From: Cryptosporangium phraense
Lineage (GTDB): Bacteria > Actinomycetota > Actinomycetes > Mycobacteriales > Cryptosporangiaceae
Direction: 5' to 3'
NCBI RefSeq assembly: GCF_006912135.1
Contig: NZ_VIRS01000018.1
Span: 124,001 to 188,000, forward strand
Length of the DNA stretch: 64,000 bases
Made by a program: the position numbers and the translations under genes. This document shows, in pieces, positions 1 through 64,000 of this stretch. How positions within the stretch are numbered: position 1 is the first letter of the stretch; each line of letters opens with the position of its first letter. The notes beneath the pieces were generated by a model. The model was not told the origin of the DNA, made no database searches, and saw nothing but the letters and a program-made list of their open reading frames with translations.

Positions 1-161
1 CCGTCCTTTGCCAGACTCTTCTACCGGGGTCGCTCAATCGAATTGGATCGCGCTGAACGCGTTGGCAGCAACTGGAGGATTACGCCATCGATCCGGCGCT
101 CCGGGAACTCTGCGGGCTGCGTGCGTCTGCTGTTGGCGGGGCCGGGAATGGGTGGGGTGTT

Positions 162-383
162 GTGGCGGTCGGGCTGGTTGAGCGGTTGGCGGAGGTTCGG
201 CTGCGCCCGCCGGAGTTCGTTCCGATGATGCGGGAGCGGTACGAGAGGGCGGTGGCTGCGCTGGCGTCGTTGATCCGGGCGTACTACGCGACGGATTCTC
301 CGGTGGCTGGGGGCGCGCTCCGGCCGGAGCAAATCGCCGCGCGCTACGTCTGTCGGCGGGGGCCGAAACCAGAGTTGTCGTGA
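162..383 (+). CDS. small hypothetical protein
   Basis: A 73-residue frame from a GTG. It is Arg/Glu-rich and ends in RRGPKPELS. It has no domain I recognise and no clear ribosome binding site. The flanking DNA (1-161 and 384-455) shows no other credible gene. It may be the tail of a longer gene damaged upstream, or not coding at all. Low confidence. Confidence 0.2.
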   Translation: MAVGLVERLAEVRLRPPEFVPMMRERYERAVAALASLIRAYYATDSPVAGGALRPEQIAARYVCRRGPKPELS

Positions 384-455
384 ACTGAGCAAACTGGGTG
401 CGGTGCCGGCGAGGGTGAGAACTTCGGCGTTGCGAAAGAGCCGGTCGGTCATCGA

Positions 456-482
456 GGCGGCGGTGACGAAGTCACCGCCGCC
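456..482 (-). terminator. hairpin downstream of epoxide hydrolase
   Basis: A perfect 12-bp GC-rich stem (GGCGGCGGTGAC paired with GTCACCGCCGCC) closes on a 3-nt loop. It lies 7 bases past the stop of the minus-strand epoxide hydrolase gene. There is no U-tract, as is common for terminators of high-GC actinomycetes. Confidence 0.6.
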
Positions 483-488
483 GTTGAG

Positions 489-1652
489 CTACTTCTTCGG
501 CCGTAGCGCTCGGAGTCCGGCGCGGACGTCGTCGATGAGTGTCCTGGGCTGCTCGAGTGCCGCGAAGTGCCCGCCACGGTCGGCCTCGTTGCAGTAGACG
601 AGGTTCGGGTAGGCACGCTCGACCCATCCCCGTGTGGGTCGTGGGAGGTCGCGTGGGAAAAGGGTGACGGCGACGGGTAGCTCGACCGCAGGTCCGGTGG
701 CTCCCACCGTGCGATTCTCCCAGTAGACCCGTCCGGATGAGGCCGCCGTGTTGGTGAACCACGCGAGGCTGATCTGGTCGAGCATGTCGTTGGTGCTGAT
801 CGCGTCTTCGGCGCGGCCGTGGTTGTCGGTCTTGGACTGGTACTTCTCGTAGATCCAGGCGGCCTGACCGGCGGGCGAATCGGCGAGAGCGATGCCGACG
901 GTTTCGGGCTTCGTCGCTTGGATGTGATTGGAACCGCCGAGCTCGCCCGCGTAGCGGGCCAGGCCCTGAAGGGCGGCCTGCTCCTCGGGAGTCGGGTTCT
1001 CCGGCGGTCGGGCGGGGAACGCGTAGGCGGAATGGACGTGGATCCCGACCAGTCCGTCCGGTTCCATCGCACCCAGCGTCAAGGTCACCATCCCTCCCCA
1101 GTCGCCACCCTGAGCGGCCCACCGGTCGTAGCCCAGGCGCCGCATGAGCTCGGCCCAGGCCCGAGCGGTGCGTTCGACGGACCAGCCCGTCTCCGAGGGC
1201 TTGCCGGAGAAGCCGAATCCCGGCATCGAAGGAATGACCACGTCGAAGGAGTCGGCGGCGTCGCCACCGAAGGCGACGGGATCGGTCAGCGGGCCGATCA
1301 CCTTCAAGTAGTCGGCGTTCGATCCCGGCCATCCGTGCGTGAGCACCAACGGCAACGCGCCCAGGTTCTGCGATCGGACGTGGATGAAGTGAATGTCCAC
1401 CCCGTCGATCTCCGTCACGAACTGCGGGTACGCGTTGAGCTCGCGTTCGAAGCGTCGCCAGTCGTACTGCTGCGCCCAGTGGTCGATCAGCGCTCGGGCG
1501 CTGTCGAGGCGGACGCCCTGCGACCAGTCGTCCACGGTCTCCGCGTGGGGCCACCGCGTTCGCGCGAGCCGCTGCTTCAAGTCGGCGATCTCCTGGTCCG
1601 AGATCGCTACGCGGAACGGCCGGATCAGTGCGGTGTTCGTCGTCATCATCAA
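489..1652 (-). CDS. epoxide hydrolase, EHN-domain alpha/beta hydrolase
   Basis: 387 residues, the normal length for the epoxide hydrolase family with an N-terminal EHN lid (residues about 10-115). The core carries the oxyanion motif HGWPG at 106-110, the nucleophile Asp184 in QGGDWGG, and a C-terminal His362 in GGHFA. Together these predict hydrolysis of epoxides to diols in the cytoplasm. Three consecutive ATG codons begin the frame, and a GGAG lies just upstream, so the exact start may be 3 or 6 bases later. It ends against a strong hairpin. The next gene upstream (DUF998) is on the same strand about 70 bp away, so the two could be cotranscribed. The substrate cannot be told. Confidence 0.92.
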   Translation of the reverse strand: MMMTTNTALIRPFRVAISDQEIADLKQRLARTRWPHAETVDDWSQGVRLDSARALIDHWAQQYDWRRFERELNAYPQFVTEIDGVDIHFIHVRSQNLGALPLVLTHGWPGSNADYLKVIGPLTDPVAFGGDAADSFDVVIPSMPGFGFSGKPSETGWSVERTARAWAELMRRLGYDRWAAQGGDWGGMVTLTLGAMEPDGLVGIHVHSAYAFPARPPENPTPEEQAALQGLARYAGELGGSNHIQATKPETVGIALADSPAGQAAWIYEKYQSKTDNHGRAEDAISTNDMLDQISLAWFTNTAASSGRVYWENRTVGATGPAVELPVAVTLFPRDLPRPTRGWVERAYPNLVYCNEADRGGHFAALEQPRTLIDDVRAGLRALRPKK

Positions 1653-1724
1653 CTCCGTGCTGACGCATCCGGTGCACCGGTGCGTGATGGTCCGCCTGCC
1701 TGCCCAGGCGGCTGACGAGGTAGG

Positions 1725-2435
1725 TCAGGCCGCAGTGGGATTTGTGCGGAAGGCAGTCGCGTCGGTGTTCACGTCAGGGCTCGGGTGGCTGGGGCGGAGG
1801 AGCTGGACGGCGAGGCCGACCGGCCAGAGGACGGAGATGTACACCGAGACGCGCTCGATCAGCCCGGCGGGCAGGTCACTGCCCATCGATGAGAACAGCA
1901 CCACGACCGCGATGAGCGCGATGACTCCCAGCGCGATGCTCGCGCGGCCCAGCGACCGGGTCGTGGCGTCCTTCCGCCACACGACTCCCAAGACGATCGC
2001 CAGTGTGTTGGCGCCGAGGATTGCCAGGGTCGCACCGAGGAAGTGCAGCGCGAGCGTTCCGTCCTCCGCGGCCTGCGCAGAGCCATGGAAACACGCAAGG
2101 AGCACGTAGCCGATGGTCGTCCCGACGGTAAGGACGACGCCGGTGCGACGAAGCCGTCCGCGCAGGCGGCTGACCACGATCAGCATTCCGAGGGCGAAGA
2201 GCAGCCCTTGAACTAGGAAGCCGGCGTTCATGACGACGTATAACGGCGAGTCGATCTCCCGTCCTTGGAACACCCCGGTTGTGCTGGAGCCGAGATCACT
2301 GACCCAGTTGTGAAGGTAGCTGTAGCTCGGATTAGTCCACGCCGCTGCACTGACTGTCTCGGCGGCGAGATACAACGCCGGCCCGACCATCAGGGCTGCG
2401 GCCGCGACGCGGGAGGAGCGGGGCCGATCGGTCAT
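1725..2435 (-). CDS. DUF998-family integral membrane protein
   Basis: 236 residues with about six hydrophobic segments (near residues 10-30, 64-86, 98-116, 128-152, 165-185 and 195-213), as in the DUF998 family. An Asn/Trp/Asp-containing first loop (HNWVSDLGS) follows the first helix. The family has no firm function. Upstream, between this gene and the TetR gene on the same strand, lie two dyad operators, so this gene is the probable target of that regulator. It may be cotranscribed with the epoxide hydrolase gene downstream. Function inferred only as a membrane protein. Confidence 0.85.
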   Translation of the reverse strand: MTDRPRSSRVAAAALMVGPALYLAAETVSAAAWTNPSYSYLHNWVSDLGSSTTGVFQGREIDSPLYVVMNAGFLVQGLLFALGMLIVVSRLRGRLRRTGVVLTVGTTIGYVLLACFHGSAQAAEDGTLALHFLGATLAILGANTLAIVLGVVWRKDATTRSLGRASIALGVIALIAVVVLFSSMGSDLPAGLIERVSVYISVLWPVGLAVQLLRPSHPSPDVNTDATAFRTNPTAA

Positions 2436-2493
2436 CGAAGATCCTGTCTACAGCTGCTCGCGTCGGCGACCGCGGTGCACCGGTGGACCGCTG

Positions 2494-2536
2494 CTTTACA
2501 CCCGTAAAGTAGCAGCGCCACTTTACAGCTGTAAAG
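2494..2536. promoter_or_regulatory. two tandem TetR-type operators
   Basis: Two perfect 16-bp dyads share the arms CTTTAC and GTAAAG: positions 2494-2509 (centre ACCC) and 2521-2536 (centre AGCT), 27 bp apart start to start. They lie between the stop of the TetR gene and the start of the DUF998 gene, 58 bp upstream of the latter's ATG. This placement suits repression of the DUF998 promoter by the TetR protein. The link is inferred. Confidence 0.7.
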
Positions 2537-2567
2537 CAGCGCTCGGCAGGCGTTGGAAGCGAGCGGG

Positions 2568-3260
2568 TCAGTCCCCGGTTACGTGCGCCAGAGCGCTGAT
2601 GAGGCGGCGAGCGATGTCGCCCGGCCAGGGGAACGCCGCGGCGGCCACGCGTTGGTGGGCCAGGCCGTGCAGGCCCAGCCATAGAGCCACCGCGTCGGCG
2701 AAGGCGTCGGTGCTCGTCGACACCCCGGCGTCGATGCAACCCTGGAGGGCGGCAACGATGACCCCGAGCGCCTCCTGTCCGAGCGCCTCGACCTCACGCC
2801 GCGTAACCGCGGAGGACTCGAGGGCTGTGGTCGCCGTCCACAAGCCACCGAACATGATCCGGTAGCGCTGCGGGCGTCGGACGGCGAAGTCGAGGTAAGC
2901 GTCGCAGACCGCATGCAGCCGGGCCACGGTCATCTGCGGATCGTCCTGGTCCACCTGCCTCGCTGCCGCACCCGCCTCGTCGGGAAAGCGATCGGCGCTG
3001 TCGCGCAGCGCCTGCTCCAGCTCGGCAAAAGCTTCTTGTACGACGACTAGGAAGATGGACTGGACGTTGGCGTAATGGCCGTAGATGGCCGGCGCTGACA
3101 CTCCGGCGCGACGGGCGATGGAACGCAGCGACACCGAGGCGTGATCTCCGGTCTCATCCAGCAGCTCAGCGGCCGCAGCCACGATCCTGCCTCCGAGATC
3201 CCCGCTACGGACCCCGGCCCGATGCCTGCTCGCACCGGGATCGGGCTCAGCGGTTCCCAT
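2568..3260 (-). CDS. TetR/AcrR regulator with WHG C-terminal domain
   Basis: 230 residues from the chosen ATG at 3260, which has a well-spaced GGAGGA upstream; an in-frame ATG at 3332 lacks one. The N-terminal helix-turn-helix (about residues 25-70) includes the SLRSIARRAGVSAPAIYGHY recognition region. The C-terminal half fits the WHG ligand-binding domain, with AVALWLGLHGLAH near the end. It probably represses its neighbour, the DUF998 membrane gene, through the twin dyads at 2494-2536. The inducer is unknown. Confidence 0.9.
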   Translation of the reverse strand: MGTAEPDPGASRHRAGVRSGDLGGRIVAAAAELLDETGDHASVSLRSIARRAGVSAPAIYGHYANVQSIFLVVVQEAFAELEQALRDSADRFPDEAGAAARQVDQDDPQMTVARLHAVCDAYLDFAVRRPQRYRIMFGGLWTATTALESSAVTRREVEALGQEALGVIVAALQGCIDAGVSTSTDAFADAVALWLGLHGLAHQRVAAAAFPWPGDIARRLISALAHVTGD

Positions 3261-3589
3261 CGCAGATTCCTCCTGCGTGGTGGTCGCTGGAACTCTCGCC
3301 ACCGGTTTCACCCGTCGCACCATCGTTGCCACGATATTCCAGGAATCGGATCCGGCTCGAGTGAGCGGACGCGGGGTGCGCGGCGACCTGTGCGGGAAGC
3401 ATTGGCCGACAAGCTTGATTCCGCTCGGTGGCTATCTGGTCGGCCGTCGCTGCGCGGCTTGGGTGACCGCTTCGATCGGCCCGGCCTCGGCCGGGGCCGG
3501 CCGCGTCATCGTTCGCCGGCCGGCCGGCAGCTACCGGCCGTCCCAGTCTGCCGGGGCTTACTGACCGCGAACGCCAACCCCAGGACCCC
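3261..3589. other. intergenic, no gene seen
   Basis: About 330 bp upstream of the TetR gene. Open frames exist on both strands, but none has a recognisable domain or a convincing start. The promoter of the TetR gene should lie at its left side. The right side fades into the decayed oxidoreductase gene. Confidence 0.5.
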
Positions 3590-4070
3590 GAGCGCTCGGA
3601 TGCGCTCGCCGTGGTGATCACGTGGGCGCCGAGGCCGCGGGCCAGTTGCACGGCGAGATGGCCGACGCCGCCGCCACCTCCCTGGATCAGGATCCGCTGA
3701 CCCGCCTCGAGCTCGGCGACGTCGACCAGCAGCTGCCAGGCGGTGAGTGCGGCGAGCGGCAGCGCGGCCGCGTGGGTGTCGTCGATCGAGTCGGGTGTCC
3801 GTACGAGATCGGCGGCCGGGGCGACTGCCTACTGCGAGTAGGCGCCGACCGGCCCGGGAACGCCGCCATGCCGAAGACCCGGTCGCCCGGCCGGAACGCC
3901 ACCTCGGGTCCGGCCGCCACCACCGTGCCGGCCAGGTCCCAGTCCACCGTGAACGGGAAGGTGCTCAGGTCGACCCCCTCGCCGCGCGGGGTCTTGGCGT
4001 CGACCGGATTCACCCCGGCCGCCCCGATCCGGACCAACACCTCATCCGGTCGGAACGCACACGGACGGTC
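3590..4070 (-). pseudogene. decayed NADPH:quinone oxidoreductase (MDR family)
   Basis: Read on the minus strand, homology to zinc-less medium-chain oxidoreductases starts abruptly at RPDEVLVRIG and runs through AAGVNPVDAK and the GDRVFG motif to FPG. There the frame shifts (near 3850-3858). The second frame holds a TAG at 3829-3831 where the family has Tyr or similar, and then continues through LTAWQLLVD and the nucleotide-binding GGGGGVGHLAVQLA. It is lost after SASER. The first ~15 residues and the C-terminal third are missing, so at least four lesions are visible. The truncated 5' end abuts an HxlR gene fragment pointing away. Confidence 0.8.
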
Positions 4071-4312
4071 CCGTCCGGTTCGGGTCGTTGCGGCGCCGGC
4101 CCGAGGGGATCAGCTCGAAGGTGCTGGCCGACAAGCTGCGTCAGCTCGAGAGTGAAGGCTTGGTCGAGCGGGTGATCGTCGAGCGTCCCCTCGCGGTCAC
4201 GTACGGGTTGACCGAGGTGGGCCGGACTCTGCTGGGGTCGCTCACCGCCCTGCGCGTCTGGGCCGAGGCCCACTGCGACGCCGAGGTTCCGACGCCATCA
4301 CCGGCGGCTTAG
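4064..4312 (+). pseudogene. 5'-truncated HxlR-family regulator
   Basis: About 80 residues matching the C-terminal part of HxlR winged-helix regulators: RFGSLRRRPEGISS, KVLADKLRQLESEGLVER and the wing VTYGLTEVGRTLL. The first ~40-45 residues, including the conserved N-terminal Cys region, are absent. The fragment is joined directly to the 5'-truncated oxidoreductase fragment. HxlR genes are often divergent from oxidoreductase genes, so one deletion probably removed the shared promoter and both N-termini. Confidence 0.75.
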
Positions 4313-4759
4313 CCGCCACTTCACTATTTCGACGTCGCTGAGCGCGCTAGCCGTCGTTGTTGTCGCCGTGCGGGGGCTCGGCGGAATCGAAGGATCGATT
4401 CGGATACGGCGACCAGGCCAACTCGCGCGCCCCGAACGTGGCCGACGCGACCCGCGTCTCGTCACCCGCGATCCCGATCGCCCGGATCGGCACGATCGCC
4501 CGACCCCGCGGACCTTCCGTCTCCTCGTTCGGCGGCGCGACCGGCACGGCGTCAGGCTCCGGCCCCGCGTCCGGCCGCCGGACTCCGCGGACGAACCGCA
4601 AGCGTGAAGTCGATGCATCAGAGCGATCCCTGCGAGTTCGTCTCACCTGAGGTATTCGGAGCCGACCGCCTCGCGGATTGGTCCGTCGTTACCGCAACAG
4701 ATCGCCGTCAATCAGCGTTCGAGCGGTGTGAGAGAACAACACAGCGGCCGGGGGCGCGA
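4313..4759. other. no confident gene
   Basis: About 450 bp without a convincing gene. A minus-strand frame at 4347-4646 (99 residues, ending EPPHGDNNDG) has some coding-like character but no family I know. Overlapping frames on the plus strand are equally open. It may hold the tail of another broken gene. Confidence 0.4.
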
Positions 4760-5130
4760 ATGACCTTCGACGACTTCGTCGCCGATCGGCTCGATCCGTT
4801 ACTGCGGTACGCCACCGTGCTCTGCTACGACCCGCACCTGGCCAGGGACATCGTCCAGGAGGTCCTGCTGCGGGCTCAGCAACGTTGGCCCCACATTTCG
4901 ACGCTCGACAGCCCGTCCGCTTACGTCAAACGCATGGTCACGAACGAGTTCCTGTCGTGGCGTCGCCGGAAGGCGACCGGGGAGCTGACGACCTCGACGG
5001 CCGTCCTGAACGACCTCGGGACACCGACGGCGGACGCGGCGGACCAGCACGCGGAGCGGGCCGCGATGCTGGCCCAGCTCGCGCAGCTGCCGCGGCGGCA
5101 GCGCGTGGTGCTGGTGCTGCGACGCGCTGA
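4760..5130 (+). pseudogene. 3'-truncated SigE-family ECF sigma factor
   Basis: From the ATG at 4760, the protein shows sigma region 2 (FDDFVADRLDPLLRYATVL, then DIVQEVLLRAQQRW and SAYVKRMVTNEFLSWRRR) and the linker up to LPRRQRVVLVLR, the start of region 4. The rest of region 4, which binds the -35 element, is missing. The frame runs on into unrelated sequence to 5455. The break falls where a different frame, encoding a membrane-anchored protein, begins. One deletion probably fused the two genes out of frame. The remnant should not work as a sigma factor. Confidence 0.8.
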
Positions 5131-5639
5131 GCGCGCACGCGCGGCTGGCCTCCGGAAGCGCGGACATCCTGGCCGCCCTGAACGCCGCTCGGCCGTCGCG
5201 CCGCCGGGGCTGGTTGGTAGGTGTCGCGGCCGGCGCGCTCGCCGGGGTGATCACGGTCGGGTTCGCCGTGTCCGGGACGTCGCCTGCCTACGCGGTGACC
5301 GAGAACGCGGACGGCACCGTGACGGTCTCGATCGAGGACGTCAAGGCGATCGGTCCGGCGAACGCGACGCTGAGCAAGCTCGGGATCCGGGTGAAGGCCG
5401 TGCCGCAGACGAGCGATTGCGGCAGTCTCGACGACCTCGAGCTGTACCGGGGTAGCGACTGGGACCTGCCGACCACGTCGGGTGGGGCGGTGACGCTCGG
5501 CCGCAGGGTCCCGGCCGGCTACACGGTCCTGCTGTCGGTGTCCGACGCCCCGGGCCGCGGGCTGGGCTTCACCGCGCCGGTCAAGAACCCCGCGCCGTCG
5601 TGCGTTCTCGACCCGGCCGCCGATCCGAACCAGAGGTGA
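5121..5639 (+). pseudogene. 5'-truncated membrane-anchored protein downstream of sigma factor
   Basis: Open from about 5121 with no proper start codon (first GTG at 5214). The sequence begins DALSAHARLASGSADILAAL, then a basic RPSRRRGW, a membrane helix (GVAAGALAGVITVGFAVSG) and an extracytoplasmic part with TVTVSIEDVKAIGP. This is the usual layout of membrane proteins encoded right after SigE-type sigma genes. The N-terminus was lost with the sigma factor's C-terminus in the same deletion. It may still be expressed from GTG 5214 as a short membrane protein. No specific function is known. Confidence 0.6.
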
Positions 5640-5713
5640 TCCCCGCGGCGGCCGGGTCGCCCCTGACCCGGCCGCCGCGACCGACGGCCATCCGTGCTTG
5701 GCATGATCGGGCC

Positions 5714-6201
5714 ATGTCCGATTCCAGCTCACCTGCAGGGCCTCCGTCGACGAGGGATCGGATCGTCGCCGCCGCGATGAGATTGCTCGCGGAGGGTGGC
5801 AGCGAGCGGGTGTCGACCCGGGCGGTGTGTGAGGCGGCGGGTGTCCAGCCGCCGACGATCTATCGACTGTTCGACAGCATGGACGGGTTGCTCGACGCGG
5901 TGGCGCGTGAGGGCTCCTCAGCGTCGACGAGCAGTTCGCCGCGTTCACCGTCACCGCGGCCGGCATCGGCACGACGTTCACGTTGCTGACGGTCCCCGAG
6001 GAGGATCGTCCGCTCGCCGAGTCGGTGCGGATGCGGGAGATCGTCATCCGCTCGATCGTGTCGGACCATCCGCAGGCGCCCGCCACCGGCATCGTCGGAA
6101 CGGCCGCCGCGCCGAACGCGCTGCTCGACTGGACCACCGAGCTGCACCCGGCCGAACGACACCTGATGCACCACTGGCTCGACGCACCTGGTCCCGGGTG
6201 A
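5714..6201 (+). pseudogene. frameshifted TetR-family regulator
   Basis: The N-terminal helix-turn-helix is intact from ATG 5714 (TRDRIVAAAMRLLAEGGSER, then VSTRAVCEAAGVQPPTIYRL and DGLLDAVAREG). After about 5912 the frame shifts. The next frame gives SVDEQFAAFTVTAAGIGTTF and PLAESVRMREIVIRSI, typical of the ligand domain. Compared with the family, roughly 40 residues between the two parts are also missing. The 3' end runs head-on into the truncated 3' end of an AraC-type gene near 6190. Confidence 0.75.
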
Positions 6202-6619
6202 CGCCCAGGTCGCCGAAGTCGACGTTGAAGGCGTAGGTCGTGCCTTCGCCGGCCTGCACGAACTCGTACGACGAGGCGTGGTCGACCAGGATCATGTCCC
6301 AGCCGTCGGAGTCTCTGACCTCCTCGCCGCCGGGATGACGCCAGAGCCAGCGCCCGGGGCTGATGACCGTGATCGCGATCCGGTGGTCGTCGGACGCGCT
6401 GACCTGCCGTCGTCCTCGCCAGATCTTGTAGGCGTTGCTGGACCACCGCAGGAACTCGGTGTCGTCACCGGTCGGCCAGACGTCGACCTGGGCGCTGAAC
6501 TCGGCCGGATCGACCTCCGGGCGCAGGATGGCGGGAAGGCGAGCCTGCCGGACGGCCGCGTCGACGGCGTCGAGGCGATCGGACGGCGCGAGCCGGGCAG
6601 TGTCCAGCACACGACTCAT
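6185..6619 (-). pseudogene. AraC-family regulator lacking its DNA-binding domain
   Basis: Starts at ATG 6619 and encodes about 145 residues of an AraC-type N-terminal ligand-binding domain (LRWSSNAYKIWRG, VISPGRWLWRHPGG, MILVDHASSYEF, TTYAFNVDFGDLGVTRDQV). The sequence then becomes antisense of the TetR remnant, so both AraC helix-turn-helix motifs are lost. A product, if made, could not bind DNA. With the TetR remnant it marks a tail-to-tail deletion junction near 6190. Confidence 0.7.
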
Positions 6620-6718
6620 GAAGCGCGATTTTACGTGACCGGATGCGTGTGGCCGGGGTCACATCTCACGTTTTCGGGTCGGCCGGAGTCTTCAGGGCAT
6701 CGGGAGAAAGGGAGACCC

Positions 6719-7225
6719 ATGAACACCCGGCACGCACTGGTGGACGGCCCGCTCGGACGGATCACGCTCGTCGCGAGCGACGACGCGGTCACCGGCCTCT
6801 ACTTCGCGCACCACGTCCGTCGGCCGGCTCGGGAGGCCTTCGGCCCCCTCGCGAACGACCCGCTGCTCGACTCCGCCTCGGCGCAGCTCGCCGAGTATCT
6901 GGACGGCACGCGCCGCGCGTTCGACCTTCCGCTCAATGCCATTGGCGACGCTTTCCAGCACGCGGTGTGGAGCATCGTCGCGGAGATTCCGTTCGGCGAG
7001 ACCACGACCTATGGTGCGATCGCGGAACGGCTCGGCGACAGGGCGCTCGCCTATCGTGTCGGGCAGGCGGTGGGCGCGAACCCGCTGTGCATCGTCGTCC
7101 CGTGCCACCGGGTCGTCGGCGCGAACGGAAAGCTCACCGGCTACGCCGGCGGGTTGGAACGGAAGCGGGCGCTGTTGGAACTGGAGGAGTCCGCGCAGGT
7201 GGGCGCCGGACGCCTGTTCTGGTGA
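6719..7225 (+). CDS. methylated-DNA--protein-cysteine methyltransferase (first copy)
   Basis: 168 residues, Ogt/MGMT type. The methyl-acceptor Cys129 lies in the IVVPCHRV motif. The recognition helix region (PFGETTTYGAIAERLG) and GYAGGLERKRALLELE are present. It removes alkyl groups from O6-alkylguanine in DNA by irreversible self-alkylation. The ATG is preceded by GAAAGGGAG. The stop overlaps the GTG of the sigma gene, the start of a chain of overlapping genes to 9235 that all look devoted to alkylation repair. No Ada-type regulatory domain is fused to it. Confidence 0.93.
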   Translation: MNTRHALVDGPLGRITLVASDDAVTGLYFAHHVRRPAREAFGPLANDPLLDSASAQLAEYLDGTRRAFDLPLNAIGDAFQHAVWSIVAEIPFGETTTYGAIAERLGDRALAYRVGQAVGANPLCIVVPCHRVVGANGKLTGYAGGLERKRALLELEESAQVGAGRLFW

Positions 7226-7692
7226 AGCAACCGTTCGAGGTCGCGGTCGAGCAGCACGGCGTCACCGTGCTGCGGGTCTGTCGTGCGCTCCTCGGCGTGC
7301 AGGACGCGGACGACGCCTGGTCGGAGACGTTCCTCGCGGCGATGCGGGCCTACCCCGAGTTGCCGGAGACCGCGAACGTCGAAGCCTGGCTCGTGACGAT
7401 CGCCCGCCGGAAGGCGCTCGACCTCCTCCGCGCGGCGAAGCGGGTGCCGCTGCCGGTGCAGGACCTCCCGGAGGCTTCGACGGCTCTGGGAGTCCCGGGC
7501 GCCGACGACGCCGACCTGTGGAAGCTCGTCGGCCGCCTCCCGGCCAAGCAGCGACAGACGATCACCTTCCGCTACCTCGCCGGGATGTCGTACGCGGAGA
7601 TCGCGACGATTCTCGGCGGCACGGCCGGGGCCGCACGCCGAGCCTCGGCCGACGGCCTCGAGAACCTCCGAAAGGAGCTGGCTCATGAGTGA
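7222..7692 (+). CDS. ECF-type RNA polymerase sigma factor in alkylation-repair operon
   Basis: 156 residues from GTG 7222, which overlaps the previous stop (GTGA). Region 2 covers VEQHGVTVLRVCRALLGVQD, ADDAWSETFLAAMRAYPEL and VEAWLVTIARRKALDLLRA. Region 4 covers LPAKQRQTITFRYLAGMSYA and EIATILGGTAGAARRASADG. The 3' end overlaps the next alkyltransferase start (ATGAGTGA). I see no anti-sigma gene beside it. Being translated between two alkyltransferases suggests it directs transcription of this operon or of a wider alkylation response; this is inferred. Confidence 0.88.
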   Translation: MKQPFEVAVEQHGVTVLRVCRALLGVQDADDAWSETFLAAMRAYPELPETANVEAWLVTIARRKALDLLRAAKRVPLPVQDLPEASTALGVPGADDADLWKLVGRLPAKQRQTITFRYLAGMSYAEIATILGGTAGAARRASADGLENLRKELAHE

Positions 7693-8257
7693 CGACGTCG
7701 AGAAATTGAAGATGCTGCACCGTCGATTGGAAATCGAGGCCGAGGCGCAGGGGCTCGTCGACGTCGCCTATACGACCGTGGACAGTCCGGTCGGGGAGTT
7801 GCTGCTCGCGGCAACCCCGAAGGGGTTGGTCCGGATCGCGTACACGGTCGAGGACCACGACCGGGTGCTGGAGTCGCTCGCCGAGAAGCTGAGCCCGCGC
7901 ATCCTGCGGTCACCGAAACGGTTGGACCTCGCGCGCCGAGAGCTGGACGAGTACTTCGGGAACCGGCGGAAGCGGTTCGATCTGCCGCTGGACCTGTCGC
8001 TGTCGCGTGGGTTCCGGCAGCTCGTGCAGCAGCATCTGCCGGACATCGCCTACGGCCAGACCCGCAGTTACCGGGAGATGGCCGAGATGGTCGGCAGCCC
8101 GCGGGCGGTTCGCGCGGTGGGCACCGCCTGCGCGACGAATCCCCTTCCGGTGGTCGTGCCCTGTCACCGCGTGCTCCGAGCCGACGGGTCGCTGGGTGGG
8201 TACATCGGCGGGTTGGCGGCCAAGACCGCGTTGTTGGAATTGGAGTCCGCCGCATGA
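7685..8257 (+). CDS. methylated-DNA--protein-cysteine methyltransferase (second copy)
   Basis: 190 residues with the acceptor Cys160 in VVVPCHRV, the helix region IAYGQTRSYREMAEMVG and GGYIGGLAAKTALLELE. It is longer at the N-terminus than the first copy, with a charged segment EKLKMLHRRLEIEAEA before the DSPVGELLLAAT fold start. The two copies are clearly divergent, so this is an old paralogue pair rather than a fresh duplication. The start overlaps the sigma gene by 8 bases, and the stop overlaps the oxygenase start (ATGA). The sigma factor and this enzyme are probably translated together. Confidence 0.92.
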   Translation: MSDDVEKLKMLHRRLEIEAEAQGLVDVAYTTVDSPVGELLLAATPKGLVRIAYTVEDHDRVLESLAEKLSPRILRSPKRLDLARRELDEYFGNRRKRFDLPLDLSLSRGFRQLVQQHLPDIAYGQTRSYREMAEMVGSPRAVRAVGTACATNPLPVVVPCHRVLRADGSLGGYIGGLAAKTALLELESAA

Positions 8258-8970
8258 GCACCGACCGCTGGCGCGACCGCGTCGAATCGGCGGACTGGCC
8301 GGCCGTCTCGGACGAGCTCGACGAGTACGGCGGAGCCCTGCTGCCGCAGTTGTTGGCTCCACCGGAGACCGTCGAGCTCCGCGAGCTCTACGACCGGGAC
8401 GAGGTGTTCCGCAGCACGGTCGACATGGGTCGCCACCGCTTCGGCGAGGGTCGGTACCGGTATTTCCGGGCGCCGTACCCGGAGCCGATCGAGCGGCTGA
8501 AGCAGGCGCTCTATCCGCGGTTGCTGCCGATCGCCCGCGACTGGTGGGCGAAGCTCGGCCGGGTCGCACCGTGGCCCGACACGCTCGACGAGTGGCTGCG
8601 GATGTGCCACGACGCTGGGCAGACCAGGTCGACGGCGATCCTGCTGAAGTACGGAGAGAAGGACTGGAACGCGCTGCACCGTGATCTCTACGGTGAGCTG
8701 GTGTTTCCGCTCCAGGTGGTGATCAATTTGAACGAGCCGGGCGTGGATCACACGGGCGGGGAGTTCCTGCTGCTCGAGCAGCGCCCGCGGGCACAGTCCC
8801 GCGGTACGGCGACGTTGCTGCCGCATGGGCACGGTTACGTGTTCACGACCCGGGACCGTCCGGTGAGGTCGGTTCGCGGGTGGTCGGCGGCTCCGGTTCG
8901 GCACGGAGTGTCGGCGATCCGCTCCGGTGAGCGCCACACGCTGGCCCTCGTCTTCCACGATGCGGCGTGA
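8254..8970 (+). CDS. 2OG-Fe(II) oxygenase, DNA-damage associated (PF09859-like)
   Basis: 238 residues. The iron site is visible: His142 and Asp144 in LHRDLYGE, distal His217 in RHGVS and the 2-oxoglutarate Arg227 ten residues on. The motif runs VDMGRHRFGEGRYRYF, YGEKDWNALHRDLYG and HTGGEFLLLEQRPRAQSR fit the family annotated as an oxygenase acting on damaged DNA, often found next to Ada or Ogt genes. It probably removes alkyl lesions by oxidation, in the way AlkB does, but the substrate has not been shown for this protein. ATGA overlap with the upstream gene. Confidence 0.85.
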   Translation: MSTDRWRDRVESADWPAVSDELDEYGGALLPQLLAPPETVELRELYDRDEVFRSTVDMGRHRFGEGRYRYFRAPYPEPIERLKQALYPRLLPIARDWWAKLGRVAPWPDTLDEWLRMCHDAGQTRSTAILLKYGEKDWNALHRDLYGELVFPLQVVINLNEPGVDHTGGEFLLLEQRPRAQSRGTATLLPHGHGYVFTTRDRPVRSVRGWSAAPVRHGVSAIRSGERHTLALVFHDAA

Positions 8971-9235
8971 GGTGTACACGCTCGTCGGGCCGGACGGCCG
9001 CTCTTACCGGTCTGGGGTGAAGGGGGAGTGGGGCGGCTATCGGCGAGGAAAGATCTATGGGCGCCTCGATTGCCCGAGTGCTCTTCGGGCGATAGCTCGC
9101 GGGGGGTACGTGAAATATCGGGTGTTCTTCGCCGACGAAGCCACCGCTTTGGCTGCGGGCTATCGACCGTGCGGCGTCTGCTGCCGAGAGCGACATCATC
9201 GGTGGGGTCAGCGGTCAGCGGAAGGTGGACAGTGA
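8960..9235 (+). CDS. small Ada-like metal-binding protein without acceptor cysteine
   Basis: 91 residues from ATG 8960, overlapping the oxygenase end by 11 bases. It matches the Ada N-terminal zinc domain: GKIYGRLDCPSA, YVKYRVFFADEATALAAGYR and RPCGVC. In Ada the motif is F-C-R-P-S-C, where the first Cys accepts methyl groups from phosphotriesters. Here that position is Gly (YGRLDC), so only three of the four usual Cys ligands align. I infer a structural or sensing role rather than methyl transfer. Last gene of the repair operon. Confidence 0.8.
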   Translation: MRREVYTLVGPDGRSYRSGVKGEWGGYRRGKIYGRLDCPSALRAIARGGYVKYRVFFADEATALAAGYRPCGVCCRERHHRWGQRSAEGGQ

Positions 9236-9362
9236 GTTGGCTGTTGTCGGCGGGATGGCGCCTTCGGCGAGTTCGCCGACCAGGGCCGGTTCAGCGGTGA
9301 TCAGCAGCGTCGGCGGATGCTGTCCGGCCTCGGCTGCCGGTTGGATGGTGATGCTCAGCCCG

Positions 9363-9941
9363 CTAGGGGGCGCCGATCGTGCCGGGCTCTGGGACGTAGG
9401 GCTGGAAGAAGTCGTTGGCCGGTGCGCCCTCCACGGTGAGGACCAGCGCGGGAATCGACATACCGTCTAGCTGCTCTCGGATGATGTCGGCGTGGCCGGC
9501 ATGCCGGGCCATCTCCTCGATCTGGTGCACCAGGTAGTACCGCCAGCGAACCGGCTGCTCGGTGAAGCGTCCGTGCCAGGGCGCGGGCGGCTCGATCGTG
9601 ACCGCATCCGGGTCGGCGGCCGCGAACGCCTCCAGGTACTCGGCCCGGGCCGCGTCGAACTCGGCGATCAGCGCGGTGGTGGTCTCGTCCGGAGCGGGCG
9701 CGAAGCTGGCCAGGTAGGCGTCGAAATCCATCGACGGGGTGCCTCGCAGCCGGGCGGCCGCTCCTCGCATGCCGTGGGCGGCGTGCTTGATCAGGCCCGC
9801 GATCGACAACGAGCTGCGGCAGGGCGTCTCGCGGCTCTGCGCCTCGGTCAGCCCGAAGGCCGAGGCGCGCAGCGCGTCGAGCTGCTGAACGAGATAGCGC
9901 AAGAGACCGGTGATCTCGTCGTGCTCGGCCGGCGCGTACAT
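9363..9941 (-). CDS. DinB-family protein
   Basis: 192 residues with the four-helix DinB fold pattern. The metal-site histidines are HDE near the start (APAEHDEITG), IKHAAHG in the middle, and LVHQIEEMARHAGHADIIRE near the end. Actinobacterial members include mycothiol-dependent enzymes, usually with unknown substrates. It stands alone between convergent and same-strand neighbours. The 9236-9362 gap holds a minus-strand stretch of about 45 codons that reads like the tail of a lost gene but has no start. Confidence 0.88.
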   Translation of the reverse strand: MYAPAEHDEITGLLRYLVQQLDALRASAFGLTEAQSRETPCRSSLSIAGLIKHAAHGMRGAAARLRGTPSMDFDAYLASFAPAPDETTTALIAEFDAARAEYLEAFAAADPDAVTIEPPAPWHGRFTEQPVRWRYYLVHQIEEMARHAGHADIIREQLDGMSIPALVLTVEGAPANDFFQPYVPEPGTIGAP

Positions 9942-9973
9942 CGGCGCCTCCCATCCTGTAGGCCGGGCCGAGC

Positions 9974-10900
9974 CTAGAGGTCGACTACGACTTTTCCGTG
10001 CACGTGCCGTCCGGCCTGGAGTTCGACCGCGGCCCGGATCTCGTCGATCGGGAACGTGGCCGCGATCGGCACCCGGAGCCGGCCGTCCGCGACCAGGCGG
10101 GCGACCTCCTCGAGGGCGCCCGGGGCGGCGTTGGCCCCGTTCGCCGACCTGATCCCGTCGACCTGGCCGGCGATGGTGGTGATGCGCGCGTCAGGCACGC
10201 CGATCTCCCGCGCCGTCCGGACGGTGTCCGTCCCGAAGAGGTCGATCGCCGCGGTGACGCCGAGGGTGCGCACGCGCTCGGCCAGGCCGTCGCCGTAGGC
10301 GACCGGCTCCGCTCCGAGGGAGCGGAGGGCCTCGGCCGACGTCGCCGATCCGGTCCCGATCACCCGCGCTCCGGCCAGACGGGCGAGCTGGACGGTGAAG
10401 ACGCCGACCCCGCCGCCCGCACCACCGATCAGGACCGTGTCGCCGGGGCCGGGCTCGACGACGGCCAGGGCGGCGGCGGCCGTGGATCCGGCGATGGCCA
10501 GCGTGGCGGCCGTGCGGTCGTCGACGCCGTCGGGCGTGTGGTGCACGGCGCTGCCCGTAGCGATCGTCGCGGCCAGGTCCAGGACGACGTGGTCGGCGAT
10601 CGCGCGGGAGACGGCGCCGCCGAACACCCGGTCGCCGACCGCGAACCCGGTCGCGCCGTCGCCGACCTGGTCGACGACCCCGGCGTAGTCGGTTCCGAAC
10701 CCGGACGGCAGGCTCAGGCCGAACCGGGCCGCGGTCTCGTCGTCGGAGGTCATGAACCAGTCCATCGGGTTCAGCCCGGCCGCGGTGACCCGCACCCGGA
10801 TCTGCCCCGGGCCGGCCTCCGGCGCCGGAACCTCGCGGACTCCCAGGACCTCGGGACCGCCGAACGACTCCAGGAGGACCGCCCTGCTCTGCGTGCTCAT
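9974..10900 (-). CDS. NADP-dependent MDR oxidoreductase, TetR-controlled
   Basis: 308 residues from ATG 10900, with AGGGAGC upstream. It is a zinc-independent quinone-oxidoreductase-like protein: N-terminal GroES-like fold (AAGLNPMDWF, GDRVFGG), then the NADPH-binding GGAGGGVGVFTVQLARLAGA and a C-terminal substrate region ending HGKVVVDL. It is divergent from a TetR gene, with a 20-bp dyad between them, so it is the likely target of that regulator. A role in reducing quinones or electrophiles is inferred from the family. Confidence 0.9.
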   Translation of the reverse strand: MSTQSRAVLLESFGGPEVLGVREVPAPEAGPGQIRVRVTAAGLNPMDWFMTSDDETAARFGLSLPSGFGTDYAGVVDQVGDGATGFAVGDRVFGGAVSRAIADHVVLDLAATIATGSAVHHTPDGVDDRTAATLAIAGSTAAAALAVVEPGPGDTVLIGGAGGGVGVFTVQLARLAGARVIGTGSATSAEALRSLGAEPVAYGDGLAERVRTLGVTAAIDLFGTDTVRTAREIGVPDARITTIAGQVDGIRSANGANAAPGALEEVARLVADGRLRVPIAATFPIDEIRAAVELQAGRHVHGKVVVDL

Positions 10901-10910
10901 GCTGCTCCCT

Positions 10911-10962
10911 AAACGGACTATGATCCGTTTAGACGCTAACACAACCGGAGCGTGATCCGTTT
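10911..10962. promoter_or_regulatory. TetR operator in divergent promoter
   Basis: A dyad with arms AAACGGA and TCCGTTT spans 10911-10930, 10 bp upstream of the oxidoreductase ATG. A second half-site copy (TGATCCGTTT) recurs 32 bp away at 10953-10962, ending on the first base of the TTG start codon of the TetR gene. Overlap with both gene starts fits mutual repression by the TetR protein. Confidence 0.75.
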
Positions 10963-11534
10963 TGACTGACCCCGACGCCCGCGTGCTGCGCGCGGACGCG
11001 AGCCGGAACCGTGACGAGCTGCTGAAAGTCGCGACTCGGGTGTTCGTGTCGGCCGACTCCCCACCGTCGATGCGGGCGATCGCCCGGGAAGCCGGCGTCG
11101 GCATCGCCACGCTCTACCGGCACTTTCCGACGCGCGAGGCGCTGGTCGACGCGGTCTATCGCGACCAGGTCGAGCGGCTCACGGCCGGCGCTCGCGGGCT
11201 GCGCGCCGAGCTCCCGCCGGCGGAGGCGCTGCGGCGCTGGATGGACCTGTTCGGCGAGTGGATCGCGACCAAGAACGGCATGCTCGACACGCTGCTCGCG
11301 ATGATCGAGTCGGGCGAGATCGCCCACGTCCGGACGCAGACCGAACTGCTCGCGGCCATCGACGGCCTCCTCGACGCGGGCCGCGCGACCGGCGAGTTCC
11401 GCACCGACGTCAGCGCGGAGGACGTGGCGGCCGGGCTCATCGGCATCTTCACTGTGTCCTGCTCGTCCGGGAGCGACGGCCGGACGGATCGCCTGCTGAA
11501 CGTCTTTCTGGACGGCCTGCGGCACAGGGCCTAG
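10962..11534 (+). CDS. TetR-family regulator
   Basis: 190 residues from a TTG at 10962, with GGAG 11 bases upstream; the protein begins TDPDARVLRADASRNRD. The helix-turn-helix is PPSMRAIAREAGVGIATLYR. The C-terminal domain resembles the tetracycline-repressor-like SCO1402/YcdC group (WIATKNGMLDTLLAMIESGE). It is divergent from the MDR oxidoreductase, and the shared dyad lies at both starts, so it probably represses both. Its 3' end overlaps the convergent MarR gene by 4 bases. Confidence 0.9.
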   Translation: MTDPDARVLRADASRNRDELLKVATRVFVSADSPPSMRAIAREAGVGIATLYRHFPTREALVDAVYRDQVERLTAGARGLRAELPPAEALRRWMDLFGEWIATKNGMLDTLLAMIESGEIAHVRTQTELLAAIDGLLDAGRATGEFRTDVSAEDVAAGLIGIFTVSCSSGSDGRTDRLLNVFLDGLRHRA

Positions 11535-11953
11535 GTGAGGAGCGCGTCCCGGCACGCGGTGAGGAGCGCGTGCAGCCGGGCGGTGTCGGCTCGGGTGAGG
11601 TCGCCGGTCATGCGGTTCGCCACCGACGAGACGCGGCTGCGGGCGTCGTCGAGAAGTGCGACCGCGGGAGCGGTGAGGACGGTGGCCCGCTCACGCCGGG
11701 GGCCCGGGTCGTCGGAGCGCGTGATCAGCCCGCGCTTCTCGAGGCCCTGCAGGACGATGTTCGTCGACTGGCGGGACACGAAGACCCGGCGGGCGAGCTC
11801 CGAGCCGGTGATGCCGGGGGTGTCGTGCAGGGCCTGCAGGCAGGCGTACTGCGGCACGGTCAGCCCGAGCGGACGGAGCACCTCGTCCATCCGCTGATGC
11901 AGGACCGCCTGCGTCTCCTTGATCAGCACGCCCAGTTCTTCGTTCGCCGTCAT
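11531..11953 (-). CDS. MarR-family regulator
   Basis: 140 residues with the winged helix ITGSELARRVFVSRQSTNIV followed by LEKRGLITRSDDPGPRRERA, the wing with its DxRxxR-like basic tip. It is divergent from a glyoxalase-fold gene. Two dyads built on TGTCA/TGACA fill the 64-bp gap, one of them overlapping this gene's own start codon. It therefore looks autoregulated and probably also controls the VOC gene. The ligand is unknown. Confidence 0.9.
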   Translation of the reverse strand: MTANEELGVLIKETQAVLHQRMDEVLRPLGLTVPQYACLQALHDTPGITGSELARRVFVSRQSTNIVLQGLEKRGLITRSDDPGPRRERATVLTAPAVALLDDARSRVSSVANRMTGDLTRADTARLHALLTACRDALLT

Positions 11954-12000
11954 GTCAACAGTTTGACACTTCGTTCGTTGAGTGTCAGTATATTGACACT
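11953..12000. promoter_or_regulatory. paired MarR operators
   Basis: Site 1, 11953-11968: TGTCAA and TTGACA arms with a 4-bp centre, overlapping the marR start codon. Site 2, 11981-12000: AGTGTCA and TGACACT arms with a 6-bp centre, 17 bp upstream of the VOC start. The shared core TGTCA/TGACA points to one regulator for both genes. Confidence 0.75.
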
Positions 12001-12017
12001 TAACCAGGGAGGTTCCG

Positions 12018-12386
12018 ATGACGACGACCGGACCCGACTTCGTGTCGTTCCAGGTGCGTGACCGCGAGGCGGCCGCGCGGTTCTACGAGGAGGTCGTGGG
12101 GCTGACGCGGCTCCCGGCCCCGAACCCGCACGCGGTGGCGTTCTCGGCCGGGAATGGGTCGTTCGCGGTGCGCGATCCGCTGCCGGGGGTGGACCTCGAC
12201 GCGATCGGCTCGCTCGGCTCGGGCGTCGGCGTGTGGTTCCACAACGAGGACGCCGCCGGCTTGCACGCCCGCCTCGTCGAGCAGGGGGTACCGATCGTGC
12301 TCGACCTGTTCGAGGGGCCGTTCGGCGACACGTTCGCCTTCCGTGACCTCGACGGTTACGTCGTCACGATCCACTCGAAGGCGTAA
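12018..12386 (+). CDS. VOC-superfamily (glyoxalase-like) protein
   Basis: 122 residues in the betaalphabetabetabeta pattern of glyoxalase/bleomycin-resistance proteins: DFVSFQVRDREAAARFYEEV at the start and FRDLDGYVVTIHSKA at the end. GGGAGG precedes the ATG. It is divergent from a MarR regulator, with two dyads between them, which fits an inducible role against a small toxic molecule. The substrate cannot be told. Confidence 0.88.
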   Translation: MTTTGPDFVSFQVRDREAAARFYEEVVGLTRLPAPNPHAVAFSAGNGSFAVRDPLPGVDLDAIGSLGSGVGVWFHNEDAAGLHARLVEQGVPIVLDLFEGPFGDTFAFRDLDGYVVTIHSKA

Positions 12387-12642
12387 CCCCGGCCGGTTCG
12401 CGACGCCGGAGCAGCTCCGGCGTCGAGATCGACCACTGCTTGACCTGGCCCCACTCGATCCGGACGGCGGGGCGTTCGTCGTCGAGGCACCGGTGGTACT
12501 TCGGCGACCGGCGGCCGAAGTCGGCCTCGATCTTGGCCCGGAGTTCGTCTTCACTGCGGCCGAACATCCGGATCGGGTAGGTCGCCTCGTCGATCGTGAG
12601 GCCGAAGCCGTATTCCGCGGGGGTGCGCAAGCCTGTAGCCAT
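12364..12642 (-). CDS. small hypothetical protein
   Basis: 92 residues from ATG 12642 (an in-frame ATG at 12654 is possible). Sequence features: AEYGFGLTIDEATYPIRMFG, EDELRAKIEADFGRR and RIEWGQVKQWS. No family recognised. Its 3' end overlaps the VOC gene tail by 23 bases on the opposite strand. Coding character is good, but the function is unknown. Confidence 0.6.
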   Translation of the reverse strand: MATGLRTPAEYGFGLTIDEATYPIRMFGRSEDELRAKIEADFGRRSPKYHRCLDDERPAVRIEWGQVKQWSISTPELLRRREPAGVTPSSGS

Positions 12643-12715
12643 GCCCAGCAGCATACGTACAGGCGTTCGATAAAGTCGAGACTGGCGAGACAGAAATCGA
12701 CCAGATGTTCGATGG

Positions 12716-13564
12716 TCAGATTGCCGGGGCCGTCCAGCTGGCGAGCATGTTAAGGCCGTCATGGCTCGGCGAGCCCGGCTCGGCGCTGTAGGCGGTCAAC
12801 GTGAGACCCGGGTCCGCGGGCAGCGGCATCGCCTCGAACGCGAGGTCCAGGCGCCCGACCACCGGGTGCTGGAAATGCTTGACGCCGGTGTGGTGCAGGC
12901 GGACGTTGTGGGCGGCCCAGCGGGTGCGGAAGTCTTCGCTGCGGGTGGCCAGCTCACCGACCAGGTCGGTGAGGGCCTTGTCGTAGGGGTCCCGCCCGGC
13001 TTCGGTCCGCAGTAGGGCGACGGTCGTGTGCGCGGCCGCGTCCCAGTCCGGGTAGAGCTCCTCGGCCCGCGGGTCCAGGTAACAGAACCGGGCCAGGTTG
13101 ACCGGCCGGGCCGGGGAGTCGAAGGCCGGCGCGTAGAGCGCCTGGCCCAGCCGGTTCACGGCCAGGATGTCGAGGCGGCCGTTGCGGACGAACGCCGGGG
13201 CCTCGGTCATCGCGTCGAGGAGGCTCTGCACGCCGGGGCGGATCGGCTGCTTGGACGTCCGGCGGCGGACCCGCGGGCCGGTGTTGGCGGCGCGGGCGAG
13301 GTCGTGCAGGTGCGCCCGCTCGGCGTCGTCGAGCTGGAGGGCCCGGGCGATGGCGTCCAGGACGCTGTCGGAGACGCCGGACAGGTTGCCGCGCTCGAGC
13401 CGGACGTAGTAGTCGGGACTGACGCCGGCCAGCAGTGCCACCTCGGCCCGCCGGAGACCGGCGACCCGTCGGGTGCCGCCGAACGTAGGCAGGCCGGCCT
13501 GTTCCGGGGTGATCCTGGCCCGCCGGGAGGCCAGGAACTCACGGGCGGCTTCCCTGGTGTCCAT
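12716..13564 (-). CDS. XRE regulator with MmyB-like ligand-binding domain
   Basis: 282 residues. The N-terminal XRE helix-turn-helix is RRAEVALLAGVSPDYYVRLE; the C-terminal MmyB-like PAS-type domain covers about 105-270 (ILAVNRLGQALYAPAF, NLARFCYLDPRAEELYPDWD). It is divergent from a zinc alcohol dehydrogenase gene with a dyad between the two, so it probably regulates that enzyme. A close paralogue lies at 15259 on the other side of the same two-gene unit. Confidence 0.9.
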   Translation of the reverse strand: MDTREAAREFLASRRARITPEQAGLPTFGGTRRVAGLRRAEVALLAGVSPDYYVRLERGNLSGVSDSVLDAIARALQLDDAERAHLHDLARAANTGPRVRRRTSKQPIRPGVQSLLDAMTEAPAFVRNGRLDILAVNRLGQALYAPAFDSPARPVNLARFCYLDPRAEELYPDWDAAAHTTVALLRTEAGRDPYDKALTDLVGELATRSEDFRTRWAAHNVRLHHTGVKHFQHPVVGRLDLAFEAMPLPADPGLTLTAYSAEPGSPSHDGLNMLASWTAPAI

Positions 13565-13599
13565 GGCTCCACGCTACGACGCCGAGGGGTTCTGTCATT

Positions 13600-13614
13600 A
13601 CCACCCACGGTGGT
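13600..13614. promoter_or_regulatory. candidate operator of XRE/MmyB regulator
   Basis: A perfect dyad with arms ACCACC and GGTGGT and a 3-bp centre, midway between the divergent XRE gene (start 13564) and the alcohol dehydrogenase gene (start 13653). Its position suits control of both promoters. Confidence 0.55.
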
Positions 13615-13652
13615 CCCTCCCAGCGGTCCGGCGACCGGCGTTCTCTGGGGGC

Positions 13653-14678
13653 ATGCGAGGAGTCATTCTGAACGGGCCCGGCGACGTCCGGGTCGAGGAC
13701 CGGCCCGATCCGACGATCGAGCAGCCGACCGACGCGATCATCCGGGTCGTCGCGACCTGTGTGTGCGGGTCCGACCTGTGGCCGTTCCGGGGCGTCGACG
13801 CGTCCGGCGGGCCGGCGCCGATGGGCCACGAGTACGTCGGCATCGTCGAGGAGGTCGGGTCCGCGGTCGAGAGCACCCGGCTCGGTCAGTTCGTCGTCGG
13901 GTCGTTCTTCGCGTCCGACAACACCTGCCCGATCTGCCGGGCCGGCTACCAGTCGCACTGCGTGCACCGCGAGCCGGTCGGGGCGATCGGTGCCCAGGCC
14001 GAGTACCTCCGGGTCCCGCTCGCCGACGGCACCCTCGTCGCGACCCCGGAGATGCCGGACGAGGACCTGGTGCCCAGCCTGCTGGCCGCCTCCGACGTGC
14101 TCGGCACCGGCTGGTTCGCCGCCGACGCGGCCCAGGCCGGACCGGGCAAGACGGTCGTGGTCGTCGGCGACGGCGCGGTCGGTCTGCTCGGCGTGCTCGC
14201 GGCCAGACACAAAGGCGCCGAACGCATCATCGCGATGAGCCGCCACGCCGACCGGCAGAAACTCGCCCTGGAGTTCGGGGCCACCGACATCGTCACCGAG
14301 CGCGGCGACGAGGGCGTGGCCCGGGTCAAGGAGCTGACCGACTCACTCGGCGCGCACTCGACGATCGAGGCCGTCGGCACCCAGGAGTCGATGATGCAGG
14401 CCATCCACTCGACCCGGGCCGGTGGTCACGTCGGCTTCGTCGGCGTCTCCCACGACGTCCGGATCGAAGGAACGCCGTTGTTCTTCTCCGGCGTGCACCT
14501 GCACGGCGGACCGGCACCGGTCCGGCGGTTCCTGCCCGAGCTGATCGGCCTGATCGTCGATCGGAAGATCGACCCGGGGAAGGTCTTCGACCTCAGGCTG
14601 CCGCTCGACGAGGCGGCCGAGGGCTACCGGGCGATGGACGAACGCCGAGCCGTCAAGACGCTCCTGGAGCTGTCGTGA
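13653..14678 (+). CDS. zinc-dependent alcohol dehydrogenase
   Basis: 341 residues of the MDR family with both zinc sites visible: catalytic Cys in CVCGSD and the GHEYVG motif, and the structural-zinc Cys cluster in SDNTCPICRAGYQSHC. The NAD(P)-binding turn is VVGDGAVGLLGVLAA. It oxidises alcohols or reduces aldehydes in the cytoplasm. GTGA overlap couples it to the carboxymuconolactone-decarboxylase-like gene. A divergent MmyB-type regulator and a dyad lie upstream. Confidence 0.92.
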   Translation: MRGVILNGPGDVRVEDRPDPTIEQPTDAIIRVVATCVCGSDLWPFRGVDASGGPAPMGHEYVGIVEEVGSAVESTRLGQFVVGSFFASDNTCPICRAGYQSHCVHREPVGAIGAQAEYLRVPLADGTLVATPEMPDEDLVPSLLAASDVLGTGWFAADAAQAGPGKTVVVVGDGAVGLLGVLAARHKGAERIIAMSRHADRQKLALEFGATDIVTERGDEGVARVKELTDSLGAHSTIEAVGTQESMMQAIHSTRAGGHVGFVGVSHDVRIEGTPLFFSGVHLHGGPAPVRRFLPELIGLIVDRKIDPGKVFDLRLPLDEAAEGYRAMDERRAVKTLLELS

Positions 14679-15214
14679 CGCCGAATCCGATCGCGCCGAT
14701 CGCGAGGTTCGCCGCTCAGGGAAAGATGCCCGAGCTGCGCCGGGCGCTGAACGACGGGCTGGACGCGGGCCTCTCGATCAACCAGATCAAGGAGGTCCTC
14801 GTCCAGCTGTACGCCTACGCCGGGTTTCCGCGCAGCCTCAACGCGCTCGGCGCGTTCATGACGGTCCTCGACGAGCGGAAGAACGCCGGGATCGAGGACG
14901 AGGCCGGCGAGGAACCCGGTCCGGTGCCCGCGGACAGCCTCGCGGCCGGCACCCGGAACCAGACCCGGCTCACCGGCGCACCGGTGACCGGGGCGCTGTT
15001 CGAGTTCGCCCCGGCCATCGATCACTTCCTCAAGGCGCACCTGTTCGGCGACATCTTCGGCCGGGACAACCTCGACTGGCGGAGCCGGGAGATCGCCACG
15101 ATCGCCGCCCTGGCCGGCCTCGACGGGCTCGACTCACAGCTGGCCTCGCACCTGGCGATCGGCCGCAACATCGGTCTCTCCGAGGACGAGTTGCGGGACG
15201 CCGCTGCGGGGTAA
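14675..15214 (+). CDS. carboxymuconolactone decarboxylase-family protein
   Basis: 179 residues from GTG 14675, overlapping the dehydrogenase stop. Two CMD-like repeats: INQIKEVLVQLYAYAGFPRS and EIATIAALAGLDGLDSQLAS followed by HLAIGRNIGLSEDEL. The CxxC pair of AhpD-type peroxidase members is absent, so a redox function is unlikely. Cotranscribed with the alcohol dehydrogenase. Role unknown. Confidence 0.88.
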   Translation: MTPNPIAPIARFAAQGKMPELRRALNDGLDAGLSINQIKEVLVQLYAYAGFPRSLNALGAFMTVLDERKNAGIEDEAGEEPGPVPADSLAAGTRNQTRLTGAPVTGALFEFAPAIDHFLKAHLFGDIFGRDNLDWRSREIATIAALAGLDGLDSQLASHLAIGRNIGLSEDELRDAAAG

Positions 15215-15258
15215 TGGCAGACCCTCCCTCATCCACGCACGCGACCTACGGTGGAGAT

Positions 15259-16128
15259 ATGGGCCAGATCGACCACCGCGCCGAGATCCGCGAGTTCCTC
15301 TCCTCGCGGCGGGCGCGTATCACGCCGGAGCAGGCCGGGCTGCCCGCGTACGGCGGCCACCGGCGCGTCAAGGGGCTGCGCCGGGAGGAGGTCGCGCTGC
15401 TCGCCGGCGTCTCGATCGATTACTACGTCCGGATGGAGCGGGGCAACCTCGGCGGCGCCTCGGAGAGCGTGCTCGACGCGGTGGCTCAGGCCCTTCGGTT
15501 GGACGAGGCCGAGCGGGAGCACCTGTTCGCGCTGGCCCGCGCGGCGGGCCCCGCTCCGCGGGTCCGGCGGACTCCGCCGAGCAGCGTCCGGCCGGCCATC
15601 CAGCAGGTGCTCGACGCCATGTCCGACGCGCCTGCCTGGGTCCGCAACGCGCGCCACGAGATCCTGGCCATGAACCGGCTCGGGCGGGCGCTCTACGCGC
15701 CGGTGCTCGCCGACCCCCGGCGTCCGGCGAACACGACCCGATTCCTCTACCTCGACCCGGCCGCCCGGGAGTTCTTCGTCGACTGGGACCGGATCGCCAA
15801 CGATTCCGCGGCCACGCTGCGGCTGGAGGCCGGCCGCAATCCGCACGATCGGGCCCTGATCGAGCTGATCGGGGAGCTCTCCACCCGGAGCGAGGTGTTC
15901 CGCCAGCGCTGGGCCTCGCACGACGTCCGGTTCCACCGCAGCGGCCAGAAGCGGCTGCGCCACCCGGTCGTCGGGCCGCTCGAGCTCGACTACGAGTCGA
16001 TGCTGCTGCCGTCCGAGCCCGGCCTCACCCTCAACGTCTACACCGCCGCCGCCGGCACTCCGACCGCCGACGGCCTGAAGATGCTCGCCTCCTGGGCGGC
16101 CACCCAGGATCTAGCAGAAACGAAGTGA
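15259..16128 (+). CDS. XRE regulator with MmyB-like ligand-binding domain
   Basis: 289 residues from ATG 15259 (GTGGAG just upstream). The helix-turn-helix is LRREEVALLAGVSIDYYVRM and the MmyB-like domain follows (EILAMNRLGRALYAPVLADP, RFLYLDPAAREFFVDWDRIA). It resembles the regulator at 12716 along its whole length. The stop overlaps a GTG just before the aldo/keto reductase gene, so it probably belongs to the same transcript as the two reductases and may control them. Confidence 0.9.
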   Translation: MGQIDHRAEIREFLSSRRARITPEQAGLPAYGGHRRVKGLRREEVALLAGVSIDYYVRMERGNLGGASESVLDAVAQALRLDEAEREHLFALARAAGPAPRVRRTPPSSVRPAIQQVLDAMSDAPAWVRNARHEILAMNRLGRALYAPVLADPRRPANTTRFLYLDPAAREFFVDWDRIANDSAATLRLEAGRNPHDRALIELIGELSTRSEVFRQRWASHDVRFHRSGQKRLRHPVVGPLELDYESMLLPSEPGLTLNVYTAAAGTPTADGLKMLASWAATQDLAETK

Positions 16129-16130
16129 CC

Positions 16131-17005
16131 ATGTACACGCTCAACAACGGCGTCCAGATCCCCGAGCTCGGCTTCGGTGTCTTCCAGACGCCTCCGGACG
16201 AGACCCGGGCCGCGGTCACCTCGGCCCTCGAGGTCGGCTACCGGCACATCGACACGGCCGCCGCGTACGGCAACGAACGCCAGGTCGGCGAGGCGCTGCG
16301 CGCCTCCGGGGTCGCCCGCGACGACGTCTTCCTCGAGACGAAGATCTGGATCAGCGACTACGGCTACGACGAGACCCTGCACGGCTTCCAGAAGGCCGCC
16401 CGCAAGCTGGGCGTCGACCAGATCGACCTGCTCATCCTGCTCATCCTGCCCTCCCGTCGGACTTCGACCGCACGGTCGCGGCCTACCGCGCCTTGCAAAA
16501 GCTTCTTGCGGACGCCCGGGTGCGGGCGATCGGCGTCAGCAATTTCATGGTCGACCACCTGACCGCCCTCCTCGAGCAGGTCGACGTCGTACCGGCGATC
16601 AACCAGATCGAGGTGCACCCGTACTTCGCGCAGCGGGAGGTGCAGGCGTTCGGGGCCGAGCACGGGATCCTGACGCAGGCCTGGGCGCCGATCGGCGGGA
16701 TCACGTTCTACCGGGACAGCGGCCACACCAGCACGCTCGAAGACCCGGTGATCGGGAAGATCGCGGCCTCGTACCAGAAGTCCCCGGCCCAGGTGATGCT
16801 GCGCTGGCACCTGCAGCAGGGGCGTCAGGTGATCCCGAAGTCGGTGCGTCCGGAGCGGATCGCCGAGAACTTCGACGTCTTCGACTTCGCGCTGAGCGAC
16901 GCCGACCTGGCCGCGATCGACGGGCTCGAGACCGGCAAGCGCGGTGGCCCGGAACCGGCCGACATCACTCTCGCGGCCTGGGGTCGCGCCATCCCGGAGG
17001 ACTGA
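16131..17005 (+). pseudogene. aldo/keto reductase with internal frameshift
   Basis: The 5' frame from ATG 16131 gives LNNGVQIPELGFGVFQTPPD, the catalytic Asp/Tyr region HIDTAAAYGNERQVG and Lys in LETKIWISDYG. After DLLIL the frame breaks near 16445; the +1 frame resumes PSDFDRTVAAYRALQKLLAD and continues correctly (VRAIGVSNF, NQIEVHPYF, PKSVRPERIAENF) to 17005. The break lies in a perfect tandem copy of CTGCTCATC (16428-16436, 16437-16445), a slippage site. It is either a true mutation or an assembly error. All catalytic residues are otherwise intact. Confidence 0.8.
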
Positions 17006-17007
17006 TC

Positions 17008-18891
<1,884 letters not shown>

Positions 18892-18979
18892 CGCCGTGTT
18901 CCTATTCGTGCGCCGGACGCAAGTACTCCCTATCAATGATGCACTGGAGGTTACGACGGGACGATTCGATACTCGTCTC

Positions 18980-19933
18980 ATGAATCGAATCGTGAAACCG
19001 ACCGCGTACGGGACGCCCGACGTCCTCGCGGTGATCGAGGGGCCCGAGCCCCGGGCGGCCGCGGACGGCGTGGTCGTGGCGGTCCGGGCCGCGGGCGTGA
19101 ACCCGATCGACTGGAAGCTGTACAGCGGCGCCTTCCACGCCGTCGACGACGACCACAAGGACGCGGCCGGGCTGGCCGCCTCGATGCCGACGCTCGGGCT
19201 GGAGTGCGCGGGCGTGGTGACCGAGGTGGGGGCGGACGTGACCGGCGTGCGCGTTGGGGACGAGGTGATCGTGTATCCGGTGACCGGGGCCTACGCCGAT
19301 TACGTCACGGCTCCGGCCACGTCGGTTGTTCCGAAGCCGGCCGGGCTCGGCTGGGCCGAGGCCGGGGCGTTGATGCTGACCGGGACCACCGCGGTGCACG
19401 CGTTGCGGGCCGCGGGGGTCGGGGCCGGGGACACGGTGCTGGTGCACGGCGGGTCGGGCGGGGTCGGTTTGATGGCCGTGCAGTTGGCCGGGGTGACGGT
19501 GGTCGCTACGGCGGCTGAGCGGAATCACGGGCTGTTGCGGGAGCTCGGGGCGATTCCGGTCGCCTACGGGCCTGGGCTGGCCGAGCGCGTGCGCGCGGCC
19601 GCGCCGCAGGGCGTGGACGCCGCGGTCGACTGCGCGGGGACCGACGAGGCGCTCGACGTCTCGCTGGAGCTGGTGGCCGATCAGGCCCGGATCGCGTCGA
19701 TCACGGGGTCGCCGCGCCGGGCTGAGGCCGGGATCAAGCTGCTCGGTTACGGGCCGGGCCAGGACGCGGGTACGGCGGTCCGGGAGGCGGCGCGGGGTGA
19801 GCTCGTGGAGCGGGCCGGGGCGGGGGCGCTCCGGGTCGTGGTGGACATGACGTTTCCGCTGGCCGAGGCGGCGAAGGCGCACGAGGTGGGGATGGCCGGC
19901 CACGGCGCGGGCAAGCTGGTCCTGATCCCCTGA
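18980..19933 (+). CDS. NADP-dependent MDR oxidoreductase, LysR neighbour
   Basis: 317 residues. The GroES-like part holds AAGVNPIDWKLYSG and GDEVIVYPVTGAYADYV; the NADPH site is VHGGSGGVGLMAVQLAG. There are no zinc ligands, as in quinone oxidoreductases. It follows a divergent LysR regulator, whose probable target it is. The inter-gene region contains TGATGCACTGGAGGTTACG but no clear dyad that I can assign. The third of four intact or broken MDR enzymes in the first 23 kb. Confidence 0.9.
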   Translation: MNRIVKPTAYGTPDVLAVIEGPEPRAAADGVVVAVRAAGVNPIDWKLYSGAFHAVDDDHKDAAGLAASMPTLGLECAGVVTEVGADVTGVRVGDEVIVYPVTGAYADYVTAPATSVVPKPAGLGWAEAGALMLTGTTAVHALRAAGVGAGDTVLVHGGSGGVGLMAVQLAGVTVVATAAERNHGLLRELGAIPVAYGPGLAERVRAAAPQGVDAAVDCAGTDEALDVSLELVADQARIASITGSPRRAEAGIKLLGYGPGQDAGTAVREAARGELVERAGAGALRVVVDMTFPLAEAAKAHEVGMAGHGAGKLVLIP

Positions 19934-19985
19934 TGCGCCTACCCCGGCTGGGCCAGTAGGGAGGAAAGCGAAGTACGGTGGGCGG

Positions 19986-20954
19986 GTGGCGTTGAAAGCT
20001 GACTTGACCAGCGCAGACCTCGAAGACATCCGGCAGACCGCCCTGGGCGCGGCCGACCCGCTCGGCCTGGCCGCCGACCTGGCCCACGCGGTGGAGAACG
20101 GGCGGCTGGCCGACCCGGACGACGCCGGTGAGGCGCTCGTGCTCGCGGCCGAGATCGCCGAGAGCCGGAACAAACTCGACGCCGGTCTGCGGTACGTCGA
20201 GCAGGCCCTGGACGCGTACGGCAAGAAGGACGACAGCGAGGTCGCGTCGGCCCGCGCGCTGCGGGCCCGGCTGCTGTTCCGGGCCGGTCGCGACGACGAG
20301 GCGATGGCCGAGATCGAGCCGCTGCGTCCGCTGCTCACCCAGTACGCCGACGCGGCCGCGTACGTCAGCGTGGCCCTGGCCGTCGGTGGGCGTACGCGGC
20401 TGGCCGAGGAGTGGCTGACCGAGGCGGTCGAGCAGACGCTCGCCGAGCGCGAAGGCCCGACTCCGACCAGCGCCGAGGACGCCGGCCTGCTGTTCTTCCT
20501 GCTGCAGCAGCGGCACCGGGTCCGACACACGATCGGCCTCAACCACGACCCGCACGACGTCCTGGCCGAGCGGCTGGAGACGAAGCTGGCCAACGCGAAC
20601 GCCCGCGCCGCCGCCGAGTCGGCCGATGCCGACCTACTGTTCTTCCCGCAGGCCGAGTTCGAGAAGGTCGTCGCGCAGTGGCCGGGGTTGACCGAGGTCT
20701 ACGGCGCCGACTGGGACGAGCACCGGGCGCGTCTGGAGCGCGAGCTGGTCCGGCTGGCCGGCACCGGTCGCACCGACCTGTCGCTGCGCCGCGGCGAGGC
20801 TGCGGGTTTGAGTTCGGATGACGCCAAGACCCGGGCGGAGTACGCGGGCAAGGTCACCGATCACATCCACTGGCCGCCGGAGCGGAATGCGCCGTGCTGG
20901 TGTGGTTCTGGGCTCAAGTACAAGAAGTGCTGCCTGCCGCGGTCGCGCGCCTGA
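19986..20954 (+). CDS. helical-repeat protein with C-terminal SEC-C zinc motif
   Basis: 322 residues from GTG 19986. Residues about 25-150 are TPR-like helical repeats (ALVLAAEIAESRNKLDAGLR, ALRARLLFRAGRDDEAMAEI). The C-terminus carries the SEC-C motif APCWCGSGLKYKKCC, the zinc-binding tail found in SecA and other proteins that bind SecB or ribosomal partners. The middle has no known domain. A general role in protein quality control is possible but inferred. A long hairpin follows. Confidence 0.85.
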   Translation: MALKADLTSADLEDIRQTALGAADPLGLAADLAHAVENGRLADPDDAGEALVLAAEIAESRNKLDAGLRYVEQALDAYGKKDDSEVASARALRARLLFRAGRDDEAMAEIEPLRPLLTQYADAAAYVSVALAVGGRTRLAEEWLTEAVEQTLAEREGPTPTSAEDAGLLFFLLQQRHRVRHTIGLNHDPHDVLAERLETKLANANARAAAESADADLLFFPQAEFEKVVAQWPGLTEVYGADWDEHRARLERELVRLAGTGRTDLSLRRGEAAGLSSDDAKTRAEYAGKVTDHIHWPPERNAPCWCGSGLKYKKCCLPRSRA

Positions 20955-21007
20955 TTCGGTAGTGCTGCGGCTGGCGGTTTGTGACCTCCAGCGGGATCGG
21001 CCCGAGT

Positions 21008-21050
21008 CGGCTGCTCCCCGAGCCGTCGGGTGCGGCTCGGGGAGCAGCCG
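21008..21050 (+). terminator. strong terminator hairpin
   Basis: An 18-bp perfect stem (outer CGG/CCG, then CTGCTCCCCGAGCCG with its complement) closes on a 7-nt loop, 54 bp past the SEC-C gene stop. No U-tract follows. Confidence 0.75.
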
Positions 21051-21134
21051 GGGCCGCCGGATGGCCCGGTGCACCGGCCAGCCGCTGTTTGTCCGGCTGA
21101 TTCTCGTTCCGGTGGTGCTATCGGTCGCGCGGAA

Positions 21135-21628
21135 GGCGTGCGCGGTCTCCGTGGTCGTCAGATCGCCTACCGGGCGGGGGTACTGGGCGTCGCACTCGCG
21201 ATGGTTCTGGGGCCTGCGCCTGCATCTGCTCTGCACCCCTGGCCGGCCTCCCGATCACCTGGGCGTTGGCCGGCGCGAAAACCGACGAATCCGACGTGTT
21301 GCTCGACCTCTTCGACACCGACCCCGGCCTGCCGCAACCGCGAACCACGACCCGGTCAGCACCTGCTCAAGCCGTTCCGGCACGTCATCGAATCGGTCAA
21401 CCAGACCCCCTCAAAGACCAACTCGACCTCGAAGAACACGGCACGCGGACCATCACCGGACGCTGTGTCCGTTCCGTGCACGGCGTCCTCGGGCAGGGCG
21501 AAGGGACCGAACCAACGCGCCACGCATCGGCGGAGCATGATCGGCCGGCGATGGCCCGGGAAGCGATCTCGACCGCGGGCCCGATGGTGCTTTCGGTCGT
21601 GGCGTGCGCGGTCTCCGTGGTCGTCAGA
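21135..21628 (+). repeat. 28-bp exact direct repeat, two copies
   Basis: The same 28 bases, starting GGCGTGCGCGGTCTCC, occur at 21135-21162 and 21601-21628. Similarity extends loosely on both sides (GGTGCTWTCGGTCG before, CGCC-ACCG-GGGG after), so the original unit was longer, about 65 bp. Confidence 0.85.
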
Positions 21629-21850
21629 CCGCCGACCGCGGGGGATGAGCGCGACCTGGAAGCGCTGGGCGGAGCGGAGCCGGTCGGCCTTCTCGCGGTA
21701 GCCGAGGTCGAGATCAGCCCCCCCTCGCGGAACCCCCGACGAGTCGCCAGGTCCGGCTGGCGACGAACTGCGGCTCCCTGCACGGCGTCCTCGGGTAGGG
21801 CGAAGGCGGCGCACCAGCGCGCCGCGCATCGGCGAAGCACGATCGGCCGG
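21477..21850 (+). repeat. 72-bp imperfect direct repeat, two copies
   Basis: Copies at 21477-21548 and 21779-21850 start TGCACGGCGTCCTCGGG and end GATCGGCCGG. By hand alignment they differ at 9 of 72 positions with no gaps. They lie 302 bp apart, in the same orientation. Confidence 0.85.
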
Positions 21851-22117
21851 ATTTCGATCGGCTCGCCGGCCGAGGCCGTCGCTGGCCGCACCTGCCGGCG
21901 GCGCACGTACCGGTCGACCAAGCACGATCGCGGGCGCGACGAGCACTGCCGTGTCCGTGTCCATGGCTGTGCCCCGACATCTGAGCCGTCGGTGGGGCCG
22001 GAACAGCGCGCGCCGGCGAGCAGCGCGGGCGGCGCTGGGAGCGGCTCGGGTGGGCCAATCTGGCCCAGGTTGTTCCGGCTTCCCGCTGGCACGGTGTCTT
22101 CAGCAGCAGCACGTCGA

Positions 22118-22135
22118 TATACTTCGAATTCGAAG
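22118..22135. promoter_or_regulatory. candidate promoter/operator: -10 box joined to perfect palindrome
   Basis: A 14-bp perfect palindrome, CTTCGAATTCGAAG (22122-22135), lies 21 bp before the oxidoreductase ATG. TATACT at 22118-22123 overlaps its left edge and could be the -10 element. A repressor bound here would block the promoter. No regulator gene is adjacent. Confidence 0.5.
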
Positions 22136-22156
22136 CACATAGCAGAGGGGAAGGCC

Positions 22157-23086
22157 ATGAAGGCGATGCGTTTCCACGAGTACGGCGGTTCCGACGTCCT
22201 GCGCCACGAGGACGTGGAGCTGCCCGTTCCCGGCGCCGGCCAGGTCCGGATCCGTGTCGCCGCGACGTCGTTCAACGGCGTCGACGCGAACATCCGCGGC
22301 GGTTTCATGCAGGGCCCGATCCCGGTCGAGCTGCCGCACACCCCGGGCATCGACGTCTCCGGCACGGTCGACGCGCTCGGCGATGGCGTCGACAACGTCG
22401 CCGTGGGTGAGCAGGTCATCGGGTTCCTGCCGATGGACAAGGACGGCGCCGCCGCGGAGTACGTGCTCGCCCCGGCCGAGATCCTGGCCGCCGCCCCGTC
22501 GAGCGTCCCGCTGGCCGACGCGGCCGCACTGCCCACCGTAGGCCTCACCGCCTACCAGGCGCTGTTCGACCACGCCCAGCTCGTCGCCGGCCAGCGCGTG
22601 CTGATCAACGGCGCCGGCGGGGCGGTCGGCAGCTACGCGGTGCAGCTGGCCAAGGCGGCCGGGGCGACCGTGATCGCGGTCGCCGGCCCGCGCAGCGCCG
22701 AGCGGGTCGAAGAGGCCGACCAGATCGTCGACCACAGCACCACCGACGTCGCCACGGCCGTGACCGAGCCGGTCGACGTCGTGCTCAACCTCGCGCCGAT
22801 CGAGCCCGGTCAGCTGGCCGCACTGGTCGGCCTGATCCGCGACGGTGGCGTCCTCGTCAACACGACCGTCTGGATGCCCGCGCCCAGCGACGAGCAGCGT
22901 GGGGTCCGCGGTATCGACCTCTTCGTCCGCAGCGACGCCGCCCAGCTCGCCGAGCTGGCCGAGCGGATCGACGCCGGCTCGCTCCGCATCGACGTCGCCG
23001 ACCGTCGCCGCCTCCAGGACCTGGCCGCCGTCCAGGACGAGGGCGCCGCCGGCCGCCTCCCGGGCAAGACGATCGTCGTTCCCTGA
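22157..23086 (+). CDS. NADP-dependent MDR oxidoreductase (quinone oxidoreductase type)
   Basis: 309 residues from ATG 22157 with GAGGGGAAGG upstream. N-terminal GroES-like fold (MKAMRFHEYGGSDVLR, FNGVDANIRGG, GEQVIGFLP), NADPH-binding INGAGGAVGSYAVQLAKAAG, no zinc ligands. It probably reduces quinones or alkenals. Unlike the MDR genes at 9974 and 18980, no divergent regulator sits beside it, yet a perfect 14-bp palindrome overlaps the probable promoter. The stop is 4 bp from the convergent hydroxyacid dehydrogenase. Confidence 0.9.
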   Translation: MKAMRFHEYGGSDVLRHEDVELPVPGAGQVRIRVAATSFNGVDANIRGGFMQGPIPVELPHTPGIDVSGTVDALGDGVDNVAVGEQVIGFLPMDKDGAAAEYVLAPAEILAAAPSSVPLADAAALPTVGLTAYQALFDHAQLVAGQRVLINGAGGAVGSYAVQLAKAAGATVIAVAGPRSAERVEEADQIVDHSTTDVATAVTEPVDVVLNLAPIEPGQLAALVGLIRDGGVLVNTTVWMPAPSDEQRGVRGIDLFVRSDAAQLAELAERIDAGSLRIDVADRRRLQDLAAVQDEGAAGRLPGKTIVVP

Positions 23087-23090
23087 GGAC

Positions 23091-24329
23091 TCAGGGCCGG
23101 GGGATCGGGGCCAGCCGGACCAGCTGGGTGACGTGGGCCGGCGTCAGCTCCTCGAGCGAGTGGGCGCCGAGCAGCTTCATCGTGCGGACGACCTGCTCGG
23201 TCAGGATCTGGATCGTCCGGTCGACGCCCTCCCGGCCCCCGGCCATCAGCCCGTACAGGTAGGCCCGCCCCACGAGCGTGAACTTCGCGCCCAGCGCGAT
23301 GCAGGCCACGATGTCGGCCCCGTTCAAGATGCCCGTGTCGACGCTCACCTCGACGTCCTTGCCGACCTCGCGGACGACGTCGGGCAGCAGGTGGAACGGG
23401 ATCGGCGCCCGGTCGAGCTGGCGGCCACCGTGGTTCGACAGCAGGATCCCGTCGACGCCGAAGTCGGCCAGCTTGCGGGCGTCGTCCAGCGTCTGGACGC
23501 CCTTGATCGCGAGCTTGCCCGGCCACATCTCCCGGATCACCTTGAGATCCTCGAAGCTGATCGTCGGGTCCATCGCCGCGTCGAGCAGCTCACCGACCGT
23601 GCCGCCGGTCGACGACAGCGAGGCGAACTCCAGCTTCGGCGTCGTCAGGAAGTCGTACCACCACCAGGGGCGCGGGATCGCGTTCGCGACCGTGCGCAGA
23701 GACAGCTGCGGCGGGATCGAGAAACCGTTGCGCTTGTCGCGCAGCCGCGCTCCGGCGATCGGGGTGTCGACGGTGAAGAACAGCGTGTCGAACCCGGCCT
23801 CGGCCGCCCGCTCGACCAGCGCGTACGAGATCTCGCGCTTGCGCATCACGTAGAGCTGGAACCAGTTGCGGCCGTGGGGGTTCGCCGCTTTCACGTCCTC
23901 GATCGACGTCGTCCCGAGCGTCGACAGGCAGAACGGGATGCCGGCCGCGCCGGCCGCGCCGGCGCCGGCGATCTCACCCTCGGTCTGCATGAGCCGGGTG
24001 AACCCGGTCGGGGCGATGCCGAACGGCAGCGCGGACGGGCCACCGAAGACCGTCGTGGACGTGTCGACGTTCGCGACGTCGGACAGGATCGACGGGTGGA
24101 ACTCGACGTCGGCGAACGCCTGGCGGGCGCGGCGGAGCGAGAGCTCGGACTCGGCCGCGCCGTCGGTGTAGTCGAACGCGGCCCGGGGCGTGCGGCGGCG
24201 GGCGATCGTGCGGAGGTCTTCGATGGTGAGCGCCGCATCGAGCCGGCGCTTGCGCCCGTTGAGCTGCGGCTTCTTGAACTGCATCAGCTCGCGGAGCTCG
24301 GCTGGCTTCGGAACTTGGCGTCGGACCAT
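23091..24329 (-). CDS. FMN-dependent alpha-hydroxyacid dehydrogenase (LldD/glycolate oxidase family)
   Basis: 412 residues spanning the whole TIM barrel: FMN contacts in PFGIAPTGF and [21 protein letters not shown], the catalytic His300 in SNHGGRQLD, and [20 protein letters not shown] near the end. It oxidises L-lactate or a similar 2-hydroxyacid to the oxo-acid. The electron acceptor cannot be told; actinobacterial relatives include MftD of the mycofactocin system, but no other mycofactocin gene is in view. Single gene, convergent with the MDR gene. Confidence 0.9.
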
Positions 24330-24436
24330 CGGAACTCCTCAAAACGGGGGCCCGACCAGCATATTCAGACGGCCGGCGGTGGTGGCCCGCTGACCCGGTC
24401 CGCCGGCCTGGACCGTCATCGGGGATTCTCGACGCC

Positions 24437-25495
24437 ATGACCAGCCCGATGGCCTCGCTGATCGACGCGTCCGTGCGGTACGACCTGGCCGAGAGCACGT
24501 GTCCGCCGCTGACCACCGACGAACTCGGCCCGCTGCCTGCGCTGTCGCTCGGGTACGGGACCACCCGGGGCCCCGAGTCGCTGCGGGCATTGATCGCGGC
24601 CGAGACCGGGGTGTCGGCCGATCAGGTGCTGGTCACGGCGGGGGCGCAGCAGGCGTTGTCGCTGGTGGCGTCCCTGCTGTCCCCCGGTGACGGGGTGGTG
24701 CTGCTGACCCCGTGTTTCCCGCCCGCGCGGTCGGTTCCGGAGGCGATCGGCGCGCGGGTCGACGTCGTGCCGCTCTCGTTCGACGACGGCTACCGGATGC
24801 CGCTCGACCGGGTGGCCTCGGCGCTGCGGCCGGACACCCGCCTGGTGTCGCTGGCCTCCCCGCAGAACCCGTCCGGCGTCCGGTTCACCGAGGAGGAACT
24901 CGGCGGCCTGCTCGCCGCGGTCTCCGACCGCGCCCCGGAAGCGGTGGTGCTGGTCGACGAGACGTACCGCTCTTCTTCTTATTCGGACGCTTCGCCGGCT
25001 CGATCCGCGGCCGGGCTCTCGCCGCGCGTGGTGACGTGCTCGTCGCTCTCGAAGGCGCACGGAGCACCCGGCCTGCGGACCGGCTGGCTGACGGCTCCCG
25101 ACGCCGACCTGTACGTGCGCCTGCAGGAGGCGAAGTTCAGGTCGACGGTCGCGTCCTCGACCGTGGATTCGTTCCTGGCCGAGCAGGTGCTGCGCAGGCA
25201 GGCGTCGATCCTGGCGACGCGGGCGTCGCGGCTGCGTGCCGCACTCGACGTGGTGGTGAGGTGGGCGGCCGGGCAGCCGGTGGAGATCGTGGTGCCGGAC
25301 GGCGGAGCGCTGTGTTGCCTGCGGATCGACCGGGTCGGCGAGTTCTATTCGCGGCTGACCGCGCTCGACACCCGGGTCGCGCCGGGCTCCTGGTTCGGCG
25401 ACGACGACCGGGTGTTCCGGGTGGGCTTCGGACACCTGCCGATCGAGGACCTCGTCGAGGCCCTCGATCGGGTCGGTCTGGCGATCAGCAGCTGA
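24437..25495 (+). CDS. PLP-dependent class I/II aminotransferase
   Basis: 352 residues, fold type I. The PLP Lys206 is in CSSLSKAHGAPGLRTGW. Other family marks: LGYGTTRGPESLRALIA, the NPSG motif in SLASPQNPSG, DETYR and the carboxylate-binding Arg in FRVGFGHL. No ribosome binding site is obvious, so it could be leaderless. The amino donor is unknown; such short enzymes often act on capreomycidine-type or ordinary amino acids. Its 3' end overlaps the convergent hydrolase gene by 11 bases. Confidence 0.88.
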   Translation: MTSPMASLIDASVRYDLAESTCPPLTTDELGPLPALSLGYGTTRGPESLRALIAAETGVSADQVLVTAGAQQALSLVASLLSPGDGVVLLTPCFPPARSVPEAIGARVDVVPLSFDDGYRMPLDRVASALRPDTRLVSLASPQNPSGVRFTEEELGGLLAAVSDRAPEAVVLVDETYRSSSYSDASPARSAAGLSPRVVTCSSLSKAHGAPGLRTGWLTAPDADLYVRLQEAKFRSTVASSTVDSFLAEQVLRRQASILATRASRLRAALDVVVRWAAGQPVEIVVPDGGALCCLRIDRVGEFYSRLTALDTRVAPGSWFGDDDRVFRVGFGHLPIEDLVEALDRVGLAISS

Positions 25496-26978
25496 GGTCC
25501 CGGCCGGGGAGGGTGCCGTGGGTGAGGAAGGCGACCGTGGCCCGGTCGGCGCACTTCGAGCCGACGCCGTAGACGTAGTGGCCACCGTTGTCGACCCCGA
25601 CGAACCCGGCCCGGCGTCCGAGCGCATTCCTCAGGCCGATCGCGCCCTCCCACGGCGTCGCGTTGTCGCGCCGGTTCTGCAGGATCAGGACGTTGCGCGG
25701 GCCGTCGTCGTTGACCGTGACCGGCGCCTCGATCGGCTGGTCCGTCCAGAACGTGCACGGCCAGACGTTGGCCGGCATCCCGGCGGTGAGCGGGTAGGCG
25801 GCGCGGTCCGCTGCGGTCTTCCTCGCGTACTCGTCGAGGTCGGTCGGCCAGGGGGCGTCGCCGCAGGTGAGGGCCGCGAACATCGTCGACTGGTTGTCGG
25901 CCGGCACGCCGGGCGTCGGGGGCTGGTCGGCGAAGGCCTGGTGGAGGACGGCGTTGTCGGCGTCGGAGAGGGTGCCGTCGGCCAGATCGGCGGCGGCGCG
26001 CCAGAGCTGGACCAGCACCGGGAGGTTCTCGTTCCGCAGCAGCAGGCCGTAGGTGAGGTTGCGGACGGTCCGGCCGTCGACCTTGACCGGGGAGCCGGGA
26101 ACGGCGGCGGGCGTGCGGTCGAGCCGGTCGACGAGCGCGAGGTAGGACTTCGTCACCTCGGGGACCGTCGAGCCGAGCCCCGCCTTCCGGGCGATCGCGA
26201 CCTCGGCCGCGTCGGCGAATCGATCGGTCATTCCCTTACCCCAGAGAGCGACCTGCTCGGACCAGACTTTGGTCGGGTCGACGTTTCCTTCGAGAATCAC
26301 CCGGTCGGTGTTCTTCTCGAAGAGGCTGGCGTAGACCGTGCCGAGGTAGGTGCCGTAGGACTGGCCCCAGTACGAGATCTTCTTCTCCCCGAGGGCCTGG
26401 CGAATTCGGTCGAGGTCCCGGGCCGTGTTCGCGGTCGTGAAGTATTTCAGGTTCTTTTGTTTTCCGCATTTGTCGGCGACCGTGCGGGCGTATTCGACGT
26501 TGCCCGCGGTCGAGCCGTCGACCGCCGGGTAGGGGAACAGGCCGAGCGGGTTCGGGTCGGGCAGACCGCAGCTCTGCGGGGTGCTGTGGCCGACGCCCCG
26601 CGGGTCGAATCCGACCAGGTCGTAGCGGTCGAGCACGTCGGCGGGGAGCGTGGACTTGATCTCGCTGGGCATGTCGAGGCCGGGAAGGGCCGGTCCACCA
26701 GGGTTGAGTAAAAGGACGCCCCGGCGCCGGTCCGGCTTCGCGGTGGAGATCTTCGAGATCGTGACCGTGATTTTCTGGGTGGGGTGCCGGTAGTCGAGCG
26801 GGACCTCGATCTCGGCGCATTGCTGGCCGGGATCGCGGGGCGGAGCACCCTGGGCCTGTGCCGGACAGGCTTTCCAGGCGAGCGTGCTTTTCGCCGCTGC
26901 GTCTTCGGAATCGCAGGCCGTGGCCAGTGCGGTGGTCGTGGCCGTGAGCGCGAGAATGGCGACTATTCGCTTCAACAT
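25485..26978 (-). CDS. secreted alpha/beta hydrolase lipoprotein, TAP-like
   Basis: 497 residues. The N-terminus is a lipoprotein signal (MLKRIVAILALTATTTALAT followed by Cys22), so it is probably anchored outside the membrane. The hydrolase core includes NPGGPALPG, GFDPRGVGHSTP, the nucleophile in GQSYGT and the final His in DNGGHYVYG. The C-terminal third is the TAP-like domain (NVLILQNRRDNATPWEGA). Relatives are Streptomyces tripeptidyl aminopeptidases and SlpD-type hydrolases, so peptide cleavage is likely. Codon use is slightly less GC-rich in the first 250 codons than in its neighbours. Confidence 0.9.
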   Translation of the reverse strand: MLKRIVAILALTATTTALATACDSEDAAAKSTLAWKACPAQAQGAPPRDPGQQCAEIEVPLDYRHPTQKITVTISKISTAKPDRRRGVLLLNPGGPALPGLDMPSEIKSTLPADVLDRYDLVGFDPRGVGHSTPQSCGLPDPNPLGLFPYPAVDGSTAGNVEYARTVADKCGKQKNLKYFTTANTARDLDRIRQALGEKKISYWGQSYGTYLGTVYASLFEKNTDRVILEGNVDPTKVWSEQVALWGKGMTDRFADAAEVAIARKAGLGSTVPEVTKSYLALVDRLDRTPAAVPGSPVKVDGRTVRNLTYGLLLRNENLPVLVQLWRAAADLADGTLSDADNAVLHQAFADQPPTPGVPADNQSTMFAALTCGDAPWPTDLDEYARKTAADRAAYPLTAGMPANVWPCTFWTDQPIEAPVTVNDDGPRNVLILQNRRDNATPWEGAIGLRNALGRRAGFVGVDNGGHYVYGVGSKCADRATVAFLTHGTLPGRDLSC

Positions 26979-27178
26979 TGGACTCTCCTCGTTTTCGGTG
27001 GGCCCAAGTCAATCGCCGGTGCGCCGGGCGCACGTCCCCCTGGATCGGACAGATTTTTCGGCCGTGTCCCCCGTGCGAGCTACTCGGAAAATGTCCGCCC
27101 GCGGGTGACTCGCGGACCCGGTCGGAATTCATAGCGTTCTGGGCGGACGGAGTTGCGAAAACCCAGGGAGCGATTGCG

Positions 27179-27964
27179 ATGAAGCGGCTGATTCTTCTAC
27201 TCGTCGGGTTCGGCGCCGTGATGGCGGTCGTCGGGAGCCTGACCAGCGCGCTGGCCGGTACCGGCGTCGGTTCGCTGGTGGTCGGCGTCGGTGGGGCGAT
27301 CGGCGCGCTGTGGCTCTACCGGCGGGTGATCGGGCGGCTCGAGCAGCGTCCGGTGACCGAGGTGGCCTGGACCGGGCGGGGCCTGCTGACCGGGTCGCTG
27401 TTGGGGCTCGGGCTGTTCACGGTGACGTTCGCGCTGATCGCGATGTTCGGCGGGGTCGAGAGCCTCGGGTGGGGATCGTTCGTCGCGTTCCTGGCCGCGG
27501 TCGGGATCAACGTCGGGGCCGCGGTGACCGAGGAGATCGTGTTCCGGGCGGTGCTGTTCCGGATCGTGCAGGAGCGTTGGGGGACGCGGGTCGCGCTGGC
27601 CGTCTCGGCGGTGCTGTTCGGTCTGCTGCACTTGGTGAACAAGGGCGCGACGGTCTGGGGCGCGATCGCGATCGCCATCGAGGCCGGTCTGATGCTCGGG
27701 GCTGCGTACGCGCTGACCCGGAACCTGTGGTTCCCGATCGGGCTGCACTTCGGGTGGAACATGGCCGAGGGTGGGCTGTTCGGTACGACGGTGTCGGGTT
27801 CGACCAACCACGGTGGGCTGCTGCACTCGGTGTTGGACGGGCCGGCCGCGCTGACCGGTGGTTCGTTCGGGCCGGAGGCCAGCGTGTTCGCGATCCTGGC
27901 CTGTGGGATCCCGGCGGTGCTGTTTCTTCGGATCGCGCGCCGGCGCGCCCTTGCGCCCGCGTAG
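27179..27964 (+). CDS. CPBP-family intramembrane metalloprotease
   Basis: 261 residues from ATG 27179, with CAGGGAG upstream. About seven hydrophobic segments. The glutamate motif TEEIVFRAVLFR, then GLLHLVNKGA and GLHFGWNMAEG supply the Glu and His/Asn residues of the CAAX-protease/bacteriocin-processing (CPBP) family. In bacteria such proteins take part in immunity to peptides or protein maturation; the substrate is unknown. Followed by a 12-bp terminator hairpin shared with the convergent gene. Confidence 0.9.
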   Translation: MKRLILLLVGFGAVMAVVGSLTSALAGTGVGSLVVGVGGAIGALWLYRRVIGRLEQRPVTEVAWTGRGLLTGSLLGLGLFTVTFALIAMFGGVESLGWGSFVAFLAAVGINVGAAVTEEIVFRAVLFRIVQERWGTRVALAVSAVLFGLLHLVNKGATVWGAIAIAIEAGLMLGAAYALTRNLWFPIGLHFGWNMAEGGLFGTTVSGSTNHGGLLHSVLDGPAALTGGSFGPEASVFAILACGIPAVLFLRIARRRALAPA

Positions 27965-27976
27965 TGGTTGAGGACC

Positions 27977-28005
27977 GAGCCCCGGCGCGAGGTGCGCCGG
28001 GGCTC
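27977..28005. terminator. bidirectional terminator hairpin
   Basis: A perfect 12-bp stem (GAGCCCCGGCGC and its complement) with loop GAGGT lies between the CPBP gene and the convergent secreted-protein gene. It can serve both. Confidence 0.75.
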
Positions 28006-28022
28006 GTCGAGGTGGTGCGGGT

Positions 28023-28421
28023 TCAGGGCGCGCTCGGCGCCGCCTCCGGCGTGGTGGACGCCTCGGGCGAGGCGGCCTCGCTCGCGGACGCGGACGCGGA
28101 AACGGTCGCCGCCGCGGGTTCCGTGGAGGTGGCGGGGGCGGGAGCGCCCTGTGCGCCGCCGGAGGCGCCCTGCTCCGGGCCGTCGGGACGCGCTCCGGCG
28201 CCCATGTTGCCCATCGGGAACATGTGGGGGCCGCCCTCACGGCCGAAGACGATGAAGAAGCCGATCCACGAGAAGTCGTGGTGCTTGTCGTGCTGTGCTG
28301 CTGGCGTGGCGTTGTCGGGCCCGGGTGCGGGCGGTTCGGCGTAAGCGGCCGGGGCTCCGGCCGCCAGGGCTGCGATCGTGGCGCCCGCTGCAAGGGCACC
28401 GCGCAGGTACGTGGCTTTCAC
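28023..28421 (-). CDS. small secreted protein, Ala/Pro/Ser-rich
   Basis: 132 residues from GTG 28421 (GGAG upstream). A signal peptide (VKATYLRGALAAGATIAALA, cleavage after AYA) is followed by a short conserved-looking core HDKHHDFSWIGFFIVFGREG with PHMFPMGNMG, then a low-complexity Ala/Ser/Pro/Glu tail. It has no membrane anchor at the C-terminus. The His-rich core could bind metal, but this is a guess. No family recognised. Confidence 0.7.
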   Translation of the reverse strand: MKATYLRGALAAGATIAALAAGAPAAYAEPPAPGPDNATPAAQHDKHHDFSWIGFFIVFGREGGPHMFPMGNMGAGARPDGPEQGASGGAQGAPAPATSTEPAAATVSASASASEAASPEASTTPEAAPSAP

Positions 28422-28550
28422 GAAAAACTCCGTTCCGAGAAGGCGATCTTCTGGACGCGGTTCGCGCACCACGAGCGTCTACCCCAAAAGGTGCAAAACA
28501 CCCATCACGGCCGTACCCACAGCAAACTCTTAACGCGGTGGTCCCCAGGG

Positions 28551-29012
28551 TCAGTCGAGGCAGAACTCGTTGCCTTCCGGGTCGGCCATCACGATGTGGC
28601 CGGCGTCCAGCGGGGGTGCCGGCTCGTAGCGGGTCAGGCGCTTCGCGCCGAGCGCGACCAACCGATCGCACTCGGCCTCGAGCGCCGCCATCCGCTCGTC
28701 ACCCCCGAGGCCGGTCGCCGCGCGCACGTCGAGGTGCACCCGGTTCTTGACGACCTTGTGTTCCGGCACCTGCTGGAAGAACACCCGCGGACGAGACCCC
28801 TCCGGGTCCTCGATCGCCGACCGCGAGTTCCGCTGCTCGACCGGCACCCCGATCCGGGCCAGGAACTCGTCCCACGCGGCCAGCGGATCGGCGCCCTCCG
28901 GGAGCACCACCCCGGGTGGACCGGGGATCGCGTACCCGAGGGCCTCGGCCCAGAACCGCGACTGCGCCGCCGGGTCGTGGGCGTCGAACGTGACCTGGAA
29001 ATCGCGGGTCAT
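28551..29012 (-). CDS. VOC-superfamily protein
   Basis: 153 residues. Glyoxalase-like repeats: FQVTFDAHDPAAQSRFWAEA, then VKNRVHLDVRAATGLGGDER and a C-terminal GHIVMADPEGNEFCLD. Its start overlaps the stop of the upstream DinB gene (ATGA), so the two are translated together. The pair stands divergent from a WYL regulator. Substrate unknown. Confidence 0.88.
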   Translation of the reverse strand: MTRDFQVTFDAHDPAAQSRFWAEALGYAIPGPPGVVLPEGADPLAAWDEFLARIGVPVEQRNSRSAIEDPEGSRPRVFFQQVPEHKVVKNRVHLDVRAATGLGGDERMAALEAECDRLVALGAKRLTRYEPAPPLDAGHIVMADPEGNEFCLD

Positions 29013-29542
29013 GGGCGCGCTCCGTTCGTGTGCAGGTACAGGTCGCGCAGCAGGCTGACCTCGGACAGGTGATGGATCAGCTCGCGCTGGACGTGCAGGA
29101 TCAGCGTGGCCATGGGCGAGTCCGGATACGGCTCCTTGTCTCCGACCGGTGCCGCCAGGCCGTCCTCGCCGAGCGACCGGACGCCGGCCAGCCAGACGTC
29201 GACCTGCTCGTCGAGCTGCTGCAGCGCGGTCGCCGCGCGACCGGCGAACTCCCAGGTCTCCCACGACGTGGCGGGCGCGCCGAAGTGCCACGTGTTCCGC
29301 ATCGCGAGCACGCCGAAGATGACGTGGTTGAGCCGCCAGGCGATCGTCGTGAACGGGGCCGGCTCCGGCGGCGGGTACGTGAAGTCCATTGCGAAACTTC
29401 CGTCGCGATGAGGTCGGACCGTCCACGGGTTCGGTGCCGGTGACCAGAAGTATTCGTCGTCGGTCAGCCCGTGCAGCCGGGCCCGGACCTGCTGGTTCCA
29501 CAGGTATTCCCACTGCTCGCGCAGGACGCGGTTCCATTCCAT
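29009..29542 (-). CDS. DinB-family protein
   Basis: 177 residues. Metal-binding His positions appear in RLNHVIFG and LHVQRELIHHLSEVSLLRDL. The N-terminus REQWEYLWNQQVRARLHGLT and the PNPWTVRPHRDGSFAMDF strand match DUF664-type members. Translationally coupled to the VOC gene. It lies head-to-head with the WYL regulator at 29605, about 60 bp away, which may control this two-gene operon. Confidence 0.88.
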   Translation of the reverse strand: MEWNRVLREQWEYLWNQQVRARLHGLTDDEYFWSPAPNPWTVRPHRDGSFAMDFTYPPPEPAPFTTIAWRLNHVIFGVLAMRNTWHFGAPATSWETWEFAGRAATALQQLDEQVDVWLAGVRSLGEDGLAAPVGDKEPYPDSPMATLILHVQRELIHHLSEVSLLRDLYLHTNGARP

Positions 29543-29604
29543 GGCGCCACTCTGGCATCCCAGGCGGACAGGATCCGTCCGCGATGCCTGCGATCGTGGA
29601 AACC

Positions 29605-30537
29605 ATGGACACCACCGAGCGTGTGCTGGCGCTGCTCGGCCTGTTGCAGCAGCGGCAGGTCTGGAGCGGGCCCGAACTCGCCGAGCGGCTCGGGGTCACC
29701 TCCCGGACGGTCCGCCGGGACGTCGAGCGGTTGCGCACGCTCGGGTACCCGGTCCACGCCGGCCAGGGTGTCGGTGGCGGCTACCGGCTCGGCCCCGGCC
29801 AGGACCTGCCTCCGCTGCTGCTGGACGACGAGGAAGCGATCGCGACCGCGGTCTCGCTGCTGATCAGCGCCGGCTCCGGCGACGCCACGCTGCGGGCGCT
29901 GACCAAGCTCGACCGGGTGCTGCCGGCCCGGCTGCGCCGTGAGGTGCGGGCGCTCTCCGGCTCGGTCGAGTCGTTCGGCGGCGGCCGGGCGCGCATCGAC
30001 CCGGACGTCCTGATGACGCTGGCCCGGGCCTGCCGGGACGAGGTCGAGGTGGGTTTCGACTACCCGTCCGCGGACGTGCTCCGCCGCCGGGTGGAGCCGT
30101 ACCGGCTCGTCGCCTCCGACCGGCGGTGGTACCTGTTGGCCTACGACGTCGATCGGGACGGCTGGCGCAGCTTCCGCGTCGACCGGATGACCGACGTCGC
30201 CGCCCGGACCTGGCACTTCCGCCCCCGGCCGGCCCCGCCCGACGCGGCGGCGTTCGTCCAGGAGGGCGTGGCCAGCCGGGTCTACCCGCGCCAGGCCCGG
30301 TTCCTCGTGCACGCGCCGGCCGAGACCGTCCGCGCGCAGGTCTCGGCGTCGGCCGCGGTGGTCCGTCCGCATGCGAGCGGGGGGTGCGAGGTGGTCAGCG
30401 GGGGCGCCGACCTCGACTCGGTGTTGCTGCACGTGCTCCTGCTCGGCCACGACTTCGACGTGCTCGACCCGCCCGACCTGCGCGTCCGAGCCCGGGAGCT
30501 CGCCGAGAAGCTAAGGTCAGCCGCATCCGAGAGGTAG
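29605..30537 (+). CDS. WYL-domain transcriptional regulator
   Basis: 310 residues from ATG 29605 (an in-frame ATG at 29584 is an alternative). The N-terminal winged helix is ELAERLGVTSRTVRRDVERL; the WYL domain lies around residues 140-210 (VGFDYPSADVLRRRVEPYRL, RRWYLLAYDVDRDGWRSFRV); the WCX tail ends the protein. Such regulators often respond to nucleotides or to DNA damage. It is divergent from the DinB-VOC operon, its likely target. The 3' end overlaps the convergent kinase gene by 21 bases. Confidence 0.9.
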   Translation: MDTTERVLALLGLLQQRQVWSGPELAERLGVTSRTVRRDVERLRTLGYPVHAGQGVGGGYRLGPGQDLPPLLLDDEEAIATAVSLLISAGSGDATLRALTKLDRVLPARLRREVRALSGSVESFGGGRARIDPDVLMTLARACRDEVEVGFDYPSADVLRRRVEPYRLVASDRRWYLLAYDVDRDGWRSFRVDRMTDVAARTWHFRPRPAPPDAAAFVQEGVASRVYPRQARFLVHAPAETVRAQVSASAAVVRPHASGGCEVVSGGADLDSVLLHVLLLGHDFDVLDPPDLRVRARELAEKLRSAASER

Positions 30538-32103
30538 GCGAACGGTCACCCGGGTTCCGTGGGGCTCCCCGCCGTCGAGAGTCACCGTGCCTCCGTGCGC
30601 GGAGGTGAGCGTCCGCGCGAGGCTGAGCCCGAGCCCGGCCCCCGGGATCCCCGAGTGCTGGACGTCCGAGCCCCGGTAGAACGCGTCGAAGACGCGTTCG
30701 CGCTCGTCGACCGGGACGCCGAGGCCGCCGTCGGTGATCTCCAGGATCGCGACCGTGTGGTCGGTGCGCAGGCGGATCTCGATCCCCCCGCCGTCCGGGC
30801 TGAACTTGACCGCGTTCGAGAGCAGGTGATCGACGACCTGGCGCAGCCGGTGCCGGTCGCCCTGCAGCTCGGCCGTGTGCGCGTCGACCGTGACCTCGAT
30901 GTTCGACGGTGACTCGAGCGCGCCCGCCGCGCCCTCGACGACCTCGGCGAAGTCGAGCCGCTCGGGCAGCAGGCTCAGCTCGCCGTTCTCGATCGTGCTC
31001 AGGTCCAGCAGGTACTCGATCAGCGCGCGGACCCGGGCGGTGTTGCGGGCGATCACCTCGAGCAGGGCCCGGTCGTCGTCCGGCCAGGTTTCCGCGCTCA
31101 TCGCGAGCAGCTCGGCGTAGGTCGCGATCGCGGTGATCGGCGTGCGCAGCTCGTGGCCGACCAGGTCGACGTAGTTGTTCCGGCTGCGGTCGAGATCGCG
31201 GGTGAGGTCACGTTCCCGGCGGTGCGCGACGAAGTACCCGATCTGGGTGGCGACCGCGGTCGCGAGCGCGTCGACCAACGCGTCGTCGGTCTGGGGCTGG
31301 TCGTAGACGCAGGTCAGCACGCCCAACGGATCCGGCGTGCCCGGCAGCGGCACGGCCAGGATCGATCGGATGCCGAGGGCGGCCGCTCGCTCGTGCTCCG
31401 CGTCGAGCAGCCCGGCCAGGTGGTCGGGAGGCCGCTTCAGGTCCGGGATCCAGACCGGTTCCCCGGTCTGCCAGGCGGTCCCGGTGGTCCCGGTTCCGCG
31501 GACGATCCGGTCCGGCATCACGTCGGTCGGGAAGGCCGACGCCGTCCACTGTCCGGCCGGGAGGAGCGTGTCCGCGATCCCGTCGACCATCCACAGTCCG
31601 ACGTGGGAGCAGCCGAGCGCTTCGGCGATCGTGGCCACCAGCGCCGGGCCGGCCGCCTCCAGCGTCGGCGCGTGCGCGAGCACCCGGGCGACCTGCAGCT
31701 CGCACCGGCTGACCTGCGCCGCTCTCCGTTCGGCGGTGACGTCCTGGATCGTCGCGACCGCACCGGCGTGGGAGCCGTCGGCGGCTCGGACCGGCCGGGC
31801 GTCGAGGTCGACGTATTTCGTCGGGCGGCCGGGGTTCATCAGCCGGACGTCGGCCAGGTGGGTGGGCCGGCCGTCGAGCGCGAGGCGCAGCGGGGTGTCG
31901 TCCGGATGGATGGCCGCACCCGACGGGTGCCTCAGCCGGTCCAGCAGGGCCGTCGTGGCGTCGTGGAGATCGCCGTCGGGCCAGCTCGCGGGCAGCTCGT
32001 GCAGTTCGCGCAGAGCGCGGTTGACGACGACGATCCGCCCGGTCGCATCGCAGGCGATGACGCCGGCCTGCATGCTGTCGAGGAGCGTCTCGGTGAACTG
32101 CAT
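30517..32103 (-). CDS. cytosolic PAS-GAF sensor histidine kinase
   Basis: 528 residues without membrane segments. PAS domain at about 1-125 (DSMQAGVIACDATGRIVVVN), GAF at about 140-290, HisKA with His317 in GHELRTPITAIATYAELL, and an HATPase domain with N box HLLSNAVKFSPDGGG and G boxes DGGLGVP and GAGLGLSLA. It senses a cytosolic signal, possibly light, redox or a small ligand; PAS/GAF residues do not tell which. The receiver-only regulator gene lies 27 bp upstream on the same strand and is its probable partner. Confidence 0.92.
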   Translation of the reverse strand: MQFTETLLDSMQAGVIACDATGRIVVVNRALRELHELPASWPDGDLHDATTALLDRLRHPSGAAIHPDDTPLRLALDGRPTHLADVRLMNPGRPTKYVDLDARPVRAADGSHAGAVATIQDVTAERRAAQVSRCELQVARVLAHAPTLEAAGPALVATIAEALGCSHVGLWMVDGIADTLLPAGQWTASAFPTDVMPDRIVRGTGTTGTAWQTGEPVWIPDLKRPPDHLAGLLDAEHERAAALGIRSILAVPLPGTPDPLGVLTCVYDQPQTDDALVDALATAVATQIGYFVAHRRERDLTRDLDRSRNNYVDLVGHELRTPITAIATYAELLAMSAETWPDDDRALLEVIARNTARVRALIEYLLDLSTIENGELSLLPERLDFAEVVEGAAGALESPSNIEVTVDAHTAELQGDRHRLRQVVDHLLSNAVKFSPDGGGIEIRLRTDHTVAILEITDGGLGVPVDERERVFDAFYRGSDVQHSGIPGAGLGLSLARTLTSAHGGTVTLDGGEPHGTRVTVRLPLGCG

Positions 32104-32130
32104 GGGCCCCGCGTACCCGACGATTTCGGG

Positions 32131-32556
32131 TTAAACCACCCGAGGTGGACGAAGTCTCGGCGTTTCGCGGGGTGCCCGCTCGTCCACCGCGGTGCGGCGG
32201 AGAAGCGCCCGGATGCGGGCCAGCACCTCGTTCAGGCTGAACGGTTTGGTGACGTAGTCGTCGGCGCCCAGCGTGAGCGCGGCGATCTTGTCGTCGGTGC
32301 CGTCGCGGGCGGTGAGCAGCAGTACCGGGATCCGGCTGCCGGTGGAGCGGAGCAGCCTCACTACTTCCAGGCCCTCGATGTCCGGCAGCATGATGTCGAG
32401 GAGCACCAGGTCGGGGCTGCGTTCGCTGATCGCGGCGACGGCTTCTCGGCCGGTGGAGGCGGTCTGGACGTCGAATCCGGCGTAGCACAGGCTCGTTTCG
32501 AGCAGCTCGACGATGTTCGGTTCGTCGTCGACGACCAGTAAGCGGGCCTCGGCCAT
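32131..32556 (-). CDS. response regulator receiver protein lacking an output domain
   Basis: 141 residues from ATG 32556. The receiver is complete: acidic DDE at 10-12, phospho-acceptor Asp54 in LLDIMLPD, Thr in LLLTARD and Lys104 in VTKPF. After the linker ALLRRTAVDERAPRE, where OmpR-type regulators continue into a winged helix, the protein ends. Only 27 bp separate its stop from the kinase start, so the DNA-binding domain is gone. It could act by protein contact, or be the remnant of a deletion that left the kinase intact. Confidence 0.85.
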   Translation of the reverse strand: MAEARLLVVDDEPNIVELLETSLCYAGFDVQTASTGREAVAAISERSPDLVLLDIMLPDIEGLEVVRLLRSTGSRIPVLLLTARDGTDDKIAALTLGADDYVTKPFSLNEVLARIRALLRRTAVDERAPRETPRLRPPRVV

Positions 32557-32686
32557 CGGACTCCTTCGACGAACTGCTGGTCCTCTCGCCTTCGAGGTTC
32601 GCCGAGAATTGCGCCGGCAGCCGGAACCCGATCGATCTCCCACCCTCTTCCCAGCGTTCGCCCATGGTTTTCAGCCGAGCGTGAAC

Positions 32687-32708
32687 CTGACGCCCCGTGA
32701 GGGGTCAG
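32687..32708. promoter_or_regulatory. MerR-type dyad fused to coding sequence
   Basis: CTGACGCCCC, then GTGA, then GGGGTCAG forms a near-perfect dyad typical of MerR/TipA-type promoter operators. It overlaps the first codons of the MerR gene, whereas such sites normally lie upstream of the start. Confidence 0.5.
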
Positions 32709-33371
32709 CGTCCGCGTCGGACCCTGCACCATTTCGACGTCGTCGGGGTTCTCCGGCCGACCGAACGGTCGGCCGGAGGCCACCGTCTCTACACGGCGGA
32801 CGACGCCCGCCGGCTGTACCGGGTGCTCGTGCTGCGGTACCTCGGTTTGTCGTTGGCGGACGTCGCCCGGTCGCTGGACGCGGCCCCGGAGGAACTGGGG
32901 GTGATCATCCGGCGGCAGCGGGCCGCGATCGAGCGGGACCTGGCCTCGCTCCGCGACCAGCTCACCGGCCTCAACCAAGCACTACGCGACTCCCGCGACC
33001 CAGGGATCGACGAGTTGTTCGCGGCGATGGAGGCCATGATGAAATCGAGTTATTTCACACCCGAGCAGCTGGCGGCGGCCCGGGCGCGGCACGGCGAGGC
33101 GGATTTCGACGACTGGCAGGATCGCTGCCGTCGGTTGGTCGCGGCGCTGCGGCCGCACGTGGAGGCGGGAACCGACCCGGCCGACCCGGAGGTGCAGCGG
33201 CTGGCCGGGCGCTGGCGGGACGTCGTCGACGAGATGACCGCGGGCGGCCGCGGGATGCGCTCGGCGATGTATGCCCGGATGGACGGACAGGGCGCCGAGC
33301 GGGCCACCCGCGGTCTGGTCGACCCGGAGTCCTGGGCCTACCTCAAGCGCGCGTTCGCGGTCGGGTTCTAA
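32697..33371 (+). CDS. MerR-family regulator with TipAS-like domain, N-terminus damaged
   Basis: 224 residues from GTG 32697. The MerR helix-turn-helix is recognisable only from RTLHHFDVVGVLRPTERSAG onward, then GHRLYTADDARRLYRVLVLR and a coiled coil. The C-terminal TipAS-type domain (about 105-220) runs from LFAAMEAMMKSSYFTPEQLA to the end. The first helix and turn (usually about 20 residues before RTLHHYD) are missing, replaced by MRGQRPR. GGGGTCAGCGTCCG upstream reads GVSV of the lost helix in another frame. DNA binding is doubtful; this is probably a recent pseudogene. Confidence 0.65.
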   Translation: MRGQRPRRTLHHFDVVGVLRPTERSAGGHRLYTADDARRLYRVLVLRYLGLSLADVARSLDAAPEELGVIIRRQRAAIERDLASLRDQLTGLNQALRDSRDPGIDELFAAMEAMMKSSYFTPEQLAAARARHGEADFDDWQDRCRRLVAALRPHVEAGTDPADPEVQRLAGRWRDVVDEMTAGGRGMRSAMYARMDGQGAERATRGLVDPESWAYLKRAFAVGF

Positions 33372-33724
33372 GTTGCGGGCAGCTTGTCGAAGAAGCCGAC
33401 GACGGTCTTGATGCGGCCCTCGGCGTCCAGCGTGACGACGTCGAAACCGATCGCCAGCGGCTCGGCGCCGGCCGGGCCGAGGCCCCAGCGGAACCGGGCG
33501 ACGCCGTGGTGGGCGTCGACGGTGCCGACCGGGGTGAACACGAGCCCGTCGAACTGCTCGCGGACGCCGGCGATCGTCGCGTCGATCGCGTCCCGGCCCT
33601 GCACGTCGACGAGCGGATCGACGAGCGTGACGTCCTCGGCCCAGTCTTGGGCGAGCTTGGCCCGGCGGGCCTCCGGGTCGGCCTCGTTCCAGACGGCCAG
33701 GTAACGCTCGATCAGGTCGGACAT
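33368..33724 (-). CDS. SnoaL-like/NTF2-fold protein
   Basis: 118 residues of the NTF2-like fold: IERYLAVWNEADPEARRAKL, the WAEDVTLVDPLVDVQGRDAI segment and FDVVTLDAEGRIKTVVGFFD. Members are ketosteroid-isomerase-like or unknown. It is divergent from an XRE regulator with a 19-bp dyad between them, so it is the probable regulated target. Its stop overlaps that of the convergent MerR gene. Confidence 0.87.
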   Translation of the reverse strand: MSDLIERYLAVWNEADPEARRAKLAQDWAEDVTLVDPLVDVQGRDAIDATIAGVREQFDGLVFTPVGTVDAHHGVARFRWGLGPAGAEPLAIGFDVVTLDAEGRIKTVVGFFDKLPAT

Positions 33725-33785
33725 GGCGGTGATCCCTTCGGGTCGGCAACACCGCTGATCGTTCGCCGCCGCCCGGCCGTCGGTC

Positions 33786-33804
33786 GATTCCCTCCGAGGT
33801 AATC
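33786..33804. promoter_or_regulatory. candidate XRE operator
   Basis: A 19-bp dyad with arms GATTCCCTC and GAGGTAATC (one mismatch) around a single C, between the divergent SnoaL-like gene and the XRE gene at 33840. Its position allows control of both. Confidence 0.55.
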
Positions 33805-33839
33805 GCGCCGGTACGACGGCCTGGCTAGCGTCGAGACTC

Positions 33840-34622
33840 GTGACTACGACGGAACCCGCGGTCGGGCAGCTGCTCCGGGAATGGCGGGAGCGGCGTCGGT
33901 TGAGCCAGCTCGAACTCTCGTCGCAAGCAGCGATCTCGACCCGGCACCTGAGCTTCGTCGAGACCGGCCGCTCGCGCCCGACCCCGGAGATGCTCATGAA
34001 GATCACCGAGCACCTGGACGTGCCGCTGCGCGAGCGCAATCAGATCCTGCTCGCCGGCGGCTACGCACCCCGCTACCCGCAGCACGGTCTCGACGAGCCC
34101 GAGCTGGCCAACGTCCGGGCCGCGCTGCGGGCGGTGCTCACCGGTCACGAGCCGCACCCGGCCGTGCTGATCAACCGCTGGTGGGAGCTGCTCGAGGCGA
34201 ACGACGCGATCACGTTCCTGATGACCGACGTCGACCCGGCGCTGTTGGAGCCGCCGGTGAACGTCCTCCGGCTCTCGCTGCACCCGGACGGGCTCGCGCC
34301 GCGGATCGCCAACCTCGGCCAGTGGCGCGCGCACCTGCTCGGGCAGGTCCGCCGCCGGGCCGTGCAGACCGGCGACGCCAAGCTGGCCGCACTGCACGAG
34401 GAGCTGGTCGCCTACCCGGGCGGAACCGGCCCGGCCCTGGCCCCCACCGACGTCGTGCTCCCGCTGCGGTTGCGTCACGAGGGCGGCGAGCTCTCGTTCT
34501 TCTCGATCGCCGCGACCGTCGAGACCGCCGCCGACGTCACCGTGGACGAGCTGGTGATCGAGTCGTTCTTCCCGGCCGACGCCGGCACGGCCGAGCGTCT
34601 GCGTGAGCTGGTCGGAGGATGA
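33840..34622 (+). CDS. XRE regulator with MmyB-like ligand-binding domain
   Basis: 260 residues from GTG 33840. Helix-turn-helix: LREWRERRRLSQLELSSQAA then ISTRHLSFVETGRSRPTPEM. The MmyB-like domain follows (HPAVLINRWWELLEANDAIT, LRLSLHPDGLAPRIANLGQW). It is of the shorter subgroup (RSRPTPEML), different from the three longer paralogues here. Divergent from the SnoaL-like gene, probably its repressor. Confidence 0.9.
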   Translation: MTTTEPAVGQLLREWRERRRLSQLELSSQAAISTRHLSFVETGRSRPTPEMLMKITEHLDVPLRERNQILLAGGYAPRYPQHGLDEPELANVRAALRAVLTGHEPHPAVLINRWWELLEANDAITFLMTDVDPALLEPPVNVLRLSLHPDGLAPRIANLGQWRAHLLGQVRRRAVQTGDAKLAALHEELVAYPGGTGPALAPTDVVLPLRLRHEGGELSFFSIAATVETAADVTVDELVIESFFPADAGTAERLRELVGG

Positions 34623-34649
34623 GGGCCGCACCCGCCGAACCTCCACTTA

Positions 34650-35786
34650 TCAGGAGGGCAATCGGTAGGCGAGGTTGACCGACACCAGGACGGCGGCGAG
34701 GGTGGCGACGACCGCCGGGAGGCCGGTGAATTCGGCGACGCCGCCGACCAGCGCGGGGCCCAGCAGGATGCCGCCGTAGGTGAACGTGGTGAAGCGGGCC
34801 ATGGCCGGAGCCACCTCGTCGCCGGCGAGCGTTCCGACGGCGCTGAACGCCAGCGGCAGCGGAAACGCCATGCCCAGCCCCATCACGGTGAACGCGGCCA
34901 CCGCGAACCACGGCCCCGGGGCCAGCGCGGACGCGCCGAAGCCGAGGGCGGCCAGCGCCAGACCGGCGCGGAAGATAGTCGGGGCCTGGACCCGGGTGGT
35001 GAGGCGGTCGCCGAGCAGGCGGGCCGCGGTCTGGGCGGCGGTGTACGCGGTGACCGCGAGCGTGGCGACGCCGAGCGTGGCGCCCTTGGCGTCCCGGACG
35101 AGCAGGACGCCCCACCCGAGGGCGGCGCCCTCGCACACCATCAGGACGGTGCCGGTCACGCCGAGGAGCACGAGCGGACGCGTCCACCGGGCCGGCTCCC
35201 TGGAATCCGGCAAACGCGGGGCAGCCCCGGGCGCGCGGAGCCCGCGGCCCAGCGCGAGACCCGCCACCAGCAGAGCCCCGCTGACCGAGACGACGAAGAC
35301 GCCGGTGCCCAGGTCCAGGCGGGCCGCGCCCGCCGAGGCCAGCGACGCGGTGACCGTGCTGATGCTCCAGGCCGCATGGCAGCGGTTGAGCAGCGGGCCG
35401 GTTCGGCGCTCGACGGCGACCGCGTGAGCGTTCATCGCGGTGTCGGTGGTGCCGTGGACCGCGCCCAGGGCGGCCACCGCGACGGCCAGCGTGATGACGT
35501 TGCCGCTCAGTCCGGTGGCGGCCAGCAGCACCGGCAGGCCGGCCAGCGACACCCGGAGTACGGCCGCGGTGCCGAAGCGGCGGACGAGCCCGCCGACGCC
35601 CTGCATCGCGGCCAGTGCCGAGAGCGCGAAGACGACGCCGATCGCGCCGACCGTGGCGTCCCCCAGGCCGAGATCGTGTTTCAGGGCGGGCAGCCGGACG
35701 ATGTACGTCGACATCGTCAGACCGTTGAGCAGGAAGACCGCGACCGCGGCCCGTCCGTCAGTGCGTTCGACCGTCGTGGCCGTCAT
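34650..35786 (-). CDS. MFS transporter
   Basis: 378 residues with about twelve hydrophobic segments. The first two helices are linked by VGGLVRRFGTAAVLR, a variant of the MFS loop 2-3 motif. It resembles the small Bcr/fucose-permease-like exporters of actinobacteria (STYIVRLPALKHDLGLGDAT). Its start overlaps the end of the sigma gene on the same strand by 29 bases, so it is probably cotranscribed with the sigma/YCII pair. Substrate unknown. Confidence 0.88.
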   Translation of the reverse strand: MTATTVERTDGRAAVAVFLLNGLTMSTYIVRLPALKHDLGLGDATVGAIGVVFALSALAAMQGVGGLVRRFGTAAVLRVSLAGLPVLLAATGLSGNVITLAVAVAALGAVHGTTDTAMNAHAVAVERRTGPLLNRCHAAWSISTVTASLASAGAARLDLGTGVFVVSVSGALLVAGLALGRGLRAPGAAPRLPDSREPARWTRPLVLLGVTGTVLMVCEGAALGWGVLLVRDAKGATLGVATLAVTAYTAAQTAARLLGDRLTTRVQAPTIFRAGLALAALGFGASALAPGPWFAVAAFTVMGLGMAFPLPLAFSAVGTLAGDEVAPAMARFTTFTYGGILLGPALVGGVAEFTGLPAVVATLAAVLVSVNLAYRLPS

Positions 35787-36993
35787 CGACGCTCCTCGTC
35801 CGTAGGCGATCTACGGAGGCGACGATCGGCGGGACCACCTCCTCGACCGATCGGCGACGGCGGCTCAGGAAGCGTCGTTCGGCCTCGGTCGGGGCGAGGG
35901 CCAGCGCGCGGTCGTACTCGGCCGCGGCCTCGGCCGGACGGCCGAGCCGGCGGAGGAGGTCGGCGCGGGTGGCCGGCAGCAGGTAGTAGCCGGTCAGCGT
36001 CGGGTCGAGGGCGTCGAGCAGCGGGAGGGCCGCGGCCGGACCGTCGGCCATCGCGACGGCCACCGCGTGGTTCAGTGCGACGACCGGCGACGGGACGAGC
36101 GCCCCGAGCCGCTCGTAGAGCTGGACGATCCGGGGCCAGTCGGTGTCGGCAGCCGTGCGGGCCGTGCTGTGGCCGGCCGCGATCTCGGCCTGTAGCTGGT
36201 ACGGCGACCCGGTACCGGTGAGCAGCGTGAGGCCCTCGGCGATCAGCGTCGTGTCCCACCGGGAGCGGTCCTGCTCCTCGAGGACGATCAGGTCGCCGTG
36301 CTCGTCGGCGCGGGCCCGCGCGCGGGAGTGCTGGAACAGCATCAGCGCGAGCAGACCGCGGACCTCGGTCTCGGTCGGCATCAGGTGCCGGAGCAGCCGG
36401 CCGAGCCGGATCGCCTCGTCGGCGAGCTGCTGGCGGCCGGAGTAGCCCTCGTTGAAGACGAGGTAGATCACCGCGAGGACGCCCGGCAGGCGCTCGCCGA
36501 GCAGCTCGGGCGGCGGGACCCGGTAGGGGATCGCCGCGTTCCGGATCTTGCGTTTCGCCCGGCTCAGGCGCTGGGCCATCGTGGACGATGAGACGAGCAG
36601 CGCGGCCGCGATCTGCTCGGTGCTCAGGCCGGCGATCGTGTGCAGGGTCAGGGCCACCCGGGCCTCCAGCGGGAGGGCCGGGTGGCAGCAGGTGAAGAGC
36701 AGTTGGAGCTCGTCGTTCGGGTCGTCGGTCTCGACGGCCAGCCGGCGCAGTTTCGTGGCGTGGTTGGCGTCGCGGCGGAGCCGGTCGAGCGCGCGGTTGC
36801 GGGCCGTCGTCGTGAGCCACGCTCCGGGGTTGCGGGGGACGCCCTCGGCCGGCCACCGGGAGAGGGCCCGCTCGAAGGCGTCCTGGACGCACTCCTCGGC
36901 GAGGTCCCAGTCGCCGGTGGTCCGGATCAGGGTGGCCAGGATCCGCCGTCGTTGTTCGGTGAAGGCGGTAGCCGCGGCTTCGTCCGGGGTCAC
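35758..36993 (-). CDS. ECF42-type sigma factor with C-terminal extension
   Basis: 411 residues. Sigma region 2: FTEQRRRILATLIRTTGDWD, AEECVQDAFERALSRWP. Region 4: VALTLHTIAGLSTEQIAAAL and SSSTMAQRLSRAKRKIR. A long helical extension (about 190-400) has TPR-like segments, including YDRALALAPTEAERRFL. This architecture with an adjacent YCII/DGPF gene is the known ECF42 group, which uses the extension instead of an anti-sigma factor. ATGA coupling with the YCII gene. Confidence 0.9.
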   Translation of the reverse strand: MTPDEAAATAFTEQRRRILATLIRTTGDWDLAEECVQDAFERALSRWPAEGVPRNPGAWLTTTARNRALDRLRRDANHATKLRRLAVETDDPNDELQLLFTCCHPALPLEARVALTLHTIAGLSTEQIAAALLVSSSTMAQRLSRAKRKIRNAAIPYRVPPPELLGERLPGVLAVIYLVFNEGYSGRQQLADEAIRLGRLLRHLMPTETEVRGLLALMLFQHSRARARADEHGDLIVLEEQDRSRWDTTLIAEGLTLLTGTGSPYQLQAEIAAGHSTARTAADTDWPRIVQLYERLGALVPSPVVALNHAVAVAMADGPAAALPLLDALDPTLTGYYLLPATRADLLRRLGRPAEAAAEYDRALALAPTEAERRFLSRRRRSVEEVVPPIVASVDRLRTRSVDDGHDGRTH

Positions 36994-37310
36994 GCTCCGG
37001 ACCAGAACGGGCGGAGCTCCAGGGTGCCGAACGTGGCCGCCGGGTGCTTCGCGGCGACCTCGATCGCTTCGTCGAGGTCACGGCACTCGAGGATGTCGAA
37101 GCCGCCGATCTGTTCCTTGGTCTCCGCGAACGGACCGTCGGCGATGAGGACCTCGCCGTTACGAACGCGGACGGTGGTGGAGTCGGCGATCGGCTGCAGG
37201 CGGTTGCCGGTCTGCCGGATCCCGCGGGATTCCATTTCGGTGATCCACGGCTCGGGGTCGGCGTCCTCCTCGACGTGCTCGTCGACGCAGACCAGCATCA
37301 GGTATTTCAT
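36990..37310 (-). CDS. YCII/DGPF-domain protein, ECF42 partner
   Basis: 106 residues: MKYLMLVCVDEHVEEDADPE, then VLIADGPFAETKEQIGGFDI with the DGPF signature and RDLDEAIEVAAKHP. Conserved neighbours of ECF42 sigma factors carry this domain; their exact role is not settled. First gene of the transcript with sigma factor and probably MFS transporter. An AGGAGG-type site lies just upstream of the ATG. Confidence 0.9.
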   Translation of the reverse strand: MKYLMLVCVDEHVEEDADPEPWITEMESRGIRQTGNRLQPIADSTTVRVRNGEVLIADGPFAETKEQIGGFDILECRDLDEAIEVAAKHPAATFGTLELRPFWSGA

Positions 37311-37536
37311 CGGGGCCTCCTTCGATTCGTTGACTGTGCGACGAACGGCGAGGGGCCGATTTCGACAGGCTCGGGCGGGCGAAACATCCGCCGTTCGACC
37401 GGGGTTCGCGGTAACGGATGTATTGATCTGGGTACTCCCGGGGACCAGGTGCACCGGAGTTCGGTACCTTGCCTCGAGGTGCGCGCGCGGGACGAGGGGA
37501 CCCGCGCCGGTGCGTGATCCGACGCGAGAGGTGCTC

Positions 37537-37611
37537 ATGAACGCAGCGCTACCGGTCAGGAGCTTACGGGCGACCGGAGGTACAGCGCTCGGGACGGACC
37601 TGCACCGGTGA
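37537..37611 (+). CDS. 24-residue leader ORF coupled to the transglycosylase gene
   Basis: ATG 37537 is preceded by GCGAGAGGTG and begins a 24-codon frame (MNAALPVRSLRATGGTALGT...). Its TGA overlaps the GTG start of the next gene (GTGA). The overlap and the ribosome binding site suggest that ribosomes ending here begin the downstream gene. A hairpin forms inside the same stretch. Coding is not proven; this is inferred from position. Confidence 0.45.
   Translation: MNAALPVRSLRATGGTALGTDLHR
37545..37589 (+). promoter_or_regulatory. predicted leader hairpin
   Basis: Arms AGCGCT + CCGGTC (37545-37557) and GACCGG + AGCGCT (37572-37589) can pair, with a bulge in the right arm. It sits inside the leader ORF and ends 18 bases before the transglycosylase GTG, so it could hide or expose that start. 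No known riboswitch family is recognised here. Confidence 0.4.
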
Positions 37612-39404
37612 CGTATCGGCAGGGTTCGGTGGAGTCCGAGTGGTCGGAGGCTTCGCCCGAGCGGGAGTTCGTCCCGCCGGAGTTGCCCACTGCTGAGACG
37701 CCGGTGAGTTGGTGGGGCGATTCGGCCGACGATGTTCCGTCGGAGCGTCGTCCGAGCGTCGATTCGTATCGGACGCCCGCTCCGCGCCGGGACGTCGGCG
37801 GGTATCCGTCCGACGACGGATACCGTGGGCCGGCGCCCGCGCCTCGGCGGACGGCGGACGAGTACCCGCCGCCGCCGCGCCGGAGCGCCGAGTCGTACCG
37901 GGCGCCCGAGCCGCGGGACCATCCGGCGCCGGACGGCGGCCGGGAGGTCGAGGTCTACCGGGCGCCCGAGGGCGGCTACCGCGGCGCCGATCCGTCGAGT
38001 TCGGACCGGTACCGCGACGGGTACCGCGAGCGCGCGGCCGGGTCGCGCGGGCCGTCGGCGTTGGAGCGGGCCCGGGAGTGGGACGCGCAGCAGGCGGCCG
38101 AGCAGCGGCAGTACCGCGAGTCGATCGGTTACGCCGCCGACGAGGTCCCCCGCCAGACTCGCCGTGAAGCACCCCGCGAGGCCTACCGCGACGATCCCCG
38201 GCGCGGGAGCGACGAGGCCGGTCGGGATCCGTACCGGAACTGGGACGCGTACCGGGCCAGTGAGCCGGCCCGGCGGCCCAACCCGGATCCGGACCTGGCG
38301 TCCTATCCGGAGCTCCCGGCCCGCGGCTTACGGCGCGGCCGGCACTCGCAGGACGTCGCCGCCGACCAGACCGAGCACCTCCGGCCGGTCGATGCGACCG
38401 ACGACCCGACGGCCCAGATGGCCCCGGTCCGCGACTACCGGCCCGCCCCTCCGAACGGCGCCTCGTCGATCGAGACGGCGCCCACCGTCGACACGACTCA
38501 GCTCGGCTGGTCGGCCGCGCCCCCGACCGGCGACGCGCGAACCGCCCCGATCGCCGCCGTGCACCCGGAGAACGGACCGCGGACCGCGACCGCGCCGCTC
38601 GGGTGGAGCGCGTCCGGCGGCGACGGGCCGCCTCGCCGGGGTGACTCGAACCCGGCCGACGCCGAGGTCCCGCCCGAGCCTCCGGCTCAGACCGGCCCCT
38701 TCTGGCAGCGCAAACACGTGCTGCTCCGGATCTCGGCCGTCGTCGTCCTGGTGCTGTGCGCGGCGATCGGCGTCGCGGTGACCGTCCTCCGGGACGGCGA
38801 CCCGGACACCGTCCAAGTGCAGGACGACCTCCAGGCGGACGCTTCGTCCGACGCCAGGACGCCCGACGGGAACACCGGGACGCAGTCCGAGGGCCCGACC
38901 GCGGCCGAGCAGCTCGCGGAGCAGCAGCAGAAGATCGACACCGCGCAGTCGCGCGCGGCCGACAAGGCCTCGGCGGCCCAGAAGACCGCGGCCGAGACGG
39001 CCGAGCGGGCCGAGAAGGCCCGAGAGAAGCGGGCCGAGGCAGCCGAGGAGAGCGGGACGAGCGGCGCGCCGGTACCGACCGCGCCGGTCGACTGCAACAC
39101 GTACTCCGGCAACAAGAACACCGGCTGCGCGCTGCTGTCCGAGTACGGCTTCGAGACGACGCAGATGACCTGCCTGGAGCAGCTCTGGAACAAGGAGAGC
39201 GGCTGGCGGGTCGACGCCGAGAACCCGGGCTCCGGTGCCTACGGGATCCCGCAGTCGTTGCCCGGCAACAAGATGGCGTCGGTCGCCGACGACTGGCGGA
39301 CGAACGCGGCGACCCAGATCCGTTGGGGTCTCGGGTACATCAAAGACCGCTACGGCACCCCATGTGATGCATGGGCCAACTTTCAGAACAATGGGAACTA
39401 TTAG
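37608..39404 (+). CDS. membrane-anchored lytic transglycosylase-like protein
   Basis: 598 residues from GTG 37608. Residues 1-365 are a cytosolic low-complexity region rich in Arg, Tyr, Pro and Asp with repeated YRxPxPR-like pieces. A membrane helix is at about 370-392 (ISAVVVLVLCAAIGVAVTVL), then a coiled coil (about 430-480, AEQLAEQQQKIDTAQSRAAD). The outside domain (494-598) has CLEQLWNKESGWRVDAENPG, GAYGIPQSLPG and NAATQIRWGLGYIKDRYGTP, the lysozyme-like fold of aggregation-promoting/transglycosylase proteins with catalytic Glu in KESGW. It probably cuts peptidoglycan. Preceded by a coupled leader ORF. Confidence 0.88.
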   Translation: MTYRQGSVESEWSEASPEREFVPPELPTAETPVSWWGDSADDVPSERRPSVDSYRTPAPRRDVGGYPSDDGYRGPAPAPRRTADEYPPPPRRSAESYRAPEPRDHPAPDGGREVEVYRAPEGGYRGADPSSSDRYRDGYRERAAGSRGPSALERAREWDAQQAAEQRQYRESIGYAADEVPRQTRREAPREAYRDDPRRGSDEAGRDPYRNWDAYRASEPARRPNPDPDLASYPELPARGLRRGRHSQDVAADQTEHLRPVDATDDPTAQMAPVRDYRPAPPNGASSIETAPTVDTTQLGWSAAPPTGDARTAPIAAVHPENGPRTATAPLGWSASGGDGPPRRGDSNPADAEVPPEPPAQTGPFWQRKHVLLRISAVVVLVLCAAIGVAVTVLRDGDPDTVQVQDDLQADASSDARTPDGNTGTQSEGPTAAEQLAEQQQKIDTAQSRAADKASAAQKTAAETAERAEKAREKRAEAAEESGTSGAPVPTAPVDCNTYSGNKNTGCALLSEYGFETTQMTCLEQLWNKESGWRVDAENPGSGAYGIPQSLPGNKMASVADDWRTNAATQIRWGLGYIKDRYGTPCDAWANFQNNGNY

Positions 39405-39409
39405 GGACA

Positions 39410-39431
39410 GTTCACCGGTTGTTCACTGAGG
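39410..39431 (+). promoter_or_regulatory. PHO box (PhoP binding site)
   Basis: Two adjacent 11-bp direct repeats, GTTCACCGGTT (39410-39420) and GTTCACTGAGG (39421-39431), match the actinobacterial PHO box pattern GTTCACC. The site lies 74 bp upstream of phoX, a classic phosphate-starvation gene, which strongly supports it. Confidence 0.8.
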
Positions 39432-39504
39432 ACCACGAGCTCCGTTCCGGCCTGCCCGGAAGTGTCGGCGACTGATCAGCATCAGTCGCGAAGGAGCTCC
39501 CCTC

Positions 39505-40893
39505 ATGACCGACGCAGTTTCTCGACGTAACGCCCTGCGCCTCGGCACGGCCGGTGCGCTGGGCATCGCTTTCGCCGGAAGCTTCGAGGCCATCGCCGGA
39601 AGCGGTGCCGCAGCGGCGCCGGTGGCCAAGAGCACGGGCTACGGCGCGCTCGTCGCCGACCCCAAGGGCCTGCTGGCGCTTCCGAAGGGCTTCAAGTACT
39701 CGATCGTCGCCGAGGCCGGTAAGACCACGCTCGAGTCCGGCCAGCCGACGCCGAGCGACGCCGACGGCACCGCCAGCTTCCCGAGCCACCAGGGCCTCAC
39801 GCTGGTCAACAACCACGAGATCGGCGGCGACGAGCCCTACCGGGTCCCGGCCATCGAGGGCCTGGTCTACGACCCGGGCGCGGGCGGCGGCACGACGAAC
39901 ATCGACGTCGACCACCACGGCAAGCGGATCCGCGAGTACGTCAGCCTGGCCGGGACGCACAACAACTGCGCCGGCGGCAAGACCCCCTGGGGGACCTGGC
40001 TGACCTGCGAGGAGACCGAGCAGAAGGCGGTCGCGCCGTACACCAAGGACCACGGTTACGTGTTCGAGGTCGATCCGTTCGACCGGAATGCCAACAAGAA
40101 CCCGGTCGCGCTGAAGTTCCTCGGCCGGTACGCGCACGAGGCGGTGGCGGTCGACCCGAACACGCACGCGATCTACCTGACCGAGGACGCCAACGAGCCG
40201 CACGGCCTGTTCTACCGCTGGACGCCGCCGCACGGCTTCCACGGCGGCAAGGGCGCGCTCAAGCGGCTCGCGCAGAAATCGGACACCGCCGGCACGCTCG
40301 AGGCGCTCAGCGCTTTTGACGGAAAGACGCACGTCACCGACCTCTCCCAGGCCACCAAGCCCGGCACCCGTTACAAGGTGAAGTGGGTCGACGTGCCGGA
40401 CCGGCTGGCCAAGGACACCTCGGTCCGCAAGCAGTTCACGACCGACCAGGTGACGAACAGCCGCAAGCTCGAAGGTGCCTGGTGGGGGCACCACGGCGCG
40501 TACTTCGTTGCCAGTTACGCCCGGAAGACCGACGGGAGCGTCGCCGAGCACGACGGCCAGGTCTGGTTCTACGACCCGAAGTCGCAGACGATCACGCTCG
40601 AGACGATCTTCGGCGTCAACCCGAACCCGGACGTGGACGGCGCGTTCGACGGGCCGGACAACATCACGGTCTCGCCCTACGGTGGCGTGATCGTCGCCGA
40701 GGACGGGGAGGGCGTGCAGCACCTCGTCGGCGTCACCGACAAGGGTGCGTCGTACGCGCTGGCCCGGAACGACTTCAACGACAGCGAGTTCACCGGGCCG
40801 AACTTCAGCGCCGACGGCTCGATCCTGTTCGCGAACATCCAGACCCCGGGATTCGTGCTCGCGATCACCGGGCCCTGGCACCGCGTCCACTGA
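39505..40893 (+). CDS. phoX: PhoX-type alkaline phosphatase (DUF839)
   Basis: 462 residues. A Tat signal (SRRNALRLGTAGALGIAFAG) sends the folded enzyme out of the cell. The PhoX fold is marked by FPSHQGLTLVNNHEIGGDEP, TWLTCEETEQ, YAHEAVAVDPNTHAIYLTED and GPDNITVSPYGGVIVAEDGE, acidic residues that bind iron and calcium. It frees phosphate from phosphoesters. A PHO box upstream fits induction on phosphate starvation. AAGGAG precedes the ATG. A strong hairpin terminates it. Confidence 0.93.
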   Translation: MTDAVSRRNALRLGTAGALGIAFAGSFEAIAGSGAAAAPVAKSTGYGALVADPKGLLALPKGFKYSIVAEAGKTTLESGQPTPSDADGTASFPSHQGLTLVNNHEIGGDEPYRVPAIEGLVYDPGAGGGTTNIDVDHHGKRIREYVSLAGTHNNCAGGKTPWGTWLTCEETEQKAVAPYTKDHGYVFEVDPFDRNANKNPVALKFLGRYAHEAVAVDPNTHAIYLTEDANEPHGLFYRWTPPHGFHGGKGALKRLAQKSDTAGTLEALSAFDGKTHVTDLSQATKPGTRYKVKWVDVPDRLAKDTSVRKQFTTDQVTNSRKLEGAWWGHHGAYFVASYARKTDGSVAEHDGQVWFYDPKSQTITLETIFGVNPNPDVDGAFDGPDNITVSPYGGVIVAEDGEGVQHLVGVTDKGASYALARNDFNDSEFTGPNFSADGSILFANIQTPGFVLAITGPWHRVH

Positions 40894-40898
40894 GCTTC

Positions 40899-40934
40899 AC
40901 CCGGGTGGGCCGCCGACGGCGGCCCACTCCGGGT
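40899..40934. terminator. bidirectional terminator
   Basis: A 10-bp perfect stem (GTGGGCCGCC with its complement, loop GAC) is extended by outer ACCCG/CGGGT. It separates convergent phoX and the FAD monooxygenase gene, whose stop it touches. Confidence 0.75.
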
Positions 40935-42076
40935 CATCCGCGGTGGGTGGCGCGGTAGGCCTCGGCGCCGGCCTTCCAGCGTTCGGCCTCCTCGGCGAAG
41001 TCCGGGACGTTCCCCAGGTCCGGGCCGCCGGCCGCGAAGTGCTCGACGATCGCCGCGTTGGCGCCGGCCGCGATCGGCCCGGACCGTTCCCACATCCGCG
41101 TCTCGTAGCGGGCCACGGATCCGCCGGACGCGATCTCCCGGGCCAGTTCGGCCGCGTCGAGCATCGCGAGGTTGACGCCCTCGCCGCCGAACGGCGACAT
41201 CAGGTGGGCCGCGTCGCCGAGCAGCGTGACGCCGTCGTGGTGCGGCCAGGTCAGCGGCGCGGGCAGCGCGAAGATCGGCCGGTTCACCAGGTCGCCGTCG
41301 CTGTCGGTGATGACCCGGCGGAGCCCGGGCGCGAAGTCCTGGAAGTAGCCGAGCAGCACCTCGGGGGCGGCCTGGACGCCGTTGGCGTCCACGTCCAGCC
41401 GGTTCAGCGGCGTGCGGACCCCGAGGTAGCCCCGGACCCGGCCGCCGCTGTTGCGCTGCAGGATGATGCTGCGCCCGTCGCCGTTGGCCCACAGGTGACC
41501 GTCGCCGACCAGGTCGGCGATCTCCGGATGGCGCTCGTCGACGTCGTCGAACCGCACCTCGACGAAGCTCACGCCGGTGTACTGCGGCACCGCGTCGGTC
41601 AGGATCGGGCGGACGCGCGACCAGGCGCCGTCCGCGCCGATCACCAGGTCGGTGGTGACCGTCCGCCCGTCGGCGAACGTGAGCCGGCCCGGCTCGGCCG
41701 ACACGACCTTGGCTCCCCACTCGATGGTGCCGGGCTCGAGCGACGCGGCCAGCATCTCCCGGAGCTGTTTGCGGTCGATCTCCGGAGCAGCGTCCTCGTC
41801 CGCGTCGACGACGTGCTCGACCAGCACCGCGCCGGACGGGTCGACCAGCCGCTTGGACTGGCCCTCGGGCCGGGCCAGCGCCGCGAACTCGGCGGTGAGG
41901 CGGGCGTCCTCCAGTGCGATCTGGCCGGTGTCGGCGTGCAGGTCGAGGGTTCCGCCCTGGTCGCGGGCGGTCAGCGAGGCGTCGGCGTCGTAGACGGTGA
42001 CCGGGATCCCGGCCAGTTGGAGGACGCGAGCGCAGGTGAGCCCGCCGGGGCCGGCTCCGACGATAGAAATCTTCAT
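40934..42076 (-). CDS. FAD-dependent monooxygenase (TetX/PHBH-like)
   Basis: 380 residues from ATG 42076 with GGAGAGG upstream. FAD-binding Rossmann motif IVGAGPGGLTCARVLQLAGI, the DG motif TDLVIGADGAWSRVRP, and the GD motif LLGDAAHLMSPFGGEGVNLA. Group A flavin hydroxylases of this kind oxidise aromatic or polyketide compounds, and TetX relatives inactivate tetracyclines. The gene is divergent from a TetR regulator with two palindromes between them, so it is probably induced by its substrate. Confidence 0.92.
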   Translation of the reverse strand: MKISIVGAGPGGLTCARVLQLAGIPVTVYDADASLTARDQGGTLDLHADTGQIALEDARLTAEFAALARPEGQSKRLVDPSGAVLVEHVVDADEDAAPEIDRKQLREMLAASLEPGTIEWGAKVVSAEPGRLTFADGRTVTTDLVIGADGAWSRVRPILTDAVPQYTGVSFVEVRFDDVDERHPEIADLVGDGHLWANGDGRSIILQRNSGGRVRGYLGVRTPLNRLDVDANGVQAAPEVLLGYFQDFAPGLRRVITDSDGDLVNRPIFALPAPLTWPHHDGVTLLGDAAHLMSPFGGEGVNLAMLDAAELAREIASGGSVARYETRMWERSGPIAAGANAAIVEHFAAGGPDLGNVPDFAEEAERWKAGAEAYRATHRG

Positions 42077-42088
42077 GGGCCTCTCCTT

Positions 42089-42137
42089 ACCGATCGTTCG
42101 GTCAGCTACTTCTAGAGTGCTGGCTGAACGATCGTTC
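42089..42137. promoter_or_regulatory. two TetR operators in divergent promoter
   Basis: ACCGATCGTTCGGT (42089-42102; palindromic except the centre) and GAACGATCGTTC (42126-42137; perfect) share the core CGATCGTTC. They lie at both ends of the gap between the monooxygenase and tetR starts, so each promoter has its own site. Confidence 0.75.
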
Positions 42138-42155
42138 GTCAAGTAAGGTCGGAAC

Positions 42156-42707
42156 ATGAAGAGATCGGGGAGTGAGACCCGGGCCGAGATCCTGCGCATC
42201 GCGCTGGATCTGTTCACCCGGCAGGGCTACGAGGGCACCTCGATCCGGGACATCGCCGAGGCACTCGGCACCACGAAGTCGTCGCTCTACTACCACTTCG
42301 CCAACAAGGAAGCGATCGTCCAGGAGCTGGTCACCCAGCGCCGGTCGGAGATGGACGCGGTGCTGGCCTGGGTCGACGAGCACGCGGGGGAGCCCGAGCT
42401 GCTGCGGGGTGCGGCCCTGCGGTGGGTCGATTCGACCACCCCGCAGCGCATCCAGGCGCTGCGCTTCGCGCACGCGAACCGGCCGGTGATGGCCCGGTTG
42501 ACCGCCGCGACGGGCGCGCCCCGATCCTGGTTCGACGAGGTCGTCGGCCGGATCCTCCCGGCCGACGCGCCGATGCCCGACCGTCTGCGCGCCCGGATGG
42601 CGTTCGACACGGTCAGCGCCGCGCTCTTCGCCGCGCACGATACGGACGCCACCGAGGCCGACGTCCTGACCGCCGCCCGAGCCGCCACCATCGCGCTGAC
42701 CACTTAG
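42156..42707 (+). CDS. TetR-family regulator
   Basis: 183 residues. Helix-turn-helix: GTSIRDIAEALGTTKSSLYY followed by HFANKEAIVQELV. The ligand domain has no special mark. The adjacent divergent monooxygenase and twin operators point to autorepression and substrate-induced release. Its 3' end overlaps the convergent SDR gene by 4 bases. Confidence 0.92.
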   Translation: MKRSGSETRAEILRIALDLFTRQGYEGTSIRDIAEALGTTKSSLYYHFANKEAIVQELVTQRRSEMDAVLAWVDEHAGEPELLRGAALRWVDSTTPQRIQALRFAHANRPVMARLTAATGAPRSWFDEVVGRILPADAPMPDRLRARMAFDTVSAALFAAHDTDATEADVLTAARAATIALTT

Positions 42708-43444
42708 GCGCCGGAGCCGCCGTCGACCTTCAGGATCGCTCCGGTCACGAACGACGCTCGGTCGCTGAGCAGCCAGGCCGCCGCCTCGGCGATCTCGGAC
42801 GGCTGGGCGCCCCGGCGTAGCGGGGTCGCGGCCACCAGACGTTCCTGCAGGCCGGGCTCCTCGTCGCCCCACTTGCGGATCATCTCGGTGAGCGTGTTGC
42901 CGGGCGCGATCCCGTTCACCCGCACCCCCTCCGGGCCCCAGTTCACCGCGGCCGACTCGGTCAGGCTGTTCACCGCCCGCTTCATCGCCCCGTAGGCCGG
43001 CAGCACCGGGTTGGCCCGCCAGCCGCCGACGCTCGAGTTGTTGACGATCGCGGTGACGCCGGCCGCCTTCTCGGCCACCATCGCCAGCCACTGCCCGCGC
43101 AAGTTCACCTGGTACAGCCGGTCGAAGTCGTCGACCGGCACCTGGTCCACCGGCGCCGGCGACGCGTTCACCGCCCCGTTGTTGAACGCGACGTCCAGCC
43201 GGCCGTAGAGGGCGACGGCCCGGGAGACGGCCGAACGGATCGAATCAGCGTCGGCCAGATCGCAGACGACGTAGTCCGCGACCCCGCCGGCCGCCCGCAC
43301 GTCGGCCGTGACCTCGACCAGCTCGGCCTCGGTGCGCGCCGCGAGCAGCACGCTCGCACCTTCTCGGGCGAACAGCCGGGCGGCCGCGGCCCCGATTCCT
43401 CGTCCGGCGCCGGTGATGAAAGCAACTTTGTTCTCCAGCAACAT
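42704..43444 (-). CDS. short-chain dehydrogenase/reductase
   Basis: 246 residues, classical SDR. Cofactor motif TGAGRGIGAAAARLF, NNGA in AFNNGAVNA, catalytic Ser in VNNSSVGGW and the YGAMK pair, then PxxT-like APGNTLTEMI. Arg in AARTEAE suits NADP(H). It oxidises or reduces a hydroxyl/keto group of unknown substrate. Divergent from an XRE regulator with a 10-bp inverted repeat in between. Confidence 0.93.
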   Translation of the reverse strand: MLLENKVAFITGAGRGIGAAAARLFAREGASVLLAARTEAELVEVTADVRAAGGVADYVVCDLADADSIRSAVSRAVALYGRLDVAFNNGAVNASPAPVDQVPVDDFDRLYQVNLRGQWLAMVAEKAAGVTAIVNNSSVGGWRANPVLPAYGAMKRAVNSLTESAAVNWGPEGVRVNGIAPGNTLTEMIRKWGDEEPGLQERLVAATPLRRGAQPSEIAEAAAWLLSDRASFVTGAILKVDGGSGA

Positions 43445-43472
43445 GCCTGGAACCGTCCGCCGGGCCGAACCG

Positions 43473-43503
43473 GCTAGCCAGGCACCGCCGATACCTGGCT
43501 AGC
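43473..43503. promoter_or_regulatory. XRE operator between SDR and regulator genes
   Basis: Perfect 10-bp inverted repeat: GCTAGCCAGG (43473-43482) and CCTGGCTAGC (43494-43503), spacer 11 bp. A further half-site TGCCTGG lies at the SDR start codon (43444-43450). Suits dimer binding by the neighbouring XRE protein. Confidence 0.7.
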
Positions 43504-43530
43504 GAGCCGAACCGCGCGCACGATGAGACC

Positions 43531-44367
43531 GTGGACCGGAGACAACTCGGCGACTTCCTGCGCACCCGGCGCGAGCGGATCACCCCCGCCGACGTCGGCC
43601 TGCCCGCGGGCCGTCGCCGGCGCACGCCCGGCCTGCGCCGCGAAGAGGTCGCCCACCTCGCGTTCATCTCGACCGAGTACTACACCCGCCTCGAGCAGGC
43701 CCGTGGCCCGCACCCGTCGCTCGAGGTGCTGGCCGGGCTGGCTCGCGCACTGCGCCTGTCCGACGCCGAGCGCGACCACCTGCACGAGCTGGCCGGTGCC
43801 CCCATCGCCCCGGCTCCCGGCCCGCCGCGGGACGTCCGCCCGAGCATCCACGACCTGATCCGCCGGCTCCCGCTCTCGGCCGCGTTCGTGACCAGCGCGA
43901 TGTTCGACGTCCTGGCCTGGAACGATCTCGCGGCCGCGCTGATGGAGGACTTCTCCGCCGTCCCGAGAAAAGACCGCAACCTGATGCGGCGGGCCTTCCT
44001 CGGCTCCCGGAACCTCTACGGCGTCTCCGACCGCGAGCACTTCGCCCGCTCCTCGACCCAGCGTCTGCGCCGTACGGCCGGCCGCTACCCCGACGATCCG
44101 GACGTCCGGGCGCTGATCAGCGATCTGCTGGCCAGCGAGCGGTTCGCCGAGCTCTGGGCCTCCCACGACGTCGATCGGGAACCGACGCTGCGGAAGACGT
44201 TCGAGCACCCGCTCGTCGGGCCGGTCACCGTCAACTGCGACGCGCTCGACCTCGCCGACCAGGACCAGCAGGTCGTCATCTACACCGCCGACCCCGGTTC
44301 ACGGTCCGAGGAGGCGCTGCGCCTCCTGTCGGTCGTCGGCACCCAGCGCATGAACGTGACGCACTGA
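43531..44367 (+). CDS. XRE regulator with MmyB-like ligand-binding domain
   Basis: 278 residues from GTG 43531. Helix-turn-helix: GLRREEVAHLAFISTEYYTR followed by LEQARGPHPS. The MmyB domain (about 105-270) includes FDVLAWNDLAAALMEDFSAV and LWASHDVDREPTLRKTFEHP. It is divergent from the SDR gene; such XRE/SDR pairs are common in actinomycetes, the regulator repressing the reductase until a ligand binds. Confidence 0.92.
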   Translation: MDRRQLGDFLRTRRERITPADVGLPAGRRRRTPGLRREEVAHLAFISTEYYTRLEQARGPHPSLEVLAGLARALRLSDAERDHLHELAGAPIAPAPGPPRDVRPSIHDLIRRLPLSAAFVTSAMFDVLAWNDLAAALMEDFSAVPRKDRNLMRRAFLGSRNLYGVSDREHFARSSTQRLRRTAGRYPDDPDVRALISDLLASERFAELWASHDVDREPTLRKTFEHPLVGPVTVNCDALDLADQDQQVVIYTADPGSRSEEALRLLSVVGTQRMNVTH

Positions 44368-44500
44368 ACTAGCCTCCGGCGTTTTTTGGAGGATCCCTAC
44401 AACGCGAGCGCCGCACCATGCGCGATGCGATCCATTGGTGTGCCCTCCTGAATCCAGCAAGGTAGATAGAGCAGGCTAATTCAGGGGAGGCTCGGTCCGG

Positions 44501-47500
44501 GTGTTCAGTCGTGTGGCCATCGTCAACCGCGGAGAGGCCGCGATGCGGCTCATCCACGCCGTCCGGGATCTCTCCGCAGAGACCGGCGAGCGGATCGAGG
44601 TGGTCGCTCTCTACACCGATGCCGACCGATCCGCAACCTTCGTCCGCGAGGCCGACCTGAGCTACTCGCTCGGCCCGGCGTCCAAGCGGCCGTACCTGGA
44701 CCACGCGGTGCTCGAACGCGCGCTGGTCGAGACGAAGGCCGACGCGGCCTGGGTCGGCTGGGGCTTCGTCGCCGAGGACCCGGCGTTCGCCGAGCTCTGC
44801 GAGCGGATCGGCGTCACGTTCATCGGGCCCAGCGCCGACGCGATGCGTCGGCTCGGCGACAAGATCGGCGCCAAGCTGATCGCCGAGGAGGTCGGCGTCC
44901 CGGTCGCGCCGTGGAGCCGCGGCGAGGTCGCGACGCTCGAGGACGCGCTGCGGGCCGGCGCCGAGATCGGCTACCCGCTCATGCTCAAGGCGACGGCGGG
45001 CGGCGGCGGCCGCGGCATCCGCCGCGTCGACAACGCCGACGACCTGGCCGACGCCTACGAGCGAACCAGCCAGGAGGCGCTGCGGGCGTTCGGCTCGGGC
45101 ATCGTCTTCCTGGAGCGTCTGGTCACTGGCGCCCGGCACGTCGAAGTGCAGGTCATCGCCGACGGCCAGGGAACGGCCTGGGCGCTCGGCGTCCGGGACT
45201 GCTCGGTGCAGCGTCGGAACCAGAAGATCATCGAGGAGTCGTCCTCCGCCGTGCTCGAAGCGGCCCAGGTGGACGACCTCAAGAAGTCCGCCGAGCGGCT
45301 GGCGGTCAAGGTCGGCTACCGCGGGGCCTGCACGGTCGAGTTCCTGTACCACCCGGGCGAGAAGCTGTTCGCGTTCCTCGAGGTCAACACCCGCCTCCAG
45401 GTCGAGCACCCGATCACCGAGCTCACCACCGGCACCGATCTGGTCGCGCTGCAGCTGCACGTGGCCGGCGGCGGCAAGCTGGAAGGCCCGCAGCCGTCCG
45501 AGTCCGGCCACGCCGTCGAGGCCCGGCTCAACGCCGAGGACCCCGATCGCGACTTCGCGCCCGCCCCCGGCCGCATCGCCCGGCTCGTGCTCCCGGCCGG
45601 GCCCGGCGTCCGGGTCGACACCGGGGTCAGCGAGGGCGACACGATCCCGGCCGACTTCGACTCGATGATCGCGAAGATCATCGCCTACGGCCGCGACCGC
45701 GAGCACGCGCTCGGCCGGCTGCGCCGCGCGATGGCCGAGACGGTCGTGATCATCGAGGGCGGCGCCACCAACAAGAGCTTCGTCCTCGACCTGCTCGACC
45801 AGCCCGAGGTCATCGACGCCAGCGCCGACACGGGCTGGATCGACCGGGTCCGGGCCGAGGGCCGGCTGGTCAACCACCGGCATTCGGCGATCGCGCTGGC
45901 CGCCGCCGCGATCGAGGCCTACCAGGACGAGGAGGAGATCAGCCGCAACCGGCTGCTCGCTACCGCGCACGGCGGGCGTCCGCAGGTGCAGCACGAGCCC
46001 GGACGTCCGCTCGATCTGAAGCTGCGTGGTGTCGGCTACCGGGTCGCGGTCACCCGCACCGGCCCACAGCGTTTCCGGGTCGCGTTCCCGGGCGTGGCCA
46101 CGGCCGACGTCGAGATCGACCGCTTCGATCAGCACACCGGCCAGATCGTCGTCAACGGACACCGGTTCCGGCTGGTGTCGGCGACCCACGGCCCGATCCA
46201 CCTGGTGGAGGTCGACGGAGTCGCCCACCGGATCAGCCGGGACGAGGGCGGTGTCGTCCGGTCGCCGGCTCCGGCGCTGGTCGTCGCCACCCCGCTGGGG
46301 GTCGGGGACGAGGTCGAGGCCGGCGCGCCCATCCTCGTCCTCGAGAGCATGAAGATGGAGACCGTGCTGCGCGCGCCGTTCCGCGCGCGCGTCCGCGAGT
46401 GCGCGGTCTCGGTCGGCAGTCAGGTCGAGACCGGCGCAGCGCTGCTGCGCCTGGAGCCGTTGCCCGAGGACGGCGGCACCGAGACGGCGGAGGCGGAGTC
46501 CGACGCGGCGGTCGAGCTGGAGCTGCCCAACGGTCACGACGAGCCGGCCGCGGCCGAGCGGGTCACCCGTGGGCTGCAGGACCTGCGCAGCCTGCTGCTC
46601 GGTTTCGACGCCGACCCGCACGACTCCAAGCGCGTGCTGGCCGACTACCTGAGTGCCCGCGCCGAGCTGGGCGAGCGGCCGGTCCAGGGCGAGCTCGACC
46701 TGCTCACGGTGTTCGCCGACCTCTCCGAGCTGACCCGCAACCGGCCCAGCGGCGAGACCGACGTCGAGCCGGGCAGCCCGGTGCACAGCCCGCGCGAGTA
46801 CTTCTACAGCTACCTGCAGAGCCTCGACGTCGAGCGGGCCGGGGTGCCGGAGCGGTTCCAAGCCAAGCTCACCACGGTCCTGGCCCACTACGGCGTCACC
46901 GACCTCGACCGCAGCCCGGCGCTGGAGGCCGCGGTCTTCCGGATCACGCTGGCCCAGCAGCGGATGACCGCCGACGTGGCGATCGTGTCCGAGCTGCTGC
47001 GTCAGTGGCTGGCCGGTCTGCCGCCGATGGGCGCGCTGCGCGAGCCCGCCGGGCTCGTCCTCGAGCACCTCATCCAGGCCACCCAGGTCCGGTTCCCGAC
47101 CGTCTCCGACCTGGCCCGCGGTGTCGTCTTCCGCTGGTTCGCCCAGCCGCTGCTGCGTCGCAATCGGGCCGAGGTCTATGCGGCCGTCCGCGACGACCTC
47201 CGCTACCTCGATCACCATCCGGACGCTCCGGACCGTGCCGAGCGCATCCAGGCGCTGGTCGCCAGCGCCGAGCCGCTCGTCCGGCTGATCGGGCAGCGGA
47301 TCGGCCGTCCGGGCCGGGACCACGCGCCGCTGCTCGAGGTGTTCTGCCGTCGCTACTACGGCAACCGTGCGCTGTCCGACATCGTGGAGCAGGAGGCCGG
47401 CGGCTGCCGGTTCGTCGTCGCCACGCACACCACGCCGGAGCGGGTCACCAAGCTGGTGACGACCGCCGTCGACATCTCCGCGCTGCCGGACGCGATCAGC

Positions 47501-49990
47501 GCGGTCGGCGCCCTCGCCGACGGAGTGCCCGACCGGGGGCTCGTCGCCGACCTGTACCTGACCTGGGACGAGCAGCCGGACGCGGACGAGATGGCGGTGC
47601 GGCTCGGGGCCCGGATCGCTGAGCATCCGCTGCCCGCCGCGGTGCGGCGGATCACGATCACCGTGGCCGGGGTCAGCGGCGCGGCGATGCACCACCACTA
47701 CACGTTCCGCACCGACCGTCAGGGCGGCTTCGACGAGGACCGGCTGATCCGCGGGCTGCACCCGCAGATCGCCCGGCGTCTGCAACTGCAGCGGTGGGCC
47801 GCGTTCGGCCTCACCCGCCTGCCGTCGGCGGACGAGGAGATCTACCTGTTCAAGGCCGTCGCGCACAGCAACCCGGCGGACGAGCGGCTGATCGCGTTCG
47901 GCCAGGTCCGCGACCTGACGCCCCTGCGTGAGGCGGACGGACGGCTGGTCGCGCTGCCCGCGCTGGAGGACGCGATCAACGCCAGCCTGGACGCGATCCG
48001 CGGTATCCAGGCCCAGCGTCGCGAGAACCAGCGGTTCGACACGAACCGGATCATGATGTACGTCTGGCCGCCGACCGAGCTGACCAACGAGGAGATCGAG
48101 GCGCTGGTCCAGCGGGTCCTGCCGGCCACCGCCGGAGCGGGTCTGGAAGAGGTCCAGTTCATCGGCCGCGCGCCGACGCCCACCGGCGACCTGGCCGAGG
48201 TGTCGGTGCGGATCGGCTTCGACCCGGGGCGGGGCGTGCGGCTGGACGTCGGCGAACCGTCGGACGAGCCGTTCCAGCCGCTGGACGACTACCGGCAGAA
48301 GGTGCTGCGGGCGGCCCGGCGCGGAACCGTGTACCCGTACGAGCTGACCGGCCTGCTGGGATCGTTCGTCGAGCACGACCTGGACGAGACCGGCGCGCTC
48401 GTGCCGGTGTCCCGTCCGAAGGGCGAGAACAAGGCCGGGATCGTCGCCGGCGTCGTGAAGACGACGACGGCTCGCCACCCCGAGGGCATCACCCGGGTCG
48501 TGCTGCTCGGCGACCCGACCAAGGCGCTCGGCGCGCTGGCCGAGCCGGAGTGCTCGCGGGTGATCGCCGCGCTCGACCTGGCTGAACGCCTGCAGGTTCC
48601 GCTGGAGTGGTTCGCGCTCTCGGCGGGCGCGAAGATCTCGATGTCGTCGGGCGTCGAGAACATGGACTGGGTGGCGGCCGCTCTGAAGCGGATCGTCGAG
48701 TTCACCCAGGCCGGCGGCGAGATCAACATCGTCGTCGCGGGCATCACGGTCGGCGCGCAGCCGTACTGGAACGCCGAGGCGACGATGCTCATGCACACCA
48801 AGGGCATCCTGGTGATGACGCCGGACTCGGCCATGGTGCTCACCGGCAAGCAGTCGCTGGACTTCTCCGGCGGGGTCTCGGCCGAAGACAACTTCGGCAT
48901 CGGCGGGTACGACCGGGTCATGGGCCCGAACGGTCAGGCGCAGTACTGGGCGCCGAATCTGCCGGCTGCTCGCGACGTCCTCATGAAGCACTACGACCAC
49001 ACGTACGTGGTGCCGGGTGAGGCCGCACCCCGACGCGCGTCGACCGTCGACCCGGCCGACCGGGACGTGTCCGACTTCCCGCACGCGATCGTCGGCAGTG
49101 ACTTCCGGACGGTGGGCGAGATCTTCTCGTCGTCGTTGAACCCGGATCGGAAGAAGGCGTTCGACATCCGGACGGTCATGCGGGCGCTGTCCGATCAGGA
49201 CCATCCGGTGCTGGAGCGGTGGGCCGGGATGGCCGACGCGGAGACGTCGGCGGTGCAGGACGTGCACATCGGCGGACGGCCGGTGTGCCTGATCGGGATC
49301 GAGTCGCGGTCGGTGCCCCGGCGCGGGTTCCCGCCCACCGACGGCCCCGACACCTACACGGCCGGGACGCTGTTCCCGCGGTCGTCGAAGAAGACCGCGC
49401 GGGCGATCAACGCGGCCTCGGGCAACCGGCCGCTGGTCGTGCTGGCGAACCTGTCGGGCTTCGACGGGTCACCCGAGTCGATGCGCAAGCTGCAGCTGGA
49501 GTACGGCGCCGAGATCGGGCGGGCGATCGTCAACTTCCGCGGGCCGATCGTGTTCTGCGTGATCTCGCGGTACCACGGCGGGGCGTTCGTCGTGTTCTCG
49601 AAGGCGCTGAACCCGAACATGACCGTGCTGGCGCTGGAGGGCTCGTTCGCGTCGGTGCTCGGTGGGGCTCCGGCCGCGGCCGTGGTGTTCTCGTCCGAGG
49701 TGAACAACCGGACGGCGACCGACCCGCGGGTGACCGAGCTGCAGTCGCAGCTGCCGACCGTGAGCGGCGCCGATCGGGCCGCGCTGACCGCGCGGCTCGC
49801 GGACGTGCGGTCGGCGGTGCGGGCCGAGAAGCTCGGTGAGGTCGCGGCCGAGTTCGACCGCGTGCACAGCATTCAGCGGGCGGTGGAGGTGGGGTCGGTC
49901 GACGCGATCATCAGCGCCGCGGAGCTGCGTCCGAAGATCATCGAGGCGATCGAGGCGGGGATCGCAGCCAGTCTCGAATCGTCGCGTTGA
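44501..49990 (+). CDS. single-chain multidomain acyl-CoA carboxylase
   Basis: 1829 residues from GTG 44501 with AGGGGAGG 10 bases upstream. Order: biotin carboxylase (about 1-455; KATAGGGGRGIRRV, EVQVIADGQG, EVNTRLQVEHPITE), biotin carrier with Lys618 in LESMKMET, a central region as in eukaryotic acetyl-CoA carboxylase (about 680-1250), and both carboxyltransferase halves (about 1290-1829; GENKAGIVAGVVKTTTARHP, SSGVENMDWVAAALKRI, RYHGGAFVVFSKALNPNM). It carboxylates an acyl-CoA, probably acetyl-CoA to malonyl-CoA, with ATP and bicarbonate. Such one-chain enzymes occur in some actinomycetes besides the usual split subunits. No biotin ligase is in view. Confidence 0.93.
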   Translation: MFSRVAIVNRGEAAMRLIHAVRDLSAETGERIEVVALYTDADRSATFVREADLSYSLGPASKRPYLDHAVLERALVETKADAAWVGWGFVAEDPAFAELCERIGVTFIGPSADAMRRLGDKIGAKLIAEEVGVPVAPWSRGEVATLEDALRAGAEIGYPLMLKATAGGGGRGIRRVDNADDLADAYERTSQEALRAFGSGIVFLERLVTGARHVEVQVIADGQGTAWALGVRDCSVQRRNQKIIEESSSAVLEAAQVDDLKKSAERLAVKVGYRGACTVEFLYHPGEKLFAFLEVNTRLQVEHPITELTTGTDLVALQLHVAGGGKLEGPQPSESGHAVEARLNAEDPDRDFAPAPGRIARLVLPAGPGVRVDTGVSEGDTIPADFDSMIAKIIAYGRDREHALGRLRRAMAETVVIIEGGATNKSFVLDLLDQPEVIDASADTGWIDRVRAEGRLVNHRHSAIALAAAAIEAYQDEEEISRNRLLATAHGGRPQVQHEPGRPLDLKLRGVGYRVAVTRTGPQRFRVAFPGVATADVEIDRFDQHTGQIVVNGHRFRLVSATHGPIHLVEVDGVAHRISRDEGGVVRSPAPALVVATPLGVGDEVEAGAPILVLESMKMETVLRAPFRARVRECAVSVGSQVETGAALLRLEPLPEDGGTETAEAESDAAVELELPNGHDEPAAAERVTRGLQDLRSLLLGFDADPHDSKRVLADYLSARAELGERPVQGELDLLTVFADLSELTRNRPSGETDVEPGSPVHSPREYFYSYLQSLDVERAGVPERFQAKLTTVLAHYGVTDLDRSPALEAAVFRITLAQQRMTADVAIVSELLRQWLAGLPPMGALREPAGLVLEHLIQATQVRFPTVSDLARGVVFRWFAQPLLRRNRAEVYAAVRDDLRYLDHHPDAPDRAERIQALVASAEPLVRLIGQRIGRPGRDHAPLLEVFCRRYYGNRALSDIVEQEAGGCRFVVATHTTPERVTKLVTTAVDISALPDAISAVGALADGVPDRGLVADLYLTWDEQPDADEMAVRLGARIAEHPLPAAVRRITITVAGVSGAAMHHHYTFRTDRQGGFDEDRLIRGLHPQIARRLQLQRWAAFGLTRLPSADEEIYLFKAVAHSNPADERLIAFGQVRDLTPLREADGRLVALPALEDAINASLDAIRGIQAQRRENQRFDTNRIMMYVWPPTELTNEEIEALVQRVLPATAGAGLEEVQFIGRAPTPTGDLAEVSVRIGFDPGRGVRLDVGEPSDEPFQPLDDYRQKVLRAARRGTVYPYELTGLLGSFVEHDLDETGALVPVSRPKGENKAGIVAGVVKTTTARHPEGITRVVLLGDPTKALGALAEPECSRVIAALDLAERLQVPLEWFALSAGAKISMSSGVENMDWVAAALKRIVEFTQAGGEINIVVAGITVGAQPYWNAEATMLMHTKGILVMTPDSAMVLTGKQSLDFSGGVSAEDNFGIGGYDRVMGPNGQAQYWAPNLPAARDVLMKHYDHTYVVPGEAAPRRASTVDPADRDVSDFPHAIVGSDFRTVGEIFSSSLNPDRKKAFDIRTVMRALSDQDHPVLERWAGMADAETSAVQDVHIGGRPVCLIGIESRSVPRRGFPPTDGPDTYTAGTLFPRSSKKTARAINAASGNRPLVVLANLSGFDGSPESMRKLQLEYGAEIGRAIVNFRGPIVFCVISRYHGGAFVVFSKALNPNMTVLALEGSFASVLGGAPAAAVVFSSEVNNRTATDPRVTELQSQLPTVSGADRAALTARLADVRSAVRAEKLGEVAAEFDRVHSIQRAVEVGSVDAIISAAELRPKIIEAIEAGIAASLESSR

Positions 49991-50696
49991 ACCGGTCGGG
50001 GGCCTCGACGTTCCAGGCGTGGCCGACGCCGGGGACGATTCGGCCGGTCGCGCCCGGGATCTGGGTCACCGAGCGGCGGATGATCGGGGACTCCCGGCCG
50101 CCGGCCAGCACGAGCGTCGGCGCCGGGGCGGCGGTCGGCGGGGCGCCGGCGGACGGTCGGCGGCCGGCGGACGGGCGGTAGCGGGAGACTTCCTGGGCGG
50201 CGCGGAGGTAGGTGCCGGGGCGGAGCGCGCGGATGGCCTCGGCGTGCGCGGCCCGGGCGTCTTCCGGCAGGCCGAGACGGCGGGCCTGCGCGTCGACGAG
50301 CCGGGCGCTCCGTAGCTGGGCGGTCGTCAGCCGGACGCCGGCGCGCAGGAACCAGCGGTGGGGCCACGGCTCGGCGGTCACCCCGCTGACGACGGCGCGC
50401 TCCACGACGTCGGACGGGAGCTCGAGGGCGACGTAGCCGCCGAGGGAGAGCCCGACGACGGCGGCGCGGCCCGCGGTCGAGCGGATCACGTCCGCGACCC
50501 GGGCCGCGGTGTCCGACAGCGACACCCACGGGACGCCGTTGCTGAGCCCGTGGCCGGGCAGGTCCACGACCAGGCAGTAGCGGTCGGGGAACGCCGGGAG
50601 CTGGCGCCACCACATCCACCCGGCGGTGGCGATGCCGTGCAGGAACACCAGCGCCGGGGCGGCCGGATCGCCAGTCCGTTCCACGTGGAGCAACAC
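49938..50696 (-). CDS. alpha/beta hydrolase
   Basis: 252 residues. Oxyanion HG in VFLHGIATAGWMWW, nucleophile Ser in VGLSLGGYVAL, final His in PGVGHAWNVEAPDRFN. Acid residue probably in TLVLAGGRESP. The substrate is unknown. The last 53 bases overlap the 3' end of the carboxylase gene on the other strand, which is long for a tail-to-tail overlap. Divergent from the MBL gene by about 30 bp. Confidence 0.9.
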   Translation of the reverse strand: MLLHVERTGDPAAPALVFLHGIATAGWMWWRQLPAFPDRYCLVVDLPGHGLSNGVPWVSLSDTAARVADVIRSTAGRAAVVGLSLGGYVALELPSDVVERAVVSGVTAEPWPHRWFLRAGVRLTTAQLRSARLVDAQARRLGLPEDARAAHAEAIRALRPGTYLRAAQEVSRYRPSAGRRPSAGAPPTAAPAPTLVLAGGRESPIIRRSVTQIPGATGRIVPGVGHAWNVEAPDRFNATIRDWLRSPPRSPR

Positions 50697-50725
50697 CCGG
50701 CCAGGGTGGCACGCGCGCCTCTAGG

Positions 50726-51490
50726 ATGCCGACCGTGAGGATCACCCACGTCGGTGGGCCGACGGTTCTGTTCGAGGTGGCGGGCCGCCGGATCCTGACC
50801 GACCCGACGTTCGACCCGCCCGGCCGTCGGTACAACTTCGGTCTCGGGACCGCGTCCCGGAAGGTGGCGGGTCCGGCCCTGTCGGCCGACGCCGTCGGCC
50901 CGGTCGACGTCGTGCTGCTCAGCCACGACCACCACGCCGACAATCTGGACGACGCCGGGCGCGCCGTTCTCCCGTCGGCCGGCACCGTGGTGACGACGAC
51001 GAGCGGGGCCCGGCGGCTGGGTCTGCCGAACGCCCGGGGGCTGGCGCCGTGGGAGTCGACGGTGCTCTCCTCGCTGGGAGTGCCCGACCTGACGATCACC
51101 GCGACGCCGTGCCGGCACGGTCCGCCGCTGTCGCACCCGATCGTGGGGGACGTGGTGGGGTTCGCGCTGTCCTGGGAGGGCGCGGGCACGCTGTGGATGA
51201 CCGGCGACACCGTGCTGTACGACGCGGTGCGCGAGGTGCCGAAGCGGATCGACGTCGACACGATGTTGTTGCACCTGGGCAGCGTGCAGTTCGGGTTGAC
51301 CGGTCCGGTGCGGTACTCGATGAACGCGCGCGAGGGTGCGGAGTTGATCGAGCTGGCCGGGCCGAGGGTGGTGGTGCCGGTGCACTACGAGGGGTGGAGC
51401 CACTTCCACGAACCGGAGTCCGAGGCCCGTTCGGTTCTCGGTGGTGGGCAGGTGCACTGGCTCGAACGCGGGGTAAGTACCGAGGTATGA
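50726..51490 (+). CDS. MBL-fold metallo-hydrolase
   Basis: 254 residues from ATG 50726 (GTG 50735 possible). Metal motif in LLSHDHHADNLD, further ligands in TPCRHGPPL, TLWMTGDTVLYD and VVPVHYEGWSHF. UlaG/L-ascorbate-lactonase-like branch, with DPTFDPPGRRYNFG near the start. Probable hydrolase of unknown substrate. ATGA overlap with the next gene. Confidence 0.9.
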   Translation: MPTVRITHVGGPTVLFEVAGRRILTDPTFDPPGRRYNFGLGTASRKVAGPALSADAVGPVDVVLLSHDHHADNLDDAGRAVLPSAGTVVTTTSGARRLGLPNARGLAPWESTVLSSLGVPDLTITATPCRHGPPLSHPIVGDVVGFALSWEGAGTLWMTGDTVLYDAVREVPKRIDVDTMLLHLGSVQFGLTGPVRYSMNAREGAELIELAGPRVVVPVHYEGWSHFHEPESEARSVLGGGQVHWLERGVSTEV

Positions 51491-51909
51491 CCTCAGCACT
51501 GGAACTGCACGGGACGCCGCACGTCGACCGGTACCTGGAGACGAACGGCGAGGACGGTTACCACTGGCGGAACGGGACGACGATCCTGTTGCTGTTCACG
51601 AAGGGGCGGAAGTCGGGTGAGCAGCGGACGCATGCGCTGATCTTCCGGCCGTGGGGGGACGGGTCTTATCTGGTGGTCGCGTCCAAGGGTGGGAACGATG
51701 TGGCGCCGGCCTGGTTCCTGAATCTGGAGGCCGATCCGGCGGTCGAGGTGCAGGTGAAGGGGGATCGGTTCGCGGCGCGGGCTCGGGTGGCTACGCCGGA
51801 GGAGAAGCCGGGGATGTGGGCGGAGATGGTTTCGGCTTGGCCGGATTATGACGAGTACCAGAAGAAGACGAGTCGCGAGATTCCGGTAGTGGTGCTGGAG
51901 CGCGTTTAG
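51487..51909 (+). CDS. F420-dependent DDN-family reductase
   Basis: 140 residues: ILLLFTKGRKSGEQRTHALI, YLVVASKGGNDVAPAWFLNL and EADPAVEVQVKGDRFAARAR match the deazaflavin (F420)-dependent nitroreductase family, whose best known member activates pretomanid. It reduces quinones or other acceptors with F420H2. Translationally coupled to the MBL gene (ATGA). Last gene before the repeat-rich gap. Confidence 0.9.
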   Translation: MTSALELHGTPHVDRYLETNGEDGYHWRNGTTILLLFTKGRKSGEQRTHALIFRPWGDGSYLVVASKGGNDVAPAWFLNLEADPAVEVQVKGDRFAARARVATPEEKPGMWAEMVSAWPDYDEYQKKTSREIPVVVLERV

Positions 51910-52701
51910 GTTTTTGGTAGTGGTCCGCGGGGCCGGGGTGCGAGCTACCAAGCTGACGCTGGTTGCGTCGGCCGCCTCGGCCGCGGCGGGGCGGTCGCCA
52001 CCGCATTGGGGCTCTTGCCCGTGAACACCTCGAGCGGCTAGCTGTCCGCATGGACCGGCCGCCTGGGGCATCGAGCGTCGGCGCGCCGAACGGCAGGATC
52101 CGCGCGTCCGGCGCCCCCGCCGCGGCGGGGCATGGTCTATTGCATTGGCGTTTTTCTCCGGCCGGTACCGCATACGGGCTCTGGCTCGCGAGCTAGGGCT
52201 CGGCGCGTACGGCGCGCTCAGCCACCGCCGGGCCGGCGCGTTGGGTAGGGCGCCTCGATCGACAGGTCGACCCGCCGGGGCCGCAGCGCCGACTCCAACA
52301 CGTCCACGCGGTTCGCCGGAGGAACGCGGCCTCGGCGTCTTCGGACGGGCCGCCCAGGGGCGCCAGGGCCGCGAACAGCGGCCCCGGGTGTACTGGTCGC
52401 GGTCCTCGGCGAGCAGGTCGTGGTCGTCCAGCATTGGCGCGGGGCTTCCCAGCGGGTTGGGCTGTCGCTGCAGTCGAATGTGCGGCGCCTCCGGAACCGC
52501 GACCGATCTCGAGGCGTCGCTAGCGGGCGCAGTCAGCGCTATGCCCAAAGCCGGTGGCGACCCGTTCCAAACTGGTCGGATGCCTTTCCGGGCCCGAGGT
52601 CCGCCGACGATTCGGTCGCGCGGCGCGGCGCGCGGGCAATCAGCGCTGCTGGCGAAGATGCGGCGATCCGCTGGAGCCCGGTTGGGCCGGGCCGCCGGGT
52701 C

Positions 52702-52773
52702 CGCCACCGCACGGTCGCGCGGCGTCGCCACCGCACGGTCGTGCGACGTCGCCACCGCACGGTCGCGCGGCGC
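52702..52773 (+). repeat. 24-bp tandem array, three units
   Basis: Three 24-bp units, each starting CGCCACCGCACGGTCG and ending in a variable GYGCGRCG part. Sits in the middle of copy 1 of the large repeat. The period of 24 gives 8-residue repeats in every frame. Confidence 0.85.
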
Positions 52774-53064
52774 GGCCCGGGCGTGGGTCGGCTGAGGGCG
52801 GGCGCGGGGACGACCTCGGGTGGCGTCGGCCGGGTCTGTGGGTTGGCGGCCGCGACAGCCCGATCCGATCGATCTCGACGCGTTGCTGGCGGGCGCGGTC
52901 AGCGCTGCGCGAAGTCGGTGGGGAACCGTTCCGAACCGGTCGGACGCGTTTCCGGGCCCGCGGTCTGCAGACGATTCGGTACGCGGCGCGGCGCGGGTGC
53001 GATCAGCGCTGCTGGCGAGGATGCGGCGATCGGCTGGAGCCCGGTTGGGCCGGGCGGCCGGGTC

Positions 53065-53208
53065 CGCCACCGCACGGTCGTGCGGCGTCGCCACCGCACG
53101 GTCGTGCGATGTCGCCACCGCACGGTCGTGCGGCGTCGCCACCGCACGGTCGTGCGATGTCGCCACCGCACGGTCGTGCGACGTTGCCACCGCACGGTCG
53201 CGCGGCGC
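53065..53208 (+). repeat. 24-bp tandem array, six units
   Basis: Six units of the same 24-bp repeat as at 52702-52773; the last has T in place of the first C. The last three bases alternate in a higher-order pattern (GGC, GAT, GGC, GAT, GAC), which suggests expansion by two-unit steps. Confidence 0.85.
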
Positions 53209-53793
53209 GGCCCGGGCGCGGGTCGGCTGAGGGCAGACGCGGGGACGACCTCGGGTGGCGTCGGCCGGGTCTGTGGCTCGGCGGCCGCGACAGCATGATC
53301 CGATCGATCTCGACGCGTTGCTAGCGGGCGCCCCGAGACCGACCGCGACCCTGGCGGCCCGGCCGCACCAGTGAGCCTGTGCTGAAGGCCGCCGCGGTCA
53401 GCCTGACGGGGGATTCTCGGCCGCCGCCTGACGGGCCGCGGGCATGCCTGCCTCCGCAGATCCGACCGCCCGAGCGCGGAGCCCGCACGTGTAGCCGCCG
53501 AGCCACAGACCCGTCCGGCGCCTAAGGGGATGCCCCCGCATCCGCTCTCGGTCGAGACACCCGGGCCGCGTCGCGCGACCGTGTGGTGGCGGCCCCGACA
53601 GTCCGGTCCGACCGGTCTGAAGCGGTTCGCCACCGACGTTGCGCACAGCGCTGACTGCGCCTTCGGGAATGTGAGGCCCGCTCCGAGATTCGGGCGCGCC
53701 GGCATCGATGTGGAGCCACCTCCCCGAATCGGCCACGGAATTGGCCGTCGATCATCGTGTGATTGTCATCGGCCCCGCCCGAATGCAATTCTT

Positions 53794-53861
53794 TCATGAA
53801 GTCCTCATGAGAATCAGCCCCCGATAAACCCCGCTCATGAGCGGCTCATGAAGGTGAGTCG
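53794..53861 (+). promoter_or_regulatory. paired TCATGA boxes upstream of binding-protein gene
   Basis: TCATGA occurs at 53794, 53805, 53835 and 53846: two pairs, each pair 11 bp apart as for OmpR-type regulators. TGAGTCG follows 9 bp after the start of the last box (53855-53861). The same set is found at 56645-56697. They probably bind the OmpR-type regulator encoded at 55914-56648 and activate the gene at 53969. Confidence 0.75.
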
Positions 53862-53968
53862 ATCGCTGAAAATAGAGTCGCTTATTTGCCCGATCGGCTT
53901 TTCTTTGCGCTCCGGGCTGTGATCGAATTCGTCCGTCGCTGCCGATTCCCGTGGAAGAAAGCTGGTCG

Positions 53969-55171
53969 ATGAGCTTACGCAAGATGTTTACTGGGGCGAT
54001 GGTCGCGGCGCTGGTGAGCGTCGCCGCTGCCTGCGGAACCAGTGAGGAGAACGGCAGTTCGGAGTCGGGCACCGCGTTCACTCCGCCGAAGTTGTCGGCG
54101 CTGAACAAGCTCGGCACCCCCGAGGGCGCGTTGAACGTATTGGCGTGGGCGGGGTACGCCGAAGACGGTTCGAACGACCCGAAGGTCGACTGGGTGACGC
54201 CCTTCGAGAAGGCGACCGGGTGCCAGGTCGACGTGAAGGTGTTCGGCACGTCCGACGAGGCCGTGTCCCTCATGAAGACCGGCCAGTACGACACCGTGTC
54301 CGCGTCCGGAGACGCCTCGCTGAGGCTGATCGCCGGCGGGGACGTCGAGCCGGTCAACACCGGCCTGGTGCCGAACTACGCCGACCTGTTCCCGTTCCTG
54401 AAGAACCAGGCCTGGAACAGCGTCAAGGGCGTCTCCTACGGCATCCCGCACGGGTGGGGCGCGAACCTGCTGATGTACCGCACCGACACGGTGAAGCCGG
54501 CACCCACGTCCTGGTCGGCCGTGTTCGAGGACAACCCGTCCACCAAGGGCAAGGTCACGGCGTACGACTCGCCGATCTATATCGCCGACGCGGCGCTCTA
54601 TCTGATGAAGACGAAGCCCGACCTGAAGATCACGAACCCCTACGCGCTGGACGACAAACAGTTCGCAGCAGCCGTCGGACTGTTGAAGAAGCAGAAGGCG
54701 AACGTGGGGGAGTACTGGTCGGACTATCTCAAAGAGGTGAGTGCGTTCAAGGCCGGTGACTCCGTGGTCGGCACGACCTGGCAGGTCATCGCGAACGTCG
54801 CGAAGACCGAAGGCGCGGACGTCGAGGCGGTCCTCCCGTCCGAGGGGTCGACCGGCTGGTCCGACACCTGGATGGTCGGCGCGAAGTCCAAGCACAAGAC
54901 GTGTGCGTACAAGTGGCTGGACCACATCGTATCGCCGAAGGCGAACGCGCAGGTGGCCGAGTACTTCGGCGAATCACCGGCGAACCCGAAGGCGTGCGCG
55001 TTCACCGCGGACAAGAAGCACTGCGACACCTACCACGCCGGTGACGCGGCCTACGCCAAGCAGATCTGGTACTGGTCGACGCCGATCACCCAGTGCCTCG
55101 ACGGCCGCACCGACGTGAAGTGCACCGATTACTCCGCTTGGACCAAGGCCTGGACGGAGATCAAGGGGTAG
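53969..55171 (+). CDS. polyamine-type solute-binding lipoprotein (copy 1)
   Basis: 400 residues from ATG 53969 with GGAAGAAAG upstream. Lipoprotein signal ending VSVAAAC (Cys22). The rest is a PotD/PotF-like (COG0687) binding fold: NVLAWAGYAEDGSNDPKVDW, SLMKTGQYDTVSASGDASLR, YGIPHGWGANLLMYRTDTV. Six Cys in the mature part could form three disulfides. No permease or ATPase gene is near. A gapless paralogue, about three quarters identical by eye, lies at 61045. The regulator boxes upstream tie it to the kinase operon, so a sensing role is proposed. Confidence 0.9.
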   Translation: MSLRKMFTGAMVAALVSVAAACGTSEENGSSESGTAFTPPKLSALNKLGTPEGALNVLAWAGYAEDGSNDPKVDWVTPFEKATGCQVDVKVFGTSDEAVSLMKTGQYDTVSASGDASLRLIAGGDVEPVNTGLVPNYADLFPFLKNQAWNSVKGVSYGIPHGWGANLLMYRTDTVKPAPTSWSAVFEDNPSTKGKVTAYDSPIYIADAALYLMKTKPDLKITNPYALDDKQFAAAVGLLKKQKANVGEYWSDYLKEVSAFKAGDSVVGTTWQVIANVAKTEGADVEAVLPSEGSTGWSDTWMVGAKSKHKTCAYKWLDHIVSPKANAQVAEYFGESPANPKACAFTADKKHCDTYHAGDAAYAKQIWYWSTPITQCLDGRTDVKCTDYSAWTKAWTEIKG

Positions 55172-55180
55172 GACCCGCTC

Positions 55181-55214
55181 GGCCCGCCCGGTCGACGTAC
55201 GTCCCGGGCGGGCC
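55181..55214. terminator. bidirectional terminator hairpin
   Basis: A perfect 11-bp stem (GGCCCGCCCGG with its complement) with a 12-nt loop between the binding-protein gene and the convergent membrane-protein gene. Confidence 0.75.
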
Positions 55215-55230
55215 CTGCATCAAGCGCACA

Positions 55231-55842
55231 TCAGATCGAGATACGAATACCCAGGAGGTTGACGTCGATGAGCTTTCCGCGCTCGTCCTCGTCGCCGTTC
55301 CCGTCGTCCGAATCGGCCGGCGGGGTGGGAGACGGGGACTCGTCCTCGTCGGCCGGCTCTGACGGCGCCGGGCTCTCGGACTCGGCCGCGGCCGACTCCG
55401 ACGGCCGAGGGCTGGCCGACGCGGACGCGGTGGCCGACGGCGACGCGGTGACGGTCGTCTCCTGGGCGTCGTTCTCGGTCTCGACGGAGAGCGGCCGACC
55501 GGGAGCGGCCAGCGGAGCGTCGGTCTCACTCGGATGCCGGCTGGGCAGGCCGAGCGCCTCGGTCTCGCCGGGGCGCAGCAGGCCGAGCACCACGATCGTC
55601 GCGTACGCGAGCCCGATCAGGCTGGCCACGCAGAGCGCGAACCGCACCGTGCGCGCGGTCCGCGACGAGGCGAAAGCCGGTTCGTCCTCGCGTAACTGCT
55701 CCCGTCTGCGGCGACGGTGACGGTGGCGACCGGGTCGGGTCGGGTCTTCAGCGGTCTCGGTCGGTCTGTCCAGCGCCTCGGTCAACGACTCCTCATCGGG
55801 GTCGTCCACTAGCGCCAGCGGCACCTGAGCCATGAGGGACAT
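55231..55842 (-). CDS. single-pass membrane protein with acidic Ser/Pro tail (copy 1)
   Basis: 203 residues from ATG 55842 (AAGG upstream). A cytosolic N-terminal part with the basic stretch GRHRHRRRRREQ, one membrane helix (about 68-90, FALCVASLIGLAYATIVVLG), then about 110 residues of Ser/Pro/Ala/Glu/Asp-rich outside tail ending GKLIDVNLLGIRISI. No known domain. It lies tail-to-tail with binding protein 1; a protein of the same layout lies tail-to-tail with binding protein 2. Function unknown; it may partner the lipoprotein at the membrane. Confidence 0.75.
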   Translation of the reverse strand: MSLMAQVPLALVDDPDEESLTEALDRPTETAEDPTRPGRHRHRRRRREQLREDEPAFASSRTARTVRFALCVASLIGLAYATIVVLGLLRPGETEALGLPSRHPSETDAPLAAPGRPLSVETENDAQETTVTASPSATASASASPRPSESAAAESESPAPSEPADEDESPSPTPPADSDDGNGDEDERGKLIDVNLLGIRISI

Positions 55843-55913
55843 GTTAAGCCTTGTGTCCGGTTGTGCCTAGTTGTACTGATGGTTCCGCTGTTAAGTGATT
55901 CCATTGTGGCTGG

Positions 55914-56648
55914 TCACGCGGGCTCGGTCTGCCGAATTTCGACGACGTACCCGGCGCCGCGGACGGTGTGGATCAGCGTCGGGTCGCCGAGCTTCCGGCG
56001 CAGTTGGGCGACGACGACGTCGACGACGTTCGACATCGGCTCGGTGCGTGAGTCCCAGCAGTGCTCGATGAGCTGGCCCCGGCTCACGATCTGCCCGTGC
56101 GCCGACGCGAGGATCTCCAGTACCGCGAACTCCTTCGCGGTGACGGTCAGCAGCACGCCGGCGCGGCGCACCTGCCGTCGCCGGACGTCGATCTCCAGGT
56201 CACCGACCCGCAAGACCGCCTGGGTGGGGCCGTCCTCGGCCGCCGATCGGCGGCAGAGGCTGCGGACGCGCGCGACGAGCTCGGCCGTGGCGAACGGTTT
56301 AACCAGGTAGTCGTCACCGCCGGACGTGAAGCCGGCGACCCGGTCGGCCACCGTGTCGCGGGCGGTGAGGAACAGCACCGGCGTCCGCCAGCCGCTCTGC
56401 CGCTGGCCCTCGACGTACGTGATGCTGTCGCCGCTGGGCAGGATCCGGTCGAAGACGACGCACCCGTACGGGTGCGTGGTGATCGCGTCGTGCGCCGGCG
56501 GAATGTCGTCGACCAGGTCGACGGCCATGCCCGCACCGCGCAGCGCCGCGGAGACCGCGTAGCCCAGCTCCGCCTCGTCATCCACCACCAGGACACGCAT
56601 GCCGCACATAGTGCCAGTGCCGAAGACGTTCGAGGTAATCGTCTTCAT
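55914..56648 (-). CDS. OmpR/PhoB-family response regulator
   Basis: 244 residues from ATG 56648, which has GAGGAATTC upstream; receiver homology begins at the Met of 56600 (MRVLVVDDEAELG), so a shorter form is possible. Receiver with Asp67 in VVFDRILP and Lys in LVKPFA; winged helix with LTVTAKEFAVLEILASAHGQ, IVSRGQLIEHCWD and the tail DPTLIHTVRGAGYVVEI. The partner kinase is probably the divergent NIT-domain protein. The TCATGA boxes overlap its own 5' end, so it is probably autoregulated. Confidence 0.9.
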   Translation of the reverse strand: MKTITSNVFGTGTMCGMRVLVVDDEAELGYAVSAALRGAGMAVDLVDDIPPAHDAITTHPYGCVVFDRILPSGDSITYVEGQRQSGWRTPVLFLTARDTVADRVAGFTSGGDDYLVKPFATAELVARVRSLCRRSAAEDGPTQAVLRVGDLEIDVRRRQVRRAGVLLTVTAKEFAVLEILASAHGQIVSRGQLIEHCWDSRTEPMSNVVDVVVAQLRRKLGDPTLIHTVRGAGYVVEIRQTEPA

Positions 56649-56697
56649 GAATTCCTCATGATTGACGCGCTCATGAGGAATTAATGAGGCTGAGTCG
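56645..56697. promoter_or_regulatory. paired TCATGA boxes in regulator/kinase gap
   Basis: TCATGA at 56645, 56656 and 56671 and TAATGA at 56682: two pairs with 11-bp spacing, then TGAGTCG at 56691-56697. The inner parts also form a 12-bp inverted repeat (AATTCCTCATGA and TCATGAGGAATT, 9-bp spacer). Spacing of the last box to TGAGTCG (9 bp) equals that at 53846-53861, so the two sites are copies of one control element. Confidence 0.8.
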
Positions 56698-56834
56698 TTG
56701 TGAACAAATCCTTCGGTTTAATTGACGGACAGGCTTTCCTTGCCAGTTTCCATTGTGGTGAAATGCAATTCGAGCCGGACCGCGGGAGTCTCGTCCGGGC
56801 TTGTTCACCTACTGATCGCATGGACGGAGGAGTC

Positions 56835-59800
56835 GTGCCAACGTCCCTTCTGGACCGGAGCCCAACACGGCCACCGGAAGGCAGGACAGAGCAGGTGGAC
56901 AGCACCGAGGAGCCGCCGTCGTCCGAGCTCGACACGGATTACCGAACAGGCGTCGGGACCCGCCTGTTCGGCAACACGTCGATCCGGCTGAAGGTCATCT
57001 GGATCACGCTCGTTCCGCTGATCGCGATGTTCCTGTTCTCGGGAATCGTCGCCCGATCGGTTCTCGACGAGGCCCAGACCGCGAGCAAGATTCAGGATTT
57101 CGCGCGCCTGGGCAACGAGTCGTCGTCGCTGGTCGACGTTCTCCAGATCGAGCGCTCGTCGGCCGCGGCGTACGTGACCGACCCGGGAAAGACGCCGAGT
57201 CATCCGACGCTGAAGCATTTCGTCGAGCAGGGTCGTAACACCGATGCGGGTTTCCGCCGGTTCCTCGATCAGTACGAGAGCCTGGACCCGGAGATCGCCG
57301 CGCCGATCAGCTCCGAGTTCGAGCAGGTGAAGCGCGGCTACGCGGTGATGACCCGCAACCGCGACTCGGTGATCGACCAGGCCCGCAAGGGCGGCGTCCG
57401 GGTCGGGGCGGCGGTGACGATCTACGAGCAGCTGATCACCAGCCTGCTGCAGATGAAGGAGCGCCTGGCCGGTGCGGCCGCCGGTGACGAGCAGCTGTCG
57501 GCCCAGCTGACCGCGGTGTCGGCGTTCGCCAAGTACAAGGAGGCGATCTGGCAGGAGCAGATCGTCGTCCGGACCGCGCTGGAGGACGGCAACAAGCGCT
57601 TCACGAACGACACGTTCGGCTCGTTCCGGGCCGCGGTGTCGGACGAGAGCGCGTTCCGCAGCCAGTTCATGCTCAGCGCGACCGACCGTCAGCAACAGAT
57701 CCGCAACACGACGCTGACCGAGGAGCTGACCTACCAGCAGCTCCGGACCCGGGCCCAGAACGCCGGGCTCGGCAACGCGCTCTCGTTCGGCCTGGCGACC
57801 TGGCTGGAGACCAGCGACCGCGAGAACACGCTGCTCCGCTCGATCGAGCAGCAGCTCAACACCGCGACCGTGCAGGACGCCGGCTCGTTCCGCACCGACG
57901 CGATGCAGCAGGCGATCATCGTCATCACGATCGCGCTGGTGGCCCTGGTCGTGGCCCTGCTGGTCTCGCTGGCGGTCGCCCGCTCGATGGTCCGCCCGCT
58001 GGTGCGGCTGCGGACGAGCGCGCTCGAGGTCGCCTATCAGTCGCTGCCGGACGTCGTCCGTAAACTGCAGGACGCGGACCAGCAGACGGCGGCCCAGGCC
58101 TCCGCGGAGACCGCGGCGAAGACCGTCGACATCCGGTCGGGTGACGAGATCGGCCAGGTCGCGCAGGCGTTCAACGCGGTCCACCTGGAGGCCGTGCGGG
58201 TCGCATCCGAGCAGGCCCAGCTGCGCCAGAGCGTCTCGTCGATGTTCGTGAACCTGTCCCGGCGCTCGCAGCTGCTGGTCGACCGGTTGATCCGGTTGAT
58301 CGACGGTCTGGAGCAGGGTGAGCAGGACCCGGACCGGCTGTCCGAGCTGTTCAAACTCGACCACCTCGCGACCCGGATGCGCCGGAACGACGAGAACCTC
58401 CTCGTCCTCGGCGGTGCCGAGTCGGGCCGCAGCTGGGCCAAGCCCGCGCCGCTGATCGACGTCCTCCGGGCCGCGACGGCCGAGGTCGAGCAGTACACCC
58501 GGGTCAAGCTCGGGTCGATCGACGAGGGTGCCGAGATCGCCGCCGGGGCGGTGAACGACGTCGTCCACCTGGTCGCGGAGATCCTGGAGAACGCGACCTC
58601 GTTCTCCTCGCCCCGCACCGACGTCACGGTCGACGCCCGGCGGGAGGCCGGCCAGGTCGTCATCGAGGTGATCGACCACGGCATCGGGATGTCCCGGCAG
58701 CAGCTCGCCGAGTTCAACGAGCGGCTGGCCAAGCCGCCGGTGTTCGACATCGCGGTCTCGCGGATGATGGGCCTCTTCGTGGTCGGCCGGCTGGCCTCCC
58801 GGCACGGCGTCAAGGTGATGCTCCGCGACGCGACCGGCGGTGGTGTCCTGGTGATGATCACGCTCCCGTCCGGGGTCCTGCACGTTCCTGCCCCGGCTTC
58901 GGACGCTTCGCGGGTGAGCAGGGCCGACGTCGGTAACCGGCCGATCGAGCGGGTCGCGTCGGAGCGTCTCGACCTGCCGAAGCGCGAGCCGTTCAACGGC
59001 TTCGCGACGAAGGCGACGGCGTCGACGTACGCGCCGACCTCCGGGTTCGGGAACTGGGCGAGCCCCGCGCCGGTCAGCCCGGCGCCGGCCAGCACCTCGC
59101 CGTACACGCGGACGGCGGACTCGTGGTCGGCGTTCGACCCGCCGACGGTGCGGAACGTCCCGCCGGCGCCCGCGCCCGCTCCCAGCGAGCCGAGTTGGTC
59201 GGAGGCGACGCAGCCGATCAGCGTGTTCCCGGAGCCGACCGTCGAGATGCCGTTGCCGATCTTCGAGGCGACGAACTCCGACTGGTTCCGGACCAACCCC
59301 AACCTTCCTCGTGTGCCGGAGGCCCCGGGCGCTTATGCGCCCGCTTCAGACCCGGCGTCGGTCCGTGCGGAGTACTCCGCGGCGGGGCGGTCGTCGACTA
59401 CAGACCCGGCGTCGGTCCGTGCGGAGTACTCCGCGGCGGGGCGGTCGTCGACTACAGACCCGGCGTCGGTGTTGGACTCCGCCCCTGCACCGGCGCCGGC
59501 CTTTCCCTTCACTCCGGCCGCGGCCCCGGCCCCGTGGCCGGCGCGGGGGCCGCGGCCGCCGGCCGGTGCCCGGCCGGCGTCCGCGCTGCCGCCGGTCGCG
59601 GTCCCGTCGCTAGCGGCCTCAGCGGTTTCCGCGCGGTCGTCGGTCGCGACCGCGTCCCGTACTCCGGCCCCTCCATCGGTCCCGACGCCGATGGCGGGGC
59701 CGGCCGAGCCGGCTCCCGCGCCAGCGGTGTCGTGGGAGTCACCGGCCGACAGTGGGTGGAAGGCGGCCCAGGCGGCGGCCGAGAAGGCCCCCACTGCCCT

Positions 59801-59978
59801 GACCGACTCGGGCCTTCCCAAGCGCGTCCCGATGGCGCACTACGTGCCCGGCCGCGTCGAGCGGGCGCCGAAGCTCGCGCCGACCCAGCGATCGCCGGAG
59901 GCGATCCGCGGCGTCCTGTCCAGCTACCGCAGCGGTCTCGAGCAGGGCCGCCTCCAGAGCACCAAGGAGGAGCAGTGA
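56835..59978 (+). CDS. cvnA-like: NIT-domain sensor kinase heading a conservon-like operon
   Basis: 1047 residues from GTG 56835 (GGAGGAG upstream). The frame is open back to 56700, but that would leave no room for a promoter next to the boxes. Membrane helix 1 ([19 protein letters not shown]), outside NIT domain (about 60-340; [20 protein letters not shown]), helix 2 ([20 protein letters not shown]), HAMP, a helical segment with His510 in [10 protein letters not shown], and an HATPase with [12 protein letters not shown] and [12 protein letters not shown] 330-residue Pro/Ala tail follows and contains a 54-bp duplication. It belongs to the CvnA group of actinomycete sensor proteins. Confidence 0.9.
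59349..59456 (+). repeat. perfect 54-bp tandem duplication inside the kinase tail
   Basis: Units 59349-59402 and 59403-59456 are identical and add 18 residues each ([18 protein letters not shown]) to the Pro/Ala-rich tail. The first 14 bases recur at 59457. Perfect identity points to a recent slippage event that kept the frame. Confidence 0.95.
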
Positions 59979-60406
59979 CTACGGCCCCAGCGCTCAGCCA
60001 CGACGCTCAGAACCTGAACTGGCTCGTCGGCAACTTCGCCAACCGCGTCCCCGGCATCGCCCACGCCGTGGCCGTGTCCGCCGACGGGCTGCTGCTGGCG
60101 GTCTCCGACGGGTTACCGCGCGACCGCGCCGACCAGCTCGCCGCGATCGCGTCCGGGCTGGTGAGCCTCACCCACGGTGCGGCGCTCTGCTTCGAGGGCG
60201 GGAACGTCAGCCAGACCGTCGTCGAGATGGACACCGGCTTCCTGCTCGTCATGTCGATCAGCGACGGCTCGTCGCTGGCCGTCCTGGCCTCCCGGTCGTG
60301 CGACATCGGCCAGGTCGGCTACGAGATGGCGCTGCTGGTGGAGCGCGTCGGCCAGGTGCTGACGCCCGCGCTCCGGTCCGAACTACACGGCGCGCTGTCG
60401 CTGTAG
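59975..60406 (+). CDS. cvnB-like: roadblock/LC7-domain protein (CvnB-like)
   Basis: 143 residues from GTG 59975, overlapping the kinase stop (GTGA). Roadblock fold: [60 protein letters not shown]. In conservons these proteins bind the GTPase and the sensor protein at the membrane. Followed after 12 bp by the GTPase gene; the usual DUF742 (CvnC) gene between them is absent. Confidence 0.93.
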
Positions 60407-60418
60407 AGGAGATGTCCG

Positions 60419-61048
60419 GTGAACTTCGGTAACACGAGCACGCTCGACGCGCCCCGTATCTCGTCCACCGCGACGTCCGCCAAGATCGTCGTCGCCGGCG
60501 GGTTCGGCGTCGGAAAGACGACCTTGGTGGGGTCCGTCTCCGAGATCACGCCACTGACGACGGAGGCGATCATGACCGCGGCGTCGGTCGACGTCGACGA
60601 CGTCTCCGGCATCGGCGGGAAGACCACGACGACGGTCGCGATGGACTTCGGACGCATCACGATCGACGAGGAGCTGATCCTCTACCTCTTCGGGACGCCC
60701 GGCCAGACGCGGTTCTGGTTCATGTGGGACGAGCTGGTGCGGGGCGCGATCGGCGCGGTCGTGCTGGTCGACCCGCGGCGGCTGGCCGACTGCTTCTCGG
60801 CCGTCGACTTCTTCGAGCAGCACGGGGTTCCGTACGTCGTCGGGATGAACTGCTTCGACGGAATGCAGTCCAACACGATCCGGGAGATCCGCGAGGCGCT
60901 GTCGATCCGGCCGGACGTGCCGATCATGGCCTGCGACGCCCGACGCCGTGAGTCGACGAAGAACCTGCTGATCGCGCTGGTCGAGTACGTGCTCCGGATG
61001 CGCGGAACGGCGGCGCTGGCGAGCCGGCTCGCGGTGCCCCAGACGTGA
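60419..61048 (+). CDS. cvnD-like: Ras-like GTPase of conservon type (CvnD-like)
   Basis: 209 residues from GTG 60419 with AGAGGAGAT upstream. P-loop VVAGGFGVGKTTLVGSVSEI, switch region ITPLTTEAIMTAASVDVDDV, G3 motif LFGTPGQTRFWFMWDELVRG (the usual form in this family, in place of DTAGQ) and VGMNCFDGMQ at the G4 place. It cycles between GDP and GTP and is thought to carry the signal of the sensor protein. Its stop overlaps the GTG of binding protein 2, so the GTPase and lipoprotein are made together. Confidence 0.92.
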   Translation: MNFGNTSTLDAPRISSTATSAKIVVAGGFGVGKTTLVGSVSEITPLTTEAIMTAASVDVDDVSGIGGKTTTTVAMDFGRITIDEELILYLFGTPGQTRFWFMWDELVRGAIGAVVLVDPRRLADCFSAVDFFEQHGVPYVVGMNCFDGMQSNTIREIREALSIRPDVPIMACDARRRESTKNLLIALVEYVLRMRGTAALASRLAVPQT

Positions 61049-62241
61049 ACCGCTCCCGAAAGGTCGTGGTCGCCGCGCTGGCCCTGGTGCTGGCCGTGGC
61101 CGGCTGCAACGCCAAGACCGAGGCCGACGACGGCGACGACGCCGGGTTCGCCCCGCCGAAGCTGTCGGCGCTGTCGGAGCTCGGGACGCCGGAGGGCGCG
61201 CTGAGCGTGCTCGCCTGGGCCGGCTACGCCGAGGACGGGTCGAACGACCCGTCGATCGACTGGGTGACGCCGTTCGAGCACGCGACCGGCTGCCAGGTGA
61301 CGGTGAAGGTCTTCAACACGTCCGACGAGGCCGTGACGCTGATGAAGACCGGCAAGTACGACGTCGTCTCGGCCTCCGGTGACGCGTCGCTGCGACTGAT
61401 CGGCGACGGCACGGTCGAGCCGGTGAACACCGACCTGGTGCCGAACTACGTCGACATCTACAGCTTCCTGAAGAACCAGCGCTGGAACAGCGTCGACGAC
61501 GTGTCGTACGGGATCCCGCACGGCTGGGGCGCGAACCTGCTGATGTACCGCAAGGACGCGGTGCACCCGGCGCCGACGTCGTGGAGCGCGGTGTTCGCGC
61601 CGAGCCTCTCGGTCGTCGGCAAGGTCACCGCGTACGACTCGCCGATCTACATCGCGGACGCCGCGCTGTGGCTGATGAGGCACCAGCCCGACCTCGGGAT
61701 CACGAACCCGTACGCGCTGGACGACAAGCAGTTCGCGGCCGCGATCGCGGTGCTCGAGCAGCAGAAGGCCAGCGTCAGCGAGTATTGGAGCGACTACGCC
61801 GAGAACGTGGCCGCGTTCAAGGCCGGCGACTCGATCGTCGGCACCAGCTGGCAGGTCATCGAGAACGTCGCGAAGACCGAGGGCGTGGACGTCGAGGCCG
61901 TGCTGCCGTCGGAGGGGTCGACCGGCTGGTCCGACACCTGGATGCTCAGCGCGAAGTCCAAGCACAAGACCTGCGCCTACAAGTGGTTCGACCACATCGT
62001 CAGCCCGCAGGTGAACGCGCAGGTCGCCGAGTACTTCGGGGAAGCGCCGAGCAATCCCAAGGCGTGCCGGTTCACGACCGATCCGCAGCACTGCGCGGTG
62101 TACCACGCCAACGACGCGGGGTACGCGAAGCGCATCTGGTACTGGAGCACGCCGCTCGCCTCCTGCCTCGACGGGCGGACCGGCGTGCGGTGCAAGGACT
62201 ACGAGGACTGGGCCCAGGCCTGGACCACGATCAAGGGCTGA
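61045..62241 (+). CDS. polyamine-type solute-binding lipoprotein (copy 2), last gene of conservon
   Basis: 398 residues from GTG 61045, overlapping the GTPase stop (GTGA). Signal ending LAVAGC (Cys20). From F-x-PPKLSAL to the last residues it aligns without gaps to the protein at 53969, with all six mature cysteines kept (TGCQV, KTCAY, KAC, HC, CLDG, CxDY). The binding-cleft segments (GIPHGWGANLLMYR, AYDSPIYIADAAL) are the same, so both probably bind the same or a similar ligand. It has no transport genes of its own; the coupling to the GTPase points to signalling. Confidence 0.9.
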   Translation: MNRSRKVVVAALALVLAVAGCNAKTEADDGDDAGFAPPKLSALSELGTPEGALSVLAWAGYAEDGSNDPSIDWVTPFEHATGCQVTVKVFNTSDEAVTLMKTGKYDVVSASGDASLRLIGDGTVEPVNTDLVPNYVDIYSFLKNQRWNSVDDVSYGIPHGWGANLLMYRKDAVHPAPTSWSAVFAPSLSVVGKVTAYDSPIYIADAALWLMRHQPDLGITNPYALDDKQFAAAIAVLEQQKASVSEYWSDYAENVAAFKAGDSIVGTSWQVIENVAKTEGVDVEAVLPSEGSTGWSDTWMLSAKSKHKTCAYKWFDHIVSPQVNAQVAEYFGEAPSNPKACRFTTDPQHCAVYHANDAGYAKRIWYWSTPLASCLDGRTGVRCKDYEDWAQAWTTIKG

Positions 62242-62243
62242 AC

Positions 62244-62274
62244 TCCCCTCACCGCGTGCGCGTGGGTGAGGGGA
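62244..62274. terminator. bidirectional terminator hairpin
   Basis: A perfect 10-bp stem (TCCCCTCACC with its complement) and an 11-nt loop. It closes the conservon operon and overlaps the last codons of the convergent membrane-protein gene. Confidence 0.7.
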
Positions 62275-62731
62275 ACAGGTTGGACCAGAACGATTCCGGG
62301 GAGTCCGGCGACTCCGAGGGAGACACCGAAGGGGAGGCGGGCGTGGCTGCCTTCTTCGACGGTGCGGAGCGCGCCGGACGTGTTGGGGTCGGCGCCGGTG
62401 ACGCGGCTTGACGGGGCCGCGTCACCGGCGCCGGTGCGGACGTCCTGGGCGCCGGTGTGGTGGGCGACGGCGCTGCGGAGCTGGCCTCGTTCGGCAGCGG
62501 CAGCGCGGTGTTCCCGTGGCCACCGCCCAGCATGCTGACGCCGAGCAGCGCGGTGTACACGACCGCGGCCCCGCTCGCGACGCCCAGCCCGACCTTCAAC
62601 CAGCGGCGTCGTCGCCCGGTGTGGTCGAGGAAGATCGCGTGATCGGCCTGAGTGGCGGGGCCGCCGCGGCGGTGCCGACCGGCTTTGGTCACGGCCGTCA
62701 TCAGGACGGTATCGGCGTCGTTCTCAGACAT
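62249..62731 (-). CDS. single-pass membrane protein with Ser/Pro tail (copy 2)
   Basis: 160 residues from ATG 62731. N-terminal basic GRHRRGG, a second basic cluster GRRRRWLK, one membrane helix (about 45-68, VGLGVASGAAVVYTALLGVS), then a Ser/Pro/Ala/Thr tail of about 85 residues ending SFWSNLFPSPTRTR. Layout, basic motif and the VAS-Y-T helix pattern match the protein at 55231, so they are probably paralogues. It is likewise tail-to-tail with a binding-protein gene. Confidence 0.75.
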   Translation of the reverse strand: MSENDADTVLMTAVTKAGRHRRGGPATQADHAIFLDHTGRRRRWLKVGLGVASGAAVVYTALLGVSMLGGGHGNTALPLPNEASSAAPSPTTPAPRTSAPAPVTRPRQAASPAPTPTRPARSAPSKKAATPASPSVSPSESPDSPESFWSNLFPSPTRTR

Positions 62732-62771
62732 GCCGATAACCTAGCATTTCACTGTTTATCCTGATAGGACT

Positions 62772-63518
62772 TCACGCGTCTCGCCGGGTCATCATCCAGG
62801 CCCCGGCCCCGAGGGCCAGCACCGGATAGAGCACGAGCGCGACCGCCGCCTCCGGCGTGTGGGCCAGCGACGGGAGCAGCACCCCGGAGACCCGTTCGTC
62901 CCACGGGTCGGGCAGGTACACCGCGATGGTCGGCCCGACGAACAGCAGCCCGGCGACCGCGGCCAGCGCACCGGCCGACGACCGGAACGCCGCTCCCAGC
63001 CCGACGCCGACCAGCGCCGCGACGACGATCGTGGCCACGGTCAGGGCGGCCGAGCCGAGCGCGTCAGTGGTCGACGTCCACGGCTCGATCGGGGGCGGCC
63101 GATCGCCGGCCAGCCAGAGGCTGAGCAACGTCGAGAGGGCGGTGCTCAGCACGGCGGCGGCGCCGGTCAGCCCGAGTACGACGGTGACCTTGGCGCCGAA
63201 CAGCCGCAGCCGGTTGGGTACCGCCGTCAGTGTGGTCGCGATCGCGCCGGTGCGGTACTCGGACGTGATCGCCAGCGCGGCCAGGATCGCCAGCACCAGC
63301 TGGGTGATCGGCGCGACGACGACGGACATGTCGGCGCTCTCGTAGTGCGCCCGGTCTGCGGGCGGGGCGCCGTCCCAGGCCGCGACCATCGCGTGGCCGA
63401 CCAGCGTGGCCAGGACGAAGAGCGGAAGCAGTGACGCGAGCAGCCAGTAGGTCGAGCGGACCGACCGTAGTTTGAGGCGCTCGGCGGCGATGGCGCTCTT
63501 GAAGGGGCGGTCACGCAT
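62772..63518 (-). CDS. ABC-2-type transporter permease
   Basis: 248 residues with about six membrane helices. The start FKSAIAAERLKLRSVRSTYW and AITSEYRTGAIATTLTAVPN match ABC-2 permeases paired with drug- or peptide-export ATPases. It overlaps the ATPase gene by 8 bases. It is an exporter type, not the type that works with the solute-binding proteins nearby. Substrate unknown. Confidence 0.88.
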   Translation of the reverse strand: MRDRPFKSAIAAERLKLRSVRSTYWLLASLLPLFVLATLVGHAMVAAWDGAPPADRAHYESADMSVVVAPITQLVLAILAALAITSEYRTGAIATTLTAVPNRLRLFGAKVTVVLGLTGAAAVLSTALSTLLSLWLAGDRPPPIEPWTSTTDALGSAALTVATIVVAALVGVGLGAAFRSSAGALAAVAGLLFVGPTIAVYLPDPWDERVSGVLLPSLAHTPEAAVALVLYPVLALGAGAWMMTRRDA

Positions 63519-64000
63519 GGTGCACCAGCCTGAGGTAGGCGTCCTCCAGCGATGAGCCGAGTGCGTCGAGTGGCTCCTCGGCCAGCAGGCGCCCGGAACC
63601 GATGATCACCACCCGATCCGCGGTCAGCGCCATCTCGGACATCAGGTGGCTCGAGATCAGCACCGCCCGTCCCTCGTCGGCCAGGCGGCGGGCCAGCGAC
63701 CGGAACCAGCCGATGCCGGACGGGTCGAGGCCGTTGAGCGGCTCGTCGAAGATCAGCGTGGCCGGGTCGCCGAGCAGCGCGCCGCCGATGGCCAGGCGCT
63801 GCCGCATACCGAGCGAGAGGGCTTTGACGCGACGGTCGGCCACGGGGGTCAGACCTACCTCGTCGAGCACCTCGTCGACGCGGGCCGGCGCAATGGCGTT
63901 GCTGCGGGCGAGCACCCGCAGGTGCGTCCTGACGGGCAGGCCGCCGTGCACCGCGGCGGCGTCCAGCACCGCGCCGACGACGGTGAGCGGCCGGTCGTAG
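63511..64000 (-). CDS. ABC transporter ATP-binding protein (5' end beyond window)
   Basis: The last 162 or so residues of an ABC ATPase; the Walker A part lies outside the window. Visible: signature LSLGMRQRLAIGGALLGDPA (LSxGMRQR variant), Walker B LIFDEPLNGLDPSGIGWFRS, D-loop and H-loop His in LISSHLMSEMAL. Typical of CcmA/NatA-like exporters, paired with the ABC-2 permease downstream. The frame is open to the window edge (YDRPLTVVGA). Confidence 0.9.
   Translation of the reverse strand, partial: YDRPLTVVGAVLDAAAVHGGLPVRTHLRVLARSNAIAPARVDEVLDEVGLTPVADRRVKALSLGMRQRLAIGGALLGDPATLIFDEPLNGLDPSGIGWFRSLARRLADEGRAVLISSHLMSEMALTADRVVIIGSGRLLAEEPLDALGSSLEDAYLRLVHHA

Follow-up and report, generated by a model that had tools for sequence, protein, structure and literature searches.

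Gene content and the conservon core

The window is a stretch of 64,000 nucleotides from Cryptosporangium phraense, and the locus described here lies towards its right-hand end (Table 1). A gene for a solute-binding lipoprotein (SBP1) is followed by genes for a membrane-type protein (TM1) and an OmpR-type response regulator. Divergent from the regulator run genes for a kinase with a NIT domain, a roadblock protein, a small GTPase and a further binding lipoprotein, SBP2. Apart from TM1, this arrangement, with the regulator on the minus strand and the series tightly joined, had been described in the initial annotation, and it was confirmed together with its junctions: kinase and roadblock genes overlap by 4 bp, roadblock and GTPase genes are 12 bp apart, and GTPase and SBP2 genes again overlap by 4 bp. 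The kinase probably starts at a GTG after GGAGGA, judging from GGAGGAGTCGTG, which is found in all three locus-bearing genomes (see below). We set the regulator start at 56600, because the longer open reading frame begins at 56648, inside a repeat box. TM1 lies downstream of the regulator on the same strand; its C-terminus, GKLIDVNLLGIRISI, is retained in the related genome G012, and a Pfam scan of TM1 returned no family. The gene for TM2 is opposite in strand to that for SBP2 in G012 and G026 as well. A promoter and terminator scan gave no hits.

Table 1. Features of the locus, with positions in the window.
Feature	Position	Strand	Description
Two boxes before SBP1	53794-53810, 53835-53851		both TCATGA-N5-TCATGA
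SBP1	53969..55171	+	solute-binding lipoprotein, YdcS/PotD family (SBP_bac_8), 400 aa; lipobox AAAC (read from sequence)
TM1	55231..55842	-	membrane-type protein; one apparent TM segment, Pro/Ser/Thr-rich tail (topology from sequence reading)
OmpR-type response regulator	55914..56600	-	228 aa; PF00072 and PF00486
Two boxes between regulator and kinase	56645-56661, 56671-56687		first TCATGA-N5-TCATGA; second TCATGA-N5-TAATGA
CvnA-type kinase	56835..59978	+	NIT 57129-57863, weak HAMP, HATPase_c, C-terminal LPKR
CvnB-type roadblock/LC7 protein	59975..60406	+	143 aa; PF03259, E 1.4e-21
CvnD-type small GTPase	60419..61048	+	209 aa; PF03029
SBP2	61045..62241	+	diverged solute-binding lipoprotein of the SBP1 family; start overlaps GTPase stop
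TM2	62249..62731	-	membrane-type protein; weak similarity to TM1

How far does this locus resemble a conservon? The kinase matches NIT and HATPase_c above the Pfam cut-offs, contains H490, N566 and D594 (1027-aa numbering; counted from the GTG at 56835, the histidine is residue 510) and carries LPKR at 974; among 83 kinases compared, 77 have the corresponding histidine and all 83 the asparagine and the aspartate. An LPxR extension is given as a feature of CvnA kinases in the available part of one report (PMC4316618). The GTPase is 55–77% identical to the five other such GTPases of the same genome. Like the conservons (CvnA-D, or AGPS), the locus combines in one operon a NIT and HATPase kinase with the conserved histidine and an LPxR tail, a roadblock protein and a small GTPase. 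Unlike them, it has no CvnC (DUF742) between CvnB and CvnD, an absence on which the initial annotation did not remark; the gene after the GTPase encodes a binding lipoprotein; and a response regulator is present, with sites inside the locus. The known conservon accessories CvnE (a P450) and CvnF (a GAF protein) occur with kinases that have no sensory domain (PMC13343842), whereas the kinase of this locus carries NIT.

The missing CvnC gene sets the locus apart. Among 95 roadblock-GTPase pairs, the two orthologous loci have gaps of 13 and 25 bp, and the 92 pairs that remain are all separated by over 150 bp; only in these three loci is there no room for CvnC. The roadblock protein is 94% identical to that of a sister conservon (86% at the DNA level). 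Gene conversion between the two was considered and set aside, since these are the values found between species, and selection accounts for the likeness equally well.

Repeat boxes, regulator and conservation

Which genes might the regulator control? The boxes are 11-bp direct repeats, TCATGAGGAAT, of the pattern TCATGA-N5-TCATGA. That the upstream lipoprotein gene bears the same control boxes as the operon was borne out, with TCATGA repeats at 53794 and 53835 before SBP1. G012 and G026 have one TCATGA-N5-TCATGA pair each upstream of SBP1, and boxes are present in all six locus promoters of the three genomes. Across four genomes of the genus the strict pattern has seven matches, each of them in one of the two promoters of the locus in the three locus-bearing genomes; its reversed control matches nowhere in the four. 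Allowing as many as three mismatches to the consensus TCATGAGGAATTCATGA gave 19 sites in the four genomes, against two for the reversed control. All nine sites with at most two mismatches fall inside the two promoters of the locus, and all ten with three mismatches lie elsewhere; the box at 53835-53851 departs too much from the consensus to enter this list. When the spacing was relaxed to 2–8 bp, two more places outside the locus appeared in the genome itself. Because the sites with at most two mismatches are confined to the locus promoters, the regulator appears, from the distribution of its sites, to act on its own locus. The earlier proposal, taken to mean that it reports to genes in general, found no support: no site with at most two mismatches lies outside the locus in the four genomes, and distant targets, if any, could be served by degenerate sites.

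The gene order recurs in two of the three other genus genomes compared, G012 (locus L044) and G026 (L046), where SBP2, the regulator and the GTPase are 77–86% identical at the protein level; the third, G036, was searched for lipoproteins and boxes only. A wider search for the gene order, which the initial annotation had proposed, found the full arrangement in three of 397 sampled genomes of the order (best four candidates a genome). The arrangement is kept in other genomes, in this sample within one genus. Genes of the compared loci were called with a home-made script, and elsewhere at most nine best candidates a genome were scored, so that further copies or relatives may escape.

The regulator has a receiver and an OmpR-type DNA-binding domain and contains D8, D51, T79 and K101, which we take to be the usual receiver residues. 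Where would its phosphate come from? Pfam found no HisKA match in the locus kinase or in the scanned neighbours, and in all five of the nearest regulator relatives found (best seven candidates a genome) a HisKA kinase follows. The regulator might be phosphorylated by some other kinase, or be active unphosphorylated, its control of the conservon being incidental and the GTPase the conservon's only output. The last point is the published view, at least in the available part of PMC4316618, where the GTPase is taken as output because conservons are described as having no response regulators. Every one of CvnA1-13 of S. coelicolor is tabulated as an orphan kinase (PMC9739842), and the phosphorylation target of CvnA8 was still unknown in the 2026 paper on CvnF8 (PMC13343842). 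At locus L199, moreover, an ordinary two-component system lies divergent to a conservon. We nevertheless regard this account as unlikely: here the regulator has no adjacent HisKA kinase, its near-consensus sites are confined to the locus, and the order is conserved in three genomes. L199 itself was rejected as a second case of a conservon-adjacent regulator, as sequence reading shows that the regulator there has its kinase downstream, with a HAMP domain and a HisKA-like motif.

Binding lipoproteins, the transporter and other conservons

SBP1, SBP2 and a third copy, SBP3, match NF041888 (YdcS) over nearly their full length with 355, 331 and 366 bits, all under the curated NCBIfam equivalog cut-off of 725 bits. 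The best structure match is 6nlp, E. coli YdcS, at 42% identity, and the predicted structure of SBP2 (mean pLDDT 90.6) has a YdcS/Pot-type fold. Profile and structure searches together support the assignment to the polyamine-binding family, of YdcS/PotD/PotF type, in agreement at the family level with the initial annotation; the ligand would then be polyamine-like. What distinguishes SBP1 and SBP2 from YdcS, PotD and PotF, besides the score below the cut-off, is their place in a signalling locus.

SBP3 is 87–91% identical to SBP1 and 74–77% to SBP2, and belongs to a YdcS/Pot-type transporter operon, ATPase-SBP3-permease-permease, in all three locus-bearing genomes. SBP2 forms a clade of its own in the tree (100/100), while SBP1 and SBP3 are intermingled; in G026 the identity between these two is 98–100% in every one of the final ten 100-base windows. 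The first description of both lipoproteins as orphans thus holds only in part: SBP2 keeps a separate standing by its clade, but SBP1 mixes with a protein that has its transporter. A contig scan with SBP2 gave three relatives at 43%, all in Rhodobacteraceae-type records, with records near its own genome possibly omitted.

Could SBP1 and SBP2 be purely transport subunits of the Pot/YdcSTUV-type transporter, with conservon and regulator sensing something else through NIT and merely setting their amounts? SBP2 retains 127 of 131 residues that are invariant among 17 transporter-linked relatives, and on this ground may still serve the transporter. The operon around SBP3, the near identity of SBP1 and SBP3 in G026, and the boxes through which the regulator would control SBP1 as well as the SBP2 operon fit the same account. 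Yet the gene that SBP2 overlaps is that of the GTPase and not of a permease, the boxes are absent from the transporter promoters in all three genomes, and an unrelated lipoprotein family occupies the same post-GTPase position as a stable clade. We think this account possible but rather doubtful.

The unrelated family is of OpuAC type. Its members directly follow the conservon GTPase in six of 30 loci examined, in six genomes of two families, and form one clade (100/99). Binding lipoproteins may therefore be a recurrent conservon accessory, and their occurrence at other conservons supports the proposed tie between lipoprotein and conservon. Binding proteins fill nine of 155 slots adjacent to conservons and four of 403 further slots (p = 0.002; p = 0.012 after collapsing two ortholog pairs), in a comparison that omitted the three loci of the present arrangement, includes some whole transporter operons (L080, L142, L147) and used queries partly chosen from adjacent lipoproteins; this excess is only suggestive. 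The majority of sampled conservons have no adjacent binding protein. The lipobox test of our script also flagged cytoplasmic-looking proteins, such as the 359-aa proteins of L139, L140 and L144, and a supposed lipoprotein downstream at L199 is an MHYT membrane protein.

Is the locus simply a recent duplication cluster whose genes are functionally uncoupled? Its restriction to one genus in the sample and the close relationship of the three binding proteins would suit such an origin, but gene overlaps, boxes in every locus promoter and an order held at the protein identities given above make it very improbable.

A proposed sensing loop and its meaning

Our preferred reading, to which we give close to an even chance, is that the locus forms a self-contained, autoregulated solute-sensing loop built on a modified conservon, in which SBP2 feeds the kinase. 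SBP2, anchored outside, would bind a polyamine-type solute and modulate the CvnA-type NIT kinase, which, having the conserved histidine and ATP-site residues, would pass phosphate to the OmpR regulator. The latter would bind the TCATGAGGAAT repeats found in the two promoters and thereby set its own level as well as those of the kinase-roadblock-GTPase-SBP2 operon and SBP1. Barely distinct from the transporter's binding protein, SBP1 would be mainly an output and would load the separate Pot/YdcSTUV-type transporter. Roadblock protein and GTPase would form a second branch, which may borrow CvnC from the sister conservon with the closely similar roadblock.

Binding proteins that speak to sensors have been described elsewhere. 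In the NspS-MbaA pair of Vibrio cholerae and Sinorhizobium meliloti, a sensor in the membrane receives its signal from a protein that binds polyamines (PMC8967002, PMC9993111), much as proposed here; the output there is c-di-GMP via MbaA, and neither a histidine kinase nor a GTPase nor a response regulator appears in the available parts of these reports. For GlnH-GlnX-PknG of Actinobacteria, PMC6069109 proposes a solute-binding lipoprotein as outside sensor with a cytoplasmic signalling output; GlnX and a Ser/Thr kinase there take the place of the histidine kinase with roadblock and GTPase found here.

Conservons and YdcS-type binding proteins were already known; what is newly seen here is a conservon core that has no CvnC and is accompanied by a response regulator. 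Taking this locus and the OpuAC cases together, we suggest tentatively, and with somewhat less than even confidence, that conservons have a third class of accessory, and a recurrent one, in solute-binding lipoproteins. On at least two occasions (YdcS type here, OpuAC type in two families) the binding protein of a transporter would have been copied to the post-GTPase position, there to supply NIT-type CvnA kinases with input from outside the cell; in the present locus, CvnC would have been exchanged for a response regulator. If this is true, a conservon kinase gains a nameable phosphate acceptor, none being named in the conservon literature cited. The OpuAC cases offer a second, independent test of lipoprotein input. 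With a candidate input of guessable ligand class, a candidate acceptor whose receiver domain has the usual residues, and an output that can be read at two repeat-bearing promoters, the locus makes conservon sensing and its route to genes testable.

Layout of the locus and its conservon core

The genes, overlaps and boxes of the locus proved to be as first described when the window sequence was rechecked, and its gene order recurs in other genomes. In two genomes of the same genus, G012 and G026, two binding-protein copies flank the same block of SBP1, TM1, regulator, kinase, roadblock, GTPase, SBP2 and TM2. Two small membrane-type proteins are part of this block, TM1 following the regulator and TM2 lying past SBP2; they weakly resemble each other and matched no family in a Pfam scan. 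The kinase exceeds the Pfam cut-offs for NIT and HATPase_c, while its HAMP match is weak (22.2 bits against a cut-off of 25). Its start was placed after GGAGGAGTC, which is also found in G012 and G026.

How widespread is this arrangement? Among the four genomes of the genus searched, close binding-protein copies number three each in G012, G026 and the window's own genome, G000; in the fourth, G036, the nearest relative is only 42% identical. A search of 397 sampled genomes of the order, with four candidates scored per genome, found a binding-protein relative at E 1e-80 or better in 53. Two or more copies above 70% identity occur only in the same three genomes, and the exact arrangement is thus known from one genus.

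Features with coordinates, and conservon-linked lipoproteins
Feature	Sequence	Coordinates	Remark
Two 24-bp tandem repeat arrays	window	52702-53204	3.0 and 5.8 copies; upstream of the locus
TM1 end	window	55234-55278	GKLIDVNLLGIRISI; kept in G012 despite a variable stalk, less so in G026
Regulator start	window	56600	as placed here
Kinase start	window	56835	GTG, as placed here
TM2	window	62249-62731	inverted relative to SBP2, compared with homologs in L044 and L046 (orthologous loci)
Sister conservon roadblock	L081	7042-7464	94% identical to the window's; GTPases only 75%
Conservon with best GTPase match outside the genus, and the GABA transaminase beside it	L131	492-1826	63%, among 60 genomes of the class
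SBP1 of G026	L046	13961-15172	
SBP3 of G026	L047	9560-10723	
OpuAC-type lipoprotein after conservon GTPase	L079 (own genome, C21)	9744-11278	
OpuAC-type lipoprotein after conservon GTPase	L269, L270, L271, L272, L274		

GTPase relatives were found in 41 of 60 genomes of the class; 100 stretches around them (one partial match left out) were fetched, together with seven loci of the genus. Our own gene caller recovered 95 roadblock-GTPase pairs, 92 of which lie more than 150 bp apart and leave room for CvnC; the three without such room are the window's locus and its two orthologs. The locus is not a standard conservon, because CvnC was tested for and is absent. In the Mfp system, CvnC is described as a likely exchange factor (PMC13343842); elsewhere it is called a helix-turn-helix-type protein (PMC8510531).

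Within the fetched stretches, a response regulator accompanies only 4 of 83 complete kinase-roadblock-GTPase trains, namely the three orthologous loci and L199. The last was rejected as a comparable case, its own kinase following its regulator. No conservon with a response regulator is described in the accessible parts of PMC13343842, PMC4316618 and PMC8510531, and the survey among them argues that, as conservons lack response regulators, output has to run through the GTPase (PMC4316618). The N-box asparagine and the G-box aspartate are each present in all 83 kinases and the conserved histidine in 77, the window's kinase included in every case. CvnA8 is reported to autophosphorylate under stimulation by CvnF8; H183 was the residue tested for this, and the target is called unknown (PMC13343842). 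S. coelicolor CvnA1 to CvnA13 are listed as orphan kinases in a review (PMC9739842) whose accessible lipoprotein text deals with systems other than CvnA/CvnD. The locus looks like a conservon with a two-component output added.

Regulator and predicted sites

All seven occurrences of the strict box pattern in the four genomes fall within the locus's two promoters, and G036 has none; the reversed pattern does not occur in any of the four. With up to three mismatches, the consensus TCATGAGGAATTCATGA yields 19 sites, against two for its reversed control. All nine sites with at most two mismatches lie in the locus, and all ten with three lie outside it. At least one box pair is present in 6/6 promoters of the three loci, and the three transporter promoters contain no half-site. 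An 11-bp direct repeat suits OmpR/PhoB-type regulators. Since near-consensus sites are confined to the promoters of the locus, the regulator appears to be local, with predicted sites for control of itself, the conservon operon and SBP1, which speaks against a report to genes at large.

In a search of 394 genomes of the class, limited to E 1e-65 and with seven candidates scored per genome, the nearest regulator relatives are five genes in four genomes, 55-65% identical, each followed by a HisKA kinase. The scanned neighbourhood of the window's regulator contains no HisKA kinase.

Binding lipoproteins, transporter copy and candidate ligand

The lipoproteins had been regarded as orphans, a description that fails in 3/3 genomes (G000, G012, G026), where a third copy, SBP3, shares an operon with an ATPase and two permeases. 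The best NCBIfam names for this operon are PotA, YdcS, PotB and PotC, all below equivalog cut-offs, though the ATPase reaches the potA subfamily cut-off (364 against 355.6 bits). The same search gave 31 other relatives whose surroundings were retrieved, and four, on short contigs, that were left out; 22 of the 31 lie with both permease types and nine do not (L048-L050, L065, L070, L071, L073-L075).

In the tree, SBP2 forms a separate clade (support 100/100), and SBP1 and SBP3 are intermingled. The DNA of SBP1 and SBP3 of G026 diverges at the 5' end, but over the final ten 100-base windows identity is 98-100% in every one, a near-identity indicating recent gene conversion or duplication involving the signalling locus and the transporter operon. 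From these sequence relations we conclude that SBP1 retains the specificity of the transporter and that SBP2 is the copy set apart. SBP2 keeps 127 of 131 residues invariant across 17 transporter-linked relatives; its ligand is therefore probably the same, and it may have a transport role.

The predicted structure of SBP2 (mean pLDDT 90.6) best matches E. coli YdcS (6nlp, 42% identity), followed by PotD and PotF. In outgroup operons, 3/3 neighbouring dehydrogenases tested exceed the aminobutyraldehyde dehydrogenase cut-off (NF010000); read by eye, no such dehydrogenase stands out in the neighbourhood of the own transporter operon. In G026, the neighbourhood of a 43% paralog (L048) includes a GABA transaminase scoring over cut-off, but its adjoining dehydrogenase differs in type, its best name being lactaldehyde dehydrogenase with a score under the cut-off. 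This gene context fits putrescine or a related compound as candidate ligand.

Lipoproteins beside other conservons and a proposed pathway

At another conservon of the own genome, with a NIT kinase, an OpuAC-type lipoprotein comes next, overlapping by 7 bp. A search of 397 genomes of the order for relatives of this lipoprotein found 35 matches, spread over 29 genomes. Among the 30 with loci examined, 1.5 kb on each side, six directly follow a conservon GTPase and 24 lie elsewhere; the six, from G000, G012 and G036 (one family) and G062, G076 and G267 (another), form one clade against the other 24 (support 100/99). NMT1, Peripla_BP_4, SBP_bac_1 and OpuAC binding proteins also occur beside conservons, a statistical link that is only suggestive. 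The published accessories CvnE and CvnF are paired with kinases lacking a sensory domain (PMC13343842), whereas lipoproteins here accompany NIT kinases in 2/2 cases tested. A literature search without most subscription papers found no publication on a conservon with a solute- or substrate-binding protein.

The conservons of L174 and L200 lie between an OpuAC-type binding protein and genes that, by eye, resemble the ATPase and permeases of that kind of transporter. The conservon of L131 adjoins a GABA transaminase over cut-off and a divergent NMT1-type binding protein. MHYT-domain membrane proteins, a possible further class of conservon sensory partner, stand before the kinase in L162, L169 and L172 and after the GTPase in L199.

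We propose that SBP2 would be the outside input to the conservon kinase, for which NspS-MbaA (PMC8967002) and GlnH-GlnX-PknG (PMC6069109) offer precedents. The kinase would transfer phosphate to the regulator, which could feed back on SBP1 and uptake, and the CvnC of the sister conservon might be borrowed. The interest of the locus is that it offers a nameable, testable candidate for each of input, acceptor and output.
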